From assembly GCA_009785605.1 (NCBI GenBank), contig WQVY01000005.1:1-64000 (forward strand): a stretch of DNA of 64,000 bases, given 5' to 3'. The notes beneath the pieces were generated by a model. The model searched no databases and was not told the DNA's origin. It saw only the letters and a list, made by a program, of their open reading frames with translations. Each line of letters begins with the position of its first letter. Within the stretch, counting starts at the first letter, position 1. The stretch comes from Defluviitaleaceae bacterium. Its GTDB lineage: Bacteria; Bacillota; Clostridia; Lachnospirales; WQUN01. This document shows positions 1 to 64,000 of the stretch, piece after piece. The position numbers and the translations under genes are program-made.

Positions 1-567
1 CACTTTTTGTACAGCATTGTACTCAGAAAATAATTGGCCCGTGGTATGGATATAGCTAAGCGCACGGCTTACCCTTTTAATATTATTGGCGTGGATGGTT
101 TTTGCAGCCATTGGGTCAGCTTTGTGTAGCATGGTGTGTAATTGTTCACGACCATGCTCTAGGGCTATATTTGCAAAATGCTCCCGCATGGCAAAGTCTG
201 GCGGGTTGTTTGACTCTGTATCATCTGCAAATCTTACGTCGTTTTGTACCGCGTTAATATAAAACCCTGTACCACCACATAGTATGGGTACGCGCCCACG
301 GGCATGTATTTCTTTAATCACGGCCCTGGCTTGTTGCTGATATAGCGCGGCAGAGTATGGCTCGTCCGGTTTTATGATATCTATCATATGATGGGGTATG
401 TTGTCTTGTTCTTCCATGGTCGGCTTTGCTGTGCCTATATCCATACCGGTATATATCTGCATAGAGTCGGCAGACACCACTTCTCCACCAATAAGCTTCG
501 CAAGCGCCACGGCCACAGCGGTCTTGCCTGACGCGGTTGGCCCTGCGACTATTATTAATTTATCCAC
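1..567 (-). CDS. miaA: tRNA dimethylallyltransferase MiaA, 3' part truncated by window edge (GTG start)
   Basis: Minus-strand translation MDKLIIVAGPTASGKTAVAVALAKLIGGEVVSADSMQIYTGMDIGTAKPT...; P-loop GPTASGKT and SADSMQIYxGMDIGTAKP are typical of MiaA. Confidence 0.95.
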   Translation of the reverse strand, partial: MDKLIIVAGPTASGKTAVAVALAKLIGGEVVSADSMQIYTGMDIGTAKPTMEEQDNIPHHMIDIIKPDEPYSAALYQQQARAVIKEIHARGRVPILCGGTGFYINAVQNDVRFADDTESNNPPDFAMREHFANIALEHGREQLHTMLHKADPMAAKTIHANNIKRVSRALSYIHTTGQLFSEYNAVQKV

Positions 568-595
568 AATTCAACAACACCCCATAGCTTTAATA

Positions 596-682
596 GACTT
601 CTCCGGAAACTTCCTTTGCGGCCAAAAAATCTTAGGCATTAGTAAGTTTTATGGCCGCTCATTAGGAGTTTCCGGAGAAGTC
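596..682. repeat. 87-nt long hairpin with perfect 16-bp outer arms, overlapping the epimerase 3' end
   Basis: gacttctccggaaact (596-611) / agtttccggagaagtc (667-682), with inner gcggcc...ggccgc pairing. Confidence 0.75.
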
Positions 683-1578
683 AAATAACCGGTATTACAC
701 AAACTTCGCACAACGGATTCTGCTATAGACACTACTTGATAATCATCCTTAAACGGCATGGCTGCTACATTGCCATCGTAATATAAGCTGCCAAAGGCTG
801 TCTTAGCTGTTGAGCTAAAAGGCATCATACAACGGACCAATAACCCCAAACCAGGCATGACATACCGGCGCTTACCCATGGCTTTAGCTATGGCTTTGAT
901 AAGCAGCGTTGTGTTCATATATTCATTGTTGTGGGGATGAAACACGCCAGATATATGCCGTTCTATGGCAAGGCACAAAAATTCGCACAAGTTATCTATA
1001 AATATCATACTGCGCTTGTTATCCACAAAAGGGATAAACGGCAATACCTTTGCAACCTTAACCAATGACGCAAATTTCCCAGGACATCCTGGGCCATATA
1101 CCATAGGCGGGCGTACAATGCACAGGCTTGTCCCCACTTGCGACAAAGACGCAAGTGCCGTCTCCGCCCGGTATTTAGACAGGCCATAGTAGTCTGTATC
1201 CTTTGGCATTACTTTTGTATTGGTTGTTATGGCCCCAACTGCCCTGCCATACACAGCCATACTGCTAAGGTATATAAACTGCCCTACCCCACCGGCTTTG
1301 GCTTTTTTTGCTACGGCTATTGCCAAGTCAGAGTTTATGGCATTGTACATGTCCTTATTGGCTTCTTGTTGCTTGCGTGTCCATTTTTGGTGGGCCAACC
1401 CCGCTACCATTAGCACACTGTCATACTCATTATACTGCGCTGTCTTCCAACCTTCGTAGGAATCTACTATATCTACACATAGCCGCTTGCGTGCATATCT
1501 TGCAAAGCTATCCCCTATATAGCTGTTTGCGCCTACCACCAGCACACGCTTTACAGCACTAATGTCATTTGTGGTCAT
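649..1578 (-). CDS. NAD-dependent epimerase/dehydratase (nucleotide-sugar epimerase, SDR family)
   Basis: N-terminal Rossmann VLVVGANSYIG; YxxxK motif in TDYYGLSKYRAE; overlaps the sugar transferase by 4 nt. Confidence 0.85.
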   Translation of the reverse strand: MTTNDISAVKRVLVVGANSYIGDSFARYARKRLCVDIVDSYEGWKTAQYNEYDSVLMVAGLAHQKWTRKQQEANKDMYNAINSDLAIAVAKKAKAGGVGQFIYLSSMAVYGRAVGAITTNTKVMPKDTDYYGLSKYRAETALASLSQVGTSLCIVRPPMVYGPGCPGKFASLVKVAKVLPFIPFVDNKRSMIFIDNLCEFLCLAIERHISGVFHPHNNEYMNTTLLIKAIAKAMGKRRYVMPGLGLLVRCMMPFSSTAKTAFGSLYYDGNVAAMPFKDDYQVVSIAESVVRSLCNTGYLTSPETPNERP

Positions 1579-2165
1579 TTTTGCGGCCCGCCCTCCATGA
1601 CACCGCGCCCAAGTACTGCGCTAATGATGGTTGCAAATAGTATCTTTACGTCCAAAAAAAAGCCCATTCTTTGGGCATATTCCCCGTCATAGGCCGCTTT
1701 TATATTTATGGGGAGTTCGTCCCGGCCTCGCACTTGCGCCAAGCCAGTCAGCCCTACGGGGACGGCGTTTGCACCGTACTTTTCCCTTTCGGCAATTAGG
1801 TCATCTTGGTTCCAAAGTGCCGGCCGTGGACCTACAACAGAAAGCTCGCCTTTTATTATGTTAATCACTTGCGGCAATTCATCCAAGCTAAACTTGCGCA
1901 AAAAACGGCCAACAGGCGTGATAAAAGCCATAGGGTTTAATAAAAGGTGCGTTGGTACATCTTTTGGCGCATCTACGTACATACTGCGGAACTTGTATAT
2001 CATAAAAAACTCACGGTTTTGGCCATAGCGCTTTTGTTTAAAAAACACCGGCCCTTTGGAAGAAACCTTTATCAATAGTATCAAAACCACACCAAGCGGA
2101 AGCCACAGCGGGCTAAGAGCCAGTACCAGCAAGATATCCATAACACGCTTTACATAGATGTACAT
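1575..2165 (-). CDS. Bacterial sugar transferase (phosphoglycosyl transferase, WcaJ/PglC-like)
   Basis: KRVMDILLVLALSP...GPVFFKQKRYGQN...F.IYKFRSM...KFSLDELPQVINIIKGELSVVGPRPAL. Confidence 0.93.
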   Translation of the reverse strand: MYIYVKRVMDILLVLALSPLWLPLGVVLILLIKVSSKGPVFFKQKRYGQNREFFMIYKFRSMYVDAPKDVPTHLLLNPMAFITPVGRFLRKFSLDELPQVINIIKGELSVVGPRPALWNQDDLIAEREKYGANAVPVGLTGLAQVRGRDELPINIKAAYDGEYAQRMGFFLDVKILFATIISAVLGRGVMEGGPQK

Positions 2166-2208
2166 ATTGTTCAGCCCTTTAGGTTAGTGTGGGGAATGCT
2201 TCGGCATT

Positions 2209-4068
2209 TCAACTGCTTTTATGATTATACTCAGGAACATACTCCTTTAGCATCTCTCTTATATCGCCTTCCCATGGCATACCATTTGCCAGTGCTTCCA
2301 TTAGATTATCTACTTTAGGGGACATCTCTGGTCTTGTCACAAATATCTTGTCGTTTAATGTAGCTGTTAGGCCTTCTTCATCAAGGAGCAACTCCTCATA
2401 CAGTTTTTCTCCCGGGCGCAAGCCTACATATTCGATTTTTATGTCCACATCTGGTATAAGCCCAGCCATGCGTATGAGATTCTCTGCCAAGTCTGCAATT
2501 TTTACTTGTTCACCCATATCTAGTATAAACATTTCGCCCCCGGCAGCCATGGCTCCGGTTTCCAGCACCAGCTTCACCGCTTCGGAAAGCGTCATAAAAT
2601 AGCGGATGATTTCCGGGTGCATAACAGTAACAGGCCCCCCTGCCGCTATTTGCCGCTTAAATATTGGGATAACACTGCCATTAGAATCTAGTACATTACC
2701 AAAACGCACACATACAAACTCTGTTGCACTTTTTTCATTAAGCCCCAGCGTTACAATTTCAGACAAACGCTTGGTTGCGCCATATACATTGGGCGGCCTT
2801 ACAGCTTTATCTGTAGAAACCAACACAAAACGTTCGACTCCGTGATTAATGGCCGCAAGTGCTGTGCGGTAAGTCCCCAGTACATTGTTGTCTACGGCCA
2901 GGCGCGGACATTCTTCCATCAGTGGTACATGTTTATACGCCGCAGCATGGAAAACCACCGCCGGTTTAAACTCCTCAAAAACAGCGTCCAGGCGTTTTTC
3001 ATCTTGTACAGAGCCAATTCTTATGGCTACTTTGTACCGCCCGGCTTGGCCAAATTTTACTTTCAATTCTTCTTTCAAGTTATGAGAATTGTTTTCTGAT
3101 ATATCGAATACGACAATTTTGTCCACGTTTAAGCTCATTAGCTGATGGCATAGCTCACCACCTACAGAGCCGCCACCGCCCGTTACCAACACGGTCTTAC
3201 CCTTAAGCCATGCGTTGATACCGCTTATATTAATAGCTGCTTCTGGCCGGCCCATTAGGTCGCTTATACGTATTTCCCTTAGCGCGTCACTGGCCTTGTC
3301 TTGGGATAGGCCAGAGAGCAACCGCACTTTGCAATTATTAACAGGTGCAAGCTTTACAATGCGACGCAAATCTTTGTTTTTAATAGACGGCACAGCTACT
3401 ACAATCTCGCTAATATCGTATTTTGCTACAAGATGGGGGATTAAGTCATCACTCCCCATTATTTTTTTACCATGAAGCGTATAGCCATGCTTGTTTTGGT
3501 CATTGTCCAAGACCGCAATTATGTCGCGGGGCCTCCCCCCTTGTTGGCTGGGGTGAAGCAAAAAACCAGATGCACTATCGCCAGCTCCAACAACAAGCGT
3601 ACGTATAGGGTCATATTTATATACATGTGCAGTCCTGGTAAAACGGTGCATGTATACAAAAATTATGCCCAAAACCCGCTTGTGAATCCGCAACACAAGC
3701 GAAAATGATAAAAGAAAATAAAAGGCCATCATACCAAGCCCAGGGTTGGGCCAAAACCCAAGCCTCAAACGAAGCGAAACATACACAGCAAACGAGCTTA
3801 AAAATACAGCCATAGTAATACGAAGCATAGTGCCAATACCAGGGTGGGCCCACAAACTCTTATATACACCGCAAACGGTATAAAATACCATGCATGCAAG
3901 TATCATGACCCATATGCTACGGTTAACAGCATTTAAATATTGAGTAAAATCATTTACAAACAAGTACGTAAATACGAAAACAGCCCCAAACCAGCTAATC
4001 CAACAAAAAAAGGAGTCCAGCAGCGCTTGCATAAGCGTGTTAAACACAGAAAACCGTGATTTTATCAT
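2209..4068 (-). CDS. Polysaccharide biosynthesis protein, CapD/PglF-like membrane nucleoside-diphosphate-sugar epimerase/dehydratase
   Basis: N-terminal TM segments, then KTVLVTGGGGSVGGELCHQL...FHAAAYKHVPLMEE...VSTDKAVRPPNVYGATKR. Confidence 0.93.
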   Translation of the reverse strand: MIKSRFSVFNTLMQALLDSFFCWISWFGAVFVFTYLFVNDFTQYLNAVNRSIWVMILACMVFYTVCGVYKSLWAHPGIGTMLRITMAVFLSSFAVYVSLRLRLGFWPNPGLGMMAFYFLLSFSLVLRIHKRVLGIIFVYMHRFTRTAHVYKYDPIRTLVVGAGDSASGFLLHPSQQGGRPRDIIAVLDNDQNKHGYTLHGKKIMGSDDLIPHLVAKYDISEIVVAVPSIKNKDLRRIVKLAPVNNCKVRLLSGLSQDKASDALREIRISDLMGRPEAAINISGINAWLKGKTVLVTGGGGSVGGELCHQLMSLNVDKIVVFDISENNSHNLKEELKVKFGQAGRYKVAIRIGSVQDEKRLDAVFEEFKPAVVFHAAAYKHVPLMEECPRLAVDNNVLGTYRTALAAINHGVERFVLVSTDKAVRPPNVYGATKRLSEIVTLGLNEKSATEFVCVRFGNVLDSNGSVIPIFKRQIAAGGPVTVMHPEIIRYFMTLSEAVKLVLETGAMAAGGEMFILDMGEQVKIADLAENLIRMAGLIPDVDIKIEYVGLRPGEKLYEELLLDEEGLTATLNDKIFVTRPEMSPKVDNLMEALANGMPWEGDIREMLKEYVPEYNHKSS

Positions 4069-4101
4069 GTTCTAATTCATGCCTCCTTCGTCGGCGGAAC
4101 A

Positions 4102-4205
4102 TATAGCGAATTAATTCGAAAGCAGTTCAGCCTATCGCCGAAAAAGCGTTGAAGCGTCCGCTATTTTCGGCTCGGGCTGGACTGTTTCTCATTTAATTCG
4201 CTATA
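4102..4205. repeat. Palindromic intergenic element, copy E1 (104 nt)
   Basis: tatagcgaattaa...gccgaaaaagcgttgaagcgtccgctattttcggc...ttaattcgctata. Confidence 0.85.
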
Positions 4206-4313
4206 AGACAAGTACCGTGATATTCTTACACGATTACAAAAAAATATCAACATTTCCCAAACAAAAACGGCCACCCATGTATATAGGCGGCCGCAAGCAT
4301 GTATAAATTAAGT

Positions 4314-5009
4314 CTATTCGGTTTCAGCTTCTGCTTCAGTTTCTGATTCTATGTCAGAGTCATCAGGCTCAACAAAATATCCATTGTAGCTGTTGAGGTG
4401 GGGGGTTAGTGTAAGTATGTCCATACGCAAATTTATTTGCAATTGGTCGCCATGCCTGTCTATGGAGTATTCTACTATGCGGTTGTCTATGTCTTCGTGC
4501 GCAAACCCGTGCAATATTGATATCAGGCCTTCGTATGAGGCCACAAATGATATACTTACCGGTGTAAGCCATATGCCATCAGCGGGGCCATCGGGGTTAT
4601 CGTCGTTATGACTCATCGCACCAAAGGGTATGCTTTCATGGAAATATACATTCATGCTATGAGAATGCAGTATAGCAATGCGGTTAATACGCTCTCTTAT
4701 ATCCAGCTCATCCAAAGATATTGGCAAAAAATCCAGGTAGCCATATTGCCATATACGCTCTACATGCTCCCTATCACTTTGTGCCTGGGTAAGCTCGTAT
4801 GCTAGTTGTGCTATATCATGTGTCAGTTGTGGGCTTGATTCGTCCCTATTAACTGCCCTTACCAACTCTGCGCGTGCAGCTTCTATGTCAATATTGAGCT
4901 GGTCAACCCGGTTATTGTTTGGCCGCCAAAAAACAAAAAAATACAATGCCACGCCAACCACAAGAAATATTAACGTATAAATAAGAAATGAAACTATGGT
5001 TGTCTTCAT
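4314..5009 (-). CDS. Type IV pilus assembly PilO-like protein
   Basis: Short N-terminal TM plus coiled coil (IDIEAARAELVRAV); ATGA overlap with the upstream PilM-PilN fusion, so the start is likely 5009 (MKTTIVSFLIYTL). Confidence 0.65.
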   Translation of the reverse strand: MKTTIVSFLIYTLIFLVVGVALYFFVFWRPNNNRVDQLNIDIEAARAELVRAVNRDESSPQLTHDIAQLAYELTQAQSDREHVERIWQYGYLDFLPISLDELDIRERINRIAILHSHSMNVYFHESIPFGAMSHNDDNPDGPADGIWLTPVSISFVASYEGLISILHGFAHEDIDNRIVEYSIDRHGDQLQINLRMDILTLTPHLNSYNGYFVEPDDSDIESETEAEAETE

Positions 5010-7153
5010 TGCCAACTCCTTACTACTTGGCTGTTTAACCAGAAAGGCGCCCACCCAGGATTAACAGTTATAGTTATTGTATACGTCATAAACCCATATG
5101 CGTCTATTCCAGAATTGTCATGTGTGTCGGCTATGCTCAATGATATAGACAATAAATAGTTGTGCCTAAAGTGCAAGCGCAAATGCTCTACACCGTCATG
5201 TATGCTTCTAAAATTGTTGGTACGGCCAGACACAACTATTTGATGATGCACAGATGCGCTTTCTACTGCACTTATATTATCTACAACAAGCCCAGACACT
5301 TCCATTATTTCTGGGATTATAATCAAGGCTGGCATCCTCAAATAAAAGTCATGTATTGATGTCATTCTTTCGTTAACATTGCTGATATCACTAAGTATAG
5401 CATTTACATTGCGGTACGCATAAGAACGCTGCTGTATTAAATCGTACCACGAGTCCGAAGATATATAGTCGGATATTTCGCTTTGTATGCCACGCAACTC
5501 GGCCCGCAATGCACGGGTGGTCCTTAAAGGTACAAGTATCGCAATAATCAAAATAACTACAACAAGCGCCGCAGCCGCGAACAGTGGTTTTCTTGTGCTC
5601 GGGTCTGGGCGTGGGTCTTCTGGGATAGCATAAGGGAAACCGCTATGGGTTTCGGCCTTAGCAGATACAATATCAAAGGGGGACTCGTGGAATTTATCTT
5701 CTTTTATTATCTCATCATATTGTGTATTTTCTATTTCTAAACCCAAACCGGCTAGTTCGGGTGGGAGCTGTGGAAGCTCTACATACCCGGCAGGTATGGG
5801 GATTTCGGGGCCTTCGTTGTCATAGTAATAATCCCTGCTTGGGACTGGACCTGGATCTGGATTCGGATCTGGAACTGGTGTTGGGACCGGCGTTTGTATT
5901 TGCTCATACGAATCATACGAGTCATAAGGGCGAGTAACGCTTGCAGCCTCGCTTATGCTTGGCCTGTCATATTGCGGCATTGGCTCAGCTGTATGGTGCA
6001 CCATAACGTCTTGTGCAGGTGCGCTCATATGCGGCTGAGTATTAGCGGCGGCTTGCCACTGTGTGCTGGCATCGGCATTTATACCTTGTGTGGCAATATT
6101 GGGCAAGCGCAAATCCATACGGCAATCGTGGCCAACAAGTGATGGCATCCCCACTGCAAAGGCATCCAGGAACGAATCTTGGTTCAGCCGCCTTAGGTTG
6201 GGGCGTTTCAAACCAGGTACTACCCACTGGCTGGGCTTTAAAACCGGCACATTCAAATTAGCACGTAGGCTATCTTCTATGCCGGGGATATTTTCGTCAT
6301 CCATAAGTAGGATGCATGTAATTCTCTCTCCGCCAACCATACGGTAAAAATGGTCCGTCGCAGATGCAATTTCACCTGTAAGCTTGCCGGCATCGTAACG
6401 GATTGCACTCTCATTGTTGCCTATGCCACCGGCTTTTACAGACATAAGCGTCTCGAAATCTTCTACCTCGCCCAAGTTAACAAACTCTGGGGTAAAATAG
6501 CGGTTACTGTGGAAAAGCCCGTTGTGATAGAACGCAATATTTGCGGCCCCAGGGCCTGCATCCAATATAGCGAAGTTGTAAGGTATGCTGCCTTCTATAG
6601 GCGCACACCAATGCTGGATAAGCCGGCTGCGGGCATTTTCTCTTATATCTAAGCGCTTAGGCTTGAAATTTGCCCAGCGGCAGGCGGTATCAACGGCAAT
6701 TGCATGCTCTTCTGGCATTGCGGCTACCATTACTTCAAGTTCGCCGCCTACCTGCCCAAGCACTTCGCATCCTATATGATAAACAGACCTACCACTTGGC
6801 AAAAATGGAGCCATCTCTGTTAATGCAACAGAAAGTAAAGCATCTGTTGGCATATCCGGCCATCTAAAACGCTGTATGGTGATATCTGGCATACTCACGC
6901 CAACAACGCACGATGCCCCAAAAGTCATAGATACTTTAGCGGCCCATGCCGCTTTTTTTATTGCAGCAGAAAGGTCGGTCACGTAGGCATCGTCTGGCAT
7001 TCCGTGTAGCGTTGGTGCTTTGGCAGAGCCGGCTCGCATCATCACACCCTGTGGGTCAAGCTTTATGACACTTACAACGCTATCGCTAATGTCTATGCAT
7101 ATACGCTCGCTGCGGTGTGTGGATATACCCTTACGATTTGCGTTCGACAGCAT
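5006..7153 (-). CDS. PilM-PilN fusion protein (actin-like PilM domain, Pro-rich linker, PilN-like TM/coiled-coil domain)
   Basis: N-term ICIDISDSVVSVIKLDPQGVMMRAGSAKAPT (PilM-like); mid-protein Pro-rich linker; C-term AAALVVVILIIAILVPLRTTRALRAELRGIQSEISDYIS (PilN-like). Confidence 0.75.
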   Translation of the reverse strand: MLSNANRKGISTHRSERICIDISDSVVSVIKLDPQGVMMRAGSAKAPTLHGMPDDAYVTDLSAAIKKAAWAAKVSMTFGASCVVGVSMPDITIQRFRWPDMPTDALLSVALTEMAPFLPSGRSVYHIGCEVLGQVGGELEVMVAAMPEEHAIAVDTACRWANFKPKRLDIRENARSRLIQHWCAPIEGSIPYNFAILDAGPGAANIAFYHNGLFHSNRYFTPEFVNLGEVEDFETLMSVKAGGIGNNESAIRYDAGKLTGEIASATDHFYRMVGGERITCILLMDDENIPGIEDSLRANLNVPVLKPSQWVVPGLKRPNLRRLNQDSFLDAFAVGMPSLVGHDCRMDLRLPNIATQGINADASTQWQAAANTQPHMSAPAQDVMVHHTAEPMPQYDRPSISEAASVTRPYDSYDSYEQIQTPVPTPVPDPNPDPGPVPSRDYYYDNEGPEIPIPAGYVELPQLPPELAGLGLEIENTQYDEIIKEDKFHESPFDIVSAKAETHSGFPYAIPEDPRPDPSTRKPLFAAAALVVVILIIAILVPLRTTRALRAELRGIQSEISDYISSDSWYDLIQQRSYAYRNVNAILSDISNVNERMTSIHDFYLRMPALIIIPEIMEVSGLVVDNISAVESASVHHQIVVSGRTNNFRSIHDGVEHLRLHFRHNYLLSISLSIADTHDNSGIDAYGFMTYTITITVNPGWAPFWLNSQVVRSWQ

Positions 7154-7185
7154 TCGCTTCCGTCCTTTCGTTTAAATTTTAGTGC

Positions 7186-7956
7186 TTATGTAAGAAAACT
7201 CCAAAACGCCTGTCCAAACCATAGTGCAGCTAATGTACCGCCGCACAAAAATGGACCAAAGGCTATATACTCGCCACGCTTTGCACGGCCTGTAATTAAC
7301 AAAAAAACAGCAAAAACTCCACCTGCAACAAAGGCAAAGATAAAGGCCAAAAATATATTATTCCACCCCAAGTATAGCCCGGCTACCGCCATAAGTTTGA
7401 CGTCACCGTAACCAAACCCGTCTTTCTTGGCAAATATAAGCATTAACTTATCTATTGTATAAAGTGGTATTGCACCTGCAATTAATCCCAGCAGTGCATC
7501 AACAAAGCCTGGCGCATAAGGGAATATCATAAAAAAATTGCCCAATGCAACCCACATAACGCCAACTACTAAGGCTACAGCCAATAAGCCGTCTGGTATT
7601 ACTTGTGTTTCCCAATCTATTAACGATATCGTTAGCAACACAAAGGCAAAAAACGACAGGAAAATAGCCGACGGGGTCCGGGTAAATAATATCATCCCAG
7701 CAAAAAGCAGTGCACATGCCAGCTCTACTAACGGGTAACGCAGACTAATACGTATTTTGCAATTGCGGCAGCACCCCTTTAGCAACAACCAGCTTATCAC
7801 AGGAAGCAAATCATAATAAGCAATACGGCAGTTGCACGCCGGGCACGCAGATGGCGGCATCACAATTGATATGTTACGCGGCAGCCTGTAAATTAAAACA
7901 TTAGTAAAAGAGCCAAAACACAACCCCAAAACAACCCATAAGAAGACCCACGGCAT
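7186..7956 (-). CDS. Prepilin peptidase (A24 family leader peptidase)
   Basis: GSFTNVLIYRLPR...CPACNCRIAYYDLLPVISWLLLKGCCRNCKIRISLRYPLVEL...DGFGYGDVKLMAVAGLYLG. Confidence 0.95.
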   Translation of the reverse strand: MPWVFLWVVLGLCFGSFTNVLIYRLPRNISIVMPPSACPACNCRIAYYDLLPVISWLLLKGCCRNCKIRISLRYPLVELACALLFAGMILFTRTPSAIFLSFFAFVLLTISLIDWETQVIPDGLLAVALVVGVMWVALGNFFMIFPYAPGFVDALLGLIAGAIPLYTIDKLMLIFAKKDGFGYGDVKLMAVAGLYLGWNNIFLAFIFAFVAGGVFAVFLLITGRAKRGEYIAFGPFLCGGTLAALWFGQAFWSFLT

Positions 7957-8116
7957 AGCGTGTCTCCCTTCGGCTTACGTATGCAGTGTTTTCACACTAC
8001 AGTATGACTGGCATTATAGCAAGGCACCCATGATGTTGAGAAGGTTTTTTTATTACAATTGTGTTGCTATTATGTATCATTTTCGTTTCTGTGACAGATG
8101 TATAGCGCGGCGCTCA

Positions 8117-8707
8117 CTATGTTTTTGCATTATAACATAAATCACATGCAATATGTAGACCTCTAATATCTGCTTTTATGCGATGCTTTATGATGTCTAT
8201 ATCTGGATGATATATTGTGCCGTTTTCGACGAGTTTTTTTATTTGTCCTACTGTTGTGCATAATACTTTAGCCAAAAATTTGACAAGTTTTAAATCAAAG
8301 CAAAAAGGGCTTTGTATATGTGCTAAAACCGTCTCATCATGAGACTCGCAAACTTCTACGGTATATTCTACATTTGTATAATCTACAACACAAGAATTTT
8401 GCCTAAGGAAGTGCCTATCAAATGCATATTGCCAGGCAAGTGACTTGTCGTTTGCAATAAACATGTTAAACAGCGCCGCCGGTAACTCACGGGGCTTTAT
8501 CCCTTTTTTTATTGCCAAGTTCCACGTGCTGTCGCATTTGTGACATTTGTAGATAAGCCATATGTCCACACGCGACTGGTTGGCGTTGACACGAAACTTT
8601 TCACTGCAATAAAACTCACTTTTTTTGTTGCACTTGCTGCATTGTTTTATTAGTGTTGGTGTGTTTTGTGGCACAATGCGCCAGGTTATATTTTTATTTT
8701 CTTTCAT
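8117..8707 (-). CDS. DUF1062-like zinc-ribbon protein
   Basis: CSKCNKKSEFYCSEKFRVNANQSRVDIWLIYKCHKCDSTWNL; likely start 8707 (MKENKNITWRIVPQNTP). Confidence 0.7.
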   Translation of the reverse strand: MKENKNITWRIVPQNTPTLIKQCSKCNKKSEFYCSEKFRVNANQSRVDIWLIYKCHKCDSTWNLAIKKGIKPRELPAALFNMFIANDKSLAWQYAFDRHFLRQNSCVVDYTNVEYTVEVCESHDETVLAHIQSPFCFDLKLVKFLAKVLCTTVGQIKKLVENGTIYHPDIDIIKHRIKADIRGLHIACDLCYNAKT

Positions 8708-8713
8708 TATAAT

Positions 8714-8750
8714 CACCCGGGCAAATCATAGGACGTGGTTGGCCCGGGTG
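8714..8750. promoter_or_regulatory. 9-bp perfect inverted repeat at the start of the DUF1062 gene; 3' arm contains the apparent ribosome binding site
   Basis: cacccgggc ... gcccgggtg; in the mRNA sense the 3' arm GCCCGGGUG is followed by AUUAUAAUG. Confidence 0.55.
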
Positions 8751-8954
8751 CTACCTAATTGTTGTTTCTGAAACAAGATTGAGGCATAAAGGACAAACAA
8801 AAGGATAACCGACGTTTGCGGCTTGGGCGTTAATTCGTAGGCAAGTATATGATATAATAAACTTCATCTAAAATTGTACATCGAGGGGACGACACCCATC
8901 ATAGTAAACAGAAGATGTACGCTTATTTTTGCATAGATACATGTGTATGAACTC

Positions 8955-9386
8955 TAAGCTGGCGGTTTTGATGATTGGGCCAAAAGCGATCACGTTAGAA
9001 GCCCTACTCAACTCCGTATTATTGACCCATATTACCTAGATGGTTTGTCAAACGACGAATATGTAACTGCTTTTAGGGCTTTGCAAGAGCTAATTTGCGA
9101 TATCTATGACGAAATTGTACGCACATCACCCTTTGTGTGGGGTTGGCAAGGCTGGAAAGACAAAACAGCCACAGGTGGCAGCTACGGTGTATGGAATAAC
9201 CGTATAATGGGTATCCTTGGTGCATTTGCAGAGGTAGGGTATATAGAAAATGATGCCCTAATTGTAGACAAAAAGACATTTAGCGCTCATGACATAGCAT
9301 TCAAAAAGCACAGGTTTACCAACAAAGGTATGGCCGACATGGTTGTAACTGGGTTGATGGACATGGGGCTTATGTTTGAAGGGTAA
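8955..9386 (+). pseudogene. N-terminally truncated ORF remnant (ORF track start is TTG at 9045)
   Basis: Frame is open from ~8955 with no good start: AGGFDDWAKSDHVRSPTQLRIIDPYYLDGLSNDEYVTAFRALQ...; a second FDDWAKSD-encoding fragment lies at ~13680. Confidence 0.45.
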
Positions 9387-9448
9387 AGCGTTGAAACATC
9401 CGCTATTTTCGGCTCTGGCGGGACCGTTTAAAGGGAGAATTGCTATAG
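9386..9448. repeat. Right half of an E1-like palindromic element, copy E2
   Basis: aagcgttgaaacatccgctattttcggctctgg...agaattgctatag matches E1 core and right end. Confidence 0.75.
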
Positions 9449-11023
9449 TTGAATAATCTCGTCAAACAACCCCATAAAACGTTTATCACTCTCGTGAGTG
9501 ATAACTATACATGTTAGGTCTTTGTCTTGAAACATTTCTTGCAATATGTTACAGGCCGTATCCAAGTCAACACCCGATGTGATTTCGTCCAGCACTAGTA
9601 TTTTAGGCTTGTGAAGTAACGCCCGCGCAAGCACGATTCGTTGTTTCTGGCCACCAGAAAGGCCAGAGGTGTTGGAGATATGCCTAGATAGCGCTTCGTC
9701 ATCGGGCAAAAACTCGTTGACGCGAGTGAGGGCAAGTATGCGATTTACTTCATCTTGGTTGGGTAAATTGTCAAAGAAGGCGATATTGTTTATTGCTGTG
9801 TCCCCAAACAGATATGGGTCCTGCCTTACATAACGCAAAAGTTTATGATAATCATGGATGTCTAAAGTACGGATGTCTTTATCGTCTAACGTAATAGCAC
9901 CTTCAAACTCTGCAAATTCCATGGCCAGTGCCCTGGCGATGCTGGTCTTCCCATAACCGCTGGGTGCGTATACAGCGTATTTTACACCTCGCTTGAAAGA
10001 CAAGTTTAAGTCTTGTATTACATACTCCTCGCCTGTATAGCTCAGGCCCAAATCTTGTACCTTTAGTTCACCAGTAAAGTCAGCAACTGGATGGCGGGCT
10101 GGCTCTGGAGGGTTGGTTTCGCGGGCTTTTTCCAAGATTGCTTTAGCGGAACGCAACCCGTTTAAGGTTTCTACAATCTGCTGGATTGGGTTAAAAACAT
10201 GATTCATCAATTGTACAATGGCAATCATAAAGCCGAAGGTCATTGCCCCGGTGATGACAAAATAGCAGCTTAGCCCCATGATAACCAATTGCACCACGCC
10301 GCCCATGACACCGGGTACTTGCCCCGCCAGCACTTCAAAGAAGTTGCGCTTCATGCGGGCATTTTCTATGTGCTGGTTTTTTATTGCATGGCGCTCCAGG
10401 AAGATGTCTTGTTTGTCATAGGCCACGATTTCGCGCTTACCGTCGATACTCTCTTTTACAGTGTCTACATATGTTTCTGCCGCTTGTGAATAATCCTTAG
10501 TACGCCTGGCTAACCCTTCGGAAAAGATACCGCTTGCCATCATTGGAAGCATAGATACAACAATCGCGACAAGGGTAACAATCCAGTTAATCCAAAGTAA
10601 CGAGCCTAGCGCGAAAACAAAAGTAGCTATATACAACGGTAGCCGAGCCCTGGCGCTAAGATATGACTGCTCTAATATATCAACATCAGCAGTGAAGAAG
10701 CTTAAGTCTTTGCCACTATCTCCGCTATGGGCATTGGCGCGGCGGAAGAACAAGAAGTTCATGCGGTGATGCTTTATGGTTAACAGCATATCCCGCACAT
10801 ACCCAGTGCGCATCCGCGCAGCAATTAGGACGGTAATCATATCCGCTGCTAGTACCCCTGCTGCCAATGACAGTACAAATATTAGCGCGCGCAAGTCTTG
10901 CTGCCCAGCGGCATCTACAGCGCGCTGTAATAAAAAAGCCATTGTCACTGTTATTGCAGCATTGGCTACATAAAAGCACCCTGACAAGAATAGCTTAATG
11001 CGTGTTTTTCCTGTAATTTTCAT
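9443..11023 (-). CDS. ABC transporter, fused permease and ATPase
   Basis: TM domain followed by Walker A APSGYGKTS, signature SGLSGGQKQR, Walker B ILVLDE. Confidence 0.93.
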   Translation of the reverse strand: MKITGKTRIKLFLSGCFYVANAAITVTMAFLLQRAVDAAGQQDLRALIFVLSLAAGVLAADMITVLIAARMRTGYVRDMLLTIKHHRMNFLFFRRANAHSGDSGKDLSFFTADVDILEQSYLSARARLPLYIATFVFALGSLLWINWIVTLVAIVVSMLPMMASGIFSEGLARRTKDYSQAAETYVDTVKESIDGKREIVAYDKQDIFLERHAIKNQHIENARMKRNFFEVLAGQVPGVMGGVVQLVIMGLSCYFVITGAMTFGFMIAIVQLMNHVFNPIQQIVETLNGLRSAKAILEKARETNPPEPARHPVADFTGELKVQDLGLSYTGEEYVIQDLNLSFKRGVKYAVYAPSGYGKTSIARALAMEFAEFEGAITLDDKDIRTLDIHDYHKLLRYVRQDPYLFGDTAINNIAFFDNLPNQDEVNRILALTRVNEFLPDDEALSRHISNTSGLSGGQKQRIVLARALLHKPKILVLDEITSGVDLDTACNILQEMFQDKDLTCIVITHESDKRFMGLFDEIIQL

Positions 11024-11072
11024 ATATCCACCCCTTTAGTTGTGTGTGATACTAACAGCGCAGGGAGGAAGA

Positions 11073-11088
11073 CGTCAATACGTATTGA
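11073..11088. promoter_or_regulatory. Perfect palindrome TCAATACGTATTGA (11075-11088) overlapping a candidate -35 (TTGACG, minus strand) of the ABC gene
   Basis: Read directly; minus strand TTGACG-18-TAGTAT, upstream of RBS aaaggggtgg. Confidence 0.4.
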
Positions 11089-11182
11089 ATAGTGTGGCAT
11101 TTTTGACAAAATCATCGCATGTTTATTGTCGAAAACATACCCTAACTTCCACTTTATGTAATAACTTGTCAATTGATGTTGG

Positions 11183-11223
11183 ACAAAATCCGCATTCTAT
11201 TTTGTGCATATTGCACAATATGC
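11183..11223. promoter_or_regulatory. Cluster of overlapping inverted repeats, candidate operator between divergent ABC exporter and HTH-TPR regulator
   Basis: acaaaat-N9-attttgt (11183-11205); ttgtgca-tat-tgcacaa (11202-11218); gcatattg-ca-caatatgc (11206-11223). Confidence 0.45.
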
Positions 11224-11391
11224 GGCACCAGAGCCAAATCTATGAGCGTCCTGTCTTTGTGAAAATATTTTATATTGTTGCTTATAATGGTTGCGGTTCC
11301 AAAAGAAGGATGATACAATGCGTCATAAGAAGTCAAAATGTTTCACTATTCGGGCTGCATAAGCAGCTTACGTTTAAGGGGGGCGGTTGAT

Positions 11392-12678
11392 GTGATATAT
11401 CACAAGGTGCTAGTCAACATAAGGCAACAACATGGCTACTCTCAAGAGGATTTTGCTAACCTACTCCAGTGTGATGTAGCACATATTATTGCACTTGAAA
11501 GCGGGAAGGAAAAGGCAGACACACCTTTTGTAGCCACTATAAGGGTAAAGCTAGACCTAAAAAACGCCCCCATTACAGAGCTGGCGCGAGCTACGCTTAT
11601 GGAAGATATATATAAATGGAAAGTTGCAATAGACTACGGCGACATTTCCAAGGCAAGTGAGCTTATGCCAGCGCTAAAATCAGGCGCAAAGCTGTCTTAC
11701 AGCGTAAGCACACAAGTGCTATATGATATATTTGAAACAGACTACTATCGCCTAATAGGCGACATGAAATCATACAACGAGATGATGAAACGCCTAAGCC
11801 AACAAGTAGAGAAGTTTAATGCAAGGCAGCTACACCACTACAACTGCCTGGTTGGAGCTAAAGCGTTTGTAGAAAAACGCTACCAGGAGGCAATAAAGGC
11901 CTATGTAGCAGCCGGAAGGCTGGATAAGAGCGGCGACTGGAGTGGTGTGCGTTTTTATGCTGGGCTTGGCGCAAGCTTGTCAGACAGGGGCTATGCCACC
12001 AGAGCGGTATGGTATCTAGAGAAGGCTAGGCACTTGGCAAGATGGGCTGCCATTTATGAAAATAGGCCCAATAGTAGGTTTGATGAGTATATAGACGGTT
12101 ATCTTGCCAGTGACCTAAGCAAGATTGGCAGATGCGATGAGGCGATAACCATACTTGAGAGACGCCTTGTTATAGAGATGAAGAAAAAATCCAAAGAAGG
12201 AATTGGCTATACATACTTCAGCTTTGGTAGAGTATATCAAATGGCTGAAAACTTTGATAAAGCTATAAAAAATTATGATATGGCTTTAGAGTATTTGAAT
12301 GAAAATAACGAAGCTTATATATCGGCTTTATATCATAAAGCGTCCACATATACTATTAATAATAGAAACAGTGAGGCTGTACCGTGTATAGAGAAAGGCT
12401 TAGAAGTTGCTAAGGATGAGTATTGGAGAATAAGATTTGATGCGTTGATGCATTCTGCAACATTGGACGTTGACCCAAGCTCTGCTGAATATCTAAAAAA
12501 TACAGCAATACCTAAGCTTCTAAGTTATGGGCAAGGTGAAGCAGTTGTTTATTACAATAAGCAGCTAAGTGAATACTATTACGAATACGGAACACTTGAA
12601 GCTGCACTAAAATATAGCAATAGCGCTTTGGAGGCGCAAAAACAGCTCCATAAAGAACTTATAGAAAGGGATATGTAA
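11392..12678 (+). CDS. HTH + TPR regulator, RRNPP-like (peptide-responsive transcription factor architecture); GTG start
   Basis: N-term VLVNIRQQHGYSQEDFANLLQCDVAHIIALESGKE (XRE-type HTH) then TPR-like helices; RBS aaggggggcgg before GTG at 11392. Confidence 0.8.
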   Translation: MIYHKVLVNIRQQHGYSQEDFANLLQCDVAHIIALESGKEKADTPFVATIRVKLDLKNAPITELARATLMEDIYKWKVAIDYGDISKASELMPALKSGAKLSYSVSTQVLYDIFETDYYRLIGDMKSYNEMMKRLSQQVEKFNARQLHHYNCLVGAKAFVEKRYQEAIKAYVAAGRLDKSGDWSGVRFYAGLGASLSDRGYATRAVWYLEKARHLARWAAIYENRPNSRFDEYIDGYLASDLSKIGRCDEAITILERRLVIEMKKKSKEGIGYTYFSFGRVYQMAENFDKAIKNYDMALEYLNENNEAYISALYHKASTYTINNRNSEAVPCIEKGLEVAKDEYWRIRFDALMHSATLDVDPSSAEYLKNTAIPKLLSYGQGEAVVYYNKQLSEYYYEYGTLEAALKYSNSALEAQKQLHKELIERDM

Positions 12679-12680
12679 AT

Positions 12681-12902
12681 ATGAAGAAGCAAGTAGTAGC
12701 CTTTTTGTTGGTGGTTATGATGCTTTTTGCTATGCCCATGACTGCATTGGGCGATCCCGGTGGAACTGGTGGATGCCCGCCGCCATACCAGCCCCCGGGG
12801 CAACTAAGTATTTGTATCCTACCTCTACCCATGATGGCCACAACAGGTGACCCCGGTGGAACTGGCGGATTCCCGCCGCCACTTATTCCACCCCCTAACT
12901 AA
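12681..12902 (+). CDS. Secreted Gly/Pro-rich peptide precursor P1 (73 aa)
   Basis: MKKQVVAFLLVVMMLFAMPMTALG|DPGGTGGCPPPYQPPGQLSICILPLPMMATTGDPGGTGGFPPPLIPPPN; starts 2 nt after regulator stop, RBS aaaggg. Confidence 0.85.
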   Translation: MKKQVVAFLLVVMMLFAMPMTALGDPGGTGGCPPPYQPPGQLSICILPLPMMATTGDPGGTGGFPPPLIPPPN

Positions 12903-13035
12903 GCGTTAGCTTTTATTTCAAAATTGCATACTATTATGAATACGGAACACTTGAAGCTTCACTAAAATATATCAATAGCGCTTTGGAGGCGCAAAAACAG
13001 CTCCACAATGAACTTGTAGAAAGGGATATGTAATT

Positions 13036-13266
13036 ATGAAGAAGCGAATAGTAGCCTTTTTATTAGTGGTTATGATGCTTTTGACTATGCCCATGACTGC
13101 CTTTGGCGATGGCCCCGGCGATGGCTCTGGTGGAGGTCCGCCGCCATACCAACCTCCGGTACAACTTAGTATTTGTATCCTACCTCTACCCATGATGGCC
13201 ACAACAGGTGGCCCCGGCGATGGCTCTGGTGGATGCCCGCCGCCACTTATTCCACCTCCTCACTAA
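13036..13266 (+). CDS. Secreted Gly/Pro-rich peptide precursor P2 (76 aa), paralog of P1
   Basis: MKKRIVAFLLVVMMLLTMPMTAFG|DGPGDGSGGGPPPYQPPVQLSICILPLPMMATTGGPGDGSGGCPPPLIPPPH. Confidence 0.85.
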   Translation: MKKRIVAFLLVVMMLLTMPMTAFGDGPGDGSGGGPPPYQPPVQLSICILPLPMMATTGGPGDGSGGCPPPLIPPPH

Positions 13267-13399
13267 GTGTTAGTATTTATTTCAAAATTGTATACTATTA
13301 TGAATATGGAACGCTTGAAGCTGCACTAAAATATAGCAATTGCGCCTTGGAGGCGCAAAAACAGCTCCACAAAGAACTTGTAGAAAGGGATATGTAATT

Positions 13400-13624
13400 A
13401 TGAAGAAGCGAGTAGTAGCCTTTTTATTAGTGATTATGATACTTTTGGCTATGCCCATGACTGCATTTGGCTATGATCCAGGTGGGACTGGCGGAGGCCC
13501 ACCACCACACCAACCCCCAGGGCAACTTAGCATTTGCATCCTACCACTACCCATGATGGCCACAACAGGTGACCCCGGCGGAACTGGCGGATTCCCGCCG
13601 CCACTTATTCCACCTCCTCACTAA
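13400..13624 (+). CDS. Secreted Gly/Pro-rich peptide precursor P3 (74 aa), paralog of P1
   Basis: MKKRVVAFLLVIMILLAMPMTAFG|YDPGGTGGGPPPHQPPGQLSICILPLPMMATTGDPGGTGGFPPPLIPPPH. Confidence 0.85.
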   Translation: MKKRVVAFLLVIMILLAMPMTAFGYDPGGTGGGPPPHQPPGQLSICILPLPMMATTGDPGGTGGFPPPLIPPPH

Positions 13625-13760
13625 AAAGTTGTGTTCATAGATGGCAATACCCGAGCTGGCGTGAGAACTACTGTACTGACAGTTTTGATGATTGGGCCAA
13701 AAGCGATCTGTTACCAGGTTGCCGATACTATCAACATTGGTTGTCGCTCAAACAATCCCA

Positions 13761-13828
13761 AACTGGCAGATGCCCACCGCCACTGTTTCCGCTTCATAAC
13801 CAAGCGTTAGCATCTGTTTTTACAATTA
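13761..13828 (+). repeat. Degenerate 3' end of a fourth repeat unit
   Basis: aactggcagatgcccaccgccactgtttccgcttcataaccaagcgttagcatctgtttttacaatt aligns with aactggcggattcccgccgccacttattccaccccctaactaagcgttagcttttatttcaaaatt. Confidence 0.7.
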
Positions 13829-13983
13829 GACCTGCACCAACTTGTACAGCTCAGAGTTTATACGTTCTGGGCTTTTTACATATAAGTCCTTTGCACATAC
13901 GCTGCACTTGAATGCACCAAAAGCAAAGAAACCCTACAACTCACCCACGAGATAGATTATTCTGTAGCGGCACAGCACATGAG

Positions 13984-14433
13984 TTATTCAAATGGATTAA
14001 AAAAATACACTCTCGCATCATCCTTTGTACAACTAGGGTGATTTGTACCGCCTAACTTTTCATATAGTCCACACGCTGCTATATTTGATTTTTCTGTTAT
14101 TAAGAAGATTTTATATATATTGAGTAGTTTGCACGCTTCTTTTATGCCGCTCAATATTCCTGTGCCTATTCCCTCTCGACGGTACTTTGGACTAACGCCA
14201 AACCCATGAATATAAAGCCTATTGCCACTACAAGTAAAATTCTCTTGTTCGTATCCAAAAGAATGACCTATGATTTGGTTTTCTTGTATACAAGCAAAAA
14301 ACCAGTTCTTAGAATTGCTAAGAAATTGCCTTGCATTATCTTCGCTGACAGAAAAATCAGGGTTTTCATCCCTTAATTGCATGAGTAATGGTAGGTCTGA
14401 AATTGTTAGTTTTCTGTAAATTCTTTTTTTCAT
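13984..14433 (-). CDS. GNAT family N-acetyltransferase
   Basis: YIHGFGVSPKYRREGIGTGILSGIKEACKLLNIYKIFLITEKSNIAACGLYEKLGG. Confidence 0.88.
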   Translation of the reverse strand: MKKRIYRKLTISDLPLLMQLRDENPDFSVSEDNARQFLSNSKNWFFACIQENQIIGHSFGYEQENFTCSGNRLYIHGFGVSPKYRREGIGTGILSGIKEACKLLNIYKIFLITEKSNIAACGLYEKLGGTNHPSCTKDDARVYFFNPFE

Positions 14434-14451
14434 ACTCGGGCTTGCCTCCTG

Positions 14452-14708
14452 TCACTTATATTTTGATTTGTCCAAAAGATGCAAATTATGCGACCATGAA
14501 AATTGTGCAGACAGTGTTTGCACAAATTCCTCGTCCGCTACAAACTCCGCAAACTTACGCATATATTTCAAATTCCGTACCGAATATCCCTTTGCATTTG
14601 GAAACTCTAACTTTATATCACGGGCAAGGTTGCCTTATACTGGGTGTTATGAATTTGTGTTTTTACGCTCTCCAAAATTTCAATATACGAGTCATTGTTG
14701 ATAAGCAT
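14452..14708 (-). pseudogene. Internally deleted DUF1016/YhcG-like (PDDEXK nuclease family) remnant
   Basis: Minus strand MLINNDSYIEILESVKTQIHNTQYK, then after a frame break GNLARDIKLEFPNAKGYSVRNLKYMRKFAEFVADEEFVQTLSAQFSWSHNLHLLDKSKYK*. Confidence 0.7.
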
Positions 14709-14804
14709 TCCATATCGCCCCTAACCAAATTAACACCATATAAAATCATACCATATATCGAATTTCTACACAATATTTCCTGTTCCTGTGAGCAAGTACG
14801 CATA

Positions 14805-14836
14805 AAACCTGCCGACTACTAATAGTCGGCAGGTTT
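14805..14836. terminator. Hairpin upstream of the HEPN gene (aaacctgccgactactaatagtcggcaggttt)
   Basis: Near-perfect inverted repeat read directly. Confidence 0.7.
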
Positions 14837-14990
14837 GTATTTAGGTGTTTGCGCATTGCATTTTCGTCAAGGGATTTTGGAATGTACAGTGCCTGAAAGT
14901 CGTTACGCTGTGTTATAATCCTGGTAATAACAAACGTAGCAAAGATTAATGCCTTTATCAGATATTCATTTTAGAAAGGTAGGAACCACC

Positions 14991-15401
14991 ATGACTCCGG
15001 TAGAAAAATTCGACCACTGGAAATCATATGCCGAGCGTGATTTGGATGCCGCAAAAGCAATGTTTGAAACGGGAAGATGGTTTTATGTTCTATTTATGTG
15101 CCAGCAGGCTGTAGAAAAATTAATCAAAGGCATATACAACCTGTATGTAGATAACGATGTTCCAAGAACACATAATATTGAAATGCTCGCAAACCGAATC
15201 GAGGACAGTTCAGATATTTCTTTTAGTGAGGATATGTACGAATTATTCCGGTCATTATCAAAATATTATTTAGCAGACAGATATCCTGATTTTTTAAGTG
15301 TTGCAGGTGCATTAGTGGATAGAAATGAAGCGGACAATACTCACAATAAAACCAAGGAGGCGTTTGCATGGCTACTGACTTTGAAACCGTCAGGGGATTA
15401 A
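14991..15401 (+). CDS. HEPN domain protein (toxin candidate of HEPN/MNT module)
   Basis: FDHWKSYAERDLDAAKAMFETGRWFYVLFMCQQAVEKLIKGIY...YLADRYPDFLS; RBS gaaaggtagg upstream of ATG 14991. Confidence 0.88.
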   Translation: MTPVEKFDHWKSYAERDLDAAKAMFETGRWFYVLFMCQQAVEKLIKGIYNLYVDNDVPRTHNIEMLANRIEDSSDISFSEDMYELFRSLSKYYLADRYPDFLSVAGALVDRNEADNTHNKTKEAFAWLLTLKPSGD

Positions 15402-15685
15402 CCGAAGAGTACGCTGAAACGGTGAGACGGGTATTCCCTGTAGATAAAGTAATTTTATATGGTTCGTATGCAAAGGGTACAGCCACACATTCAAGTGATG
15501 TCGATGTCTGTTTTTTCATTAGTGACTTTAATGGCAAAAGGCGAGTTGATATTATTGGGGAGTTGCTTGGCCTTTGTGGAAGATATAAAGGAGCATATTT
15601 TGAACCAAACGCCTTTCCCACATCTGAAATAGAACGCGGGAACCCCTTTGTCAAGGAGATATTAATGACCGGTATAGAGATATGA
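15368..15685 (+). CDS. MNT-type minimal nucleotidyltransferase (antitoxin candidate)
   Basis: VILYGSYAKGTATHSSDVDV matches GSxAxGxxxxxSDxD; overlaps the HEPN gene by 34 nt. Confidence 0.9.
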   Translation: MATDFETVRGLTEEYAETVRRVFPVDKVILYGSYAKGTATHSSDVDVCFFISDFNGKRRVDIIGELLGLCGRYKGAYFEPNAFPTSEIERGNPFVKEILMTGIEI

Positions 15686-15704
15686 CAGATGATATAACAC
15701 CTAC

Positions 15705-15740
15705 AAAAAACTGCCGACTTATAATAGCCGGCAGTTTTTC
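15705..15740. terminator. Hairpin terminator after the MNT gene (aaaaaactgccgacttataatagccggcagtttttc)
   Basis: Inverted repeat plus T-run; near copy of the hairpin at 14805. Confidence 0.8.
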
Positions 15741-15785
15741 ATTTCATACTTTATAGTAGTTGACGTTTAAATCGGCAATACATCA

Positions 15786-16022
15786 CTAAATAATCTCAAC
15801 AATGACCTTTACATTCGCATGTACAGCCGCGGCCTTTACAACGGTACGGATTGCGCGTGCAATGCGCCCTTGTTTGCCTATGACCTTGCCCATATCATCT
15901 GGGGCTACCGTGAGTTTGAGTACGGTTGCGCCGTCTAATAAACTCTCGGTCACTACTACTTCATCGGGCTTGTCTACTAAGTTCCTGGCTAATATGACCA
16001 GCAAATCTTTCACTTGTTTCAT
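15786..16022 (-). CDS. khpA: KH domain RNA-binding protein (KhpA/YlqC)
   Basis: LTVAPDDMGKVIGKQGRIARAIRTVVKAAA; between rpsP/ffh as expected. Confidence 0.95.
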   Translation of the reverse strand: MKQVKDLLVILARNLVDKPDEVVVTESLLDGATVLKLTVAPDDMGKVIGKQGRIARAIRTVVKAAAVHANVKVIVEII

Positions 16023-16082
16023 GCCTCCTTCGCCGGTGCGGGAAAAAGGTTAGCACAACAACCTGCTTTGCAGAAATTGTGC

Positions 16083-16319
16083 TTACTCACCAGCCTTTTT
16101 AAGCAACGCCCTTACGGTATCTGTGGGTTGTGCACCCTGCGAGATCCATTTATTGGCTTCTTCTAAGTCTACTCTTAACAGGGTAGGCTTTTTTGTTGGG
16201 TCGTAAATGCCTATCTCTGCCAAAACTTTGCCGTCACGTGGGGTACGGGCATCTGCCACAACAATACGGTAGAAGGGGGCTTTCTTTGCGCCCATCCTTT
16301 TCAAACGTATTTTGACCAT
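16083..16319 (-). CDS. rpsP: 30S ribosomal protein S16
   Basis: [41 protein letters not shown]. Confidence 0.98.
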
Positions 16320-16351
16320 ATGTCACCTCTTTCTTATATATTTTATAAATC

Positions 16352-17710
16352 TCAATTAAAAAATGGGAGATTGGGCAAAAAGCCCTTTCTGCCTTTTTTA
16401 CCTTTTTTGCCGGACATGCTGCCGGTTAGGCCTTTCATCATCTTGCGCATTTCTTCAAATTGTTTTAGCAAGCGGTTTACATCTTGGATAGTACGGCCGC
16501 TGCCTGTGGCTATCCGCCGTTTTCTTGAGCCATTTAGGATAGACGGGTCGCGGCGCTCGTGCTTGGTCATGGACTGGATTATGGCTTCTACATGGTTTAG
16601 GGCGTTTTCGTCTATGTTTGCACCTGCCAGTTGTGACTGGTCTATGCCTGGCATCATGCCCAATAAGTCTTTTAGTGGGCCCATTTTTTTCATTTGTTGC
16701 ATCTGCACTAGGAAGTCATCCAGGGTTAGGGTGTTTTGCCTTATTTTTTGCTCTAGTTCCATTGCTTGTTTTTCGTCAAAGGCTTGTTGGGCCTTATCTA
16801 TCAGGCTTAGTACATCGCCCATACCCAAGATACGCGAGGCCATACGGTCCGGGTAAAAGGGCTCCATATCTTCTAATTTCTCGCCCATGCCTACGTATTT
16901 TATGGGCTTGCCTGTTACGGCCTTTACAGAAAGCACAGCACCACCGCGGGTGTCACTGTCCAGTTTTGTGACAATTATGCCGTCTAGGCCTAGTTTCTCG
17001 TTAAATGTCTGAGCTACGTTTACGGCATCTTGGCCTGTCATTGCGTCTACTACCAGTAGTATCTCCTGGGGCATTACGGTACTTTTGACTTGGGCCAGCT
17101 CGCCCATTAGCTCATCGTCTATATGCAAGCGGCCAGCGGTGTCTATTAGCACTACATCATGGCCGTTTTGGTTAGCGTATTCTACGCCTTTTTGGGCGAT
17201 TATTGCGGGGTTTTCTTTATCACCCATTTCAAAAACGGGGATATTATATGTCTTGCCTACTACTTGTAGCTGTTTTATTGCTGCCGGCCTGTAGATATCA
17301 CAGGCAACCAGTAAAGGTTTGCGCCCTTGCTTTCTTAGTATCCCAGAAAGTTTGCCGCTGCTGGTGGTTTTACCTGCACCTTGTAGGCCCACCATCATAT
17401 ACACGGTTGGCGGCTTGGCAGAGAAGGTCAACTGGCTTTGGGTCGAGCCCATAAGGGCTGTTAGCTGCTCGTCAACCAGTTTTATAACCTGTTGGCCAGG
17501 GTTTAGCGCCTCCATGACGGCATGACCTACGGCTTTTTCTGTTAACGTAGTTATAAACTCTTTTACTACGCGGAAGTTAACATCCGCTTCCAGTAGGGCC
17601 AGCCGTACTTCGCGCATGGCATCCTTTACGTCTTTTTCAGAGAGTCGTCCCTTGCCCTTAAGGGCTTTGAAAACACTTTGTAGTTTTTCACTCAAATTAC
17701 CGAATGCCAC
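16352..17710 (-). CDS. ffh: Signal recognition particle protein Ffh
   Basis: GLQGAGKTTSSGKL, DTAGRLHIDDELM, Met-rich C-terminal M domain. Confidence 0.98.
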   Translation of the reverse strand: MAFGNLSEKLQSVFKALKGKGRLSEKDVKDAMREVRLALLEADVNFRVVKEFITTLTEKAVGHAVMEALNPGQQVIKLVDEQLTALMGSTQSQLTFSAKPPTVYMMVGLQGAGKTTSSGKLSGILRKQGRKPLLVACDIYRPAAIKQLQVVGKTYNIPVFEMGDKENPAIIAQKGVEYANQNGHDVVLIDTAGRLHIDDELMGELAQVKSTVMPQEILLVVDAMTGQDAVNVAQTFNEKLGLDGIIVTKLDSDTRGGAVLSVKAVTGKPIKYVGMGEKLEDMEPFYPDRMASRILGMGDVLSLIDKAQQAFDEKQAMELEQKIRQNTLTLDDFLVQMQQMKKMGPLKDLLGMMPGIDQSQLAGANIDENALNHVEAIIQSMTKHERRDPSILNGSRKRRIATGSGRTIQDVNRLLKQFEEMRKMMKGLTGSMSGKKGKKGRKGFLPNLPFFN

Positions 17711-17750
17711 TTTGCACCTCCTAGCGTGCTATCAAAATCGTGAGCATTGC

Positions 17751-18131
17751 TTATACAAGCATCTCACCTACTGCGTTTTTTATCCAACCGGTTAGCGCTT
17801 TTGCTGGCGCTTCTGGTGTTAGCTGCTGCTCTAGCTCGTCTAGCTTTGCAAGGATATCCTGCGCCAGGGCTTGCTGTGCTGCAAATTTTTGCACAAGGCC
17901 AAGCTGCATCTCGTACTTTTCTAGCCGCATGACAGAGCGCTTGATAAAATCCACAACGGCCTGGGGAGAAATATCCAACTCCTGGGCAATTTCTGTAAGC
18001 GAGCAATCCTCTAAGTAGCGCATGGTAAAACATGCGGCCTGTTTAGAGGTAAGTGCAGGGCCGTAAAAATCAAACAGTAGATTACGCTCTTGCCTTAGGT
18101 TTATGGCTGTTATGTCCTGTGGTGTATCCAT
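17751..18131 (-). CDS. ylxM: YlxM-like (UPF0122) putative HTH protein
   Basis: LLFDFYGPALTSKQAACFTMRYLEDCSLTEIAQELDISPQAVVDFIKR; upstream of ffh. Confidence 0.92.
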   Translation of the reverse strand: MDTPQDITAINLRQERNLLFDFYGPALTSKQAACFTMRYLEDCSLTEIAQELDISPQAVVDFIKRSVMRLEKYEMQLGLVQKFAAQQALAQDILAKLDELEQQLTPEAPAKALTGWIKNAVGEMLV

Positions 18132-18170
18132 GTATACAGTATAATCACTTTATAGGGGTGTAGTCAAGTA

Positions 18171-18273
18171 TGTAGCAATTTGGCTTTGCGTAGCCTCAAA
18201 GCTTCGCCGAAAAACGCTTAAAGCCGCGTATTTTCAGCTCGTTTTCGGACAACGCAAAGTCAAATTGCTATAG
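18171..18273. repeat. Palindromic intergenic element, copy E3 (~103 nt)
   Basis: tagcaatttggctttgcgt...cgccgaaaaacgcttaaagccgcgtattttcagctcg...acgcaaagtcaaattgcta. Confidence 0.85.
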
Positions 18274-18286
18274 CGAACTAAAAAAC

Positions 18287-18335
18287 ACCTGCCCATAAGA
18301 AGTCGGACTTCTTACAGGCAGGTGCCTTGTTATAG
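18287..18335 (-). terminator. Rho-independent terminator of gap
   Basis: cacctgcccataagaagtcggacttcttacaggcaggtg inverted repeat followed (minus strand) by TTTTTT. Confidence 0.85.
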
Positions 18336-18348
18336 TTTGTATTAGATG

Positions 18349-19380
<1,032 letters not shown>

Positions 19381-19467
19381 TTAATTATTTACCAAAACAC
19401 AGTATACCACAATTTCCGCACCATTTCAGCTAATAGGACATAGAATAAACCACAGACATTGTGAGTT

Positions 19468-19569
19468 ATACTAATCTCAAGTAAAATGTAAATTTGCCCA
19501 AACGAAAAATCACTGATACCTGATATTTTCTATTTGGGCAAATTCTCAGAATTTATTTGAGATTAGTAT
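19468..19569. repeat. Palindromic intergenic element, copy E4 (102 nt)
   Basis: atactaatctcaagtaaa...aatttgcccaaacgaaaaatcactgatacctgatattttctatttgggcaaatt...ttgagattagtat. Confidence 0.75.
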
Positions 19570-19583
19570 TAGCACTTGTTTGA

Positions 19584-19689
19584 CTTATACGAATCTCGAA
19601 AATCATCGTCGACAACACATCGCAAAAAACGGCTTAAAGCCGCCGATTTTCCACTCGGTTGTCGACGTGATTTTCTGAGATTCGTATTA
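19584..19689 (+). repeat. Palindromic intergenic element, copy E5 (106 nt)
   Basis: cttatacgaatctcgaaaatcatcgtcgacaac...gttgtcgacgtgattttctgagattcgtatta. Confidence 0.92.
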
Positions 19690-19717
19690 ACTCACAAAAA
19701 GCCGTGGAGGTGGCGAC

Positions 19718-19861
19718 ATGTTTATGAAAAAACGCCTAATGGGGTTAATATTCTTCTTTGTTGGTATTGGTATGATTATACAATTTATGATGCCTACCTG
19801 GGGGTTCCTTATTGCCGCGGCGCTTATAATTTTAGGCTTTTGGTATGTGTTTGCAAGGTAA
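19718..19861 (+). CDS. 47-aa membrane protein (below ORF-track length cutoff)
   Basis: MFMKKRLMGLIFFFVGIGMIIQFMMPTWGFLIAAALIILGFWYVFAR*; RBS gtggaggtgg. Confidence 0.75.
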   Translation: MFMKKRLMGLIFFFVGIGMIIQFMMPTWGFLIAAALIILGFWYVFAR

Positions 19862-19905
19862 GCGTACGAGCTTGCTGCTGTACATTGGAATGGAGATTGA
19901 TATGT

Positions 19906-19980
19906 ATGAAATTTAAGGTAATAAAATTGCCGCGCTTTATTGGCAGTATTGTTAAAAAAATACTAAGAATTAAAGATTAA
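19906..19980 (+). CDS. spoVM: SpoVM, stage V sporulation morphogenetic peptide, 24 aa
   Basis: MKFKVIKLPRFIGSIVKKILRIKD closely resembles B. subtilis SpoVM (MKFYTIKLPKFLGGIVRAMLGSFRKD); RBS ggagattgat. Confidence 0.9.
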   Translation: MKFKVIKLPRFIGSIVKKILRIKD

Positions 19981-19983
19981 AGA

Positions 19984-21180
19984 TTAAAGATTAAGAATTG
20001 CAACGCGCCCCTTACCACCACAGGCAGGGCAATCTTTTTCCAGCAGGCGGGCCAGCGGCTCACGGGTCCTTTGCCTGGTAAGCTGGACCAGCCCCAACTC
20101 TGTAATACCTACCAGTTCCGTCTTTATGCGATCTTTTTTGATTTCGCTTTCCAAAGCGCCTAGTAAGGCGCTTTTGTCTTCTTCGCGGGTCATGTCAATA
20201 AAATCTACAATTATCATGCCGGATAGGTTGCGAAGGGCTACCTGCCATGCAATACATATTGCGGCTTGCATATTGGTTTCAAGGATAGTGCTTCGCAAGT
20301 CTTTCTGGCCGGTAAAGCGGCCTGTGTTTACGTCTATTACTACGCAAGCCTCTGTTTGCTCTATTGTTATAAACCCGCCACAGGGTAGTTGCACGGTTTT
20401 TTTAAGTGCTGCGGATATCTGCGCATGTATGTTATGCGCAGCAAAAAGACCGGTTTCATGTTCATGAACCCGGCCCTCTAAACCTGGCATAATACTTGCT
20501 ATTACTTGCCTAATCTCATTAATGTCAAACCCACTAACCCATATTTCGGATAGGTCAGCAGATACAAGGTCGCCCAGCAGCGTAGCAACACGCCCCACCA
20601 GCGAAGGGGTCTCGGGATAAATTAGTGCAGGGAAGGTAGAATGTGCAGCTCGCGCCTGGACTTTCTTGTATACAAGTGTAAGCGCTTCTATTTCCGAAGA
20701 TATCTTGGTAGGCTCTTGCCCTTCGGCGCTTGTACGTACAATCACACCAAAACCCTTTGGCAGTGCGTTTATTGCTGCGGCGCGCAGGCGCTTTCTTTCG
20801 CTGTCACTGGTTATTTTTTGTGATACGCCTATTTCACTGCGCTGGCTTTCCATCAAAACTACATATCGCCCCTTGAGGCGCAACTCCATGCCTACATATG
20901 CACCTTTGCTGCCGGTCGGGTCTTTATAAACCTGTACCAATATTGGCTGGCCTTTCTTTAACGGGACATCACGTGATGTGTTCATTAGTGCACTCTTGCT
21001 TGTACCTATGTCTACAAACGCAAATTGCCCGGGCAATATTGCGTCTAGCCGGCCAAGGATAACCTGGCCTACCAAAGAAGCATTTTCTGCCGGGTCGATG
21101 TATATCTCTTTTAGCTTGTTTTGTACGGTTATAGCTGTACGCACTTGGCCGTCGTGGTTTTCTATTAATAGGCGATTCAT
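19984..21180 (-). CDS. rng: Ribonuclease E/G family protein
   Basis: GQVILGRLDAILPGQFAFVDIGTSKSALM, GGFITIEQTEACVVIDVNTGRFTG, C-term DCPACGGKGRV. Confidence 0.95.
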   Translation of the reverse strand: MNRLLIENHDGQVRTAITVQNKLKEIYIDPAENASLVGQVILGRLDAILPGQFAFVDIGTSKSALMNTSRDVPLKKGQPILVQVYKDPTGSKGAYVGMELRLKGRYVVLMESQRSEIGVSQKITSDSERKRLRAAAINALPKGFGVIVRTSAEGQEPTKISSEIEALTLVYKKVQARAAHSTFPALIYPETPSLVGRVATLLGDLVSADLSEIWVSGFDINEIRQVIASIMPGLEGRVHEHETGLFAAHNIHAQISAALKKTVQLPCGGFITIEQTEACVVIDVNTGRFTGQKDLRSTILETNMQAAICIAWQVALRNLSGMIIVDFIDMTREEDKSALLGALESEIKKDRIKTELVGITELGLVQLTRQRTREPLARLLEKDCPACGGKGRVAILNL

Positions 21181-21213
21181 GTATATCAGTCCCGTGTTTT
21201 AATTTGTTGCCGC

Positions 21214-21909
21214 TCAACTCTTCGTCAAAAGCGGAATAAATGCATCTTCATCGCCTTCGCCGGTTGTGTGGCAATATAACTCTGTACGGGTTATTGTTGC
21301 CGGGCTGGCATCACGGCCAAGCAGCAACCCTGCCACAATAAGTGGGTTTAAAAATCGTGCGCTTCCCGCTGCCAAGCGCATTTTTATATGCTGCTCGGCC
21401 ATAGATATGTCCATAATATCCGGGCGGATATCTGTATCCTTTATACCGCTTTTGGTTTTCTTGGGGATAATAATACTTTCACTAGAAAGCACTGATTTAA
21501 TTCTGTCTTCAACCAAAGTAGAGTCGTCTGCATCCAACTCCGCCAGTAAGATATAGTCCGCCGCAACAACAAGCGCTGCCGCACCTGGCCCGCCAAACGC
21601 TTGCGCGCCGGAGACAACAAGCCCCCCCGGCGCACAGGCATTTATCCGCGAAATAATTTTATCTTCTGGTAATTCTGTATCCAGTGTCAGGTCTGCATAG
21701 TCGTGTATGCTTGTCATACCCAAAGGCAATGGTAGCGCAAAAGATAGTAGCATATGCGGGTTAAACCCTTGGGAATATGCCACTGGTAGCTTGGACCGCC
21801 CAAGTGTCTGCTGAAACACTTTTAAAAAATCCAAATGTCCGATAAAACGCAGGTTGCCGCTTTTGGAAAATCGCAAGCGCATCTTAATCATAAAAATAAA
21901 CACTCCCAA
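21214..21909 (-). CDS. TIGR03936/DUF2344 radical-SAM-associated protein
   Basis: RLRFSKSGNLRFIGHLDFLKVFQQTLGRSKLPVAYSQGFNPHMLLSFALPLPLGMTS. Confidence 0.92.
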   Translation of the reverse strand: MGVFIFMIKMRLRFSKSGNLRFIGHLDFLKVFQQTLGRSKLPVAYSQGFNPHMLLSFALPLPLGMTSIHDYADLTLDTELPEDKIISRINACAPGGLVVSGAQAFGGPGAAALVVAADYILLAELDADDSTLVEDRIKSVLSSESIIIPKKTKSGIKDTDIRPDIMDISMAEQHIKMRLAAGSARFLNPLIVAGLLLGRDASPATITRTELYCHTTGEGDEDAFIPLLTKS

Positions 21910-21937
21910 TTAGAAGCTGCAGCTTCTTAACATGGCA

Positions 21938-23275
21938 CTACACAACAGCACTTATAGAAGCGCCCGTAATACATATTACAGCCGGGCCTTTGTAGCCATT
22001 AAACTGCTTTTCTTCTTTTGACATGCGAAGGCTGTCATGTACCTTTGCCATATTGCCGGATATGGAGCCGCCTGTTACTGGTACTATGGTCGTCCCATCA
22101 TAGTAGAACCCCAGCCGTATTTCGCTACCAAAATCCCCTGTAATTGGGTGCACCTGAAAATCAGAAAAAGACACCAGCTCCAAATACGGCGCTTTACGCA
22201 TATCAGCACCTGATACTGTACCGCCTGTTATATGCATATTGGTGATATTACCGGTAGGCTCAATTCCTAGGTAGCTTGCAAAGCGGGTATCACCGCTGTA
22301 TTTAAGAAGTTTGCCGTCGGCAATAATATTATGGTTTTGCAATGCCAGCCCGTCATCATCATATGGGCGGCTGTTGGTAGAGCCTACCATATACGGGTCA
22401 AGCATGAGATTTATCTTGTCAGACTGCCCGCCACATTGCACATTCTCGCCTTCTTTAAAGGTGGACAACTGCTGGTACACCAGTCTTGCATTGGCCAAAG
22501 AGCGATAATATGAAAAGAAAGTACCCAAGCATTCGCCAGACAGCAGGATATTTATATTTCCAACCACGGGTGTTGGCACAGCTTCGGCTTTTTTTGAGGC
22601 TGTGAGAAAGAGCTCGTTTACACGCTCTTTTAGAATTGCTTTAGCAGCATCTATACCCATATCCAAGCTAAAACGGTATGACTCGCATACTTCTATCTCG
22701 CCTGTGTTTTCGCCGCTCCAGTGCACTGCTGTTTCTACAAAGGCGTTGTATGTTGTGTATACAACATCTACACCATTTGAGTTTATTTTGCGTTCGTCGC
22801 GCTGGGTAATAAAAAACTCGCTATAGCTTATATGTCCTTTGTCATGTACATCGCATTCATAAAAGGCGACTTGCAAGCTCTCCAGGGCTTGGGATATGTT
22901 TATATCCAGGCTGTGGTTTTGTACTGCCGGCTCAGTGGATGCAGGTGCCAGTGGGTAGTATGCATTTTTTACAAACCCGGCAGCATATACACCTTGGGTG
23001 ATAATCTCGTGCAGTTCTTCGGCGCTTGTACCTGGATGTATGTCTACGCTGTATGAGCCGCGGTAGTTCACTTGATTACCGCTTTCGTCATTTTCGCAAA
23101 AATCTACGTACAGGGTTAGTGCGATATCTGTCGTAACAACCTCCCGCCGCATTTCTGATTTTTGCCTTATGTTAAAGCTTTCGACACGGCGCACTTTGGT
23201 TTCGGATACTAGATATTCTACACCTTCGAAAGTTTTGAGTGTATCCAATAGTAGTTTTAACATGATCGTCTCCAT
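21938..23275 (-). CDS. TldD/PmbA family protein (TldE/PmbA-like)
   Basis: Adjacent to TldD; C-term pattern NITNMHITGGTVSGADMRKAPYLELVSFSDFQVHPITGDFGSEIRLGFYYDG. Confidence 0.85.
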   Translation of the reverse strand: METIMLKLLLDTLKTFEGVEYLVSETKVRRVESFNIRQKSEMRREVVTTDIALTLYVDFCENDESGNQVNYRGSYSVDIHPGTSAEELHEIITQGVYAAGFVKNAYYPLAPASTEPAVQNHSLDINISQALESLQVAFYECDVHDKGHISYSEFFITQRDERKINSNGVDVVYTTYNAFVETAVHWSGENTGEIEVCESYRFSLDMGIDAAKAILKERVNELFLTASKKAEAVPTPVVGNINILLSGECLGTFFSYYRSLANARLVYQQLSTFKEGENVQCGGQSDKINLMLDPYMVGSTNSRPYDDDGLALQNHNIIADGKLLKYSGDTRFASYLGIEPTGNITNMHITGGTVSGADMRKAPYLELVSFSDFQVHPITGDFGSEIRLGFYYDGTTIVPVTGGSISGNMAKVHDSLRMSKEEKQFNGYKGPAVICITGASISAVV

Positions 23276-23299
23276 TCTAAGATTTGCTCCAGTATGATG

Positions 23300-24721
23300 T
23301 TACCCAAGCCTGGCCCGTGTCTTAATATATGGCCCGCCACACGACACTTTTACCCATTCCTTATAACCTTTGCCACAACCACCAGCACCAGAAAATTCGA
23401 AGTCATCTGACACCATGGTAATGGCCTTTAGCAGGTCTGGTACATAGCCTGTCATAACTACCGGTGCTACCCAGTTGTCTGTTATTTTGCCGTCTATGAT
23501 TTCTCTGGCACAAGTAAACATGCACTGTATCCCCCAGTCCTTGGGGTCTTCCATGCCGCTTGCGGCATCTTCTATCAAGTAACCATGCTTTACGGATTTA
23601 ATCATGTCTTCTAGCTTGTCCGTCCCTGGTGATATAAATGTGTTGGTCATACGGCTATAAGCTTTATTGCTATAGGCCTGTCGCCTGCCGTTGCCGGTTG
23701 GTGATAGTCCAAGTGCAGCAGCAGATAGTGCGTCAGATATACCGGCCTTTAATATGCCATTTTCTATGATGGTAGTGTCGCCGGCCAAGTTGCCTTCGTC
23801 ATCAAATAAATATGATGCCACATGGCGCGTAGCCTTTGCGCCGTCGTGCATTCTTACTATGGGTGATGCTACTGGTTGGCCCATGTAATCCTTGGCATTG
23901 GCGCGGTTTTTGATAAACATATCCAGTTCTACACCATGACCAAAGGCTTCGTGTGCAATAATACCTACCGCATCTGGCGAGCATATAACATCGTATTCAC
24001 CAGGGGGAGTGGGTTTAGCATCCAACAGCTTGCATGCGTTTTGTACAACTTCCTCAAGCCCGCTGTCCATCAGCGCCAAAATTTCTAACCCCATCATGCC
24101 AGAGAAACTCTTGTGTAAGCTCCGGGTAGTTTTTTCACGTCGCACTGTGGATGAAAGGTACGCATCTGCCCAATAATAATGCTGCTCTAAGTCTTTTTTT
24201 GTTGATACGAATATTTTAGACGTTTTGGCGTAGCTCACGCTCACAGATGCTTCTACAACCAGTGGAGATACATCACGCATTTTTTTGTTTAAGTTCTTCA
24301 TACGCGCAATTATTTGGTCCGGGCCAAGATTGCCAGGGAGTTCTTCCACTTCGCCGTGGTAGGTCTGTACTAGCGGTTCATCTACGGGTTGTGGATACAG
24401 GAAAGCCGTGCCTGACTGCTTGCTTGCAGACTCTGTGATTTGTATTGTCAGGGCTTCAAGTTCTGCTGTATTTTCTGGCATGTTGTTAAAGGAGTATTCG
24501 AAATAACAGCCATCTTTGTATACCCGTACTACAAAACCGCGCTCGCTCCAGCCGCCCCCGTCGCTTATACTGGTTACCTTGTTTGACACGCTATAACGTT
24601 TGCCCATTACATCTGTGCCAAGGGCGGATACATACGTAAACTCTTTTTCTAGCATGGTTACCAATTTCTGCAGCCATGGCTTTTTTTCTTGCAAAAAATT
24701 TGATGCGGGTACTTTTTGCAT
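23300..24721 (-). CDS. TldD/PmbA family metalloprotease (TldD-like)
   Basis: GIIAHEAFGHGVELD contains the HExxxH TldD motif. Confidence 0.93.
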   Translation of the reverse strand: MQKVPASNFLQEKKPWLQKLVTMLEKEFTYVSALGTDVMGKRYSVSNKVTSISDGGGWSERGFVVRVYKDGCYFEYSFNNMPENTAELEALTIQITESASKQSGTAFLYPQPVDEPLVQTYHGEVEELPGNLGPDQIIARMKNLNKKMRDVSPLVVEASVSVSYAKTSKIFVSTKKDLEQHYYWADAYLSSTVRREKTTRSLHKSFSGMMGLEILALMDSGLEEVVQNACKLLDAKPTPPGEYDVICSPDAVGIIAHEAFGHGVELDMFIKNRANAKDYMGQPVASPIVRMHDGAKATRHVASYLFDDEGNLAGDTTIIENGILKAGISDALSAAALGLSPTGNGRRQAYSNKAYSRMTNTFISPGTDKLEDMIKSVKHGYLIEDAASGMEDPKDWGIQCMFTCAREIIDGKITDNWVAPVVMTGYVPDLLKAITMVSDDFEFSGAGGCGKGYKEWVKVSCGGPYIKTRARLG

Positions 24722-24738
24722 GTTTTTCCTCCTTTATA

Positions 24739-25698
24739 TTATGGTTGTCCATCAAATAGCTGACTTAGGGACTCCCTATTATGAATTATCCGTATTGCTT
24801 CGCCAAAGACTGGTGCCATAGATACTACTTTTATTTTTGGGTGATTAAATGCGGCAGCGTTTTCTACTGTGTCTGTGATATACAAACGCTCTATGGGGCT
24901 GTTTGTAAGCTCGTCTAGGGCGCGGTCGCTCATCACACAGTGGGACACACAGGCAAAAATGCGCTCGGCATTAAGCTTTTTTAGGTAACGCGCTGTAGAG
25001 GCCAGCGTCCCACACGATATAGTAAAGTCATCAACAATAAGTGCGTTGAGCCCTGCCACATCGCCTATAATGCCCTCTACTTCTGCCAACTCGTTATGGC
25101 TGCGGCGTACTTTATCGCCTATGGCTAACCCGACACCCAGCTTGTTTGCATATTTGCGTGCATTTTTGGCAAAACCAGTATCGGGAGCAACTACAACCAA
25201 GTTATCTACATCATGTTTACGCACTTCGGTGCAAAGTGCATCCATGGCATATAAATGGTCCACAGGTTTCTTAAAAAAACCTTGGATTTGCGGGCTATGC
25301 AGGTCCATTGTTATTATCCTGTCTACACCAGCGGCTTCTAAACAGTCTGCACATACGCGCGCACGGATAGAAACCCGCGGCTCGTCCTTCTTATCGCCTT
25401 TAGCATATGCAAAATAGGGCAATATTGCAGTTACAGAACTAGCACTGGCCCTCTTGAACGCGTCTACATAAAAAAGTAGCTCCATAAACTCGTCGTTTGG
25501 CTTTGTACCTATGGTTTGGATTACGTATACATCCTTGTCGCGCACCTTTTCCAGGACTTTTACAAACAGGGCACCCTCCGAAAACACAATTGTCTCCGAC
25601 TGTCCCATTTCCATGCCCAGGTAGTCGCATACTTTGCTTGCAAACAACATGCTTGTACGGCCTGCGAAAATTTGAGCATCGGTTACTGGTTGTGGCAT
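24739..25698 (-). CDS. prs: Ribose-phosphate pyrophosphokinase-like protein
   Basis: IQGFFKKPVDHLYAMDALC, VVVAPDTGFAKNARKYA, ALIVDDFTISCGTL. Confidence 0.9.
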   Translation of the reverse strand: MPQPVTDAQIFAGRTSMLFASKVCDYLGMEMGQSETIVFSEGALFVKVLEKVRDKDVYVIQTIGTKPNDEFMELLFYVDAFKRASASSVTAILPYFAYAKGDKKDEPRVSIRARVCADCLEAAGVDRIITMDLHSPQIQGFFKKPVDHLYAMDALCTEVRKHDVDNLVVVAPDTGFAKNARKYANKLGVGLAIGDKVRRSHNELAEVEGIIGDVAGLNALIVDDFTISCGTLASTARYLKKLNAERIFACVSHCVMSDRALDELTNSPIERLYITDTVENAAAFNHPKIKVVSMAPVFGEAIRIIHNRESLSQLFDGQP

Positions 25699-25722
25699 TG
25701 GGATTCTCCTTTAAAACTTTAA

Positions 25723-25752
25723 AATAAAACCGCGCTTTGCGCGGTTTTAGGC
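25723..25752 (-). terminator. Hairpin terminator between clpX and prs
   Basis: aaaaccgcgctttgcgcggtttt inverted repeat with flanking A/T runs. Confidence 0.85.
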
Positions 25753-25766
25753 TATTGATTTAATAT

Positions 25767-27059
25767 TTAGCTGGCTGGCCGCCTGGGTCTGCGCCGCTTT
25801 TGCTTGCGGTATATTGGCTGGCGATTTTCGTTGTAAACTATGTTTGGCGGCTTGTTTGATTCTACTGTTTCTTTGGTTACTATGCATCGTTCTATTTTGT
25901 TGTTGGATGGCACGTCGTACATTATTTCTGTTAATATCCCTTCAACAATAGCTCTTAGGCCACGTGCACCTGTCTCGTGCTCTAGGGCTTTTTGTGCTAT
26001 GGCGCGTAGTGCATCTTCTTCAAACTCTAGTAGCACATTGTCCATCTCTAGAAGGTACTGGTACTGGCGGGTAAGTGCGTTTTTGGGCTCGCTTAATATA
26101 GAGACTAGCGCATCTTCGTCTAGCTTGCTAAGGGATACAATTACCGGTACACGGCCTATTAGTTCCGGGATAAGCCCATATTTATGCAAATCCCTTGGCT
26201 GGACATGTTGCAGGATATCGTCTATCCGCTTTTCGGAGTTGGTTTTAACTTCTGCTCCAAAGCCTATAACTTTTTTGTTGAGGCGCTGCTCGACTATTTT
26301 ATCAAGCCCGCTAAAGGCTCCGCCACATATAAATAATATATTGGTTGTGTCTATTTGCAAAAAGTCCTGATGTGGGTGCTTGCGCCCCCCTTGTGGTGGG
26401 ACAGAAGCAATTGTACCTTCCAGGATTTTTAGAAGCGCCTGTTGCACACCTTCACCACTTACATCCCGCGTGATTGATGGGTTATCTGATCGGCGAGAAA
26501 TTTTGTCTATTTCGTCGATGTAGATGATCCCATGCTCTGCACGTTCTATGTCAAAGTCGGCGGCTTGGATTAGTTTAAGAAGAATATTTTCTACGTCTTC
26601 GCCTACATAGCCGGCCTCTGTTAGGCTGGTTGCGTCAGCAATAGCAATAGGTACCTGCAATATCCTTGCAAGGGTCTGCGCCAAGTGAGTCTTACCTACG
26701 CCTGTTGGGCCAATTAGTAGTACATTACTTTTTTGTACTTCCACGTCCATGCGGCCTGTTTGCTCTACTGCTATACGTTTATAGTGGTTGTACACAGCTA
26801 CACTCAGTGCCACTTTGGCCCGCTCTTGGCCTATTACATATTCGTCAAGGAACGCTTTTATCTCCTTAGGCTTGGGGAGGCTGAAGCTGTCGTCCATTGC
26901 TGTTGTTTCTTTTGAGTCTTCTTCTAGTACGGCGTTGCATACGTCTATACACTCGTCACAGATAGTAACATTGGGGCCCGAAATCAAGTTTTCAACATCA
27001 TCTTGATGCTTGCCACAAAAAGTACAGCGTACCCCTTTATCATCATATCTAGCTGGCAT
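25767..27059 (-). CDS. clpX: ATP-dependent Clp protease ATP-binding subunit ClpX
   Basis: Zn-finger [76 protein letters not shown]. Confidence 0.98.
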
Positions 27060-27651
27060 TTGTAGATTCCCTCCGGGTAATAATTTTATCTATTAGGCCG
27101 TATGCCAGTGCTTCTTCCGCGCTCATGAAGTTGTCGCGGTCGGAGTCGGCTTCTACTTTAGACACTGGTTGGCCTGTACGCTCCGCTAATATTTGGTTTA
27201 GCTTTTGTTTCATTTGGATGATGCGTGCGGCTTGGATTTGGATATCAGAAGCTTGGCCACGTGCCCCGCCCAAAGGTTGGTGAATCATGATTTCAGAGTT
27301 GGGTAACGCCAGGCGCTTGCCCTTGGCACCATTGGCAAGAAGGACTGCACCCATACTGGCGGCCATGCCCACGCATATCGTAGATACATCACAGCGTACA
27401 TGGTTCATCGTATCAAAGATTGCCATGCCCGAACTTATACTACCGCCCGGGGAGTTGATGTATAGGCTTATGTCTTTATCTGGGTCTTCGGATTCCAAAA
27501 ACAGCAGCTGCGCTATTATTAGGCTTGCACTTACATCAGATACCTCATCACCCAAGAAAATTATACGGTCCTTTAACAGACGTGAGTAGATATCGTATGA
27601 GCGTTCACCTCTGCCGGTTTGCTCTATTACATATGGTACTAGGTTAGCCAT
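27049..27651 (-). CDS. clpP: ATP-dependent Clp protease proteolytic subunit ClpP
   Basis: [34 protein letters not shown]...[14 protein letters not shown]...MIHQPLGG. Confidence 0.98.
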
Positions 27652-27696
27652 GTTGTTGCCTCCTTGTTATTCCAGTCCTTGTTATTTCAAGTCTTG

Positions 27697-29109
27697 TTAT
27701 TCCACTTCCTGTGCTTCGCCTTCAATTATGTCAGGCTCGGCTATATCTGGTTCGGCTGTTTTTTCTACTATTGGTGCGATGGGTTCGTCTACTGCTATTG
27801 CCTTTTCGGTTACAAAATCCAGCGCTTTTTTGCACAAGATATCCCTTGTTATCTCCTTGCGGCGGTTTGGGTTAACGTCCAATACTAGTTTATCTAGCTC
27901 GTCACCCTCTAGGCCGGTCATAGTTCCCAGGTGCTCTTTAAAATCTTCGTCGCTTGCGGCAATATTTTCTTTGACTGCTACCGCTTCCAATGCCAGTTGG
28001 GAATCTACGTCAAATTTGGCCTGGCTCAGCCAGCTTGCGCGCATCGTTTCTTCAGATAAATTTGAAAAACGCAGATATGATTCTACATCCATGCCATGGC
28101 CTTCGACTTGACGCTTAAAGTTCTCCCAAGAGTCGTCTAGGCGGGCTTGATACATGGCCTCTGGTACTTCCATTTCAGCAATTTGTGCCAACTGCTGCAT
28201 AAGGTGCATGCGCTTGTTGTTGTCTAATTGGGTTGTTTTGCGCTCACTGATATCTTTTGCCAGGCTCTCCCTGTATGCTGCTAAGTTTTCTAACCCAGAT
28301 ACATCTTGGGCAAATTCGTCGTTTATTTCTGGCAACTCGTTGGCTTTTACGTCCAATATTTCTACTTCGAATATTGCGGGCTTGCCAGCTAGTGTTTCGT
28401 GACCATATTCTTCTGGGAAGGTTACTTCAACTTTTACGTCGTCCCCTACAATGTGGCCTACTAGTTGGTCTTCGAATCCGGGGATAAATTGGTTAGAGCC
28501 TAGTTTTAAATCGAAGTCTTTTCCGCTGCCGCCTTCAAAGGCTTCGCCGTCTTGGTAACCTGTGAAGTTTATTGTTACGGTATCTTCAAGCTGGGCAGCA
28601 CGCTCTACACTTATTTGGCGTACATTTTTTTCTTGCTCAGCCCTTAGTGCCGCTTGAATGTCTGATTCTGTTGCATCTGTTTCCATTTTTGGATAAGTAA
28701 GACCGTAGTATCCATCTATGTTTACTTCTGGCTTTACATAGAACAAAACCGTAAAAACCGCACCGGTTTGCTCGCCCATATCGCTGGGTGTTATTTCTTC
28801 TGGCTTGTATACAGGCTCTAGGTCATATTGCTCCAGCGCTTGTTCGTAAGCATCGGGAAGGATGATGCTTACTGCATCTTCGTGAAAAACTTCGCGGCCA
28901 TACATCTGCTCTATCATCTTGCGCGGAGCTTTGCCTTTACGAAATCCCGGTAAATCAAAATAGTGTTTGTTTTTGCTGTACGCCATTTGCAAGCCTTCCC
29001 TAAATGTTTCTGGGCTTATGGTAATTGTAAGCTTGATTTTGCTTTTTTCTAGCTTTTCATACTCGGACGTAAACTGCACTTTTGGGGACTTATTTTTAGA
29101 TTTACTCAT
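27697..29109 (-). CDS. tig: Trigger factor (start likely 29109, MSKSKNK)
   Basis: FDLPGFRKGKAPRKMIEQMYG; FKBP-type domain; upstream of clpP/clpX. Confidence 0.96.
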   Translation of the reverse strand: MSKSKNKSPKVQFTSEYEKLEKSKIKLTITISPETFREGLQMAYSKNKHYFDLPGFRKGKAPRKMIEQMYGREVFHEDAVSIILPDAYEQALEQYDLEPVYKPEEITPSDMGEQTGAVFTVLFYVKPEVNIDGYYGLTYPKMETDATESDIQAALRAEQEKNVRQISVERAAQLEDTVTINFTGYQDGEAFEGGSGKDFDLKLGSNQFIPGFEDQLVGHIVGDDVKVEVTFPEEYGHETLAGKPAIFEVEILDVKANELPEINDEFAQDVSGLENLAAYRESLAKDISERKTTQLDNNKRMHLMQQLAQIAEMEVPEAMYQARLDDSWENFKRQVEGHGMDVESYLRFSNLSEETMRASWLSQAKFDVDSQLALEAVAVKENIAASDEDFKEHLGTMTGLEGDELDKLVLDVNPNRRKEITRDILCKKALDFVTEKAIAVDEPIAPIVEKTAEPDIAEPDIIEGEAQEVE

Positions 29110-29197
29110 GAGTGATGCCTCCAGGGTAATTAAATTCACAAAACACGGTAGAGTATATCATAGTAGAAAATGGTTGTGCAATAAGCCGCTTATAATA

Positions 29198-29303
29198 TAA
29201 TACGAATCTCAGAAAATCACGTCGACAACCGAGTGGAAAATCGGCGGCTTTAAGCCGTTTTTCGCGATGTGTTGTCGACGATGATTTTCGAGATTCGTAT
29301 AAG
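29198..29303 (-). repeat. Palindromic intergenic element, copy E6 (106 nt), inverted near-identical copy of E5
   Basis: Reverse complement matches 19584-19689 with one visible mismatch. Confidence 0.95.
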
Positions 29304-29410
29304 CGACTTTACTCGGGTATATTTTCGTATTCGTGTGAGATACTAGGGAAAACAGTGGGTTTGTGTGTAATATTGTTTCCACCACAAGCCTGCAGAGAGG
29401 AGGCATATAA

Positions 29411-29662
29411 ATGAGATCAAGAACATGGGATTACACAGCATTGTCGCTTGTTATTCTTGGCGCAATTAACTGGGGGCTTATTGGCCTTTTTAGGTTTGAC
29501 TTGATCGCCGTTATTTTCGGCGGCATGGAGGCCATTGTAAGCCGTATCATATATACCATTATTGCACTGGCGGGGCTATACTGCCTTAGCATTTATGGAA
29601 GGGTTATCGGTCATGACGTTACAACAACTGACCATCACCATCACAGGCCCGGACCTGCATAG
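29411..29662 (+). CDS. DUF378 family small membrane protein with His-rich C-terminus
   Basis: ALSLVILGAINWGLIGLFRFDLIAVIFGG...; C-term TTTDHHHHRPGPA. Confidence 0.9.
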   Translation: MRSRTWDYTALSLVILGAINWGLIGLFRFDLIAVIFGGMEAIVSRIIYTIIALAGLYCLSIYGRVIGHDVTTTDHHHHRPGPA

Positions 29663-29696
29663 TATAGTAATTTCACTTTTAAACAATTTCTGCGCG

Positions 29697-29760
29697 AAAA
29701 GGGCTACGGCTTAAAACCCTTGGGTTATACCTTAGGATTTTAGGCCGTAGCCCTTTTATT
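29697..29760. terminator. Long bidirectional hairpin terminator between convergent DUF378 gene and trpS
   Basis: aaaagggctacggcttaaaaccc ... ggattttaggccgtagccctttt. Confidence 0.8.
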
Positions 29761-29780
29761 CTTGACAGTGTATATGGAGT

Positions 29781-30785
29781 TTATTCGGGCTGCATAGGGT
29801 AGCCAATAGCTTGTTTTACATTTTTTAGGGTGACTTCGGACATTGCGCGGGCTTTTTGTGCGCCTTGGGTTATTACACTATCCAAGTATGCATTGTCTGC
29901 CATTAACCTGTCGTATGTGTCGCGGTATGGTTTTAGCATAGCCACAACTGCCTCCCCTACTCCCATTTTAAGCTGGCCGTATCCCATACCGCTAAAGTAT
30001 GCTTCGCTTTCGGGGATTGTTTTACCTGTGGCACATGCATAAATTGTTAGTAGGTTGCTAATCCCTGGTTTTTCTGGGGCGAAGCGGATTTCGTTGTCGG
30101 AGTCGGTTACGGCCCGCTTGAATTTTTTAATGATATCGCTATCTGTGTCAGAAAGCGAAACAAGATTGCCCTCGTTTTCGGTTTCGGATTTGGACATTTT
30201 CTTCTCTGGATTTTGTAGGCCCATTATTTTTGCGCCTACAGGTGGGATATATGCTTCGGGCACAGTAAAAATGTCCCCATATATCTTGTTAAAACGCATA
30301 GCTATGTCCCGGCAAAGCTCTAGATGTTGGCGCTGGTCTTCCCCTACCGGTACCAGGTTAGCCTGGTAAAGTAATATATCCGCTGCCTGTAGTACTGGAT
30401 ATGTGTACAACCCGGCATTGATATTGTCTTCGTTCTTGGCAGACTTATCCTTAAACTGGGTCATACGGTTAAGTTCCCCTACATATGTGAAACAGTTGAG
30501 TATCCAGGCTAATTCTGCATGGGCAGGTACATGTGACTGGAAGTACAATGTACATTCTTTTGGGTCAAGTCCTAGTGCCACAAACCAAGCCAAGGCCATG
30601 CGAGAATAATTTCTCAAGGCCGCCGGGTCTTGCCGGATGGTCATGGAGTGCATATCTACCACGCAGTACAGGCAGTTATAGTCTGTAGTTAGGCGTGCCC
30701 AGTTGCGTATAGCCCCAAGCAAACTCCCCAATGTGGGGATGCCGGTTGCTTGCAACCCGCTAAAAATTATTGGTTTCGTGTTCAT
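29781..30785 (-). CDS. trpS: Tryptophanyl-tRNA synthetase
   Basis: IIFSGLQATGIPTLGSLLGAIRNW...GLQNPEKKMSKSETEN. Confidence 0.97.
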   Translation of the reverse strand: MNTKPIIFSGLQATGIPTLGSLLGAIRNWARLTTDYNCLYCVVDMHSMTIRQDPAALRNYSRMALAWFVALGLDPKECTLYFQSHVPAHAELAWILNCFTYVGELNRMTQFKDKSAKNEDNINAGLYTYPVLQAADILLYQANLVPVGEDQRQHLELCRDIAMRFNKIYGDIFTVPEAYIPPVGAKIMGLQNPEKKMSKSETENEGNLVSLSDTDSDIIKKFKRAVTDSDNEIRFAPEKPGISNLLTIYACATGKTIPESEAYFSGMGYGQLKMGVGEAVVAMLKPYRDTYDRLMADNAYLDSVITQGAQKARAMSEVTLKNVKQAIGYPMQPE

Positions 30786-30910
30786 AGTGGACTCCTTCGT
30801 TTGTGATTATTTATTATGCGGGCAGTATAACGCATAAGAGGCGGTTGCGGCTAGAAGTAGAACTGCTATAAAAGGTTTATCGGTATCATCAAAACCGGAA
30901 GCGCACAACA

Positions 30911-32749
30911 CTACCCAGCACAGCCACACCCGCACCCTGTACAGCCATCGCGGCAATTGGGTGTAGTTTTCCCGGTTTGGGAACGATCCCATTCCCGCAG
31001 TAAAAATTTCTTAGCAACCCCAATGTTTATAAAATCCCATGGCAGTTGTTCATCGGCGGGTCTTTCCCTATGGGCATAAAATACTGGGTCTATGTCTTCT
31101 TGGGTAAAAGCCGCAAGCCACAAGTCATAGCGGAAGCGCTCGCTCCAGCCGTCAAACACAGCCCCGCTGCGGTACGCGGCCAAGATAGCCCGGCCCAACC
31201 GCCTATCACCCCTTGCAAGCACCCCTTCTACCTGGGCTGTTTTGGCATCATGATAGCGGTAGCTTATTTGCTTTTTACGGATACGAGATTTTACCGCTTG
31301 CTGGTCCTGCGTAAAATCGCCAGGGTATACCATCGCCGCCCATTGGAAAGGTGTAAACGGCTTGGGCACAAAGCACGCAGTACTAACAGACACACTAACC
31401 GGGCGCTTCCTGTCCTCGTAATCTAGTCTATAGTATGTCTCAACTACTTTTTCGGCCATATCGGCTATAGCCAGCACATCATCTTGGTCTTCGCCGGGCA
31501 ACCCAGCCATGAAGTAGAGCTTTATTTTGTCAAAACCCGCACGATATGCCAGGTAGCAACCCTCTAATATATCGTCTTCTGTCAAATTTTTGTTGATTAT
31601 ATCACGCATTTTTTGGCTGCCGGCCTCCGGAGCCACAGTAAGTGACGATTTGCGGACGGCTTGGGTCTTTGCAAGCGCTGTCAGCGATACCGCATCCACC
31701 CGTGTAGAGGGCAATGATATATTAACCCGCCGCTTTGCAGTCTGCTCAAGTAGCGCATCTATTAGAGGCCCAAAATTTTCATGGTCGCAAGCACTAAGTG
31801 CCAGCAGGGAAATTTCGTCGTGACCTGTGGCATCAAGCAGCGCTTCGGCATGGGCCAAAACGTCCTGCTGTGTGCGCTCCCTTACTGGGCGATATATAAA
31901 CCCAGCCTGGCAAAAACGGCACCCACGCATACAACCACGCGCAATTTCCACAACAGCACGGTTGTGTACGGACTCAGTCAAAGGTACGATAAAACGGTCA
32001 GGGAAAAAGCCAAGTGATGGCGCAAAAGCGCGCAATACCGTAGTAGGTGCAGCAGGGTGGTTTGGTAAAAAACTGTTAATTGTCCCATCATCGTTGTACG
32101 TCACGTCATAAAAACGTGGCACATATATCCCAGGGATATCACATATGCTTGCCAAAAAGTCCACTTTTGAAGACGCAGCGTTGGTATGCTTTGCTTGCTT
32201 AAACTCCCGGTATCTGTCAAGCACCGTATCAAGCGTAGCCTCTCCATCCCCGATATAAAAGAAATCCACAAAATCAGCCATGGGCTCAGGGTTGGTAGCA
32301 CACGGCCCCCCAGCAACAATTAGCGGCCACTCTTCTTCACGTTCGTTTGCATTAAGGGGTATACCTGCCAAGTCCAACATTGCCAGTACGTTGGTGTATG
32401 ACATTTCGTATTGCAATGTAAAACCCAACATATCAAAATCCTTAAGCATGTCCCCAGATTCTATAGCAAAAAGGGGCGTGCCAGTTTCGCCAAGCAAGCT
32501 TATCATATCAACCCACGGCATAAATGCCCGCTCGCACCATGTGTCTTCGCGCCGGTTTAAAAAGAAGTACAGTATCTGCAGCCCAAGATGACTCATACCT
32601 ACCTCGTACGTATCTGGGAAGCAAAATGCAAACCTGGTTAAGTTATTTGTATCTGTTTCCTTAACAACAGCGTTGTACTCGCCACCTGTATAACACCCAG
32701 GCTTTACAACGCGTACTAAATCACTGTTTGATAGCTGCTTCCGGCTCAT
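30911..32749 (-). CDS. B12-binding radical SAM protein, TIGR03960 family
   Basis: VEIARGCMRGCRFCQAGFIYRPVRER; C-term DGCTGCGCGC. Confidence 0.94.
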   Translation of the reverse strand: MSRKQLSNSDLVRVVKPGCYTGGEYNAVVKETDTNNLTRFAFCFPDTYEVGMSHLGLQILYFFLNRREDTWCERAFMPWVDMISLLGETGTPLFAIESGDMLKDFDMLGFTLQYEMSYTNVLAMLDLAGIPLNANEREEEWPLIVAGGPCATNPEPMADFVDFFYIGDGEATLDTVLDRYREFKQAKHTNAASSKVDFLASICDIPGIYVPRFYDVTYNDDGTINSFLPNHPAAPTTVLRAFAPSLGFFPDRFIVPLTESVHNRAVVEIARGCMRGCRFCQAGFIYRPVRERTQQDVLAHAEALLDATGHDEISLLALSACDHENFGPLIDALLEQTAKRRVNISLPSTRVDAVSLTALAKTQAVRKSSLTVAPEAGSQKMRDIINKNLTEDDILEGCYLAYRAGFDKIKLYFMAGLPGEDQDDVLAIADMAEKVVETYYRLDYEDRKRPVSVSVSTACFVPKPFTPFQWAAMVYPGDFTQDQQAVKSRIRKKQISYRYHDAKTAQVEGVLARGDRRLGRAILAAYRSGAVFDGWSERFRYDLWLAAFTQEDIDPVFYAHRERPADEQLPWDFINIGVAKKFLLREWDRSQTGKTTPNCRDGCTGCGCGCAG

Positions 32750-32751
32750 GA

Positions 32752-34056
32752 TTAATTCACGCCTCCTTCGTTTGCTGCTTTGCTTTCTTCGATTTCTATC
32801 TCCGGCTTTTCTATCTCACGCTTTTTTTCTAATGAAACTATAATACCCATTAGTATAAATAGCCCTACGCACACCGTAAAGGGTATACGCCTGTCAACTC
32901 CAGACAACCACCCTATTATAAGCCCAAACGGGCTAGAAATCCCAAGCATTATAACCGTTAGTAAGCCCATAATCCGCGCACGCTCGTTAGGGTCTACATT
33001 TTGGATAACCAGCGCATCCCTTCGCGGCAAAAACAGTGCAGCGGCACTGGCATCCAACGCCGTAAATATTACTAGCAAAAACATAGCCTGCGGTGGTGTC
33101 ATAATAAGCAACACAAACCCACCTATATACAGCCCAAGCCCCGTAAGCATTATTGCATATTGCGGGAAGCGGTTGAGCCTGTTTTGCACACCCAAGAAAA
33201 ATACAAGCATGATACCCGCACGCAAGATGGGAAACACAACAAGAAACTGCTCTGGTAAGCCCAAGTCCTGTGTTACGTACAATGCAAAAAAATTATTTGA
33301 CGTAAGCTGCTGGATGCTTACCAGTGTAATCAATATTAGCACACGCCAAGTAGCCGGGGTCTTAATAATTTGCACAAGCACGCCGCCATACTCTGCAATT
33401 AGGCGGTATAGTGGCACGTTGGCGGTTTCTTTTATACGTACAGTACCTTGGGCCGTTTCTTTACTATACACTTGCAGTATCACAAACTTAGTTGTCATAC
33501 TCACAAACGTAATCCCAAACAGTACCCGCATAACCGGCACAAGACTAAACACACCTATAAAATAACCAGATATAGGTGCAAAAAAAACAGCAAGCAAGCT
33601 GCCTATGTAAACAAGATGGTATAACTGTACAATCCTGTCAGGTGGTGCATCCTCAACTAGTAAGCACTGCCAAGATACGTGACTTATCTGGTTAATACTA
33701 TTAAATATTGCGGCAACAAGAAACCAACGAAAATCTTGTGCAAAGGTCCACAACAAAACAGGGACACTCCACGATACAATATCTGTTATAAAAGTCGTGA
33801 GCTTGCGCCCGTACTTGTCGGTCAAGACACCACCAAGGAATGCAAAAAACATCTGCAAAAACATCCCAACAGAAATAAGGATGCCGATATCGGCATCCTG
33901 TAGGCCCAAGCTAAACATATAAAGGGCAAAAAACGGCGAAACAAGCGCCCAAGGGATACCCCACAATGGCTCTGTAAGCACGCAATAGCGCGGGTTACCT
34001 TTTAAGGATTTAAGTGAGGCTATGGTAGAGTTCCTACATAGCCATTTATTTATCAT
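32752..34056 (-). CDS. MFS transporter
   Basis: About 12 hydrophobic segments; FLGGVLTDKYGRKLTTFITD motif. Confidence 0.85.
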   Translation of the reverse strand: MINKWLCRNSTIASLKSLKGNPRYCVLTEPLWGIPWALVSPFFALYMFSLGLQDADIGILISVGMFLQMFFAFLGGVLTDKYGRKLTTFITDIVSWSVPVLLWTFAQDFRWFLVAAIFNSINQISHVSWQCLLVEDAPPDRIVQLYHLVYIGSLLAVFFAPISGYFIGVFSLVPVMRVLFGITFVSMTTKFVILQVYSKETAQGTVRIKETANVPLYRLIAEYGGVLVQIIKTPATWRVLILITLVSIQQLTSNNFFALYVTQDLGLPEQFLVVFPILRAGIMLVFFLGVQNRLNRFPQYAIMLTGLGLYIGGFVLLIMTPPQAMFLLVIFTALDASAAALFLPRRDALVIQNVDPNERARIMGLLTVIMLGISSPFGLIIGWLSGVDRRIPFTVCVGLFILMGIIVSLEKKREIEKPEIEIEESKAANEGGVN

Positions 34057-34087
34057 TGCGTGTTGTTTGTCTCCTAGCTAGGCAAGT

Positions 34088-35584
34088 CTAATCGCCTTCA
34101 TAATAATACCCGTTGTATGGGTCATCGTCTGGTGGGTAATCTTCGTCATTATCAGGGTAACCTGTGTATCCTGGGTCATCGTTGGTCCCGTTTTCATCAT
34201 AGCCGTTATCATCTGTTGGCGGTATTGGTGGCGGCGTGGGTGTAGGTGTAGGTGTTGGCGTTATATCCGGTGCAGTATCTCCCGGCGGCTCTTGGTCTTC
34301 TCCCCTTGCTGGCGCAAACACTTGGATATCCAGTGCTTGCAAAGGCTCGGCAAGTGTTATACCTTGCGGCAGGTTTGCATTAAGGGGCACCCTGTGGATA
34401 CCAATAGGCAAGTTTATCAAATCTACCTCTATACCTATGTCTGTCCGGTTCATAGTACCAACAAGCGACTGCGGGCCACTAACTACAACACGCACATTAA
34501 CATTATCGTCTATAGGCTCTGCAAACGCGCCAAACCCACGTTGGGTTATCTCACTCCCCGATACATTGAAGGTCCGCCTCATTATAGGCTCGATTACTAC
34601 ACTTACAGTTGTTTCTGTGGGTGCGCTTCGGCTTAGTTCTAGCCCTTCAGGTAAAATAATATCAAGTTGCTGTTCATCATCTTCGGCTAGGCCGTCTAAG
34701 TCAAATTGCAGTGTTATATAGTCTGTCTCGGCCAATATTTCTGCGGCACCAACCACATCTACAAACACATAGTATGAATCTAAATCCGCCAATGCAAAAC
34801 CAGATGCAACCTGCCCTACCGGCTCAATTCTTATGCCAACCGTACGCACAGGTAGTACGTGCACGTTTACATGTGTCTCCATCACACTCAACGAGACATA
34901 GCTAGTCATATCCACACCGTTATAGTCAAAGACCCTTAGCGGTGCTTCTGGGACATCAAAATCACCGTCTGCATTGGCCAAGTCAACTTCTACCCTTACA
35001 TATGCAACCCTGTTAACATGAGTCCTTGCTCCTATTACCATTACGTTGCGGTTAACGGCCTGCACGCTCCTAAGTTCAAAGCCATCGCTTACTTGGCCTA
35101 TATACTCTACCCCAACAGGAAACGGTTGCCTTAGTTCTCTATCCAGTTGCACTTCTACTGTGGAGTTACCGCTGGCATCACGGACAAACCACGGTGCAAA
35201 CCCATACATCAAGTTAGAATTAATAGACAACTCTTGAATATGCGGCTCATCTGAAGCAAGCGCACTAACATGATCAACCGCCCTAAAATCTATAAACGGG
35301 AAAAATGAAGCTCTCTCTTCCGCTGTCAAGCCAGCAAAATCACTGCTTAAAGCACGCGCACCTAAATTAATTGATACATCCAGCAACTCGTCACGGTTAA
35401 GCAGTACCAAGCCATCCCTCTCGAGATAGTGCTCGTTCAAAAACCTTATGGGGTTAGTAAACGTCTCATTAACAATCGGGTCATGCATGTTCATGGCAAA
35501 AAACCACACAACCACCGCAAGCCCTAAGGATATCAACTTCCATTGTAGATCTGTATAAAAAAAAGATAATATTTTCTTGACCAT
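34088..35584 (-). CDS. YbbR-repeat protein (CdaR-like) with Pro/Asp/Tyr-rich C-terminal tail
   Basis: N-term DLQWKLISLGLAVVVWFFAMN; YbbR-like repeats; directly downstream of cdaA. Confidence 0.85.
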   Translation of the reverse strand: MVKKILSFFYTDLQWKLISLGLAVVVWFFAMNMHDPIVNETFTNPIRFLNEHYLERDGLVLLNRDELLDVSINLGARALSSDFAGLTAEERASFFPFIDFRAVDHVSALASDEPHIQELSINSNLMYGFAPWFVRDASGNSTVEVQLDRELRQPFPVGVEYIGQVSDGFELRSVQAVNRNVMVIGARTHVNRVAYVRVEVDLANADGDFDVPEAPLRVFDYNGVDMTSYVSLSVMETHVNVHVLPVRTVGIRIEPVGQVASGFALADLDSYYVFVDVVGAAEILAETDYITLQFDLDGLAEDDEQQLDIILPEGLELSRSAPTETTVSVVIEPIMRRTFNVSGSEITQRGFGAFAEPIDDNVNVRVVVSGPQSLVGTMNRTDIGIEVDLINLPIGIHRVPLNANLPQGITLAEPLQALDIQVFAPARGEDQEPPGDTAPDITPTPTPTPTPPPIPPTDDNGYDENGTNDDPGYTGYPDNDEDYPPDDDPYNGYYYEGD

Positions 35585-36444
35585 TACAAACCCCGCTTTC
35601 CAGACTTGCCTCTAAAAAAAGCAAATCGCGGTTTGACCGGCTCACCATACAACAGTAGCTCCCGCATCTGGCTCTCCGAAACATCTCTAATAAGCTGCCC
35701 GTCTATGGCAATGGATATTGTGCCTGTTTCTTCGGAGACTACTAGCACCCTTGCGTCAGACACTTCAGACATACCCACTGCCGCACGGTGCCTTGTACCA
35801 AGCGCACTATCTAGTGACTCAGCAGTAAGTGGCAATATACACTTGGCTGCTGCAACCCGGTTATTGCGTATAATAATAGCCCCGTCATGAAGGGGCGTGT
35901 TTTTTTCAAATATAGTAAGCAAAAGTTGGCTACTAACCTGGGCATCAAGGGGCATGCCTGTGCGCTCTTGTTCGCCAAGGTCTACACCTTGTTCAAATAT
36001 GATAAGTGCGCCGGTTTCGGCTTCACTCATTACTTTTGCGGCTTTAATAATCTCACTTATGGTTTCTTCGTTTACGTATGCTTTTTGGTCGCTTTCAATT
36101 TTAAATGACGCTAGATACTGCCCACGGCCCATCTGCTCCAAGACTTTCCTAAGCTCCGGCTGGAAAATTACAACCAGGGCAATGAGCCCAACAGTAAATG
36201 TATGTTGCAATAACCACCCAAGGGTAACCAAGTCAAAAACAACAGCAACAAACCACAATACAAGCATAATAACTATGCCCCTGATAAGCACCCAAGCATG
36301 GGTACGCTTGATCCAGCGCAGTATCAAATACAATATCCCGGCAATTATCACAATATCCAGCACTTGGGCAGGGCCAAATGTCGGGATTGTTAATACCGGA
36401 ATATTACTAGCATCAATTAGCCCATCAAGAAAGGCGTAGAACAT
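35584..36444 (-). CDS. cdaA: Diadenylate cyclase CdaA
   Basis: DAC motifs: NTPLHDGAIII, LGTRHRAAVGMSE, VVSEETGTISIA. Confidence 0.97.
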   Translation of the reverse strand: MFYAFLDGLIDASNIPVLTIPTFGPAQVLDIVIIAGILYLILRWIKRTHAWVLIRGIVIMLVLWFVAVVFDLVTLGWLLQHTFTVGLIALVVIFQPELRKVLEQMGRGQYLASFKIESDQKAYVNEETISEIIKAAKVMSEAETGALIIFEQGVDLGEQERTGMPLDAQVSSQLLLTIFEKNTPLHDGAIIIRNNRVAAAKCILPLTAESLDSALGTRHRAAVGMSEVSDARVLVVSEETGTISIAIDGQLIRDVSESQMRELLLYGEPVKPRFAFFRGKSGKRGL

Positions 36445-36467
36445 ATATTAATCTCCATCCAATACTT

Positions 36468-37469
36468 CTATTCCTCTGCTTCTGGTTCTGCCTGTGGGCG
36501 GATACGCCGCATTACACGCTTGGGCTTTGTCATTATTACTTTGGGCACGACCCTTACGTGATAATAATTATTGTCGTCTTCAAACTGCACAGACTCTGCC
36601 CTTTGATAGTCCAGTACAGAATCAAACAACCGCACCAATATAGCAATTATGCCGCACAGTATAGTCCACATTAACATAGAAAATATGGGGATACTTTCTT
36701 CGGCAAACACAACCATCAAAATAAAGCCCATAATCGTGACAAAAACACCCAAGCCTATCGCTATTTCTTTAGACCAGTCTATTGCTTGGCGGCTTACAAA
36801 ATACACAACAATTACAACCATTGCAAAAACAACGGCCTCCAGCACCCAAGCAGAGCTATCGCCAAACCTAGCAGCAAAGTTTGTATATGCATCCGTAAAC
36901 ACAGTAGGCAACTCCGTAATAATGCCAGGTATGTCCATCTCGCCAAAATCAATGGCCGTAGGCTCTAGAGAGTCAAGCACAATGGGGATATTGGCACTTA
37001 TAAACACCCCAATTACCACCGGGATAATAGCCGTGACAGGGAAATACAGCCCAATAATAAGCGGAGCCAAATACGGGACGTTAAACATATATGCCAGCAC
37101 AACAAAAAGGATAATATACGACTCCTTAACAGCCATGCGCCCATAAAAAAGGAAAACTAAAAATAAGAATAAAAATACCGCAACCGCAAGCTCTATACTT
37201 GCAGAAATTTGCGCGGTAATTATAAAGATTATAAGTAACCAGCTAAGATTTACAGGCATAACTGTAAACAATATAGCAAACAACAATGTCAGCATATTGG
37301 TTGACACGATATCAAAAAACGGCTCTATGATTTCGTGGGCAAAGCCGATAGACAATATCCGCGAAAATATAAACAACCCCAGCAGGAATTTTAATATCGG
37401 CAAGAAGAAGACTTCAAAACGCTTAAAAAATTTCACCACAGTTTCCCGTGTTATTAGCACCACTTCCAT
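36468..37469 (-). CDS. Polytopic membrane protein of unknown function
   Basis: Many hydrophobic segments; long ORF in the cdaA-side operon. Confidence 0.7.
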   Translation of the reverse strand: MEVVLITRETVVKFFKRFEVFFLPILKFLLGLFIFSRILSIGFAHEIIEPFFDIVSTNMLTLLFAILFTVMPVNLSWLLIIFIITAQISASIELAVAVFLFLFLVFLFYGRMAVKESYIILFVVLAYMFNVPYLAPLIIGLYFPVTAIIPVVIGVFISANIPIVLDSLEPTAIDFGEMDIPGIITELPTVFTDAYTNFAARFGDSSAWVLEAVVFAMVVIVVYFVSRQAIDWSKEIAIGLGVFVTIMGFILMVVFAEESIPIFSMLMWTILCGIIAILVRLFDSVLDYQRAESVQFEDDNNYYHVRVVPKVIMTKPKRVMRRIRPQAEPEAEE

Positions 37470-37487
37470 TAGGTGCCTCCTTATCCT

Positions 37488-38336
37488 TTAACTACCCGCA
37501 GGTTTCCCGGGTGGTCGTGGTATTTTTGTATGCTCTAGCTTTGTATGTTCTAGTGTTGTTGCATCTGATGGCGCCATTGTTGGTGGGATGGACCCTGGCA
37601 CTGTGCCGGTATATGGCCTTGGCCTTGGGGGTTTGTCATGCGTAGCCGCCATAGACGGATGCGGCCTTAGATATCCCGGTGGTGCCGGGCGGGGTGGGGC
37701 GGTTGCATCTGGTGCTCCGTGGCGCGGAAGCCTTCTGTCAGTAGTTGGGATCGGGCCCGGGCTCAGGGGCTTGGTTGCACCATGCGGGGCTGGGCGCGGC
37801 GGCCTGGTATAGCCTGTTGGCGTACGTACCAGCGGCGCAGTCTGCCCTGGTAAGGGGGTTCTTGGGCGCGGTGGTCTAGTCTCGGCAGGTGGCGCAGCCA
37901 CGATGGGGGCAGTATCGGCATCCGCGATATCATCGTCATAGGCCCTATGAGAGCGTTCTTCTAACCTCTCTAATTGGCGTACAATTGCCTGATATTGGGA
38001 AAGACGCTTTTGTACCAGATAATACTGGCGTGTGCCTTGAATAGTACCTATAAGGGAATAAACAGCCAGAACAGCCACGATAAACATCAGCGAATCTGTC
38101 GCATATTGTTGTAAATTGAGCTCAAACAAGTCCATCTCATTAATAAAAAATGCCTGTAGCCAATAAATCACCAAAACAATAATACTTCCAAGGCCAACGG
38201 CAAGCCGTGTCCCCAGATTATTGCGGTAAATATAATCATGCCGGAAGTAGTCATTAGCAGCACGGTCAGATGGCCCTTCGTGTTTATCGTAAAGGGCAAG
38301 TCGTGTCATTGTGATGATTTTAAGTTGGTTGACCAT
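37488..38336 (-). CDS. Membrane protein with long Pro/Thr-rich C-terminal region
   Basis: Two TM segments, then ~150 aa PPRPxTPLPG-type sequence; start likely 38336 (MVNQLKIITMTRL). Confidence 0.65.
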   Translation of the reverse strand: MVNQLKIITMTRLALYDKHEGPSDRAANDYFRHDYIYRNNLGTRLAVGLGSIIVLVIYWLQAFFINEMDLFELNLQQYATDSLMFIVAVLAVYSLIGTIQGTRQYYLVQKRLSQYQAIVRQLERLEERSHRAYDDDIADADTAPIVAAPPAETRPPRPRTPLPGQTAPLVRTPTGYTRPPRPAPHGATKPLSPGPIPTTDRRLPRHGAPDATAPPRPAPPGYLRPHPSMAATHDKPPRPRPYTGTVPGSIPPTMAPSDATTLEHTKLEHTKIPRPPGKPAGS

Positions 38337-38453
38337 ATATACCTTATCTCTCCGTTCAAAAACATAGACCAATACCAGTACCCGTACCCGTTTCAGTACC
38401 AGTAGCAATTATATTATAGTGCCAGGTAAGAAATGTCCAGATGCTGGTCTAAT

Positions 38454-39425
38454 TCAGGTATTACTTTTCTCATACATTTTTGCCATATGCGTATATGCAA
38501 CAGCAACACCATAGGCCGCTACATCACCCAACGCCGCAAGCACACGGTGCACTACCATGGCCGGTATCAATATTCCTTCATATATCATACCGCTCAAAAA
38601 TGTGAGCATTATCATTTCGCGTATCCCAAGGCCGCTGGGCGCACCCGGTGTCAAAAATCCAGCAAGCCAAGCCAACAAAAACAGCCCAATTATTGTAGGT
38701 GCCATCCCTGGAGACATTTCTTGCCCAAGTACAACTAGGGTAGCCAAAAAAGTCCCGCCCCATAATATCATAATTAACAATGCAAACCCGAAGCGCTTAA
38801 GAAGCACCAAAGGCCTTAGCACCTGCATATGCGCTAACAGTTTGCCAAGCCCCTCTGCAATTACTCGCCTAAACGAATACACCGCAGACCCAGCCAAGAC
38901 CAAAACAACAATAATCACAATTACAAAAGCCGTAGGCAACTCTGTTTCTGTTTGCCTTATATGCTCAACTGTATGGTCAAAAACCGTTACAACTACAATC
39001 AATATTGCGGCAATGGCAACAAGGGCACCTTCTATTATAGTTGAAAGCGCCACCGCTGGGTGGCTTAAGTCATCAATTTCTTCTGCCAGCCTGTTGCGCC
39101 CAAGCACATACATAGCCCCACCGGGGATATATTTATACACATTAGAAATAGTATATACCAACAACGCCAGCGGCCTATGGACCAGTACCCCCGAAACATT
39201 TTTTATGAGCGCACGAAAGTTGAACCCGGCCAGCAATATACCAAGCCCTTCCATTAGCGCTACAAGCACTAGCCCCACAACAACCCCAGCAGACGCAAAA
39301 GTAGAAAAATTAAAATCGGCACCGGTGCTTAAGACATATATCCGGTACGCCAAAAAAGCTAGGGACACAATCATCAAAATTGTCCCGGCCCATGACACTA
39401 TTTGCTTTCTTGTAATATGCTTCAT
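38454..39425 (-). CDS. Lysylphosphatidylglycerol synthase-like TM protein (UPF0104-like)
   Basis: LAWLAGFLTPGAPSGLGIREMIMLTFL; ATGA overlap with upstream gene at 39422-39425. Confidence 0.82.
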   Translation of the reverse strand: MKHITRKQIVSWAGTILMIVSLAFLAYRIYVLSTGADFNFSTFASAGVVVGLVLVALMEGLGILLAGFNFRALIKNVSGVLVHRPLALLVYTISNVYKYIPGGAMYVLGRNRLAEEIDDLSHPAVALSTIIEGALVAIAAILIVVVTVFDHTVEHIRQTETELPTAFVIVIIVVLVLAGSAVYSFRRVIAEGLGKLLAHMQVLRPLVLLKRFGFALLIMILWGGTFLATLVVLGQEMSPGMAPTIIGLFLLAWLAGFLTPGAPSGLGIREMIMLTFLSGMIYEGILIPAMVVHRVLAALGDVAAYGVAVAYTHMAKMYEKSNT

Positions 39426-41062
39426 CGGCTCCACCAGCCTGTTGGCTCGCCGTTTGGCCACAAAAACATCCGCCAGTTATATATCAAGTCGCTCAGTTCC
39501 TTTCCAAATATCTCAATAGCCATGTCAAACTGGCTGTAGTTATCAGACCTATACATCTCCAAAAGCGCCTCTATTCCATAATTATTGTATAGATACAGTA
39601 CAAAAGAACCTGCATCGTCATATGTCCAACTGGCTCGCCCAAATGTCTCTTCGTCACAAAAGAAAGGAAGGACATGCCCATTGCCATGTCTGGCCTTTGC
39701 ATCAATATTAGACAGTAACGGGGCGTTAAACCTATACGGCTTTACCCCTTCAAATGAGTCTCTAAACAACAACTCGCCAAGTACTGCCATCCCCTCTACC
39801 ATCCATGATGCCGGATGGTACCCAATAAACTCCCTAAACAAAAGTATATGCGCAACTTCGTGAGACATTGCCCATGTACCAAAACGGGCAGTACCGGCCA
39901 AGGTGATTTTATCGTCTGCCACAAAGTTGATGTCCGCGATATCCCAGCCAAATGTATATGCCATTTCTGCTATAGCGTATGGGATGGTGGATGCCCCAAA
40001 GGGGTACAATGTGACACTAATACCATCTGAGTTGTTAACAAAAAAGCGGTAACTCACATAATCAATAGCCGCATCCATATACGCGGTAAAGCTTAAAACC
40101 CTTGCCCATGTCCATACATATCCATCCCCAATAAAGGTATAGCTCCCATATGGGGTCACCACAGCAAAATTGCCAAACTTATAAAGGACATGCATACCCA
40201 TAGCAGCATCTTGGCCCGTTAATTGAGAAATATACTCGCTAAAGGCAACGCCAAACGCGCGGGTATCTGTTTGTGCAAGCCGTACAAAATCGTATAACTC
40301 ACCGGCTTGTGACCATCGTCTTACTATTGTATAGGCAGCAGCTAAAATCTCATCATGTGTAATATCACTTTGCCTAAGTGATGACATAAACCAAGCGTCC
40401 CCATGTGGTGGCCCGCCCGTGCCCTGTTGCAGCCATATTGCCAAACACTCATTTGATAGTGGCGGCACATCTCCACCCATAAGATAATTTTCAAGCCCTA
40501 CAGATAGCCACACGGGTATAGGATACTGTCCAACAAAAAAAAGATAAGTGATACCCCCACTCACAAAAGCCGTTGCTAATTTGTAATTAACACGCCGGTT
40601 GGGTAAATCACTACTATCAGCCACAATATAAAAATCACAAAAATGCCCCGTGAAGGATTCATGAATAGTGTCAAACACTTCTATGATATGGCTAATGGTC
40701 AACTGTGCATAACCAATATCAACATCCCTTGACAGATGAAAACGCAACCTGTCATTTCCAAACTCCACATAAGCCGTGAGTGGGTAGCCTTTGTAAGCAA
40801 AATAATCTTCTGCGTCGTGTATCATAATCCTTGGAAGGGGCTCGATAATTGCGGGCGGGCGTGGTGCCGGCGGAAAAGATTGCACAGTTGCTGTGTGCCC
40901 GGTCATGTCATCATATGCTACTGGGACAACCCCAGTGCTATACCACAACGTAAATGTCTTTTCTATATCACTAATAATAAAAAATGACAGGACGATAACA
41001 GCACAAAACACAGCTATACCAAAAATATTTTTAAGCGATTTAAGATGGAACTCCATACACAA
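39422..41062 (-). CDS. Extracytoplasmic gluzincin/peptidase-MA-like protein
   Basis: N-terminal TM; FGTWAMSHEVAHILLFREFIGYHPASWMVEGMAVLGE (HExxH...E). Confidence 0.75.
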   Translation of the reverse strand: MCMEFHLKSLKNIFGIAVFCAVIVLSFFIISDIEKTFTLWYSTGVVPVAYDDMTGHTATVQSFPPAPRPPAIIEPLPRIMIHDAEDYFAYKGYPLTAYVEFGNDRLRFHLSRDVDIGYAQLTISHIIEVFDTIHESFTGHFCDFYIVADSSDLPNRRVNYKLATAFVSGGITYLFFVGQYPIPVWLSVGLENYLMGGDVPPLSNECLAIWLQQGTGGPPHGDAWFMSSLRQSDITHDEILAAAYTIVRRWSQAGELYDFVRLAQTDTRAFGVAFSEYISQLTGQDAAMGMHVLYKFGNFAVVTPYGSYTFIGDGYVWTWARVLSFTAYMDAAIDYVSYRFFVNNSDGISVTLYPFGASTIPYAIAEMAYTFGWDIADINFVADDKITLAGTARFGTWAMSHEVAHILLFREFIGYHPASWMVEGMAVLGELLFRDSFEGVKPYRFNAPLLSNIDAKARHGNGHVLPFFCDEETFGRASWTYDDAGSFVLYLYNNYGIEALLEMYRSDNYSQFDMAIEIFGKELSDLIYNWRMFLWPNGEPTGWWSR

Positions 41063-41316
41063 AACCTCCTCAAACCACTAATACAACACGATAGTATGAT
41101 TATCGCCATCACACTAACCATAATAAACCCAACATAGCGACAGGATAAACCCACAAACACAAACGCGCCATCGAACACACAATAAGAATATATTACTTGT
41201 CACATTACACGCCCGCTGCAAGCAAAATCAAAATTTACAAAATGTATACAACTAGCGCAATACAGCAATGTATAATGCACGTGACATAACCCTGATTATA
41301 AAAGGAGGCTTTACTC

Positions 41317-42558
41317 ATGAATAATTTTAATCACAACTCTGACTTATATGGTCCAGCTACTTACATCGCACCACCCCCAGAAAAAAGAAATAGTTTTGCA
41401 AGGTACCTGGCTGTGACAATGTTAGCAGTTGCCATAGGCGGCGCATTTTTGGGGCTAGGCCTGGCTGCCGGGTATACAACAACGCGGCATTTCCTGCCCG
41501 AGCCGCCCCCGGCAGTTGAAGTGGCCAATAACAACCCCGGTTTTAACTCCATATCTCTAGAGCCGATGATAATAGCAATTGACCCGCAGATACCAGACTT
41601 TACGCAGGTCATAGCCACAGCAAAAGATGCCGTTGTAAGTATAAACGTGATGGCAGCAGTCCCCAGGAGCGGGTTTTTCAATGTTACAGAGCAACCGGGT
41701 GCCGGCTCTGGGTTTATTTTTGCACAAGATGATGATTATGTATTTATTGCAACCAACAACCATGTTATAGCCAATGCAACAACCATAACAATATCCCTAG
41801 ACGACAACGAAAGAGTCGATGCCCGCGCAATAGGCACGGATATAGAATCCGACCTGGCTGTACTGGCCGTTTCCAAAGCCGCACTAGAGGAAAAAGGCGT
41901 GCCCTTTACCGTTGTTGACTTGGGATGTTCGGACAGTATGCGCATGGGTGACTCTGTTGTGGCCATAGGCAACGCAATGGGTGCTGGGCAAACAGCAACC
42001 AAGGGCATAATAAGTGCCGTAAACCTGCAAATCACGGTCAATGACCCCAACTCTCGTGTCCCCTTGACTTTGGATGTCTTGCAAACAGATGCGGCTGTTA
42101 ACCAAGGCAACAGCGGCGGCCCCTTAATAAACCATCACGGCGAGGTTATTGGCATAGTAACTGCAAAGCTATTTGGCCAAGGGATAGAAGGCATGGGATA
42201 TGTATTACCCATTAACGATATACGCGATTTGCTGCTTATGCTAAAAGAAGAAGGCTCGACAAGGCATGCCTTTATTGGCCTTATTACTGTCCAAATAAAT
42301 GAGCAAATACGCAACCAGTTTAACCTGCCCTCACTGGGCTTACTAATAAGAGAAGTAGTGCCAGACGGCCCCTCTTGTATTGCTGGGCTCGAAGAATGGG
42401 ACTTAATTGTGCAGTTTGACGGCAAACCCATCACAAACCTTGAAGAATACAGGGAGGCATTGTTTGCAAGTAGCCCAGGGGACGAGGTAATAATTGGCCT
42501 GTACCGCAACAGGGTATTTTTAGAAATCCCAGTTGTGCTTGGTAGTAGGATACACTAG
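41317..42558 (+). CDS. HtrA/DegP-like S1C serine protease with PDZ domain
   Basis: GSGFIF...ATNNHVIANA, SDLAVLAV, AVNQGNSGGPLIN. Confidence 0.95.
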   Translation: MNNFNHNSDLYGPATYIAPPPEKRNSFARYLAVTMLAVAIGGAFLGLGLAAGYTTTRHFLPEPPPAVEVANNNPGFNSISLEPMIIAIDPQIPDFTQVIATAKDAVVSINVMAAVPRSGFFNVTEQPGAGSGFIFAQDDDYVFIATNNHVIANATTITISLDDNERVDARAIGTDIESDLAVLAVSKAALEEKGVPFTVVDLGCSDSMRMGDSVVAIGNAMGAGQTATKGIISAVNLQITVNDPNSRVPLTLDVLQTDAAVNQGNSGGPLINHHGEVIGIVTAKLFGQGIEGMGYVLPINDIRDLLLMLKEEGSTRHAFIGLITVQINEQIRNQFNLPSLGLLIREVVPDGPSCIAGLEEWDLIVQFDGKPITNLEEYREALFASSPGDEVIIGLYRNRVFLEIPVVLGSRIH

Positions 42559-42579
42559 GTCATATACTAATATAAGCTT

Positions 42580-42607
42580 AAGGGGCCGCGCATAGCGCGG
42601 TTCCTTT
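42580..42607 (+). terminator. Hairpin downstream of htrA
   Basis: aaggggccgcgcatagcgcggttccttt. Confidence 0.65.
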
Positions 42608-42652
42608 ACTTTAAAACCTTTATCATTAGTATCAAAACCGGGTTAAAAATAA

Positions 42653-42683
42653 TTGGCATGTGCAGGTACTATTCTGCTATAAT
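42653..42683 (+). promoter_or_regulatory. Candidate promoter for the PBP/dcw operon
   Basis: TTGGCA-19-TATAAT; suboptimal spacing. Confidence 0.3.
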
Positions 42684-42758
42684 GACTGAAGTAGAATGTC
42701 TGCATTTTGTTTGCGGTCATTTTTCGTTCATTTACGTTAATTTCGAAAGGAGATATAT

Positions 42759-45602
42759 ATGGACTATTCCCGTTTAGGAAATATGAGGCGCCGCAGGCGC
42801 CAAAATTCCCAAACCATTCGCATACGCAATAAAATTAGCCTTCTATTTTTACGCGTTACCTTGGCTGCAGCGCTTGTGGGTATATTTGCGCTTCCAGCCA
42901 TGGGGCTGGGTGCATGGCAAGGTGTTTTGTCTTATGCGCCGGAGTTATTACCTCATGGTGTACGCCATGGCAGCTATGCATCAGAAGTTATATGCTCCCA
43001 AACAGGTGAAGTATTGCACCGTATACACAGCGGTATAAACCGCACGCATGTTACGCTTGATGATATCCCGCAGCATGTAATTTACGCTTTTATAGCTATC
43101 GAAGACGAACGCTTCTTCGACCACAATGGGGTAGACGTACGTGGCATTGGCCGTGCAGTATGGCGGCTTGTTAACCCTGCGTACAACACAGCAGAAGGTG
43201 CAAGCACCATTACACAGCAGCTTATCAAAAACAGGCTAGAACGCTTTGACAGCGACCTGACGACTAAGCTGCAAGAGCAGTACTTAGCCGTGCGCTGGGA
43301 AAGGGAGCTAACAGAGCTGCTGGGCTGTACCCGCCAAGCAAAGTACTATATCTTGGAAGAATATTTAAACACAATAAACCTAGGACGTACCAACCACGGC
43401 GTACAAGCTGCGGCACAGTTTTATTTTGGTATAGATGTTGGGGATTTGTCTATAGTACAGGCGGCTTCTATAGCCGCAATAACCCAAAACCCAACCTGGC
43501 TCGTACCCGACAGACACCCAGATAGGAACTGGGTACGTACTCAACTAGTGCTAGACAACATGCTAAGGTTGGAGTTTATAACCGAAGCAGAACACAACGA
43601 AGCCATCAACACCAATGTTTTCGACACCATTGTGCGCAACGATGCTGGCGAGATTAGGGATACAATCTCCCCCTTCGACTGTTTTACAGACGCGCTGTTT
43701 CTTCAATTACGGGGTGATTTAGAGGAGGCTTTTGGCCTTTCTACATTCGAGGCAGAGGCTTTACTGTTTACTGGTGGCCTCCGTATATACTCCACCCAGG
43801 ACTTGCGCATGCAAGCCATAGTAGATGAGGCTATGTTGGATGACAGCCTGTTCCCAAGCGGGGCTGGCAGGTTTGAAATTGATGTATTTTATGACTTAAC
43901 CATGCGCAATACCCTAACCAACGGTATTAGTCGCAGAAGCGGCACGCGCACGGTTAATAATATGGATGAAGCAATAGCAGCTATCTACGAGATGCAGCAA
44001 GACATGTTGGGTACCCATGATGAAATCGTAGCAGAATCACGAATATTTACCCCACAGCCCCAGGCTGGCTTCGTGTTAATGGATCATCATAGCGGCCATG
44101 TGTTAGCAATACGTGGCGTACGTGGCGAAAGAGCCAACGCAAGCCGTTTGCATTGCCGGGCTACAAGGGCCACACGTTCGCCCGGTAGCCAGCTAAAGCC
44201 TTTAATATTTGCTGCAGGTTTTGACATAGGTGTCCTTTCCCCAGGCAGCCCAATAGAAGACGCACCCTGGGCTGTTCACCCCCAAGGCGGCCAGCGCTGG
44301 GAGCCAAGAAACTGGTGGCGCGGCGGCTTCCGTGGTTTCCAAACTGCCCGCCAAGCTATCCACACATCCATGAATGTGGTATCTGCAAGGGCATTGGTTG
44401 ACTATGTAGGCATAGAAACTACCTTTGCATACCTGCTCAATCTTGGATTTACGACCCTAGAAGGCGTAACACCTGATGGCCGCACCTGGTCTGACCGTAT
44501 TCCGGCACTGTCTTTGGGTGGGCTTACACAGGGTACAATCTTGTTGGAACTGGCCGGTGCATATGCAACCATCGCAAACGAAGGTATGTATAACAGGCCT
44601 ATATTTTATACACATGTACTACGTCAAGACGGTACACTACTGCTAGAAAATAATCATGCGCCCCGCCAGGTACTGCGCCGGGAGACTGCCTATCTTGTGA
44701 CCCATTCTATGATGGACACATTAAATCACCCAGATGCAACAGGCCGCGGCCAAAGGTTCGAAAATCTGGACATGCGCCGTGATATACCATTGTCTGGCAA
44801 GACAGGTACGTCCCAGCATGGCCGCGACTCTGGCTTTGTTGGATATTCGCCTTACTTCACAGGAGCTGTATGGCTTGGTTTTGATATGCCCAGGCCGCTG
44901 CCGTCAAACTACACCAGATACCGCGAAAACTTGTGGCGCATTATTATGGAGCGCGTACATTATGGTATGTCTCCAAGGTCTTTCGAGCGGCCTAGCGGTA
45001 TAGTCACGGCGACTATCTGCCGCGACTCTGGCCATGCGGTTACAGATTTATGCCGTTCGGACCCGCGTGGGGCCCGCCTCATAACAGATATATTTGCACT
45101 GGGCAATGTACCTACTACACCTTGTACAGTCCACCAACAGTTTAGAATATGTGATATAAGCGGTCTTCTTGCCGGGGACACCTGTCACCCGATATTTGTA
45201 TCATACCGGGTAGGGTTGGATCTCCCTCCGCTACCAGACTGGGCACAAGGTACTCATGTACCTGGCCGCCAATATGCATTTACAAATGCTGTGCTAGAAC
45301 GGCAGGTATGTGTAAACTGCCAGTTCCACTATCACGATTGGTTCAACCCCCAAGAGCCGGACTATGGTTACCATGATACAGCCCCACCAGAAGACGACGT
45401 ATTCAACTGGCCATGGAACCCACAGCCACCGTCTGGCTGGTACGAGCAAGACACATCAGACACAGACTCGCCGGGCTATGACTATCACCCTGCAGAGGGT
45501 GACCCACCACAGCATTATTACCCAACAATACCACCCCCATATCCCCCACCAGATGATGACCCTTATGCTACGGGCGATGGCGATGCGCCAACCTACGACT
45601 AA
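42759..45602 (+). CDS. Class A penicillin-binding protein (glycosyltransferase + transpeptidase)
   Basis: IEDERFFDHNGVDVRGIGRA, GASTITQQLIKN, LSGKTGTSQHGRDSGFVGYSPYFTGAVWLG. Confidence 0.95.
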   Translation: MDYSRLGNMRRRRRQNSQTIRIRNKISLLFLRVTLAAALVGIFALPAMGLGAWQGVLSYAPELLPHGVRHGSYASEVICSQTGEVLHRIHSGINRTHVTLDDIPQHVIYAFIAIEDERFFDHNGVDVRGIGRAVWRLVNPAYNTAEGASTITQQLIKNRLERFDSDLTTKLQEQYLAVRWERELTELLGCTRQAKYYILEEYLNTINLGRTNHGVQAAAQFYFGIDVGDLSIVQAASIAAITQNPTWLVPDRHPDRNWVRTQLVLDNMLRLEFITEAEHNEAINTNVFDTIVRNDAGEIRDTISPFDCFTDALFLQLRGDLEEAFGLSTFEAEALLFTGGLRIYSTQDLRMQAIVDEAMLDDSLFPSGAGRFEIDVFYDLTMRNTLTNGISRRSGTRTVNNMDEAIAAIYEMQQDMLGTHDEIVAESRIFTPQPQAGFVLMDHHSGHVLAIRGVRGERANASRLHCRATRATRSPGSQLKPLIFAAGFDIGVLSPGSPIEDAPWAVHPQGGQRWEPRNWWRGGFRGFQTARQAIHTSMNVVSARALVDYVGIETTFAYLLNLGFTTLEGVTPDGRTWSDRIPALSLGGLTQGTILLELAGAYATIANEGMYNRPIFYTHVLRQDGTLLLENNHAPRQVLRRETAYLVTHSMMDTLNHPDATGRGQRFENLDMRRDIPLSGKTGTSQHGRDSGFVGYSPYFTGAVWLGFDMPRPLPSNYTRYRENLWRIIMERVHYGMSPRSFERPSGIVTATICRDSGHAVTDLCRSDPRGARLITDIFALGNVPTTPCTVHQQFRICDISGLLAGDTCHPIFVSYRVGLDLPPLPDWAQGTHVPGRQYAFTNAVLERQVCVNCQFHYHDWFNPQEPDYGYHDTAPPEDDVFNWPWNPQPPSGWYEQDTSDTDSPGYDYHPAEGDPPQHYYPTIPPPYPPPDDDPYATGDGDAPTYD

Positions 45603-46568
45603 ATGACAGAGGATTTTAAGCATATACCGGTACTACCCCTGGAGGCGGTTAGCGCACTTGCTATCCGTCCAGGGGGCATATATGTAGACGGTACACTTGG
45701 TGGTGGAGGCCATAGCGCACTAATACTTAGCGCACTTGGTAAAAATGGGCGGCTAATAGGTATAGACCGCGATACAAACGCGATAGCTGCCGCAAACAAG
45801 CGGTTGAATATTTCGCAGTTATATGAGCGCAATGTTACTTTTGAAACTGTACATGGCAATTTTCATGATTTACCGCAAATACTGCATGATAAAAACATAG
45901 TTAAAGTTGACGGCGTATTATTGGACTTAGGTGTCTCGTCACACCAGTTGGATACCCCAGAAAGAGGGTTTTCTTACCGCCTACCCGGCCGGTTGGACAT
46001 GCGTATGAACCAAGACGCGACTCTTACCGCTTTTGACATTGTAAATACTTACCCAGAAGAACAGTTGGCTAACATATTATATACTTTTGGCGAGGAGCGT
46101 TTCTCTCGGCGGGTTGCTAAAGCCATTGTAGCCGCAAGATTACAATCCCCAATTGAGACAACCCTTGAGCTATCGTCTATAATCGAAAAAGCAATGCCAC
46201 ACCGCAGCAAAAAAGCAAACGCCCCACACCCGGCAATGCGCTCGTTTATGGCCTTAAGGATTGCGGTCAACGATGAACTTCACCCTCTGGACACAGCCCT
46301 TACCAATATCGTAAACTGTCTCAACCCAGGTGGGCGTATATGCGTGATTTCCTTCCATTCTTTGGAGGACCGCATAGTCAAGACCTGCTTCAACCGGCTG
46401 GCGTCACCATGCACCTGCCCCAGGGATATACCATATTGTGTTTGCGGCAAGCCACCTCTAGTACAAGTTATTACAAGAAAGCCCATCTTACCATCACCAG
46501 AAGAACTAGCCCAAAACAGCCGTGCAAGCAGCGCCAAGTTACGTGTAGGGGAGAAAATAATAATATGA
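45603..46568 (+). CDS. rsmH: 16S rRNA (cytosine1402-N4)-methyltransferase RsmH
   Basis: HIPVLPLEAVSAL, YVDGTLGGGGHS, GVLLDLGVSSHQLD, RGFSYRLPGRLDMRM. Confidence 0.98.
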   Translation: MTEDFKHIPVLPLEAVSALAIRPGGIYVDGTLGGGGHSALILSALGKNGRLIGIDRDTNAIAAANKRLNISQLYERNVTFETVHGNFHDLPQILHDKNIVKVDGVLLDLGVSSHQLDTPERGFSYRLPGRLDMRMNQDATLTAFDIVNTYPEEQLANILYTFGEERFSRRVAKAIVAARLQSPIETTLELSSIIEKAMPHRSKKANAPHPAMRSFMALRIAVNDELHPLDTALTNIVNCLNPGGRICVISFHSLEDRIVKTCFNRLASPCTCPRDIPYCVCGKPPLVQVITRKPILPSPEELAQNSRASSAKLRVGEKIII

Positions 46569-47143
46569 AAGCGCAATCACCACCCCCGTCATCTGCAAGA
46601 AGAAGCAGGAAGCCCCAAGCCCAACCCAGCCAGCGTAAGCGTCCACCCACAGTAAGCGGGCGCAAGCAAGCAAGTGTGCGCCGGGCTAAGCGTATACAAT
46701 CTGCAAACCCTGATGCGACAATCCGCAAACGCGGCAATGTATATTTTTTGTTCCACAAAGAGCGCAGACGCATATCATGGCGGCTGGCGTTTACTATAGT
46801 ATTGGTTTTTGTCTTGGGGATAGGCGTGGCTGTTAGTTTTGCAACAATTAACAATGCAAACCGGCAGATTACAGCGTCCCGCAATGCACTAATCGCACAG
46901 CAAGCAACTAATTTGAATTTGAGGGCTGGCACAGCCGAACGATATACTCATGAAGAAATAATGCACCGGGCACGTGAGTTGGGCTTTGGTGTGCCTGACC
47001 CATCCCAAATAATATATTTTTATGCGCCGGCATATAGCCAAGTATATTTTAGGTACAACCCCGCGACTGACTCCGAAAATCATTTTTGGCAGGGTGTAAT
47101 AGCCTTTTTAAGGGACATAATTAGTCGAGTATCCGGGCAATAA
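46565..47143 (+). CDS. FtsL-like division/septum protein
   Basis: ATGA overlap with rsmH; Arg/Lys-rich N-term, single TM, coiled coil; position in dcw cluster. Confidence 0.65.
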   Translation: MKAQSPPPSSARRSRKPQAQPSQRKRPPTVSGRKQASVRRAKRIQSANPDATIRKRGNVYFLFHKERRRISWRLAFTIVLVFVLGIGVAVSFATINNANRQITASRNALIAQQATNLNLRAGTAERYTHEEIMHRARELGFGVPDPSQIIYFYAPAYSQVYFRYNPATDSENHFWQGVIAFLRDIISRVSGQ

Positions 47144-47199
47144 TTCGCAATACACAATAAATCACAATACAAAAGAACTCACAGGTTAGGAGCATTAGC

Positions 47200-49545
47200 A
47201 TGAGCAGACAAGAAACCAACCCTAAAGCGCCCTTGCATGAGCGCCGCCGCAACAGGCGTGCTGTGCTAATGGGTCTTTTTTTTACGTTATGTCTTATGGG
47301 TGTTTTGGTTCGCATATGGTATTGGCAGGAGATATATACTGCCCGGGATTTGGTCCAAGAAGCTACCGAAATGCAAACACGCACAATGGCTGTCACCACG
47401 TCCGTTAACGCCCAGCGTGGCCAAATAGCGGACCGCAATGCCGTACCCATAGCTCTAAGCCAGCCTGTGTACCATGTTTTTGTGGATGTAAGAAATGCCG
47501 TTGGCAGGCTCAACTCCAGTTGGGGCAGAGGCAGGATGCAAGAAACAATATCAACCCTACACGAAGTGTTTGATATACCAGTAGACGAACTAGAAGCCAT
47601 ATTTGCCTTTGACGAATATGGTAATCTTGTTAACGATAGGCATGAGTACTTTATTATGCGATATGTACCGGCGCATATAGCCCGCCCGTTACGGGATAAC
47701 CGCCGCCTACCCGATGTTCATGCCAGAGGCGAGACCCTCCGCTGGCATACAGACCCTTTCTTTGCCCCACATGTCATTGGCTTTAGGTGGGGGGATTCTT
47801 TTCATGGGTTGGAGCTTGCATACAACGCACAGCTTACCGGCACACCCGGGCGCATGTTCCGCGATACAGACAATCACGGCAACCTTATAGTCGAGTCATA
47901 CGATGTAAGACATGGCTATACACTTATTACAACTTTGGACTCAGATATCCAGCGCTTGGCTCAGTATTTTGTTGACCGTACTTACCGTGATATACCTAGC
48001 CGCCAAGTAGGCTTAGTAGCAATGAACCCACATACCGGCGAAGTACTTGCAATGGCTCAGGCTCCTACTTTTTCTATTGCAGAGCCTGGTGACCCTGCAC
48101 ATTTTTCTGACCCGATTATGCGCGCCGGGTGGAACGATATCAGCGAAGAAGAACAACTCAACCGTAGGCTAAGGACATGGACAAACTTCCATATTAATCA
48201 TTCTTTCGAACCGGGCTCGATTTTTAAACCTTTCGTGATTGCGGCAGCTTTAGAAGAAGGTGTAATTAGCGAGCATGATACTTTCTTCTGTGGTGGGTAT
48301 ATTAATGTTGCAGACAGGACAATATGGTGCTGGAACAATCGCGGCCATGGTGTTTTGTGCCTATCTTCTGCACTGTATCGTTCTTGTAACGTGGCAATGG
48401 TTCATATAAACCAGCGTCTTGGCCGTTATGAGTTTTACCGTTATAGGGGCTATTTCGGGTTTGGCGAACGTACAGGAATAGATTTACCTGGCGAGTTTGA
48501 CTTGTCATCGCCTTTGGTTATGTACCCGCTTCACCAGCTAGGGCCTGTGCAAATGGGCACAAACTCCATTGGGCAAGGCTTTAACAGCACAACCATCCAA
48601 TCTATTACGGCCTTTGCTTCACTAATCAATGGCGGCAACCTTATGCAACCATATATCGTAAGCCAGATTGTAGATGCCAATGGCAGCTTCGTGCATCAGA
48701 CTTCGCCCACAGTAGTGAGGCGTACTATCTCGGAAGAAACAGCAGACTTTTTGCGCCGCGACATGCAAAATGTGGTTTCTGCTGTAGGCGGCACTGGTGC
48801 CGCAACCGCAATCCCAGGCCATGCAATAGGTGGCAAAACCGGTAGTGCACAACAAGGGCGCGGCGGTGCAAACGAAGGCCTAACCCTTTCATATATCGCC
48901 TATACCCCTGTAGAAAACCCAGAAATAATTGTTATGATGACAATATGCCATGTAGAAGACCATACCCATAGCGCCGGCCGTACTGTTGCCCCAATTGTGA
49001 GGGAATTTTTCCTAGAAGTTATACAAATGCGCAGTATGCGCCCATCCTATGGCTACGAAAACGGTACCCCAATACTGCCAGGCAACGAGCAAATGCCTGA
49101 CTTTGCCGGCAACCGCGTTACAGATGTGGTACGCAACTTAAACAATCTAGGCTTGGGCTTCGAGATTATTGGAAACGGTACAGTAGTTTCGCGCCAAATC
49201 CCGTCAGCAGGCACAAGAATGCCGCGAGATGTTCCGGTCTTCTTATATTTGGACCCAGATAGTTACACACCTGACAATATGGTAGTAGTGCCCGATGTCG
49301 TAGGTCTTTCTACGGACCGGGCAAGCACCCTGCTTGGGCAAACCTTCCTAACCGCAGTGCTTGCAACATCTGGCCAAAGCGGCCACGACGGAAGCGATTT
49401 TACCCCCGGCACTGCAGATGCAGTAGAAAGGGCAACCACCGGTACCGGTAGCGACACACCTGTGTTTAACATCCTTCGCCAGTACCCAGCGGCGGGTACG
49501 GTTGTTGAGCGTGGTTTTCAAGTAAGATTGATAGCCGATAGATAA
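47200..49545 (+). CDS. Class B penicillin-binding protein (FtsI/SpoVD-like) with PASTA domains
   Basis: EPGSIFKPFVIAAALE, YRSCNVAMVHINQRLG, GGKTGSAQQG, C-terminal PASTA-like VPDVVGLSTDRASTLLG. Confidence 0.92.
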   Translation: MSRQETNPKAPLHERRRNRRAVLMGLFFTLCLMGVLVRIWYWQEIYTARDLVQEATEMQTRTMAVTTSVNAQRGQIADRNAVPIALSQPVYHVFVDVRNAVGRLNSSWGRGRMQETISTLHEVFDIPVDELEAIFAFDEYGNLVNDRHEYFIMRYVPAHIARPLRDNRRLPDVHARGETLRWHTDPFFAPHVIGFRWGDSFHGLELAYNAQLTGTPGRMFRDTDNHGNLIVESYDVRHGYTLITTLDSDIQRLAQYFVDRTYRDIPSRQVGLVAMNPHTGEVLAMAQAPTFSIAEPGDPAHFSDPIMRAGWNDISEEEQLNRRLRTWTNFHINHSFEPGSIFKPFVIAAALEEGVISEHDTFFCGGYINVADRTIWCWNNRGHGVLCLSSALYRSCNVAMVHINQRLGRYEFYRYRGYFGFGERTGIDLPGEFDLSSPLVMYPLHQLGPVQMGTNSIGQGFNSTTIQSITAFASLINGGNLMQPYIVSQIVDANGSFVHQTSPTVVRRTISEETADFLRRDMQNVVSAVGGTGAATAIPGHAIGGKTGSAQQGRGGANEGLTLSYIAYTPVENPEIIVMMTICHVEDHTHSAGRTVAPIVREFFLEVIQMRSMRPSYGYENGTPILPGNEQMPDFAGNRVTDVVRNLNNLGLGFEIIGNGTVVSRQIPSAGTRMPRDVPVFLYLDPDSYTPDNMVVVPDVVGLSTDRASTLLGQTFLTAVLATSGQSGHDGSDFTPGTADAVERATTGTGSDTPVFNILRQYPAAGTVVERGFQVRLIADR

Positions 49546-49567
49546 ATATATGAAAGAGTGATGTAAA

Positions 49568-51595
49568 TTGCGAAGCTTGGAAGAACTGCAAAGGCTGGCA
49601 GAGCAAGGCCATGACGAGAGTCAATTTACGCTGGGTTATATGTATGCCAGCGGCAAAGGTGCCCCCAAAGATGTGCAAATGGCAAAGGCCTGGCTGGAAG
49701 AAGCAGCCCGGGCCAACAACCCCAGGGCACAATATTACCTGGGCGAGCTTTACAACGAAGCCGGAAAGAATGACCCAAAAGCTGCATATGCACATATGGC
49801 ATTTTGGTGGGGCAGGTCCGCCAACCATACGTATTGGGAAACTATAGAAGGCTACGACGGGCGGGCTATATCCATGCGGCGTTTGGCATGGTTGCATATG
49901 CATTCCGACTTCGACGCTGCAGACCCAGAAGATGCCCTGAGGTTACTAGAAAAACTTACAACTAAGTTTAGTTCTCCCAGGTCTGCCATTGAGCTTGGGA
50001 TTGTGTATTCTGCCGGGTCTTTTAGGCTACTTTCTAACCGCCTGGGTGGTACCCCTATCCAACAAGATACAGTAAAGGGTATGCGCTTAATAGAGCGGGG
50101 TGTCCTAATAATAGAAAACGGCAGTAACGACATAGATTATAGTTTATACAGCGCCATTGGAGATACATATCTAATGCGTGACGGTACAAAGCCAATGACA
50201 GCCGAAGCCTTGCATAAAGGCATTATTTATAAAAGAAAAGCCCTGTCCAGGGCTGTTAATGTTAACGAAAACGCAGCATACGAACTCCAAAACCAGATAA
50301 CTGAGTTAGAAAACAGGCCAGAGGCTATAAGGCCGGCAGTTGCGCCCCCTACCCTGCCCCCGGTAGGTACACCCACACAAACAGGTGCTTTAAGCAGTGA
50401 AATGGTAGCAAAGTTTGCAAAGTTTGGCGAATATTTCGACGGACTGGACACAGAAGACAAACGGGATTTTATTAAAAACTTGGACCAGAAATTACAAGAA
50501 AACCCCAATCCCGAGTACAACATGTTCCTACTCCAATGCATAGAAAAATATAACGCAGCAACCCAAGGCGCTACGCTTCATGGACACGAAGCTGTACAAT
50601 CGCCTTTTGGCAACGAAACCACCAGTCATAGCCATGTGCAAAGTCATGACTCCGCTCATCAAGGTACCCAGGCGCTGCATACTGCCCCCGATTTTAACAA
50701 TCAAGGGGAGTACAACCCTGGCCCAGACGCTAGCGCATATGACCAGCCAGAATATTCCCAGCCTGTATATGATGACTATGATGCCTCTGACGAGCCTCAC
50801 CCACTTGGTAAATATACAGACCGTATCCATAGCTTTGGCATAAGCTCGCCGTTTGTGGTTGGGACGGTACTCTTTACCATTGGCGGGTTGTTATTGCCTA
50901 TTATCCTTGGTATTTATATCAACCATGACTGGGGCTTTTTAGGCTTTGGTGCGATACTGTTTACTGCACCGCCCATTATTGCGCTGTGGATGATTTTTGT
51001 AGCTTCCAAGGTGCCAAAACCATCAGAAAAGACACTAACCGGGCTTATGCTTTTTAGGCTTACTTTCTTTTTGCATTTGGGTGTAATTGCGGCTATTGCG
51101 GCCGGGCTTGCGCTTATGTTTGGGATGGATGGACAAGCACTTTTTGGGCTTAGTATTTTTGACTCGCCAATGCATTTGGTGCTTATCTTGGTTGGGTTGG
51201 CTGTTGTTGTACTGTATGTAACATTTTACTATGGGTCCCTGTTCTCGATACTTAAGGGGATTAGGGATAATATTTATTCTAATATGTTTGACCCACTTAC
51301 GGGGCTTGGGGCGTTTAGTGGTATACACAATATTGTTAGCATACTGGTTATAATTGGCTCAATTGCGGTTATGGTCGTAAGCCTTACACAACTTGATTTT
51401 ATAACCATCCCCAATATTGTTAACGAGTGGCTGGAAAATGAAAACCTAGCGCTTTCTCTTATTGCCATAACGCTTATAATTTCCCGGATTGGCGGGTTGG
51501 TTAGCATTAGTGTGTTAAAGCAGTTTAACGCCGGGCTAGAGCATGAACTGGAAGAAGTGGCAGAAGGATACGGCGAAATGGAACTAGAGGCATAG
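49568..51595 (+). CDS. Sel1-repeat protein with C-terminal membrane domain (TTG start)
   Basis: LAEQGHDESQFTLGYMYASGKGAPKDVQMAKAWLEEAARANNPRAQYYLGELY; several TM helices after ~residue 425. Confidence 0.82.
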   Translation: MRSLEELQRLAEQGHDESQFTLGYMYASGKGAPKDVQMAKAWLEEAARANNPRAQYYLGELYNEAGKNDPKAAYAHMAFWWGRSANHTYWETIEGYDGRAISMRRLAWLHMHSDFDAADPEDALRLLEKLTTKFSSPRSAIELGIVYSAGSFRLLSNRLGGTPIQQDTVKGMRLIERGVLIIENGSNDIDYSLYSAIGDTYLMRDGTKPMTAEALHKGIIYKRKALSRAVNVNENAAYELQNQITELENRPEAIRPAVAPPTLPPVGTPTQTGALSSEMVAKFAKFGEYFDGLDTEDKRDFIKNLDQKLQENPNPEYNMFLLQCIEKYNAATQGATLHGHEAVQSPFGNETTSHSHVQSHDSAHQGTQALHTAPDFNNQGEYNPGPDASAYDQPEYSQPVYDDYDASDEPHPLGKYTDRIHSFGISSPFVVGTVLFTIGGLLLPIILGIYINHDWGFLGFGAILFTAPPIIALWMIFVASKVPKPSEKTLTGLMLFRLTFFLHLGVIAAIAAGLALMFGMDGQALFGLSIFDSPMHLVLILVGLAVVVLYVTFYYGSLFSILKGIRDNIYSNMFDPLTGLGAFSGIHNIVSILVIIGSIAVMVVSLTQLDFITIPNIVNEWLENENLALSLIAITLIISRIGGLVSISVLKQFNAGLEHELEEVAEGYGEMELEA

Positions 51596-51649
51596 AGCTA
51601 ACCGGCAACTCATAGGCTATATGGAACCTTAATAAGGGGCTGTGAGTCT

Positions 51650-53608
51650 ATGAAGCCATCTTTAGGCATACGTAAGAAAGCACTTTATACTATGTTTGCG
51701 TTGCAGGCTGTTATTTTTGTACTTATAGGGCGGGTCTTTTTTATTCAAGCTTTTAGGGGCGAGGAGTTACAGGCATTAGCCTTCGAGCAGCAGACACGAG
51801 ACAGGCTAATAACCCCCAACCGCGGCAGCATCTATGACCGTAATATGGTTGGCCTTGCCGTGACCGAGACAGTTGCATCTATAAGTGTGATTTATGCCCA
51901 AGCCCGAGGAGATTTGCCAGGCGTAGCACGGGCACTAGCACGCGAGCTGGAGTTAGACGAAGCAGAGCTTCTAAAAAAAATATCAAGGCGGGTGGCCCTT
52001 GTAAGGGTGGCCCAAAAAGTTGATGTAGAAGTTGCCGAGCGCATAAGAAGGATGAACCTCCCCGGCGTGGTAATAGACGAGGATATACGGCGGATATATC
52101 CTTTTGGCTTCCTTGCGTCCCATGTTATTGGGTTTGTGGGGCGGGACAACCAGGGGATTATCGGGTTAGAGGCCAAGTATGACCAATACCTTGGTGGCCA
52201 TCCAGGGCGCATTTTAACAGAGACAGACGTAGCCGGGCGCGACTTACCCCACGGTAGGCAATACCGCATCCCACCAACAGACGGCTACGACTTGGTGCTA
52301 ACCATAGACGCAGTGCTGCAAGCCTATGCGGAGCAAACCATCGAGATGCTCGTAAGGGAAAAAAACGCACTACGCGGAGTTATAATTCTTATGAATCCCC
52401 AAAACGGGCAAATTTACGCCCTTGCTAACAAGCCTGGGTTTGACTTGAACGAGCCATTTACCATACAATCACCGGAATTACAGGGAATGTGGGATACCCT
52501 TAACCAAGAACAGCAAATGAACGCCCTTAACCAGATGTGGCGCAATTTTGCCATAAACGATACCTACGAACCCGGCTCAACATTTAAAATCGTGACATCG
52601 GCGGCCTCTCTAGCAGAGGGCATGACTACCCTGGACACGATTTTTTCATGCGGCGGAAGCATGACAGTCGGGGGAAGGCAAATCAAGTGTTGGCGTAGCC
52701 CCAGGAGTCATGGAGCGCAAACTTTCCTTCAAGGTGTACAAAATTCTTGCAACCCTGTGTTTATGTCTTTGGGCGAGAAGCTGGGGGCAGAGCTTTTTCA
52801 TGACTACTTGATGCGCTTTGGCCTACACGAGAAAACTGGTGTTGATTTGCCAGGCGAGGCCGTGGGTATCATGTATGCAGCAGACAAGATAGGCCCTGTG
52901 GAGCTGGCAACCATGGCCTTTGGGCAAAGTTTAACTATCACACCACTGCAACTGGTGCGCACAGCGGCAGCGGTTATAAATGGCGGGTACTTGGTTACGC
53001 CTCATGTAGGGATGCGGTTACTAGATTCGGACGGCACAATTGTACACGAGTTTGCCCACGAACAAGGCCAGCAAGTTATCCCTACAGACGTAAGCGAAAT
53101 GATGCGTTTTATATTAGAAACAGTGGTAAGCGCCGGCACAGGCCGCCGCACATACATACCCGGCTATCGCGTCGGGGGCAAGACAGCAACAAGCCAAAAA
53201 CTGCCACGGGGTAGCGGCAAGTATATCTCGTCTATCATGGCCTTTGCACCAGCCGATAACCCTACAGTTGTAGCACTGGTACTGGTAGATGAACCAAAAG
53301 GCGCATACTACGGCGGGCAAGTAACCGGGCCGGTAATGCAGGTGCTTTTAGAAAATGTACTGCCGTATCTTGGGGTCAGGCCCGTGTTTTCGGAAGAAGA
53401 ACTGGCCACGCCCGGTACGGCACCCGTAGTTTTGCCAGATATTAGAGGGTTAGAAAAAGCCGAAGCAACCAAGGTATTGGCAGAGGCCAGTTTAGGTTTC
53501 GACGTGTCAGGAAATGGTAATACTGTGATAGGACAGTTCCCTATTCCGGGGGAGCTAGTTAACCAGGGCGAACGGATTTTACTTTGGATGGGGATGGATA
53601 CACAATGA
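51650..53608 (+). CDS. Class B penicillin-binding protein (SpoVD-like) with PASTA domain
   Basis: EPGSTFKIVTSAASLAEG, NSCNPVFMSLGEKLG, GGKTATSQK; PASTA VLPDIRGLEKAEATKVL. Confidence 0.93.
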   Translation: MKPSLGIRKKALYTMFALQAVIFVLIGRVFFIQAFRGEELQALAFEQQTRDRLITPNRGSIYDRNMVGLAVTETVASISVIYAQARGDLPGVARALARELELDEAELLKKISRRVALVRVAQKVDVEVAERIRRMNLPGVVIDEDIRRIYPFGFLASHVIGFVGRDNQGIIGLEAKYDQYLGGHPGRILTETDVAGRDLPHGRQYRIPPTDGYDLVLTIDAVLQAYAEQTIEMLVREKNALRGVIILMNPQNGQIYALANKPGFDLNEPFTIQSPELQGMWDTLNQEQQMNALNQMWRNFAINDTYEPGSTFKIVTSAASLAEGMTTLDTIFSCGGSMTVGGRQIKCWRSPRSHGAQTFLQGVQNSCNPVFMSLGEKLGAELFHDYLMRFGLHEKTGVDLPGEAVGIMYAADKIGPVELATMAFGQSLTITPLQLVRTAAAVINGGYLVTPHVGMRLLDSDGTIVHEFAHEQGQQVIPTDVSEMMRFILETVVSAGTGRRTYIPGYRVGGKTATSQKLPRGSGKYISSIMAFAPADNPTVVALVLVDEPKGAYYGGQVTGPVMQVLLENVLPYLGVRPVFSEEELATPGTAPVVLPDIRGLEKAEATKVLAEASLGFDVSGNGNTVIGQFPIPGELVNQGERILLWMGMDTQ

Positions 53609-55347
53609 CACTAGAATGTTTGCTGCGGGATGTGACATACACAGTTTTGCAAGAAGGCAATGGGGTTTCGCAGGAGATATCGTCTATAACTTTTGATTCA
53701 CGCAGGGTCAAAAAAGGCGATTTGTTTATTTGTTTATTAGGGCCCAGCATTGATAGGCATATTTATATAGACGATGTAGCACTGTCTGGCGCAAGTGCAG
53801 TTTTGGTAGAAAAATTCGATGAGACAACAGTAGCAGCAACTCATCACAACCATGATATAGAGCCAGCAGAGTATAGCCCATGGGTAGCAAAGGTGGGGCG
53901 CATCCACCCACGCCCACCAGGCTACACCGGCGCGGCACAACAACGTGAGAGTTACCCGCCTGGCCTTACGGTTATACAGGTAGAAAACACTCGTCAAGCC
54001 ATGTCACTTATAGCCGCCAATGCATATAACCGCCCAGCCGAAAAACTTAGCCTTATAGGCGTAACAGGCACGAACGGTAAAACCACAACCACACATTTCA
54101 TAGAAGAAATACTGCGCGAGTGCGGCCACACAACCGGCATAATTGGCACAAACGGCATAAGAATAGGTACCACACCTGTGGATATCCCATTCGCAACCGC
54201 TACCACACCAGACCCTTTGGAGCTGCAAGAAATATTTGCGCACATGGTAGAGCGCGGCGTTGAATATGTAGTTATGGAAGTAAGCTCCCACGCTCTTGCT
54301 TTGTATAAAGTTGAGGGACTAATTTTTGATGTGGGCGTGTTTACCAACCTCACGCAAGACCATTTGGACTTGCATGGTACGATGGATAACTACCGGCTGG
54401 CTAAAGCACAGCTTTTTACACAAAGCCGTTTTGCTGTGGTTAACAGCGATGATGAATCTACGCCAGTTATGCTACAACATCAAACAAGCAGCCAATATTT
54501 GACCTATGGCCTAGAAAACGAAGCAGGGCTAATGGCCCTACATATCAATCACCTTGCTAATGGGTTGGCATTTGACTTAAGCGGAAGTACTGTTACTGAT
54601 ACCAGTAGCACAAGTCACAATGCAAAGCTTAGGCGCGGTGCGCCAATAATCACTGCGAGATACCGGTTAAGGAAGATGCTGGGCCGCCCACAATCTACGC
54701 CACCTACTCAAGCTTCACATACAAAGTCAGCCACGCCACCCCCATACCGCGTTACTTTGCAAATGAAAGCCCGCTTCAACGTATACAACGCACTGGCGGC
54801 AATAGGCACATGCCGGCAGCTAGGGCTTCCGCTGGACGAGATATGTACTGCCACCGCCAATATTAAAGGTGTCACGGGTCGTGTCCAAGATGTACCCAAC
54901 AACTTGGGCGCGCATGTGCTAGTGGACTATGCACATTCCCCAGATAGTATTGAGAAGACAATAAAAAACGTTAGGGAGTTCACAACCGGGCGGGTTATTA
55001 TACTTTTTGGCTGCGGAGGCGACAAAGACAAGGGCAAACGACCAATCATGGGACGCATAGCCGGTGAGCTTGCAGATTATTGCATTTTAACTTCGGACAA
55101 CCCGCGTTCAGAAGACCCTCATGAGATAATCGCCAATGTAGAAGAAGGTACAAAGCCTACCGGCACCCCATACCAAATCATAGAAAACCGCCGCGATGCT
55201 ATTTTTACAGGGGTTAAAATGTTAACCCCCGGTGATGCACTTATTATCGCCGGTAAAGGGCACGAAGATTATCAAATTATTGGCACAGAGACGATTCATT
55301 TCAGCGATTATGAAACCGCACTTGAAGCGCTAAAACCAGCACTTTAA
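53605..55347 (+). CDS. murE: UDP-N-acetylmuramoyl-L-alanyl-D-glutamate ligase MurE
   Basis: GVTGTNGKTTTTHFIEEIL, LTQDHLDLHGTMDNY, VDYAHSPDSIEKTI, DNPRSEDP; ATGA overlap gives start 53605. Confidence 0.96.
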   Translation: MTLECLLRDVTYTVLQEGNGVSQEISSITFDSRRVKKGDLFICLLGPSIDRHIYIDDVALSGASAVLVEKFDETTVAATHHNHDIEPAEYSPWVAKVGRIHPRPPGYTGAAQQRESYPPGLTVIQVENTRQAMSLIAANAYNRPAEKLSLIGVTGTNGKTTTTHFIEEILRECGHTTGIIGTNGIRIGTTPVDIPFATATTPDPLELQEIFAHMVERGVEYVVMEVSSHALALYKVEGLIFDVGVFTNLTQDHLDLHGTMDNYRLAKAQLFTQSRFAVVNSDDESTPVMLQHQTSSQYLTYGLENEAGLMALHINHLANGLAFDLSGSTVTDTSSTSHNAKLRRGAPIITARYRLRKMLGRPQSTPPTQASHTKSATPPPYRVTLQMKARFNVYNALAAIGTCRQLGLPLDEICTATANIKGVTGRVQDVPNNLGAHVLVDYAHSPDSIEKTIKNVREFTTGRVIILFGCGGDKDKGKRPIMGRIAGELADYCILTSDNPRSEDPHEIIANVEEGTKPTGTPYQIIENRRDAIFTGVKMLTPGDALIIAGKGHEDYQIIGTETIHFSDYETALEALKPAL

Positions 55348-55366
55348 CTTCAGAATGGAGATTATT

Positions 55367-56896
55367 ATGCAACTAACAATCCGTGAAATTACAACTGCCG
55401 TAAACGGCCGGTTAGCAGGTAATCCAAGTGAAGCCGCTGTCACCTCCATTTGTACAGACACCCGCAAGATTCATGCAGGTGCCTTATTCGTCCCATTAAA
55501 AGGCGAACGTGTCGACGGCCATAGCTACCTACAAAGTGCTTTAGAAAATGGTGCAGCCTGCGCTTTGACAGAGCAAGAAAACAATCTATCTCATACGGGC
55601 CCGCTTATTTATGTCAAGTCCACCCGTCGCGCATTGATGGATTTAGCCGCCTACTACCGCCGCAAGCACAATATTAAAGTTGTAGCTATAACCGGAAGTG
55701 CCGGCAAAACCACAACAAAAGAAATGATAGCCCACGTACTACAGCGCAAGTACAAGACCAAGAAGACCATGGGCAACTTCAACAATGACATTGGCCTACC
55801 ACTGTCAATTTTCCAACTAACCCCAGAGGACGAAGTACTGGTACTAGAAATGGGCATGAACCATGGCGGCGAGATACACGAGCTAAGCCTAACCGGCGCG
55901 CCCAACATAGCCGTAATAACCAACATAGGCGATGCACACATAGAAAATTTTGAAAAAGATGGCCGCGAAGGCATATTACACGCTAAGCTAGAAATTTTGG
56001 ATGGCTTGTCCTTAAACGGCACAGCAGTCTTTAACGGCGACGACCCGCTACTTATGGGCAAGATAGCCATGGCCAAAGCCGCGCATTTTAAGCTGTTGAC
56101 CCCCAACGCCTCTAACATAAAATCCATGGACGAGGTAAACATAGCAGGAGGCAAAGCTCACTTTGTCATAGGCGGCCAAGACATTCATATAAATGTACCA
56201 TTACCAGGCGCGCATATGGTTAAAAATGCACTAATTGCCGCCACTGTTGGCATAGAAATGGGCCTATCCCCGGAAGAAATCACCCAGGGTTTTGACGATT
56301 TTATACCACCGGGTGGGCGGCTTGGCATAATGGAAATTGCAGGTATGACCGTAATAAACGATGTATACAATGCCAACCCTGCATCCATGCAAGAAGGTAT
56401 AAAGGTAACAGTAGGCCAAGACGGCCGCCGCGTGTGCATATTGGGCGGCATGAACGAACTGGGCCAAGTGTCCGAGCCACGCCACAAGGAAGTGGGTGCT
56501 TTTGCAGCAGATATGGGTATCAACCTGCTAGTAACAATAGGCAGTATGGCTTGGTGGATAAACGAAGGCTTCTACGGGGCGATACTAAAAAGGCAAAGAG
56601 AAAAAGGCAGAACCGGCAACCAACCATTACTAGACGAAAATGCAGAGCGGCTTTTTGACATACCCAAGCGCACAATAGGCCTAAAAACAACTGCCGAACC
56701 CGGCCTGGAAGAGCTGGGCAAAATACTCCGCCAAACAGACAAACTAGAAGACACACCTCCGCAAATGGCATTGCATTTCGACACGATACCAGACTTCTTA
56801 AAAGAATGGCCAGATATCTTGCGCCCAGGCGATGTGATACTGGTAAAAGCATCTAGGGGGATGGCCTTCGAGGATGTTATAAACGGGCTAAAGTAG
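55367..56896 (+). CDS. murF: UDP-N-acetylmuramoyl-tripeptide--D-Ala-D-Ala ligase MurF
   Basis: AITGSAGKTTTKEMIAHVLQ, NFNNDIGLPLSI, EMGMNHGGEI, INDVYNANPASMQ. Confidence 0.97.
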   Translation: MQLTIREITTAVNGRLAGNPSEAAVTSICTDTRKIHAGALFVPLKGERVDGHSYLQSALENGAACALTEQENNLSHTGPLIYVKSTRRALMDLAAYYRRKHNIKVVAITGSAGKTTTKEMIAHVLQRKYKTKKTMGNFNNDIGLPLSIFQLTPEDEVLVLEMGMNHGGEIHELSLTGAPNIAVITNIGDAHIENFEKDGREGILHAKLEILDGLSLNGTAVFNGDDPLLMGKIAMAKAAHFKLLTPNASNIKSMDEVNIAGGKAHFVIGGQDIHINVPLPGAHMVKNALIAATVGIEMGLSPEEITQGFDDFIPPGGRLGIMEIAGMTVINDVYNANPASMQEGIKVTVGQDGRRVCILGGMNELGQVSEPRHKEVGAFAADMGINLLVTIGSMAWWINEGFYGAILKRQREKGRTGNQPLLDENAERLFDIPKRTIGLKTTAEPGLEELGKILRQTDKLEDTPPQMALHFDTIPDFLKEWPDILRPGDVILVKASRGMAFEDVINGLK

Positions 56897-56916
56897 ATTA
56901 AGGAGCATAGAAGAAC

Positions 56917-57891
56917 ATGGAAAACGCAATGAACACAGCCATATACGCTATTTTAATAGCATTTGTGGCCAACATCGTACTAGTCCCAATGCTTATCCCG
57001 CCACTTACAAGGTTTAAGATAGGCCAGTTTGTGCGAGATGATGGCCCTTCTGGTCACATAAAAAAGACCGGCACCCCCACCATGGGCGGTATTATGATAA
57101 TCATCAGCTTCTTCCTGGCGGCGATGGTGTTTATGCGCGACAACCCAGAAGCTATGGCTATTGTTATGGCAACAGTAGGTTTTGGGATAATCGGGTTTAT
57201 AGACGATTATTTAAAAGTCTCAAAACAGCGTTCTCTTGGGCTTAGGGCTTACCAGAAATTTATTGCGCAAATAGCTATATCTATAGCGTTTGTATTGTAT
57301 TGGCGTACTCTTGATAGCTATGCTACTACGCTTCTTATCCCATTTTTCCCAGGGTTGGAGCTTAACCTTGGCTTCTTCTACCCTATTTTTGCATGTTTTA
57401 TTTTCCTAGGCGCTACAAACGGCGCAAACCTTACAGACGGGCTAGACGGGATGGCGGCAGGAGTAACAGCACTGATTGCTACATTTTTCTTGTTTGCAGC
57501 CTGGATTCACGGGTCGCCTACCATGCCGGTTATTGGGGCGGCGATAGGTAGCTTACTGGGCTTTTTGTGGTTTAACTCACACCCGGCCAAGATTTTTATG
57601 GGGGATACGGGGTCGCTGGCTTTGGGTGGTTTTGTAGCCGCAATTGCCCTTATATTGCGGATGCCTTTGTTTTTGGTAATTGTTGCTATCATATATGTAA
57701 TTGAGTCCTTGAGCGTGATTATACAAGTGGGATATTTTAGAATTACAGGCGGCAAGCGGTTTTTTAAGATGGCGCCAATACACCATACATTCGAATTAAG
57801 CGGCTGGCCCGAGACAAAAGTTGTTGCGTTTTTTTGTGTAATTACCGCAATGGCTTGCCTGCTTGGATTTTTGGCTATGCAGGGGTTATAA
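56917..57891 (+). CDS. mraY: Phospho-N-acetylmuramoyl-pentapeptide-transferase MraY
   Basis: HIKKTGTPTMGGIMII, FIDDYLKV, NLTDGLDGMAAG, MAPIHHTFELSGWPETKVV. Confidence 0.98.
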   Translation: MENAMNTAIYAILIAFVANIVLVPMLIPPLTRFKIGQFVRDDGPSGHIKKTGTPTMGGIMIIISFFLAAMVFMRDNPEAMAIVMATVGFGIIGFIDDYLKVSKQRSLGLRAYQKFIAQIAISIAFVLYWRTLDSYATTLLIPFFPGLELNLGFFYPIFACFIFLGATNGANLTDGLDGMAAGVTALIATFFLFAAWIHGSPTMPVIGAAIGSLLGFLWFNSHPAKIFMGDTGSLALGGFVAAIALILRMPLFLVIVAIIYVIESLSVIIQVGYFRITGGKRFFKMAPIHHTFELSGWPETKVVAFFCVITAMACLLGFLAMQGL

Positions 57892-57917
57892 GCCCGCGAG
57901 GAGGCAAGGGTTAAATC

Positions 57918-59252
57918 ATGCATTTTAACAATAAAAAAGTCTTGGTATGTGGCATGGCCAGAAGTGGCCAAGCCGCGGCTGCACTATTAGCAAGCCTAGG
58001 TGCAGCAGTAACAGCTCAGGACATGAGAGATAATATAGAATGGGCCTACGACCCCAAAGAAAAAGGTCTGGCCCTTTATTTAGGCAAAAACCCTGATGCC
58101 ATTGTGGGTGAATTTGACTTAATAATTATAAGCCCAGGGCTAAGCATATATTTGCCATTTATACAAAAAGCAAAAGCACTGGGCATTGCCGTATGGGGCG
58201 AGTCAGAGTTGGCATTTAGCCTATGCCCATGCCCTATAGTGGGTATAACCGGCACCAACGGCAAGACAACCGTAACCACACTGCTAGGCGAGATATTATC
58301 CCGCTTAAACCCCAAAACCGTGGTTGCGGGCAACATAGGCATTCCGCTAACATCACTGGTTAAGGACCTAACCGCTGATAGCATAGTAGTCGCAGAAATA
58401 TCCAGCTTTCAGTTAGAGACCGCAATAAATTTCAAGCCAAGCGTAAGTGCCGTTTTAAACATGACCGAAGACCACCTAGACCGCCACAAAGACATGAAAA
58501 CATATATAGAAATGAAATCCAGAATATTCGCAAATCAGCGACATCCAGACATTGCTGTGTTAAACTACGATAACCCCATAACACGAGCTATGAAACCAAA
58601 TTGCCGGGTTGTGTGGTTTAGCGAAAGCACCGTGCTTCCTGTTGGTGTATATAAGCGGGATGGGCAAGTATATGCCCGCATGGATGCAAACCAAGAAAAA
58701 CATATAATTTCGTTGGATGAGTTAACAATTATGCACGAGAATGTACTAGCCGCTACGGCCCTAGCCCTATCCGCAGGTGCACAAGCGCATCATATAGCCC
58801 ATGGGCTTAGGGCATTTAAAGACGTACCCCACCGGCGTGAGCATGTGGCAAGCATTGGCGGCGTAGACTATTTTAACGACTCCAAAGCCACTAACCCAGA
58901 CGCGGCAATAAAGGCAATAAAATCTACAAAACAACCCATAGTGCTAATAGGCGGCGGGTACGACAAAGGTACAGACTTTGACCCCTGGGTAAAATTGTTC
59001 CCCGAAAAAGTAGTACGGCTAATACTTATAGGGCAGACTGCCTCAAAAATTATAGAGACCTGTCACAAAAATGGCTTCACCGCTTACGAGCAGGTAAGCA
59101 GCTTACAAGAAGCCGTTACTAGCGCACACAAGATAGCAAAACCAGGGCAGGCTGTACTGTTTTCACCGGCTTGTGCCAGTTTTGATATGTTTAAAGATTA
59201 TGAAGAACGCGGTAATATATTCCGCCAGCTTGTTGTGTCATTAATGAACTAA
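57918..59252 (+). CDS. murD: UDP-N-acetylmuramoylalanine--D-glutamate ligase MurD
   Basis: GITGTNGKTTVTTLLGEIL, AEISSFQLE, NMTEDHLDRH, YFNDSKATNPDAA. Confidence 0.97.
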   Translation: MHFNNKKVLVCGMARSGQAAAALLASLGAAVTAQDMRDNIEWAYDPKEKGLALYLGKNPDAIVGEFDLIIISPGLSIYLPFIQKAKALGIAVWGESELAFSLCPCPIVGITGTNGKTTVTTLLGEILSRLNPKTVVAGNIGIPLTSLVKDLTADSIVVAEISSFQLETAINFKPSVSAVLNMTEDHLDRHKDMKTYIEMKSRIFANQRHPDIAVLNYDNPITRAMKPNCRVVWFSESTVLPVGVYKRDGQVYARMDANQEKHIISLDELTIMHENVLAATALALSAGAQAHHIAHGLRAFKDVPHRREHVASIGGVDYFNDSKATNPDAAIKAIKSTKQPIVLIGGGYDKGTDFDPWVKLFPEKVVRLILIGQTASKIIETCHKNGFTAYEQVSSLQEAVTSAHKIAKPGQAVLFSPACASFDMFKDYEERGNIFRQLVVSLMN

Positions 59253-59292
59253 AGCTGCATATAGAACACCCATTTCAAAGGAGGCTAGTATC

Positions 59293-60504
59293 ATGACCCG
59301 CCACGCACCAAACCACAACCGTAGGCCACAAAACCCCTTCCGTGCCAGACCCCGCCCTGCCCGCCAAACACACGAGCCGGAGCAGATAGTTAATGTTGGC
59401 TCTATGGACTACACAATTTATTTGGTTGTAGCCTTGTTGGTTCTAATTGGTGTGGTTATGGTGTTTTCTGCAAGCTATGGCACCACGGTCAGATATGAGC
59501 ATTATGGTTTCGATGCATTTTATTACTTAAGGCGCAACGCAATCATGGCTGCTGTAGGCTTTGTTGTGTTGCATATAGCAGCCAATGTAAGTTACGAACA
59601 TATAAGACGTATAGCGCCTATTATATATGTAATAACCCTAGGACTACTTGTTGCGGTGGTTGCAATAGGTATTGCAAGCCGCGGCGCTACAAGATGGATA
59701 CCATTCCCAGTTATTCAGCAGTTCCAGCCATCCGAGGTGGCAAAGGCGGCACTCATTTTTATGATGGCATACTTGCTTGATAAATCCCCTACACGGCTAA
59801 AAACATGGCCTGGCCTTATATTCATGTGCATGGTTGTAGGGCTTATTACCGGGCTTGTAGCGTATGGTGGGTTTAGCTCTGCCCTTATCGTGGGTGCTGT
59901 AGGCTTTGCTATGATTTTTATAGCCAGCCCTCATATATGGCGCTTTTTTGCTGGGGGTGCTGCGGCAGTTGTAGCCATTGTAAGCTATTTGTGGTACGAC
60001 GCTACTTTTGGCGATGGCTTTAGAGGCGGCCGCTTTCGTGCATGGCTGGACCCATGGGCCTACCCGGATACTAGGGGCTTCCAGGTAATACAATCCCTTT
60101 ATGCTATCGCCAGCGGCGGGCTCTTTGGAAGCGGTATCGGTCAAAGTCGGCAAGCTACTTTTGTGCCAGAATCTCATCATGATATTATTTTTGCAATTAT
60201 AGTAGAAGAACTTGGATTTATTGGTGCGGCAATGATACTGCTTTTGTTTGGGATTTTTATTTGGCGCGGTATTAAGGTAGCACTCAACTCACACAGTACT
60301 TTTGCATCTATGACTGCCATAGGAATAGTTTTTGTTATTGCATTCCAAGCACTTATAAATGTTGCTGTTGTGACAAACTCCATCCCCAATACCGGGGTTA
60401 CGTTGCCGTTTATTAGCTATGGAGGCACATCGCTTGTTGTTAGTATGGGGCTTGCTGGGGTGTTGTTGAATATTTCGCGATACACAAAGGCTCGGGATAG
60501 GTGA
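59293..60504 (+). CDS. SEDS family FtsW/RodA/SpoVE protein
   Basis: VMVFSASYGT, QPSEVAKAALI, ESHHDIIFAIIVEELGFIGA, TGVTLPFISYGGTSLVV. Confidence 0.95.
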   Translation: MTRHAPNHNRRPQNPFRARPRPARQTHEPEQIVNVGSMDYTIYLVVALLVLIGVVMVFSASYGTTVRYEHYGFDAFYYLRRNAIMAAVGFVVLHIAANVSYEHIRRIAPIIYVITLGLLVAVVAIGIASRGATRWIPFPVIQQFQPSEVAKAALIFMMAYLLDKSPTRLKTWPGLIFMCMVVGLITGLVAYGGFSSALIVGAVGFAMIFIASPHIWRFFAGGAAAVVAIVSYLWYDATFGDGFRGGRFRAWLDPWAYPDTRGFQVIQSLYAIASGGLFGSGIGQSRQATFVPESHHDIIFAIIVEELGFIGAAMILLLFGIFIWRGIKVALNSHSTFASMTAIGIVFVIAFQALINVAVVTNSIPNTGVTLPFISYGGTSLVVSMGLAGVLLNISRYTKARDR

Positions 60505-60578
60505 TTTAACACTTGAATTAACGTAACAGCAAGCAATCAAGGTGAACATATTTTTATAGACTACTGGAGGAAAGCAAA

Positions 60579-61073
60579 ATGTCAGAAACAACTATGCTAC
60601 GGATAGAAGATGCCATACAAAATCTGCCTGCCGGCAGTTTAAGAAACAATGCGCTAAGTTTTGTGGAATTTTTAAACAATGAAGGTCTCACACCGGTTAA
60701 GTGTCCTTGGACTGAGAACAAATGGAAAATCCCGTTTGGCGAATATTATATTGGTTGGATAAGCCTTAGTCCAAAAAGCTGGTCTTACGAAAATTTTAAT
60801 TATCTCCAATTTGATGAATATGTAGACGATGACCATAAATTCGCCACAACCATTCACAAATACGTTAAGGTATGCAAAAATCCATGCCATGATGAGTGTT
60901 GGGGTGCAATGGATGTAATGGTTTTTGACAAACAGTTTAATAATGTATGCTCTAATCATGGACTTGCCATTAGTAACCCAAGCATGAAAACGATTGAGCA
61001 CATAAAGAAACTAATCAGCTACAACAAAAAAATTGTACCGCGTAAACATATATATCATTGCCACAACTTGTAG
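60579..61073 (+). CDS. Hypothetical protein (164 aa)
   Basis: Intact ORF with RBS ctggaggaaag. Confidence 0.6.
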   Translation: MSETTMLRIEDAIQNLPAGSLRNNALSFVEFLNNEGLTPVKCPWTENKWKIPFGEYYIGWISLSPKSWSYENFNYLQFDEYVDDDHKFATTIHKYVKVCKNPCHDECWGAMDVMVFDKQFNNVCSNHGLAISNPSMKTIEHIKKLISYNKKIVPRKHIYHCHNL

Positions 61074-61128
61074 TAGAGGCGAGCATTTAGCTATCCTTTG
61101 TAACCGTAGTCATGTAATTGATACATTA

Positions 61129-61170
61129 CAGGAGCAGTAGGACTTGAACCCACGATATCTGGTTTTGGAG
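61129..61170 (-). repeat. tRNA-Trp 3'-half fragment (att-like copy 1)
   Basis: Minus strand ctccaaaaccagatatcgtgggttcaagtcctactgctcctg: CCA anticodon loop to acceptor end. Confidence 0.8.
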
Positions 61171-61310
61171 AAGAGCAATCGTTTGGCGCAAAACCCAACA
61201 AAACCAACCAACTCAGCACCCGCAGATGCCTCTCTCGGCGACGGTTCAGCGACGAACCGCTTCGATAAGATGCCAGACAACCCACCAACAAAATGCAGAG
61301 AAAAAGCAAA

Positions 61311-61550
61311 CTATAGTTTTTGATAAAATGCATTAATCTCCAGTCCGTTTGCGCTACAAACATCCTTAGCAATATTTTGAATAACGCCAATCTTTATTGG
61401 CTTATGGTTTGGTACAGTAATAGCGTGTTCTTTGCTGTTAATAATTTTGGACAGCCTAATATGGCTTCCTGTTTGCCGTATTACGGAATAGCCATGCCGC
61501 TTTAAAAGGGTTATTAGTTCGCTGGCATCCACATCTCTTGGTACTTTCAT
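61311..61550 (-). CDS. hicA: HicA-like toxin
   Basis: SELITLLKRHGYSVIRQTGSHIRLSK...ITVPNHKPIKIGVIQNIAKDV. Confidence 0.9.
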   Translation of the reverse strand: MKVPRDVDASELITLLKRHGYSVIRQTGSHIRLSKIINSKEHAITVPNHKPIKIGVIQNIAKDVCSANGLEINAFYQKL

Positions 61551-61756
61551 ACGGCTATAACCTCATCTTTAACCAAATGTATACGGATTAATGAAGGCAA
61601 CTCCGACGGGTCAAAGTGGCACTTTACAGCGTCACGTAGCATTGTTGGAAGCTCCTCATACTCGTCACATTGGGTGTATATTGAATGGCCTACAGCTTGG
61701 GCTTCATAGCCGCCATCTAAGGATTCAACTACTGTAAAAATTATTTCATTTGTCAT
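61547..61756 (-). CDS. hicB: HicB-like antitoxin
   Basis: IIFTVVESLDGGYEAQAVGHSIYTQCDEYEELPTMLRDAVKCHF; 4-nt overlap with hicA. Confidence 0.8.
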   Translation of the reverse strand: MTNEIIFTVVESLDGGYEAQAVGHSIYTQCDEYEELPTMLRDAVKCHFDPSELPSLIRIHLVKDEVIAV

Positions 61757-61828
61757 TTCTCTGCTCCCTTCATTCTTGTGTCAAGCAATCAAAGCCAGCA
61801 AAAACAGAGAGAAAATGTTTTACCGCAC

Positions 61829-62041
61829 TTACGCTTGCAGTGCTAGCTCCCGTACATACTCAATCGCTTTCACCTTGCTAGACTCTGGCAATCTATAAAA
61901 GTCTTGCATGAATGCGTGGTTGCGCATTATTATTTCTTCATCATCAACCGTAACAGTGAATGTACGCAACTGTACCTCACCCCTAGCATGAGCCAAAGCC
62001 TCTTGTAGTCCCTGCATTGTATCTTCATGCACACTACTCAT
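61829..62041 (-). CDS. Small hypothetical protein, possible orphan antitoxin-like
   Basis: MSSVHEDTMQGLQEALAHARGEVQLRTFTVTVDDEEI...; RBS aaggaaaggagc. Confidence 0.55.
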   Translation of the reverse strand: MSSVHEDTMQGLQEALAHARGEVQLRTFTVTVDDEEIIMRNHAFMQDFYRLPESSKVKAIEYVRELALQA

Positions 62042-62319
62042 TATTTTAGCTCCTTTCCTTCCATGCGTATAATCATGCATTGACAATAGAAACCCATTAG
62101 TTGCCGGATAGTCTGAACCTTCGCTAATTATAGCATCAATAATATAGTTGGGATATAGTTACGGTTTCGCCTTCGTTTGACTAGATACGCATATACGATG
62201 ATTACAGGAAAAATAATATGCAAATAATATTTGCGTCAAAGCACAAATTATATGCGATTCAGTGCATGACGCAAGGGTGCGTGTATGCTAGAATCCTCGA
62301 AAGAAAGGAGTTGAGCGGT

Positions 62320-63111
62320 ATGAATGCGGCAGATGACAAAGAAAAGCGAGCAAAAAGCAAGTTGTTTCCTGGTGTAGCATGGAGTGAGGCAATTCAGTGT
62401 GTTGAAAAGATTTTTAATCTAGGTAAACATGTATCCTATATGGCACTCGCTAAGGAATATGGGTTAACATCTCCAAACACTGGTACATTTAAGGCTAGGA
62501 TTAGTGCCGCTAAGCAATTCGGATTGATTGACACAGCCAGAGAAACAATCACTTTGACCGATGATGCTAGAATCCTATTGGTCAACAATAATGAACAAGA
62601 ACGTCATAGACTCCATGTAAAATGCTTTTCATCACCAGTGTTATATAGAAAACTTATAGATAGGTATGAGAACGGCGCAATACCATCACAGTCTACATTG
62701 GAAAATATTCTAATGCATGATTTTGACATAACAGTTAAAGCGAAAGAGACAGCAGCGATGTGTTTTCTTGCGACAGTATCAGAGCTTAATTTTGATAAAG
62801 CTGGAATCTTAATCTTGCAGCGTGGTGAGTTAAACGAGCACATTGAAGATGAAAACGCAGATGTCCCGACAGAACAATCATCTCCAATTGAAAAGATAGA
62901 CGATGCCGTCCCTTCCACAGATAAGATTCAACATCATACAGTTGATACACATGAGTTAAAGATTCCAACATTTACACCCGGGAAGGAGATTATCGTTAAA
63001 ATCCCTAGTGACCTAAGTACGGATGATGTTGAAATAGCAAAAATGCATCTTGATATTTTAGGAAAATACCTTGATAAATATGTCGAGAAGAAGGAGAAAG
63101 AAGTGCAATAA
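62320..63111 (+). CDS. Hypothetical protein (263 aa) with possible N-terminal wHTH
   Basis: RBS gaaaggag before ATG 62320; GKHVSYMALAKEYGLTSPNTGTFKARISAAKQFGLID. Confidence 0.65.
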   Translation: MNAADDKEKRAKSKLFPGVAWSEAIQCVEKIFNLGKHVSYMALAKEYGLTSPNTGTFKARISAAKQFGLIDTARETITLTDDARILLVNNNEQERHRLHVKCFSSPVLYRKLIDRYENGAIPSQSTLENILMHDFDITVKAKETAAMCFLATVSELNFDKAGILILQRGELNEHIEDENADVPTEQSSPIEKIDDAVPSTDKIQHHTVDTHELKIPTFTPGKEIIVKIPSDLSTDDVEIAKMHLDILGKYLDKYVEKKEKEVQ

Positions 63112-63241
63112 CGCAACAAAAGCCAAACCATCTTAAGTGGTCTGGCCTCTGGCTATCCCGCGAAAAAAGTTCGCTAGATATAGTGAGTCTTCGCATACTT
63201 ACTATAGCACTATACATTCGTTGGAGCAAGAGGTACTTCTT

Positions 63242-63394
63242 ATGGAAAGGAGTCTTGCTACCATGAAGGATTATGTAATCATATACACACCATACATAAC
63301 TCGTAATGGCAAAAGAATTTTTGCACGGAGTTATGGATTAAAAGCTTTTCGTCTCGCAATACCACGAGACAAGTACCGTCCTAGACCTAGATAG
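63242..63394 (+). CDS. Small ORF (50 aa), uncertain
   Basis: MERSLATMKDYVIIYTPYITRNGKRIFARSYGLKAFRLAIPRDKYRPRPR. Confidence 0.45.
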   Translation: MERSLATMKDYVIIYTPYITRNGKRIFARSYGLKAFRLAIPRDKYRPRPR

Positions 63395-63731
63395 TAATCA
63401 CTTTACTGTTCTAGCCAGTAAAGTAAAAATAGCTGCTAAAGGCTCATAGCCATAAGCAGCTATTTTGTTACGTGGAATAGCAGTAAATTTCACATAATAT
63501 TCAATAACGACGTCGCTGTTGGCGTCGCTTACCCATAGGCCTATGTAGTCTCTGGATTGGTGTACACCACATCCATCGGCGAGTCGTCGCCGTAATAGAC
63601 ACAAACAATTGAAAACAGATGCAAATACATGACAACATCTACAATAATTTGCCAGATTTCCGATGCAATAAAAAAAGTCGAGTCACTGGAAAACCCAGCA
63701 AACTCAACCTTTCCCATGTTGCACATGGTAA

Positions 63732-63782
63732 CAGGAGCAGTAGGACTTGAACCCACGACATCCGGTTTTGGAGACCGACGTT
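63732..63782 (-). repeat. tRNA-Trp 3'-half fragment (att-like copy 2)
   Basis: Minus strand cgtcggtctccaaaaccggatgtcgtgggttcaagtcctactgctcctg; no matching 5' half follows. Confidence 0.8.
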
Positions 63783-63801
63783 AACATCATTTAAAGCGAG
63801 C

Positions 63802-64000
63802 CTAAAACAGTTTCTGCAATCTAGCTTCGTTATCCATATAAAATTTTGCAAGCCAATCCTCACTATACACTAATCCATATACTTCTAAAACAGCGGATAT
63901 ATCCACATTAAATCCAATGCTTTCTAGTGTAGTTATAAGCTCAAACAACTCTTTGTCCTTATTGTCTTTGATTATGGTTACAACATCAGTTAAATCTCGA
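63802..64000 (-). CDS. Hypothetical protein, C-terminal part (truncated by window edge)
   Basis: ...RDLTDVVTIIKDNKDKELFELITTLESIGFNVDISAVLEVYGLVYSEDWLAKFYMDNEARLQKLF*. Confidence 0.6.
   Translation of the reverse strand, partial: RDLTDVVTIIKDNKDKELFELITTLESIGFNVDISAVLEVYGLVYSEDWLAKFYMDNEARLQKLF

Follow-up and report, generated by a model that had tools for sequence, protein, structure and literature searches.

Related systems

Adjacent receptor and propeptide genes, many receptor-peptide pairs per genome, repeated pheromones and, beside some Raps, two propeptide genes are already known from RRNPP systems. NprR and Rap form the nine-TPR clan (PMC12700828). Internal or repeated pheromones are known for NprR-NprX of the Bacillus cereus group (PMC9765709), and the Rap-Phr systems of Bacillus and phages include internal repeats and 71 Raps with two neighbouring propeptide genes (PMC11343458). 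In Paenibacillus, some species carry more than 25 AloR-AloP pairs, and the available portion of that report describes AloP peptides as C-terminal 6-mers such as SHGRGG, with no mention there of a Gly/Pro block-core layout (PMC7425212). RRNPP systems of Clostridium include QssR/Qsr (PMC7376267, PMC7206700). A partial literature search found no paper joining RRNPP systems with termites or metagenome-assembled genomes (MAGs); 'Defluviitaleaceae bacterium' MAGs as a group were described from guts of higher termites (PMC7024585). The Ffh (SRP) protein of the genome studied here shares 87% identity with that of one 'Defluviitaleaceae bacterium' MAG, isolate Lab288P1bin39.

The locus studied here lies in a 64,000-nucleotide stretch (the window) of contig C5 of a 2.6 Mb genome and encodes an HTH-TPR regulator followed by three propeptides, P1 to P3. 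It resembles NprR-NprX in its HTH plus nine-TPR receptor, its best full-length profile match, the conserved W79 and the adjacent propeptide gene. However, the window protein matches NprR only through a family profile, the peptide-contact, Spo0F-contact and dimer residues are not kept, and the propeptides are unrelated, longer and Gly/Pro-rich. The profile also matches Raps, but Raps lack the HTH that the window family usually has, and this family has up to three peptide genes per receptor, with copied receptor tails; the window regulator lacks the RNPP asparagine. AloR-AloP is similar in its many pairs per genome but belongs to a different lineage, and the QssR/Qsr systems are, like the candidate system here, clostridial. 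As far as checked, the regulator subfamily, the block-core-block precursor, the arrays copying the receptor tail and the absence of the canonical asparagine are new.

Organization of the locus

The features of the locus are listed in Table 1. The regulator ORF also opens farther 5' at ATG 11338; GTG 11392 is the likelier start because it is directly preceded by a G-rich Shine-Dalgarno-like stretch and coincides with the start of the nearest paralogue (L006). P1 starts 2 nt past the regulator stop. The 94-aa ORF listed for P3 starts at TTG 13340, farther 5' than the true start at ATG 13400. The HTH-TPR gene, the 2-nt gap, the 73-aa ORF and the two further paralogs were all correctly placed in the initial annotation, and the hydrophobic block that it reported as common to the three peptides is indeed identical in P1, P2 and P3. 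The DPGGTGGxPPP-type flanks that it ascribed to all three occur in P1 and P3, whereas P2 has GPGDGSGGxPPP instead.

Table 1. Features of the regulator-propeptide locus (window coordinates)
Feature	Position	Strand	Evidence
HTH-TPR regulator, candidate RRNPP-type receptor, 428 aa	11392..12678	+	Pfam TPR_12, weak HTH_3, family-profile match to NprR
AAAGGG, likely ribosome-binding site of P1, within last regulator codons	12665..12670	+	sequence
P1 propeptide (73 aa); signal sequence, then a Gly/Pro block, the core and a second Gly/Pro block	12681..12902	+	
P1 core QLSICILPLPMMATTG, candidate pheromone region	12801..12848	+	invariant in 3 copies, synonymous changes only; receptor-specific in arrays
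Second copy of regulator 3' end, degenerate, ahead of P2	12926..13033	+	
P2 propeptide, 76 aa	13036..13266	+	
P2 core QLSICILPLPMMATTG	13162..13209	+	
Third copy of regulator 3' end, degenerate, ahead of P3	13290..13397	+	
P3 propeptide, 74 aa	13400..13624	+	
P3 core QLSICILPLPMMATTG	13523..13570	+	

P1, P2 and P3 are spaced as repeats of 355-364 bp, and the repeat takes in the last ~35 regulator codons with AAAGGG, which recurs ahead of P2 and P3. The regulator 3' end is thus duplicated with each extra peptide copy, a point absent from the initial annotation, and the duplication unit is therefore regulator tail plus propeptide. The C2 locus of the same genome also has a regulator-tail relic separating its two peptides; in L042, a relative that belongs to a different genus, the end of the first peptide consists of the last residues of its regulator, QLMEGDLSL. 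The duplicated tails were also weighed as functional peptides, for which the substitution counts are very small.

Because the duplication kept one core identical in three copies, a higher dose of one signal is likelier than three messages, and the 'multi-signal' cassette proposed in the initial annotation is not borne out. Three copies with one core, raising dose, correspond to the 'chatterer' case (PMC9765709).

The three pairwise comparisons of P1-P3 give pS of 0.27-0.30 and pN of 0.05-0.08, and pN/pS is about 0.2-0.3 in all three. Within the 16-codon core the pairs have one, four and three synonymous differences and no non-synonymous one. Judged by these substitution patterns, P1-P3 are real peptides evolving as proteins. 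Searches of Pfam and NCBIfam with P1-P3 returned no match above cut-off.

Elsewhere in the window (14949-15685), overlapping small genes look by eye like a HEPN/MNT nucleotidyltransferase toxin-antitoxin pair.

Identity of the regulator

The regulator matches Pfam TPR_12 (1.9e-11) and, at 19.1 bits, HTH_3 below the curated cut-off of 23; its N-terminal HTH region matches the family profile from position 3. Its 428 aa with peptide-binding-type TPRs lie within the 250-500 aa range of RRNPP(A) receptors. Searched alone against the PDB, it finds generic TPR proteins only and no convincing NprR match. A profile of 24 relatives, by contrast, finds NprR first (E=1.8e-46) in a single unbroken match that spans the entire TPR domain (profile positions 67-413, 347 positions); Raps follow from 1.7e-21 (RapJ), and the best natural non-RRNPP TPR protein is near 1e-16. 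A profile of three sequences, the window protein and its two nearest paralogues, matches NprR at 2.8e-8 in one stretch over 75-411, while its other strong matches are short stretches of designed or repeat-rich TPR proteins. These NprR-first matches place the family near the NprR/Rap clan, and the RRNPP-like regulator of the initial annotation is well supported, with NprR as the best full-length profile match. The profile matches speak for an RRNPP-type superhelical fold; a single-sequence AlphaFold model is poor (pLDDT 51).

An asparagine that contacts the peptide backbone is strictly conserved in RNPP proteins (RapF N227; PMC3601957). In a RapF-NprR register inferred from published residue pairs, for which 18/18 NprR residues looked up carry the expected letters, this residue corresponds to NprR N275. 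The window regulator has Ser there, and among peptide-associated relatives only 7/34 have Asn. With residue roles taken from PMC4970707, neither the NprX-contact residues (R126, N275, N306, D309) nor the Spo0F-contact residues (D107, Y118, E188, Y223) and dimer residues of NprR are conserved in the window clade; the N-terminal-helix Trp (NprR W79) is kept. The binding site is therefore altered or read differently, and since the peptide- and Spo0F-contact residues are not kept, the regulator is not filed as NprR.

Some family members (L036, L045/L182) lack the HTH domain and have a Rap-like architecture, L036 still with a coupled peptide. A tblastn search with the regulator found none in plasmids and phages, and conserved-pattern scans with regulator queries found no relatives in genome contigs and viral contigs.

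Propeptide architecture

By a simple rule, P1, P2 and P3 have putative N-terminal signal sequences consisting of a K-rich start, a hydrophobic stretch and small residues ahead of the mature part. With cut sites placed by eye, the mature part starts with [GDERS]P in 23/26 propeptides, usually Gly-Pro or Asp-Pro. The usual order thereafter is a Gly-rich/Pro-rich block, a hydrophobic core often starting S-I-x-I and often a second block, and among relatives the block lies ahead of the core, after it or both. One propeptide (L028) is built block-core-block-core-block, with cores YSIAATSYG and RSIIITRSS. A DPG motif near the end of the signal sequence (window 12753-12761; L169; L048) recalls the DPG motif of AimR/subfamily-08 peptides (PMC12700828) but may be coincidence. 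Three other propeptides (L186, L187, L202) differ from the usual RRNPP signals in having cores rich in Cys and Asp (CIQCxxCICDDDIVML), and could be metal-binding or modified peptides.

Core identity is 0.75 within arrays sharing one receptor vs 0.27 between receptors, and Gly/Pro block identity is 0.63 and 0.72 within arrays vs 0.48 and 0.54 between them, with core boundaries set by eye and block borders by hand. This is the pattern expected of a core that confers specificity and a block with a handling role; conservation also marks the mature pheromone of Phr propeptides (PMC11343458). The two blocks of one peptide match each other, with DPGGTGG twice in P1 and P3 and GPGDGSGG twice in P2, a likeness that suggests local homogenisation. 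The blocks within each peptide (12753-12902, 13108-13263 and 13472-13624) are alike in P2 at the DNA level too, which suggests conversion. The Gly/Pro architecture, which the initial annotation did not recognise from the classical families, does lie outside the described propeptide patterns compared, but as a variant rather than a new kind.

Regulator-peptide linkage across genomes

The family regulator profile has 13 matches in this genome and 18 and 27 in two congeners, and a few of these matches are fragments. Elsewhere in this genome, two other loci each combine one regulator with two peptides, all with LSICI/LGICI cores. A signal-peptide ORF lies at -50..+60 nt of 35/68 regulators vs 5/97 other long frames of the same loci (Fisher p=5e-12, which overstates independence because the sequences are related), and the regulator-to-peptide gaps cluster at -4 nt (13 cases), 1-3 nt (9) and 12-25 nt (8). 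P1-P3, at 73, 76 and 74 aa with P1 at +2 nt, fit the adjacent-propeptide limits for RRNPP(A) systems of 10-100 aa and -60 to 400 bp from the receptor (PMC10075063).

In a maximum-likelihood regulator tree, all members of a 21-member clade (support 100/100) have an adjacent peptide. In another group of 23 regulators, from the same three genomes, the only call of an adjacent peptide is spurious, and signal-like small ORFs 5' of peptide-less regulators (5/40) have no common pattern. This peptide-less HTH-TPR group (L031-L034, several of L175-L201) may comprise 'eavesdroppers' or regulators with another ligand. Regulator and peptide divergence are correlated (Mantel r=0.52, p=0.0005), a result that shared descent alone can yield.

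Peptide homologs lie directly behind HTH-TPR regulators throughout the genus, which carries dozens of such pairs, and a second family has them as well. Of the short-frame peptide matches in three genomes of the genus, all lie behind an HTH-TPR gene except the remnant-like L074 (1500-1640), a solo propeptide remnant that has a core like that of L053 and lacks a signal sequence and regulator. In 392 genomes of the order, peptide-profile matches are confined to this genus, a single member of a different genus in the family, and two genomes belonging to family f19; a search of 391 genomes from the class yields nothing credible elsewhere. Further weak f19 matches, kept out of all models, fall at four distinct loci, and at every one of these a regulator directly precedes the peptide. 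An extra class-wide match inside a 703-aa frame was judged spurious, and the L176 'peptide' matched poorly and was excluded.

Behind the C2 peptides, at 313-1676 of L006 (minus strand), a secreted-looking protein is spread over two frames; it has a GDSGG motif as in trypsin-like proteases and no Pfam match, and may be a processing protease or a relic.

Alternative explanations

On one alternative reading, which is unlikely, the pheromone is not the core but the Gly/Pro blocks, which would be pseudo-repeats within each propeptide, like those of long NprR, AimR and Rap propeptides. Pseudo-repetition of pheromones is documented (PMC9765709), P1, P2 and P3 each carry two mutually matching blocks, and several relatives have the block at the C-terminus, the usual place of a pheromone. 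However, the blocks are alike across receptors and vary more among copies with a common receptor, the reverse of what a specificity element should show, and the L028 propeptide has two related cores.

A second alternative, in which the peptides act as secreted effectors (bacteriocin-like, surface or Cys-rich) under the control of the adjacent regulator and not as its ligand, is quite unlikely. RRNPP regulators are able to control RiPP-type genes, mature parts of often 30-50 residues are long for RRNPP signals, and some relatives have Cys-rich cores (CIQCxxCICDDD); yet the peptides examined have no modification or immunity gene next to them, their coupling to the receptor stop follows the standard receptor-propeptide arrangement, and the core tracks receptor identity. 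Still less likely is a functional P1 followed by decaying recent duplicates. In its favour, the regulator tails ahead of P2 and P3 are truncated relics, but purifying selection is seen in all pairs, including P2-P3 (pS 0.30, pN 0.07), P2 and P3 have intact starts, signal sequences and cores, and arrays of two or three peptides recur at other loci and in other genomes. Despite the low-complexity composition, an origin of P1-P3 as chance ORFs in Gly/Pro-coding DNA is refuted by coding selection, homologues and positional linkage, including that of the held-out loci.

Proposed mechanism

The locus is thus best read as an RRNPP-type receptor-propeptide cassette (probability about 0.82), in which a DNA-binding receptor of the nine-TPR (NprR/Rap) clan would sense the core freed from Sec-exported P1-P3. 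The system is most likely a new RRNPP subfamily of this clan for self- or density-sensing. Translation of the cytoplasmic regulator would bring ribosomes to P1, with coupling probable. After export of P1-P3 via Sec, extracellular proteolysis would free a hydrophobic core of perhaps 6-16 residues (LSICI...) from its flanking Gly/Pro-rich blocks, and an Opp-type permease would re-import this core. Bound in the TPR groove, the core would switch the regulator and change its DNA binding. Tandem duplication of the regulator tail, with its ribosome-binding site, and the propeptide tripled the gene and, with one core kept, would raise the signal dose. The genome encodes four SBP_bac_5 proteins (Opp-type binding proteins), members of a broad family.

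A divergent ABC exporter-type gene (9443-11023; ABC_membrane and ABC_tran) shares the intergenic region 11024-11391 with the regulator and is a possible first target. Promoter-like sites in this region are no commoner than in shuffles.

A more tentative reading, less likely than not, is that the Gly/Pro blocks are a dedicated genus-wide processing module, with one protease cutting out the receptor-specific core between like blocks. Such an interchangeable spacer-message-spacer precursor would have allowed the lineage to set up dozens of private channels, and the receptors for these would have a remodelled peptide-binding site that does without the canonical asparagine.

Implications

Most knowledge of RRNPP communication comes from cultured Bacilli and a small number of clostridia, and a large survey drew on complete genomes. 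The family, with 13-27 regulators in each genome of the genus, adds a sizeable uncharacterised radiation, probably RRNPP-type, from uncultured Clostridia. The cutting of internal or repeated pheromones from propeptides has been called a mystery (PMC9765709); a precursor whose flanking blocks match and whose core is protected offers a direct test case for it. Likewise, the variable cores between conserved blocks are a ready set for decoding receptor-peptide specificity.
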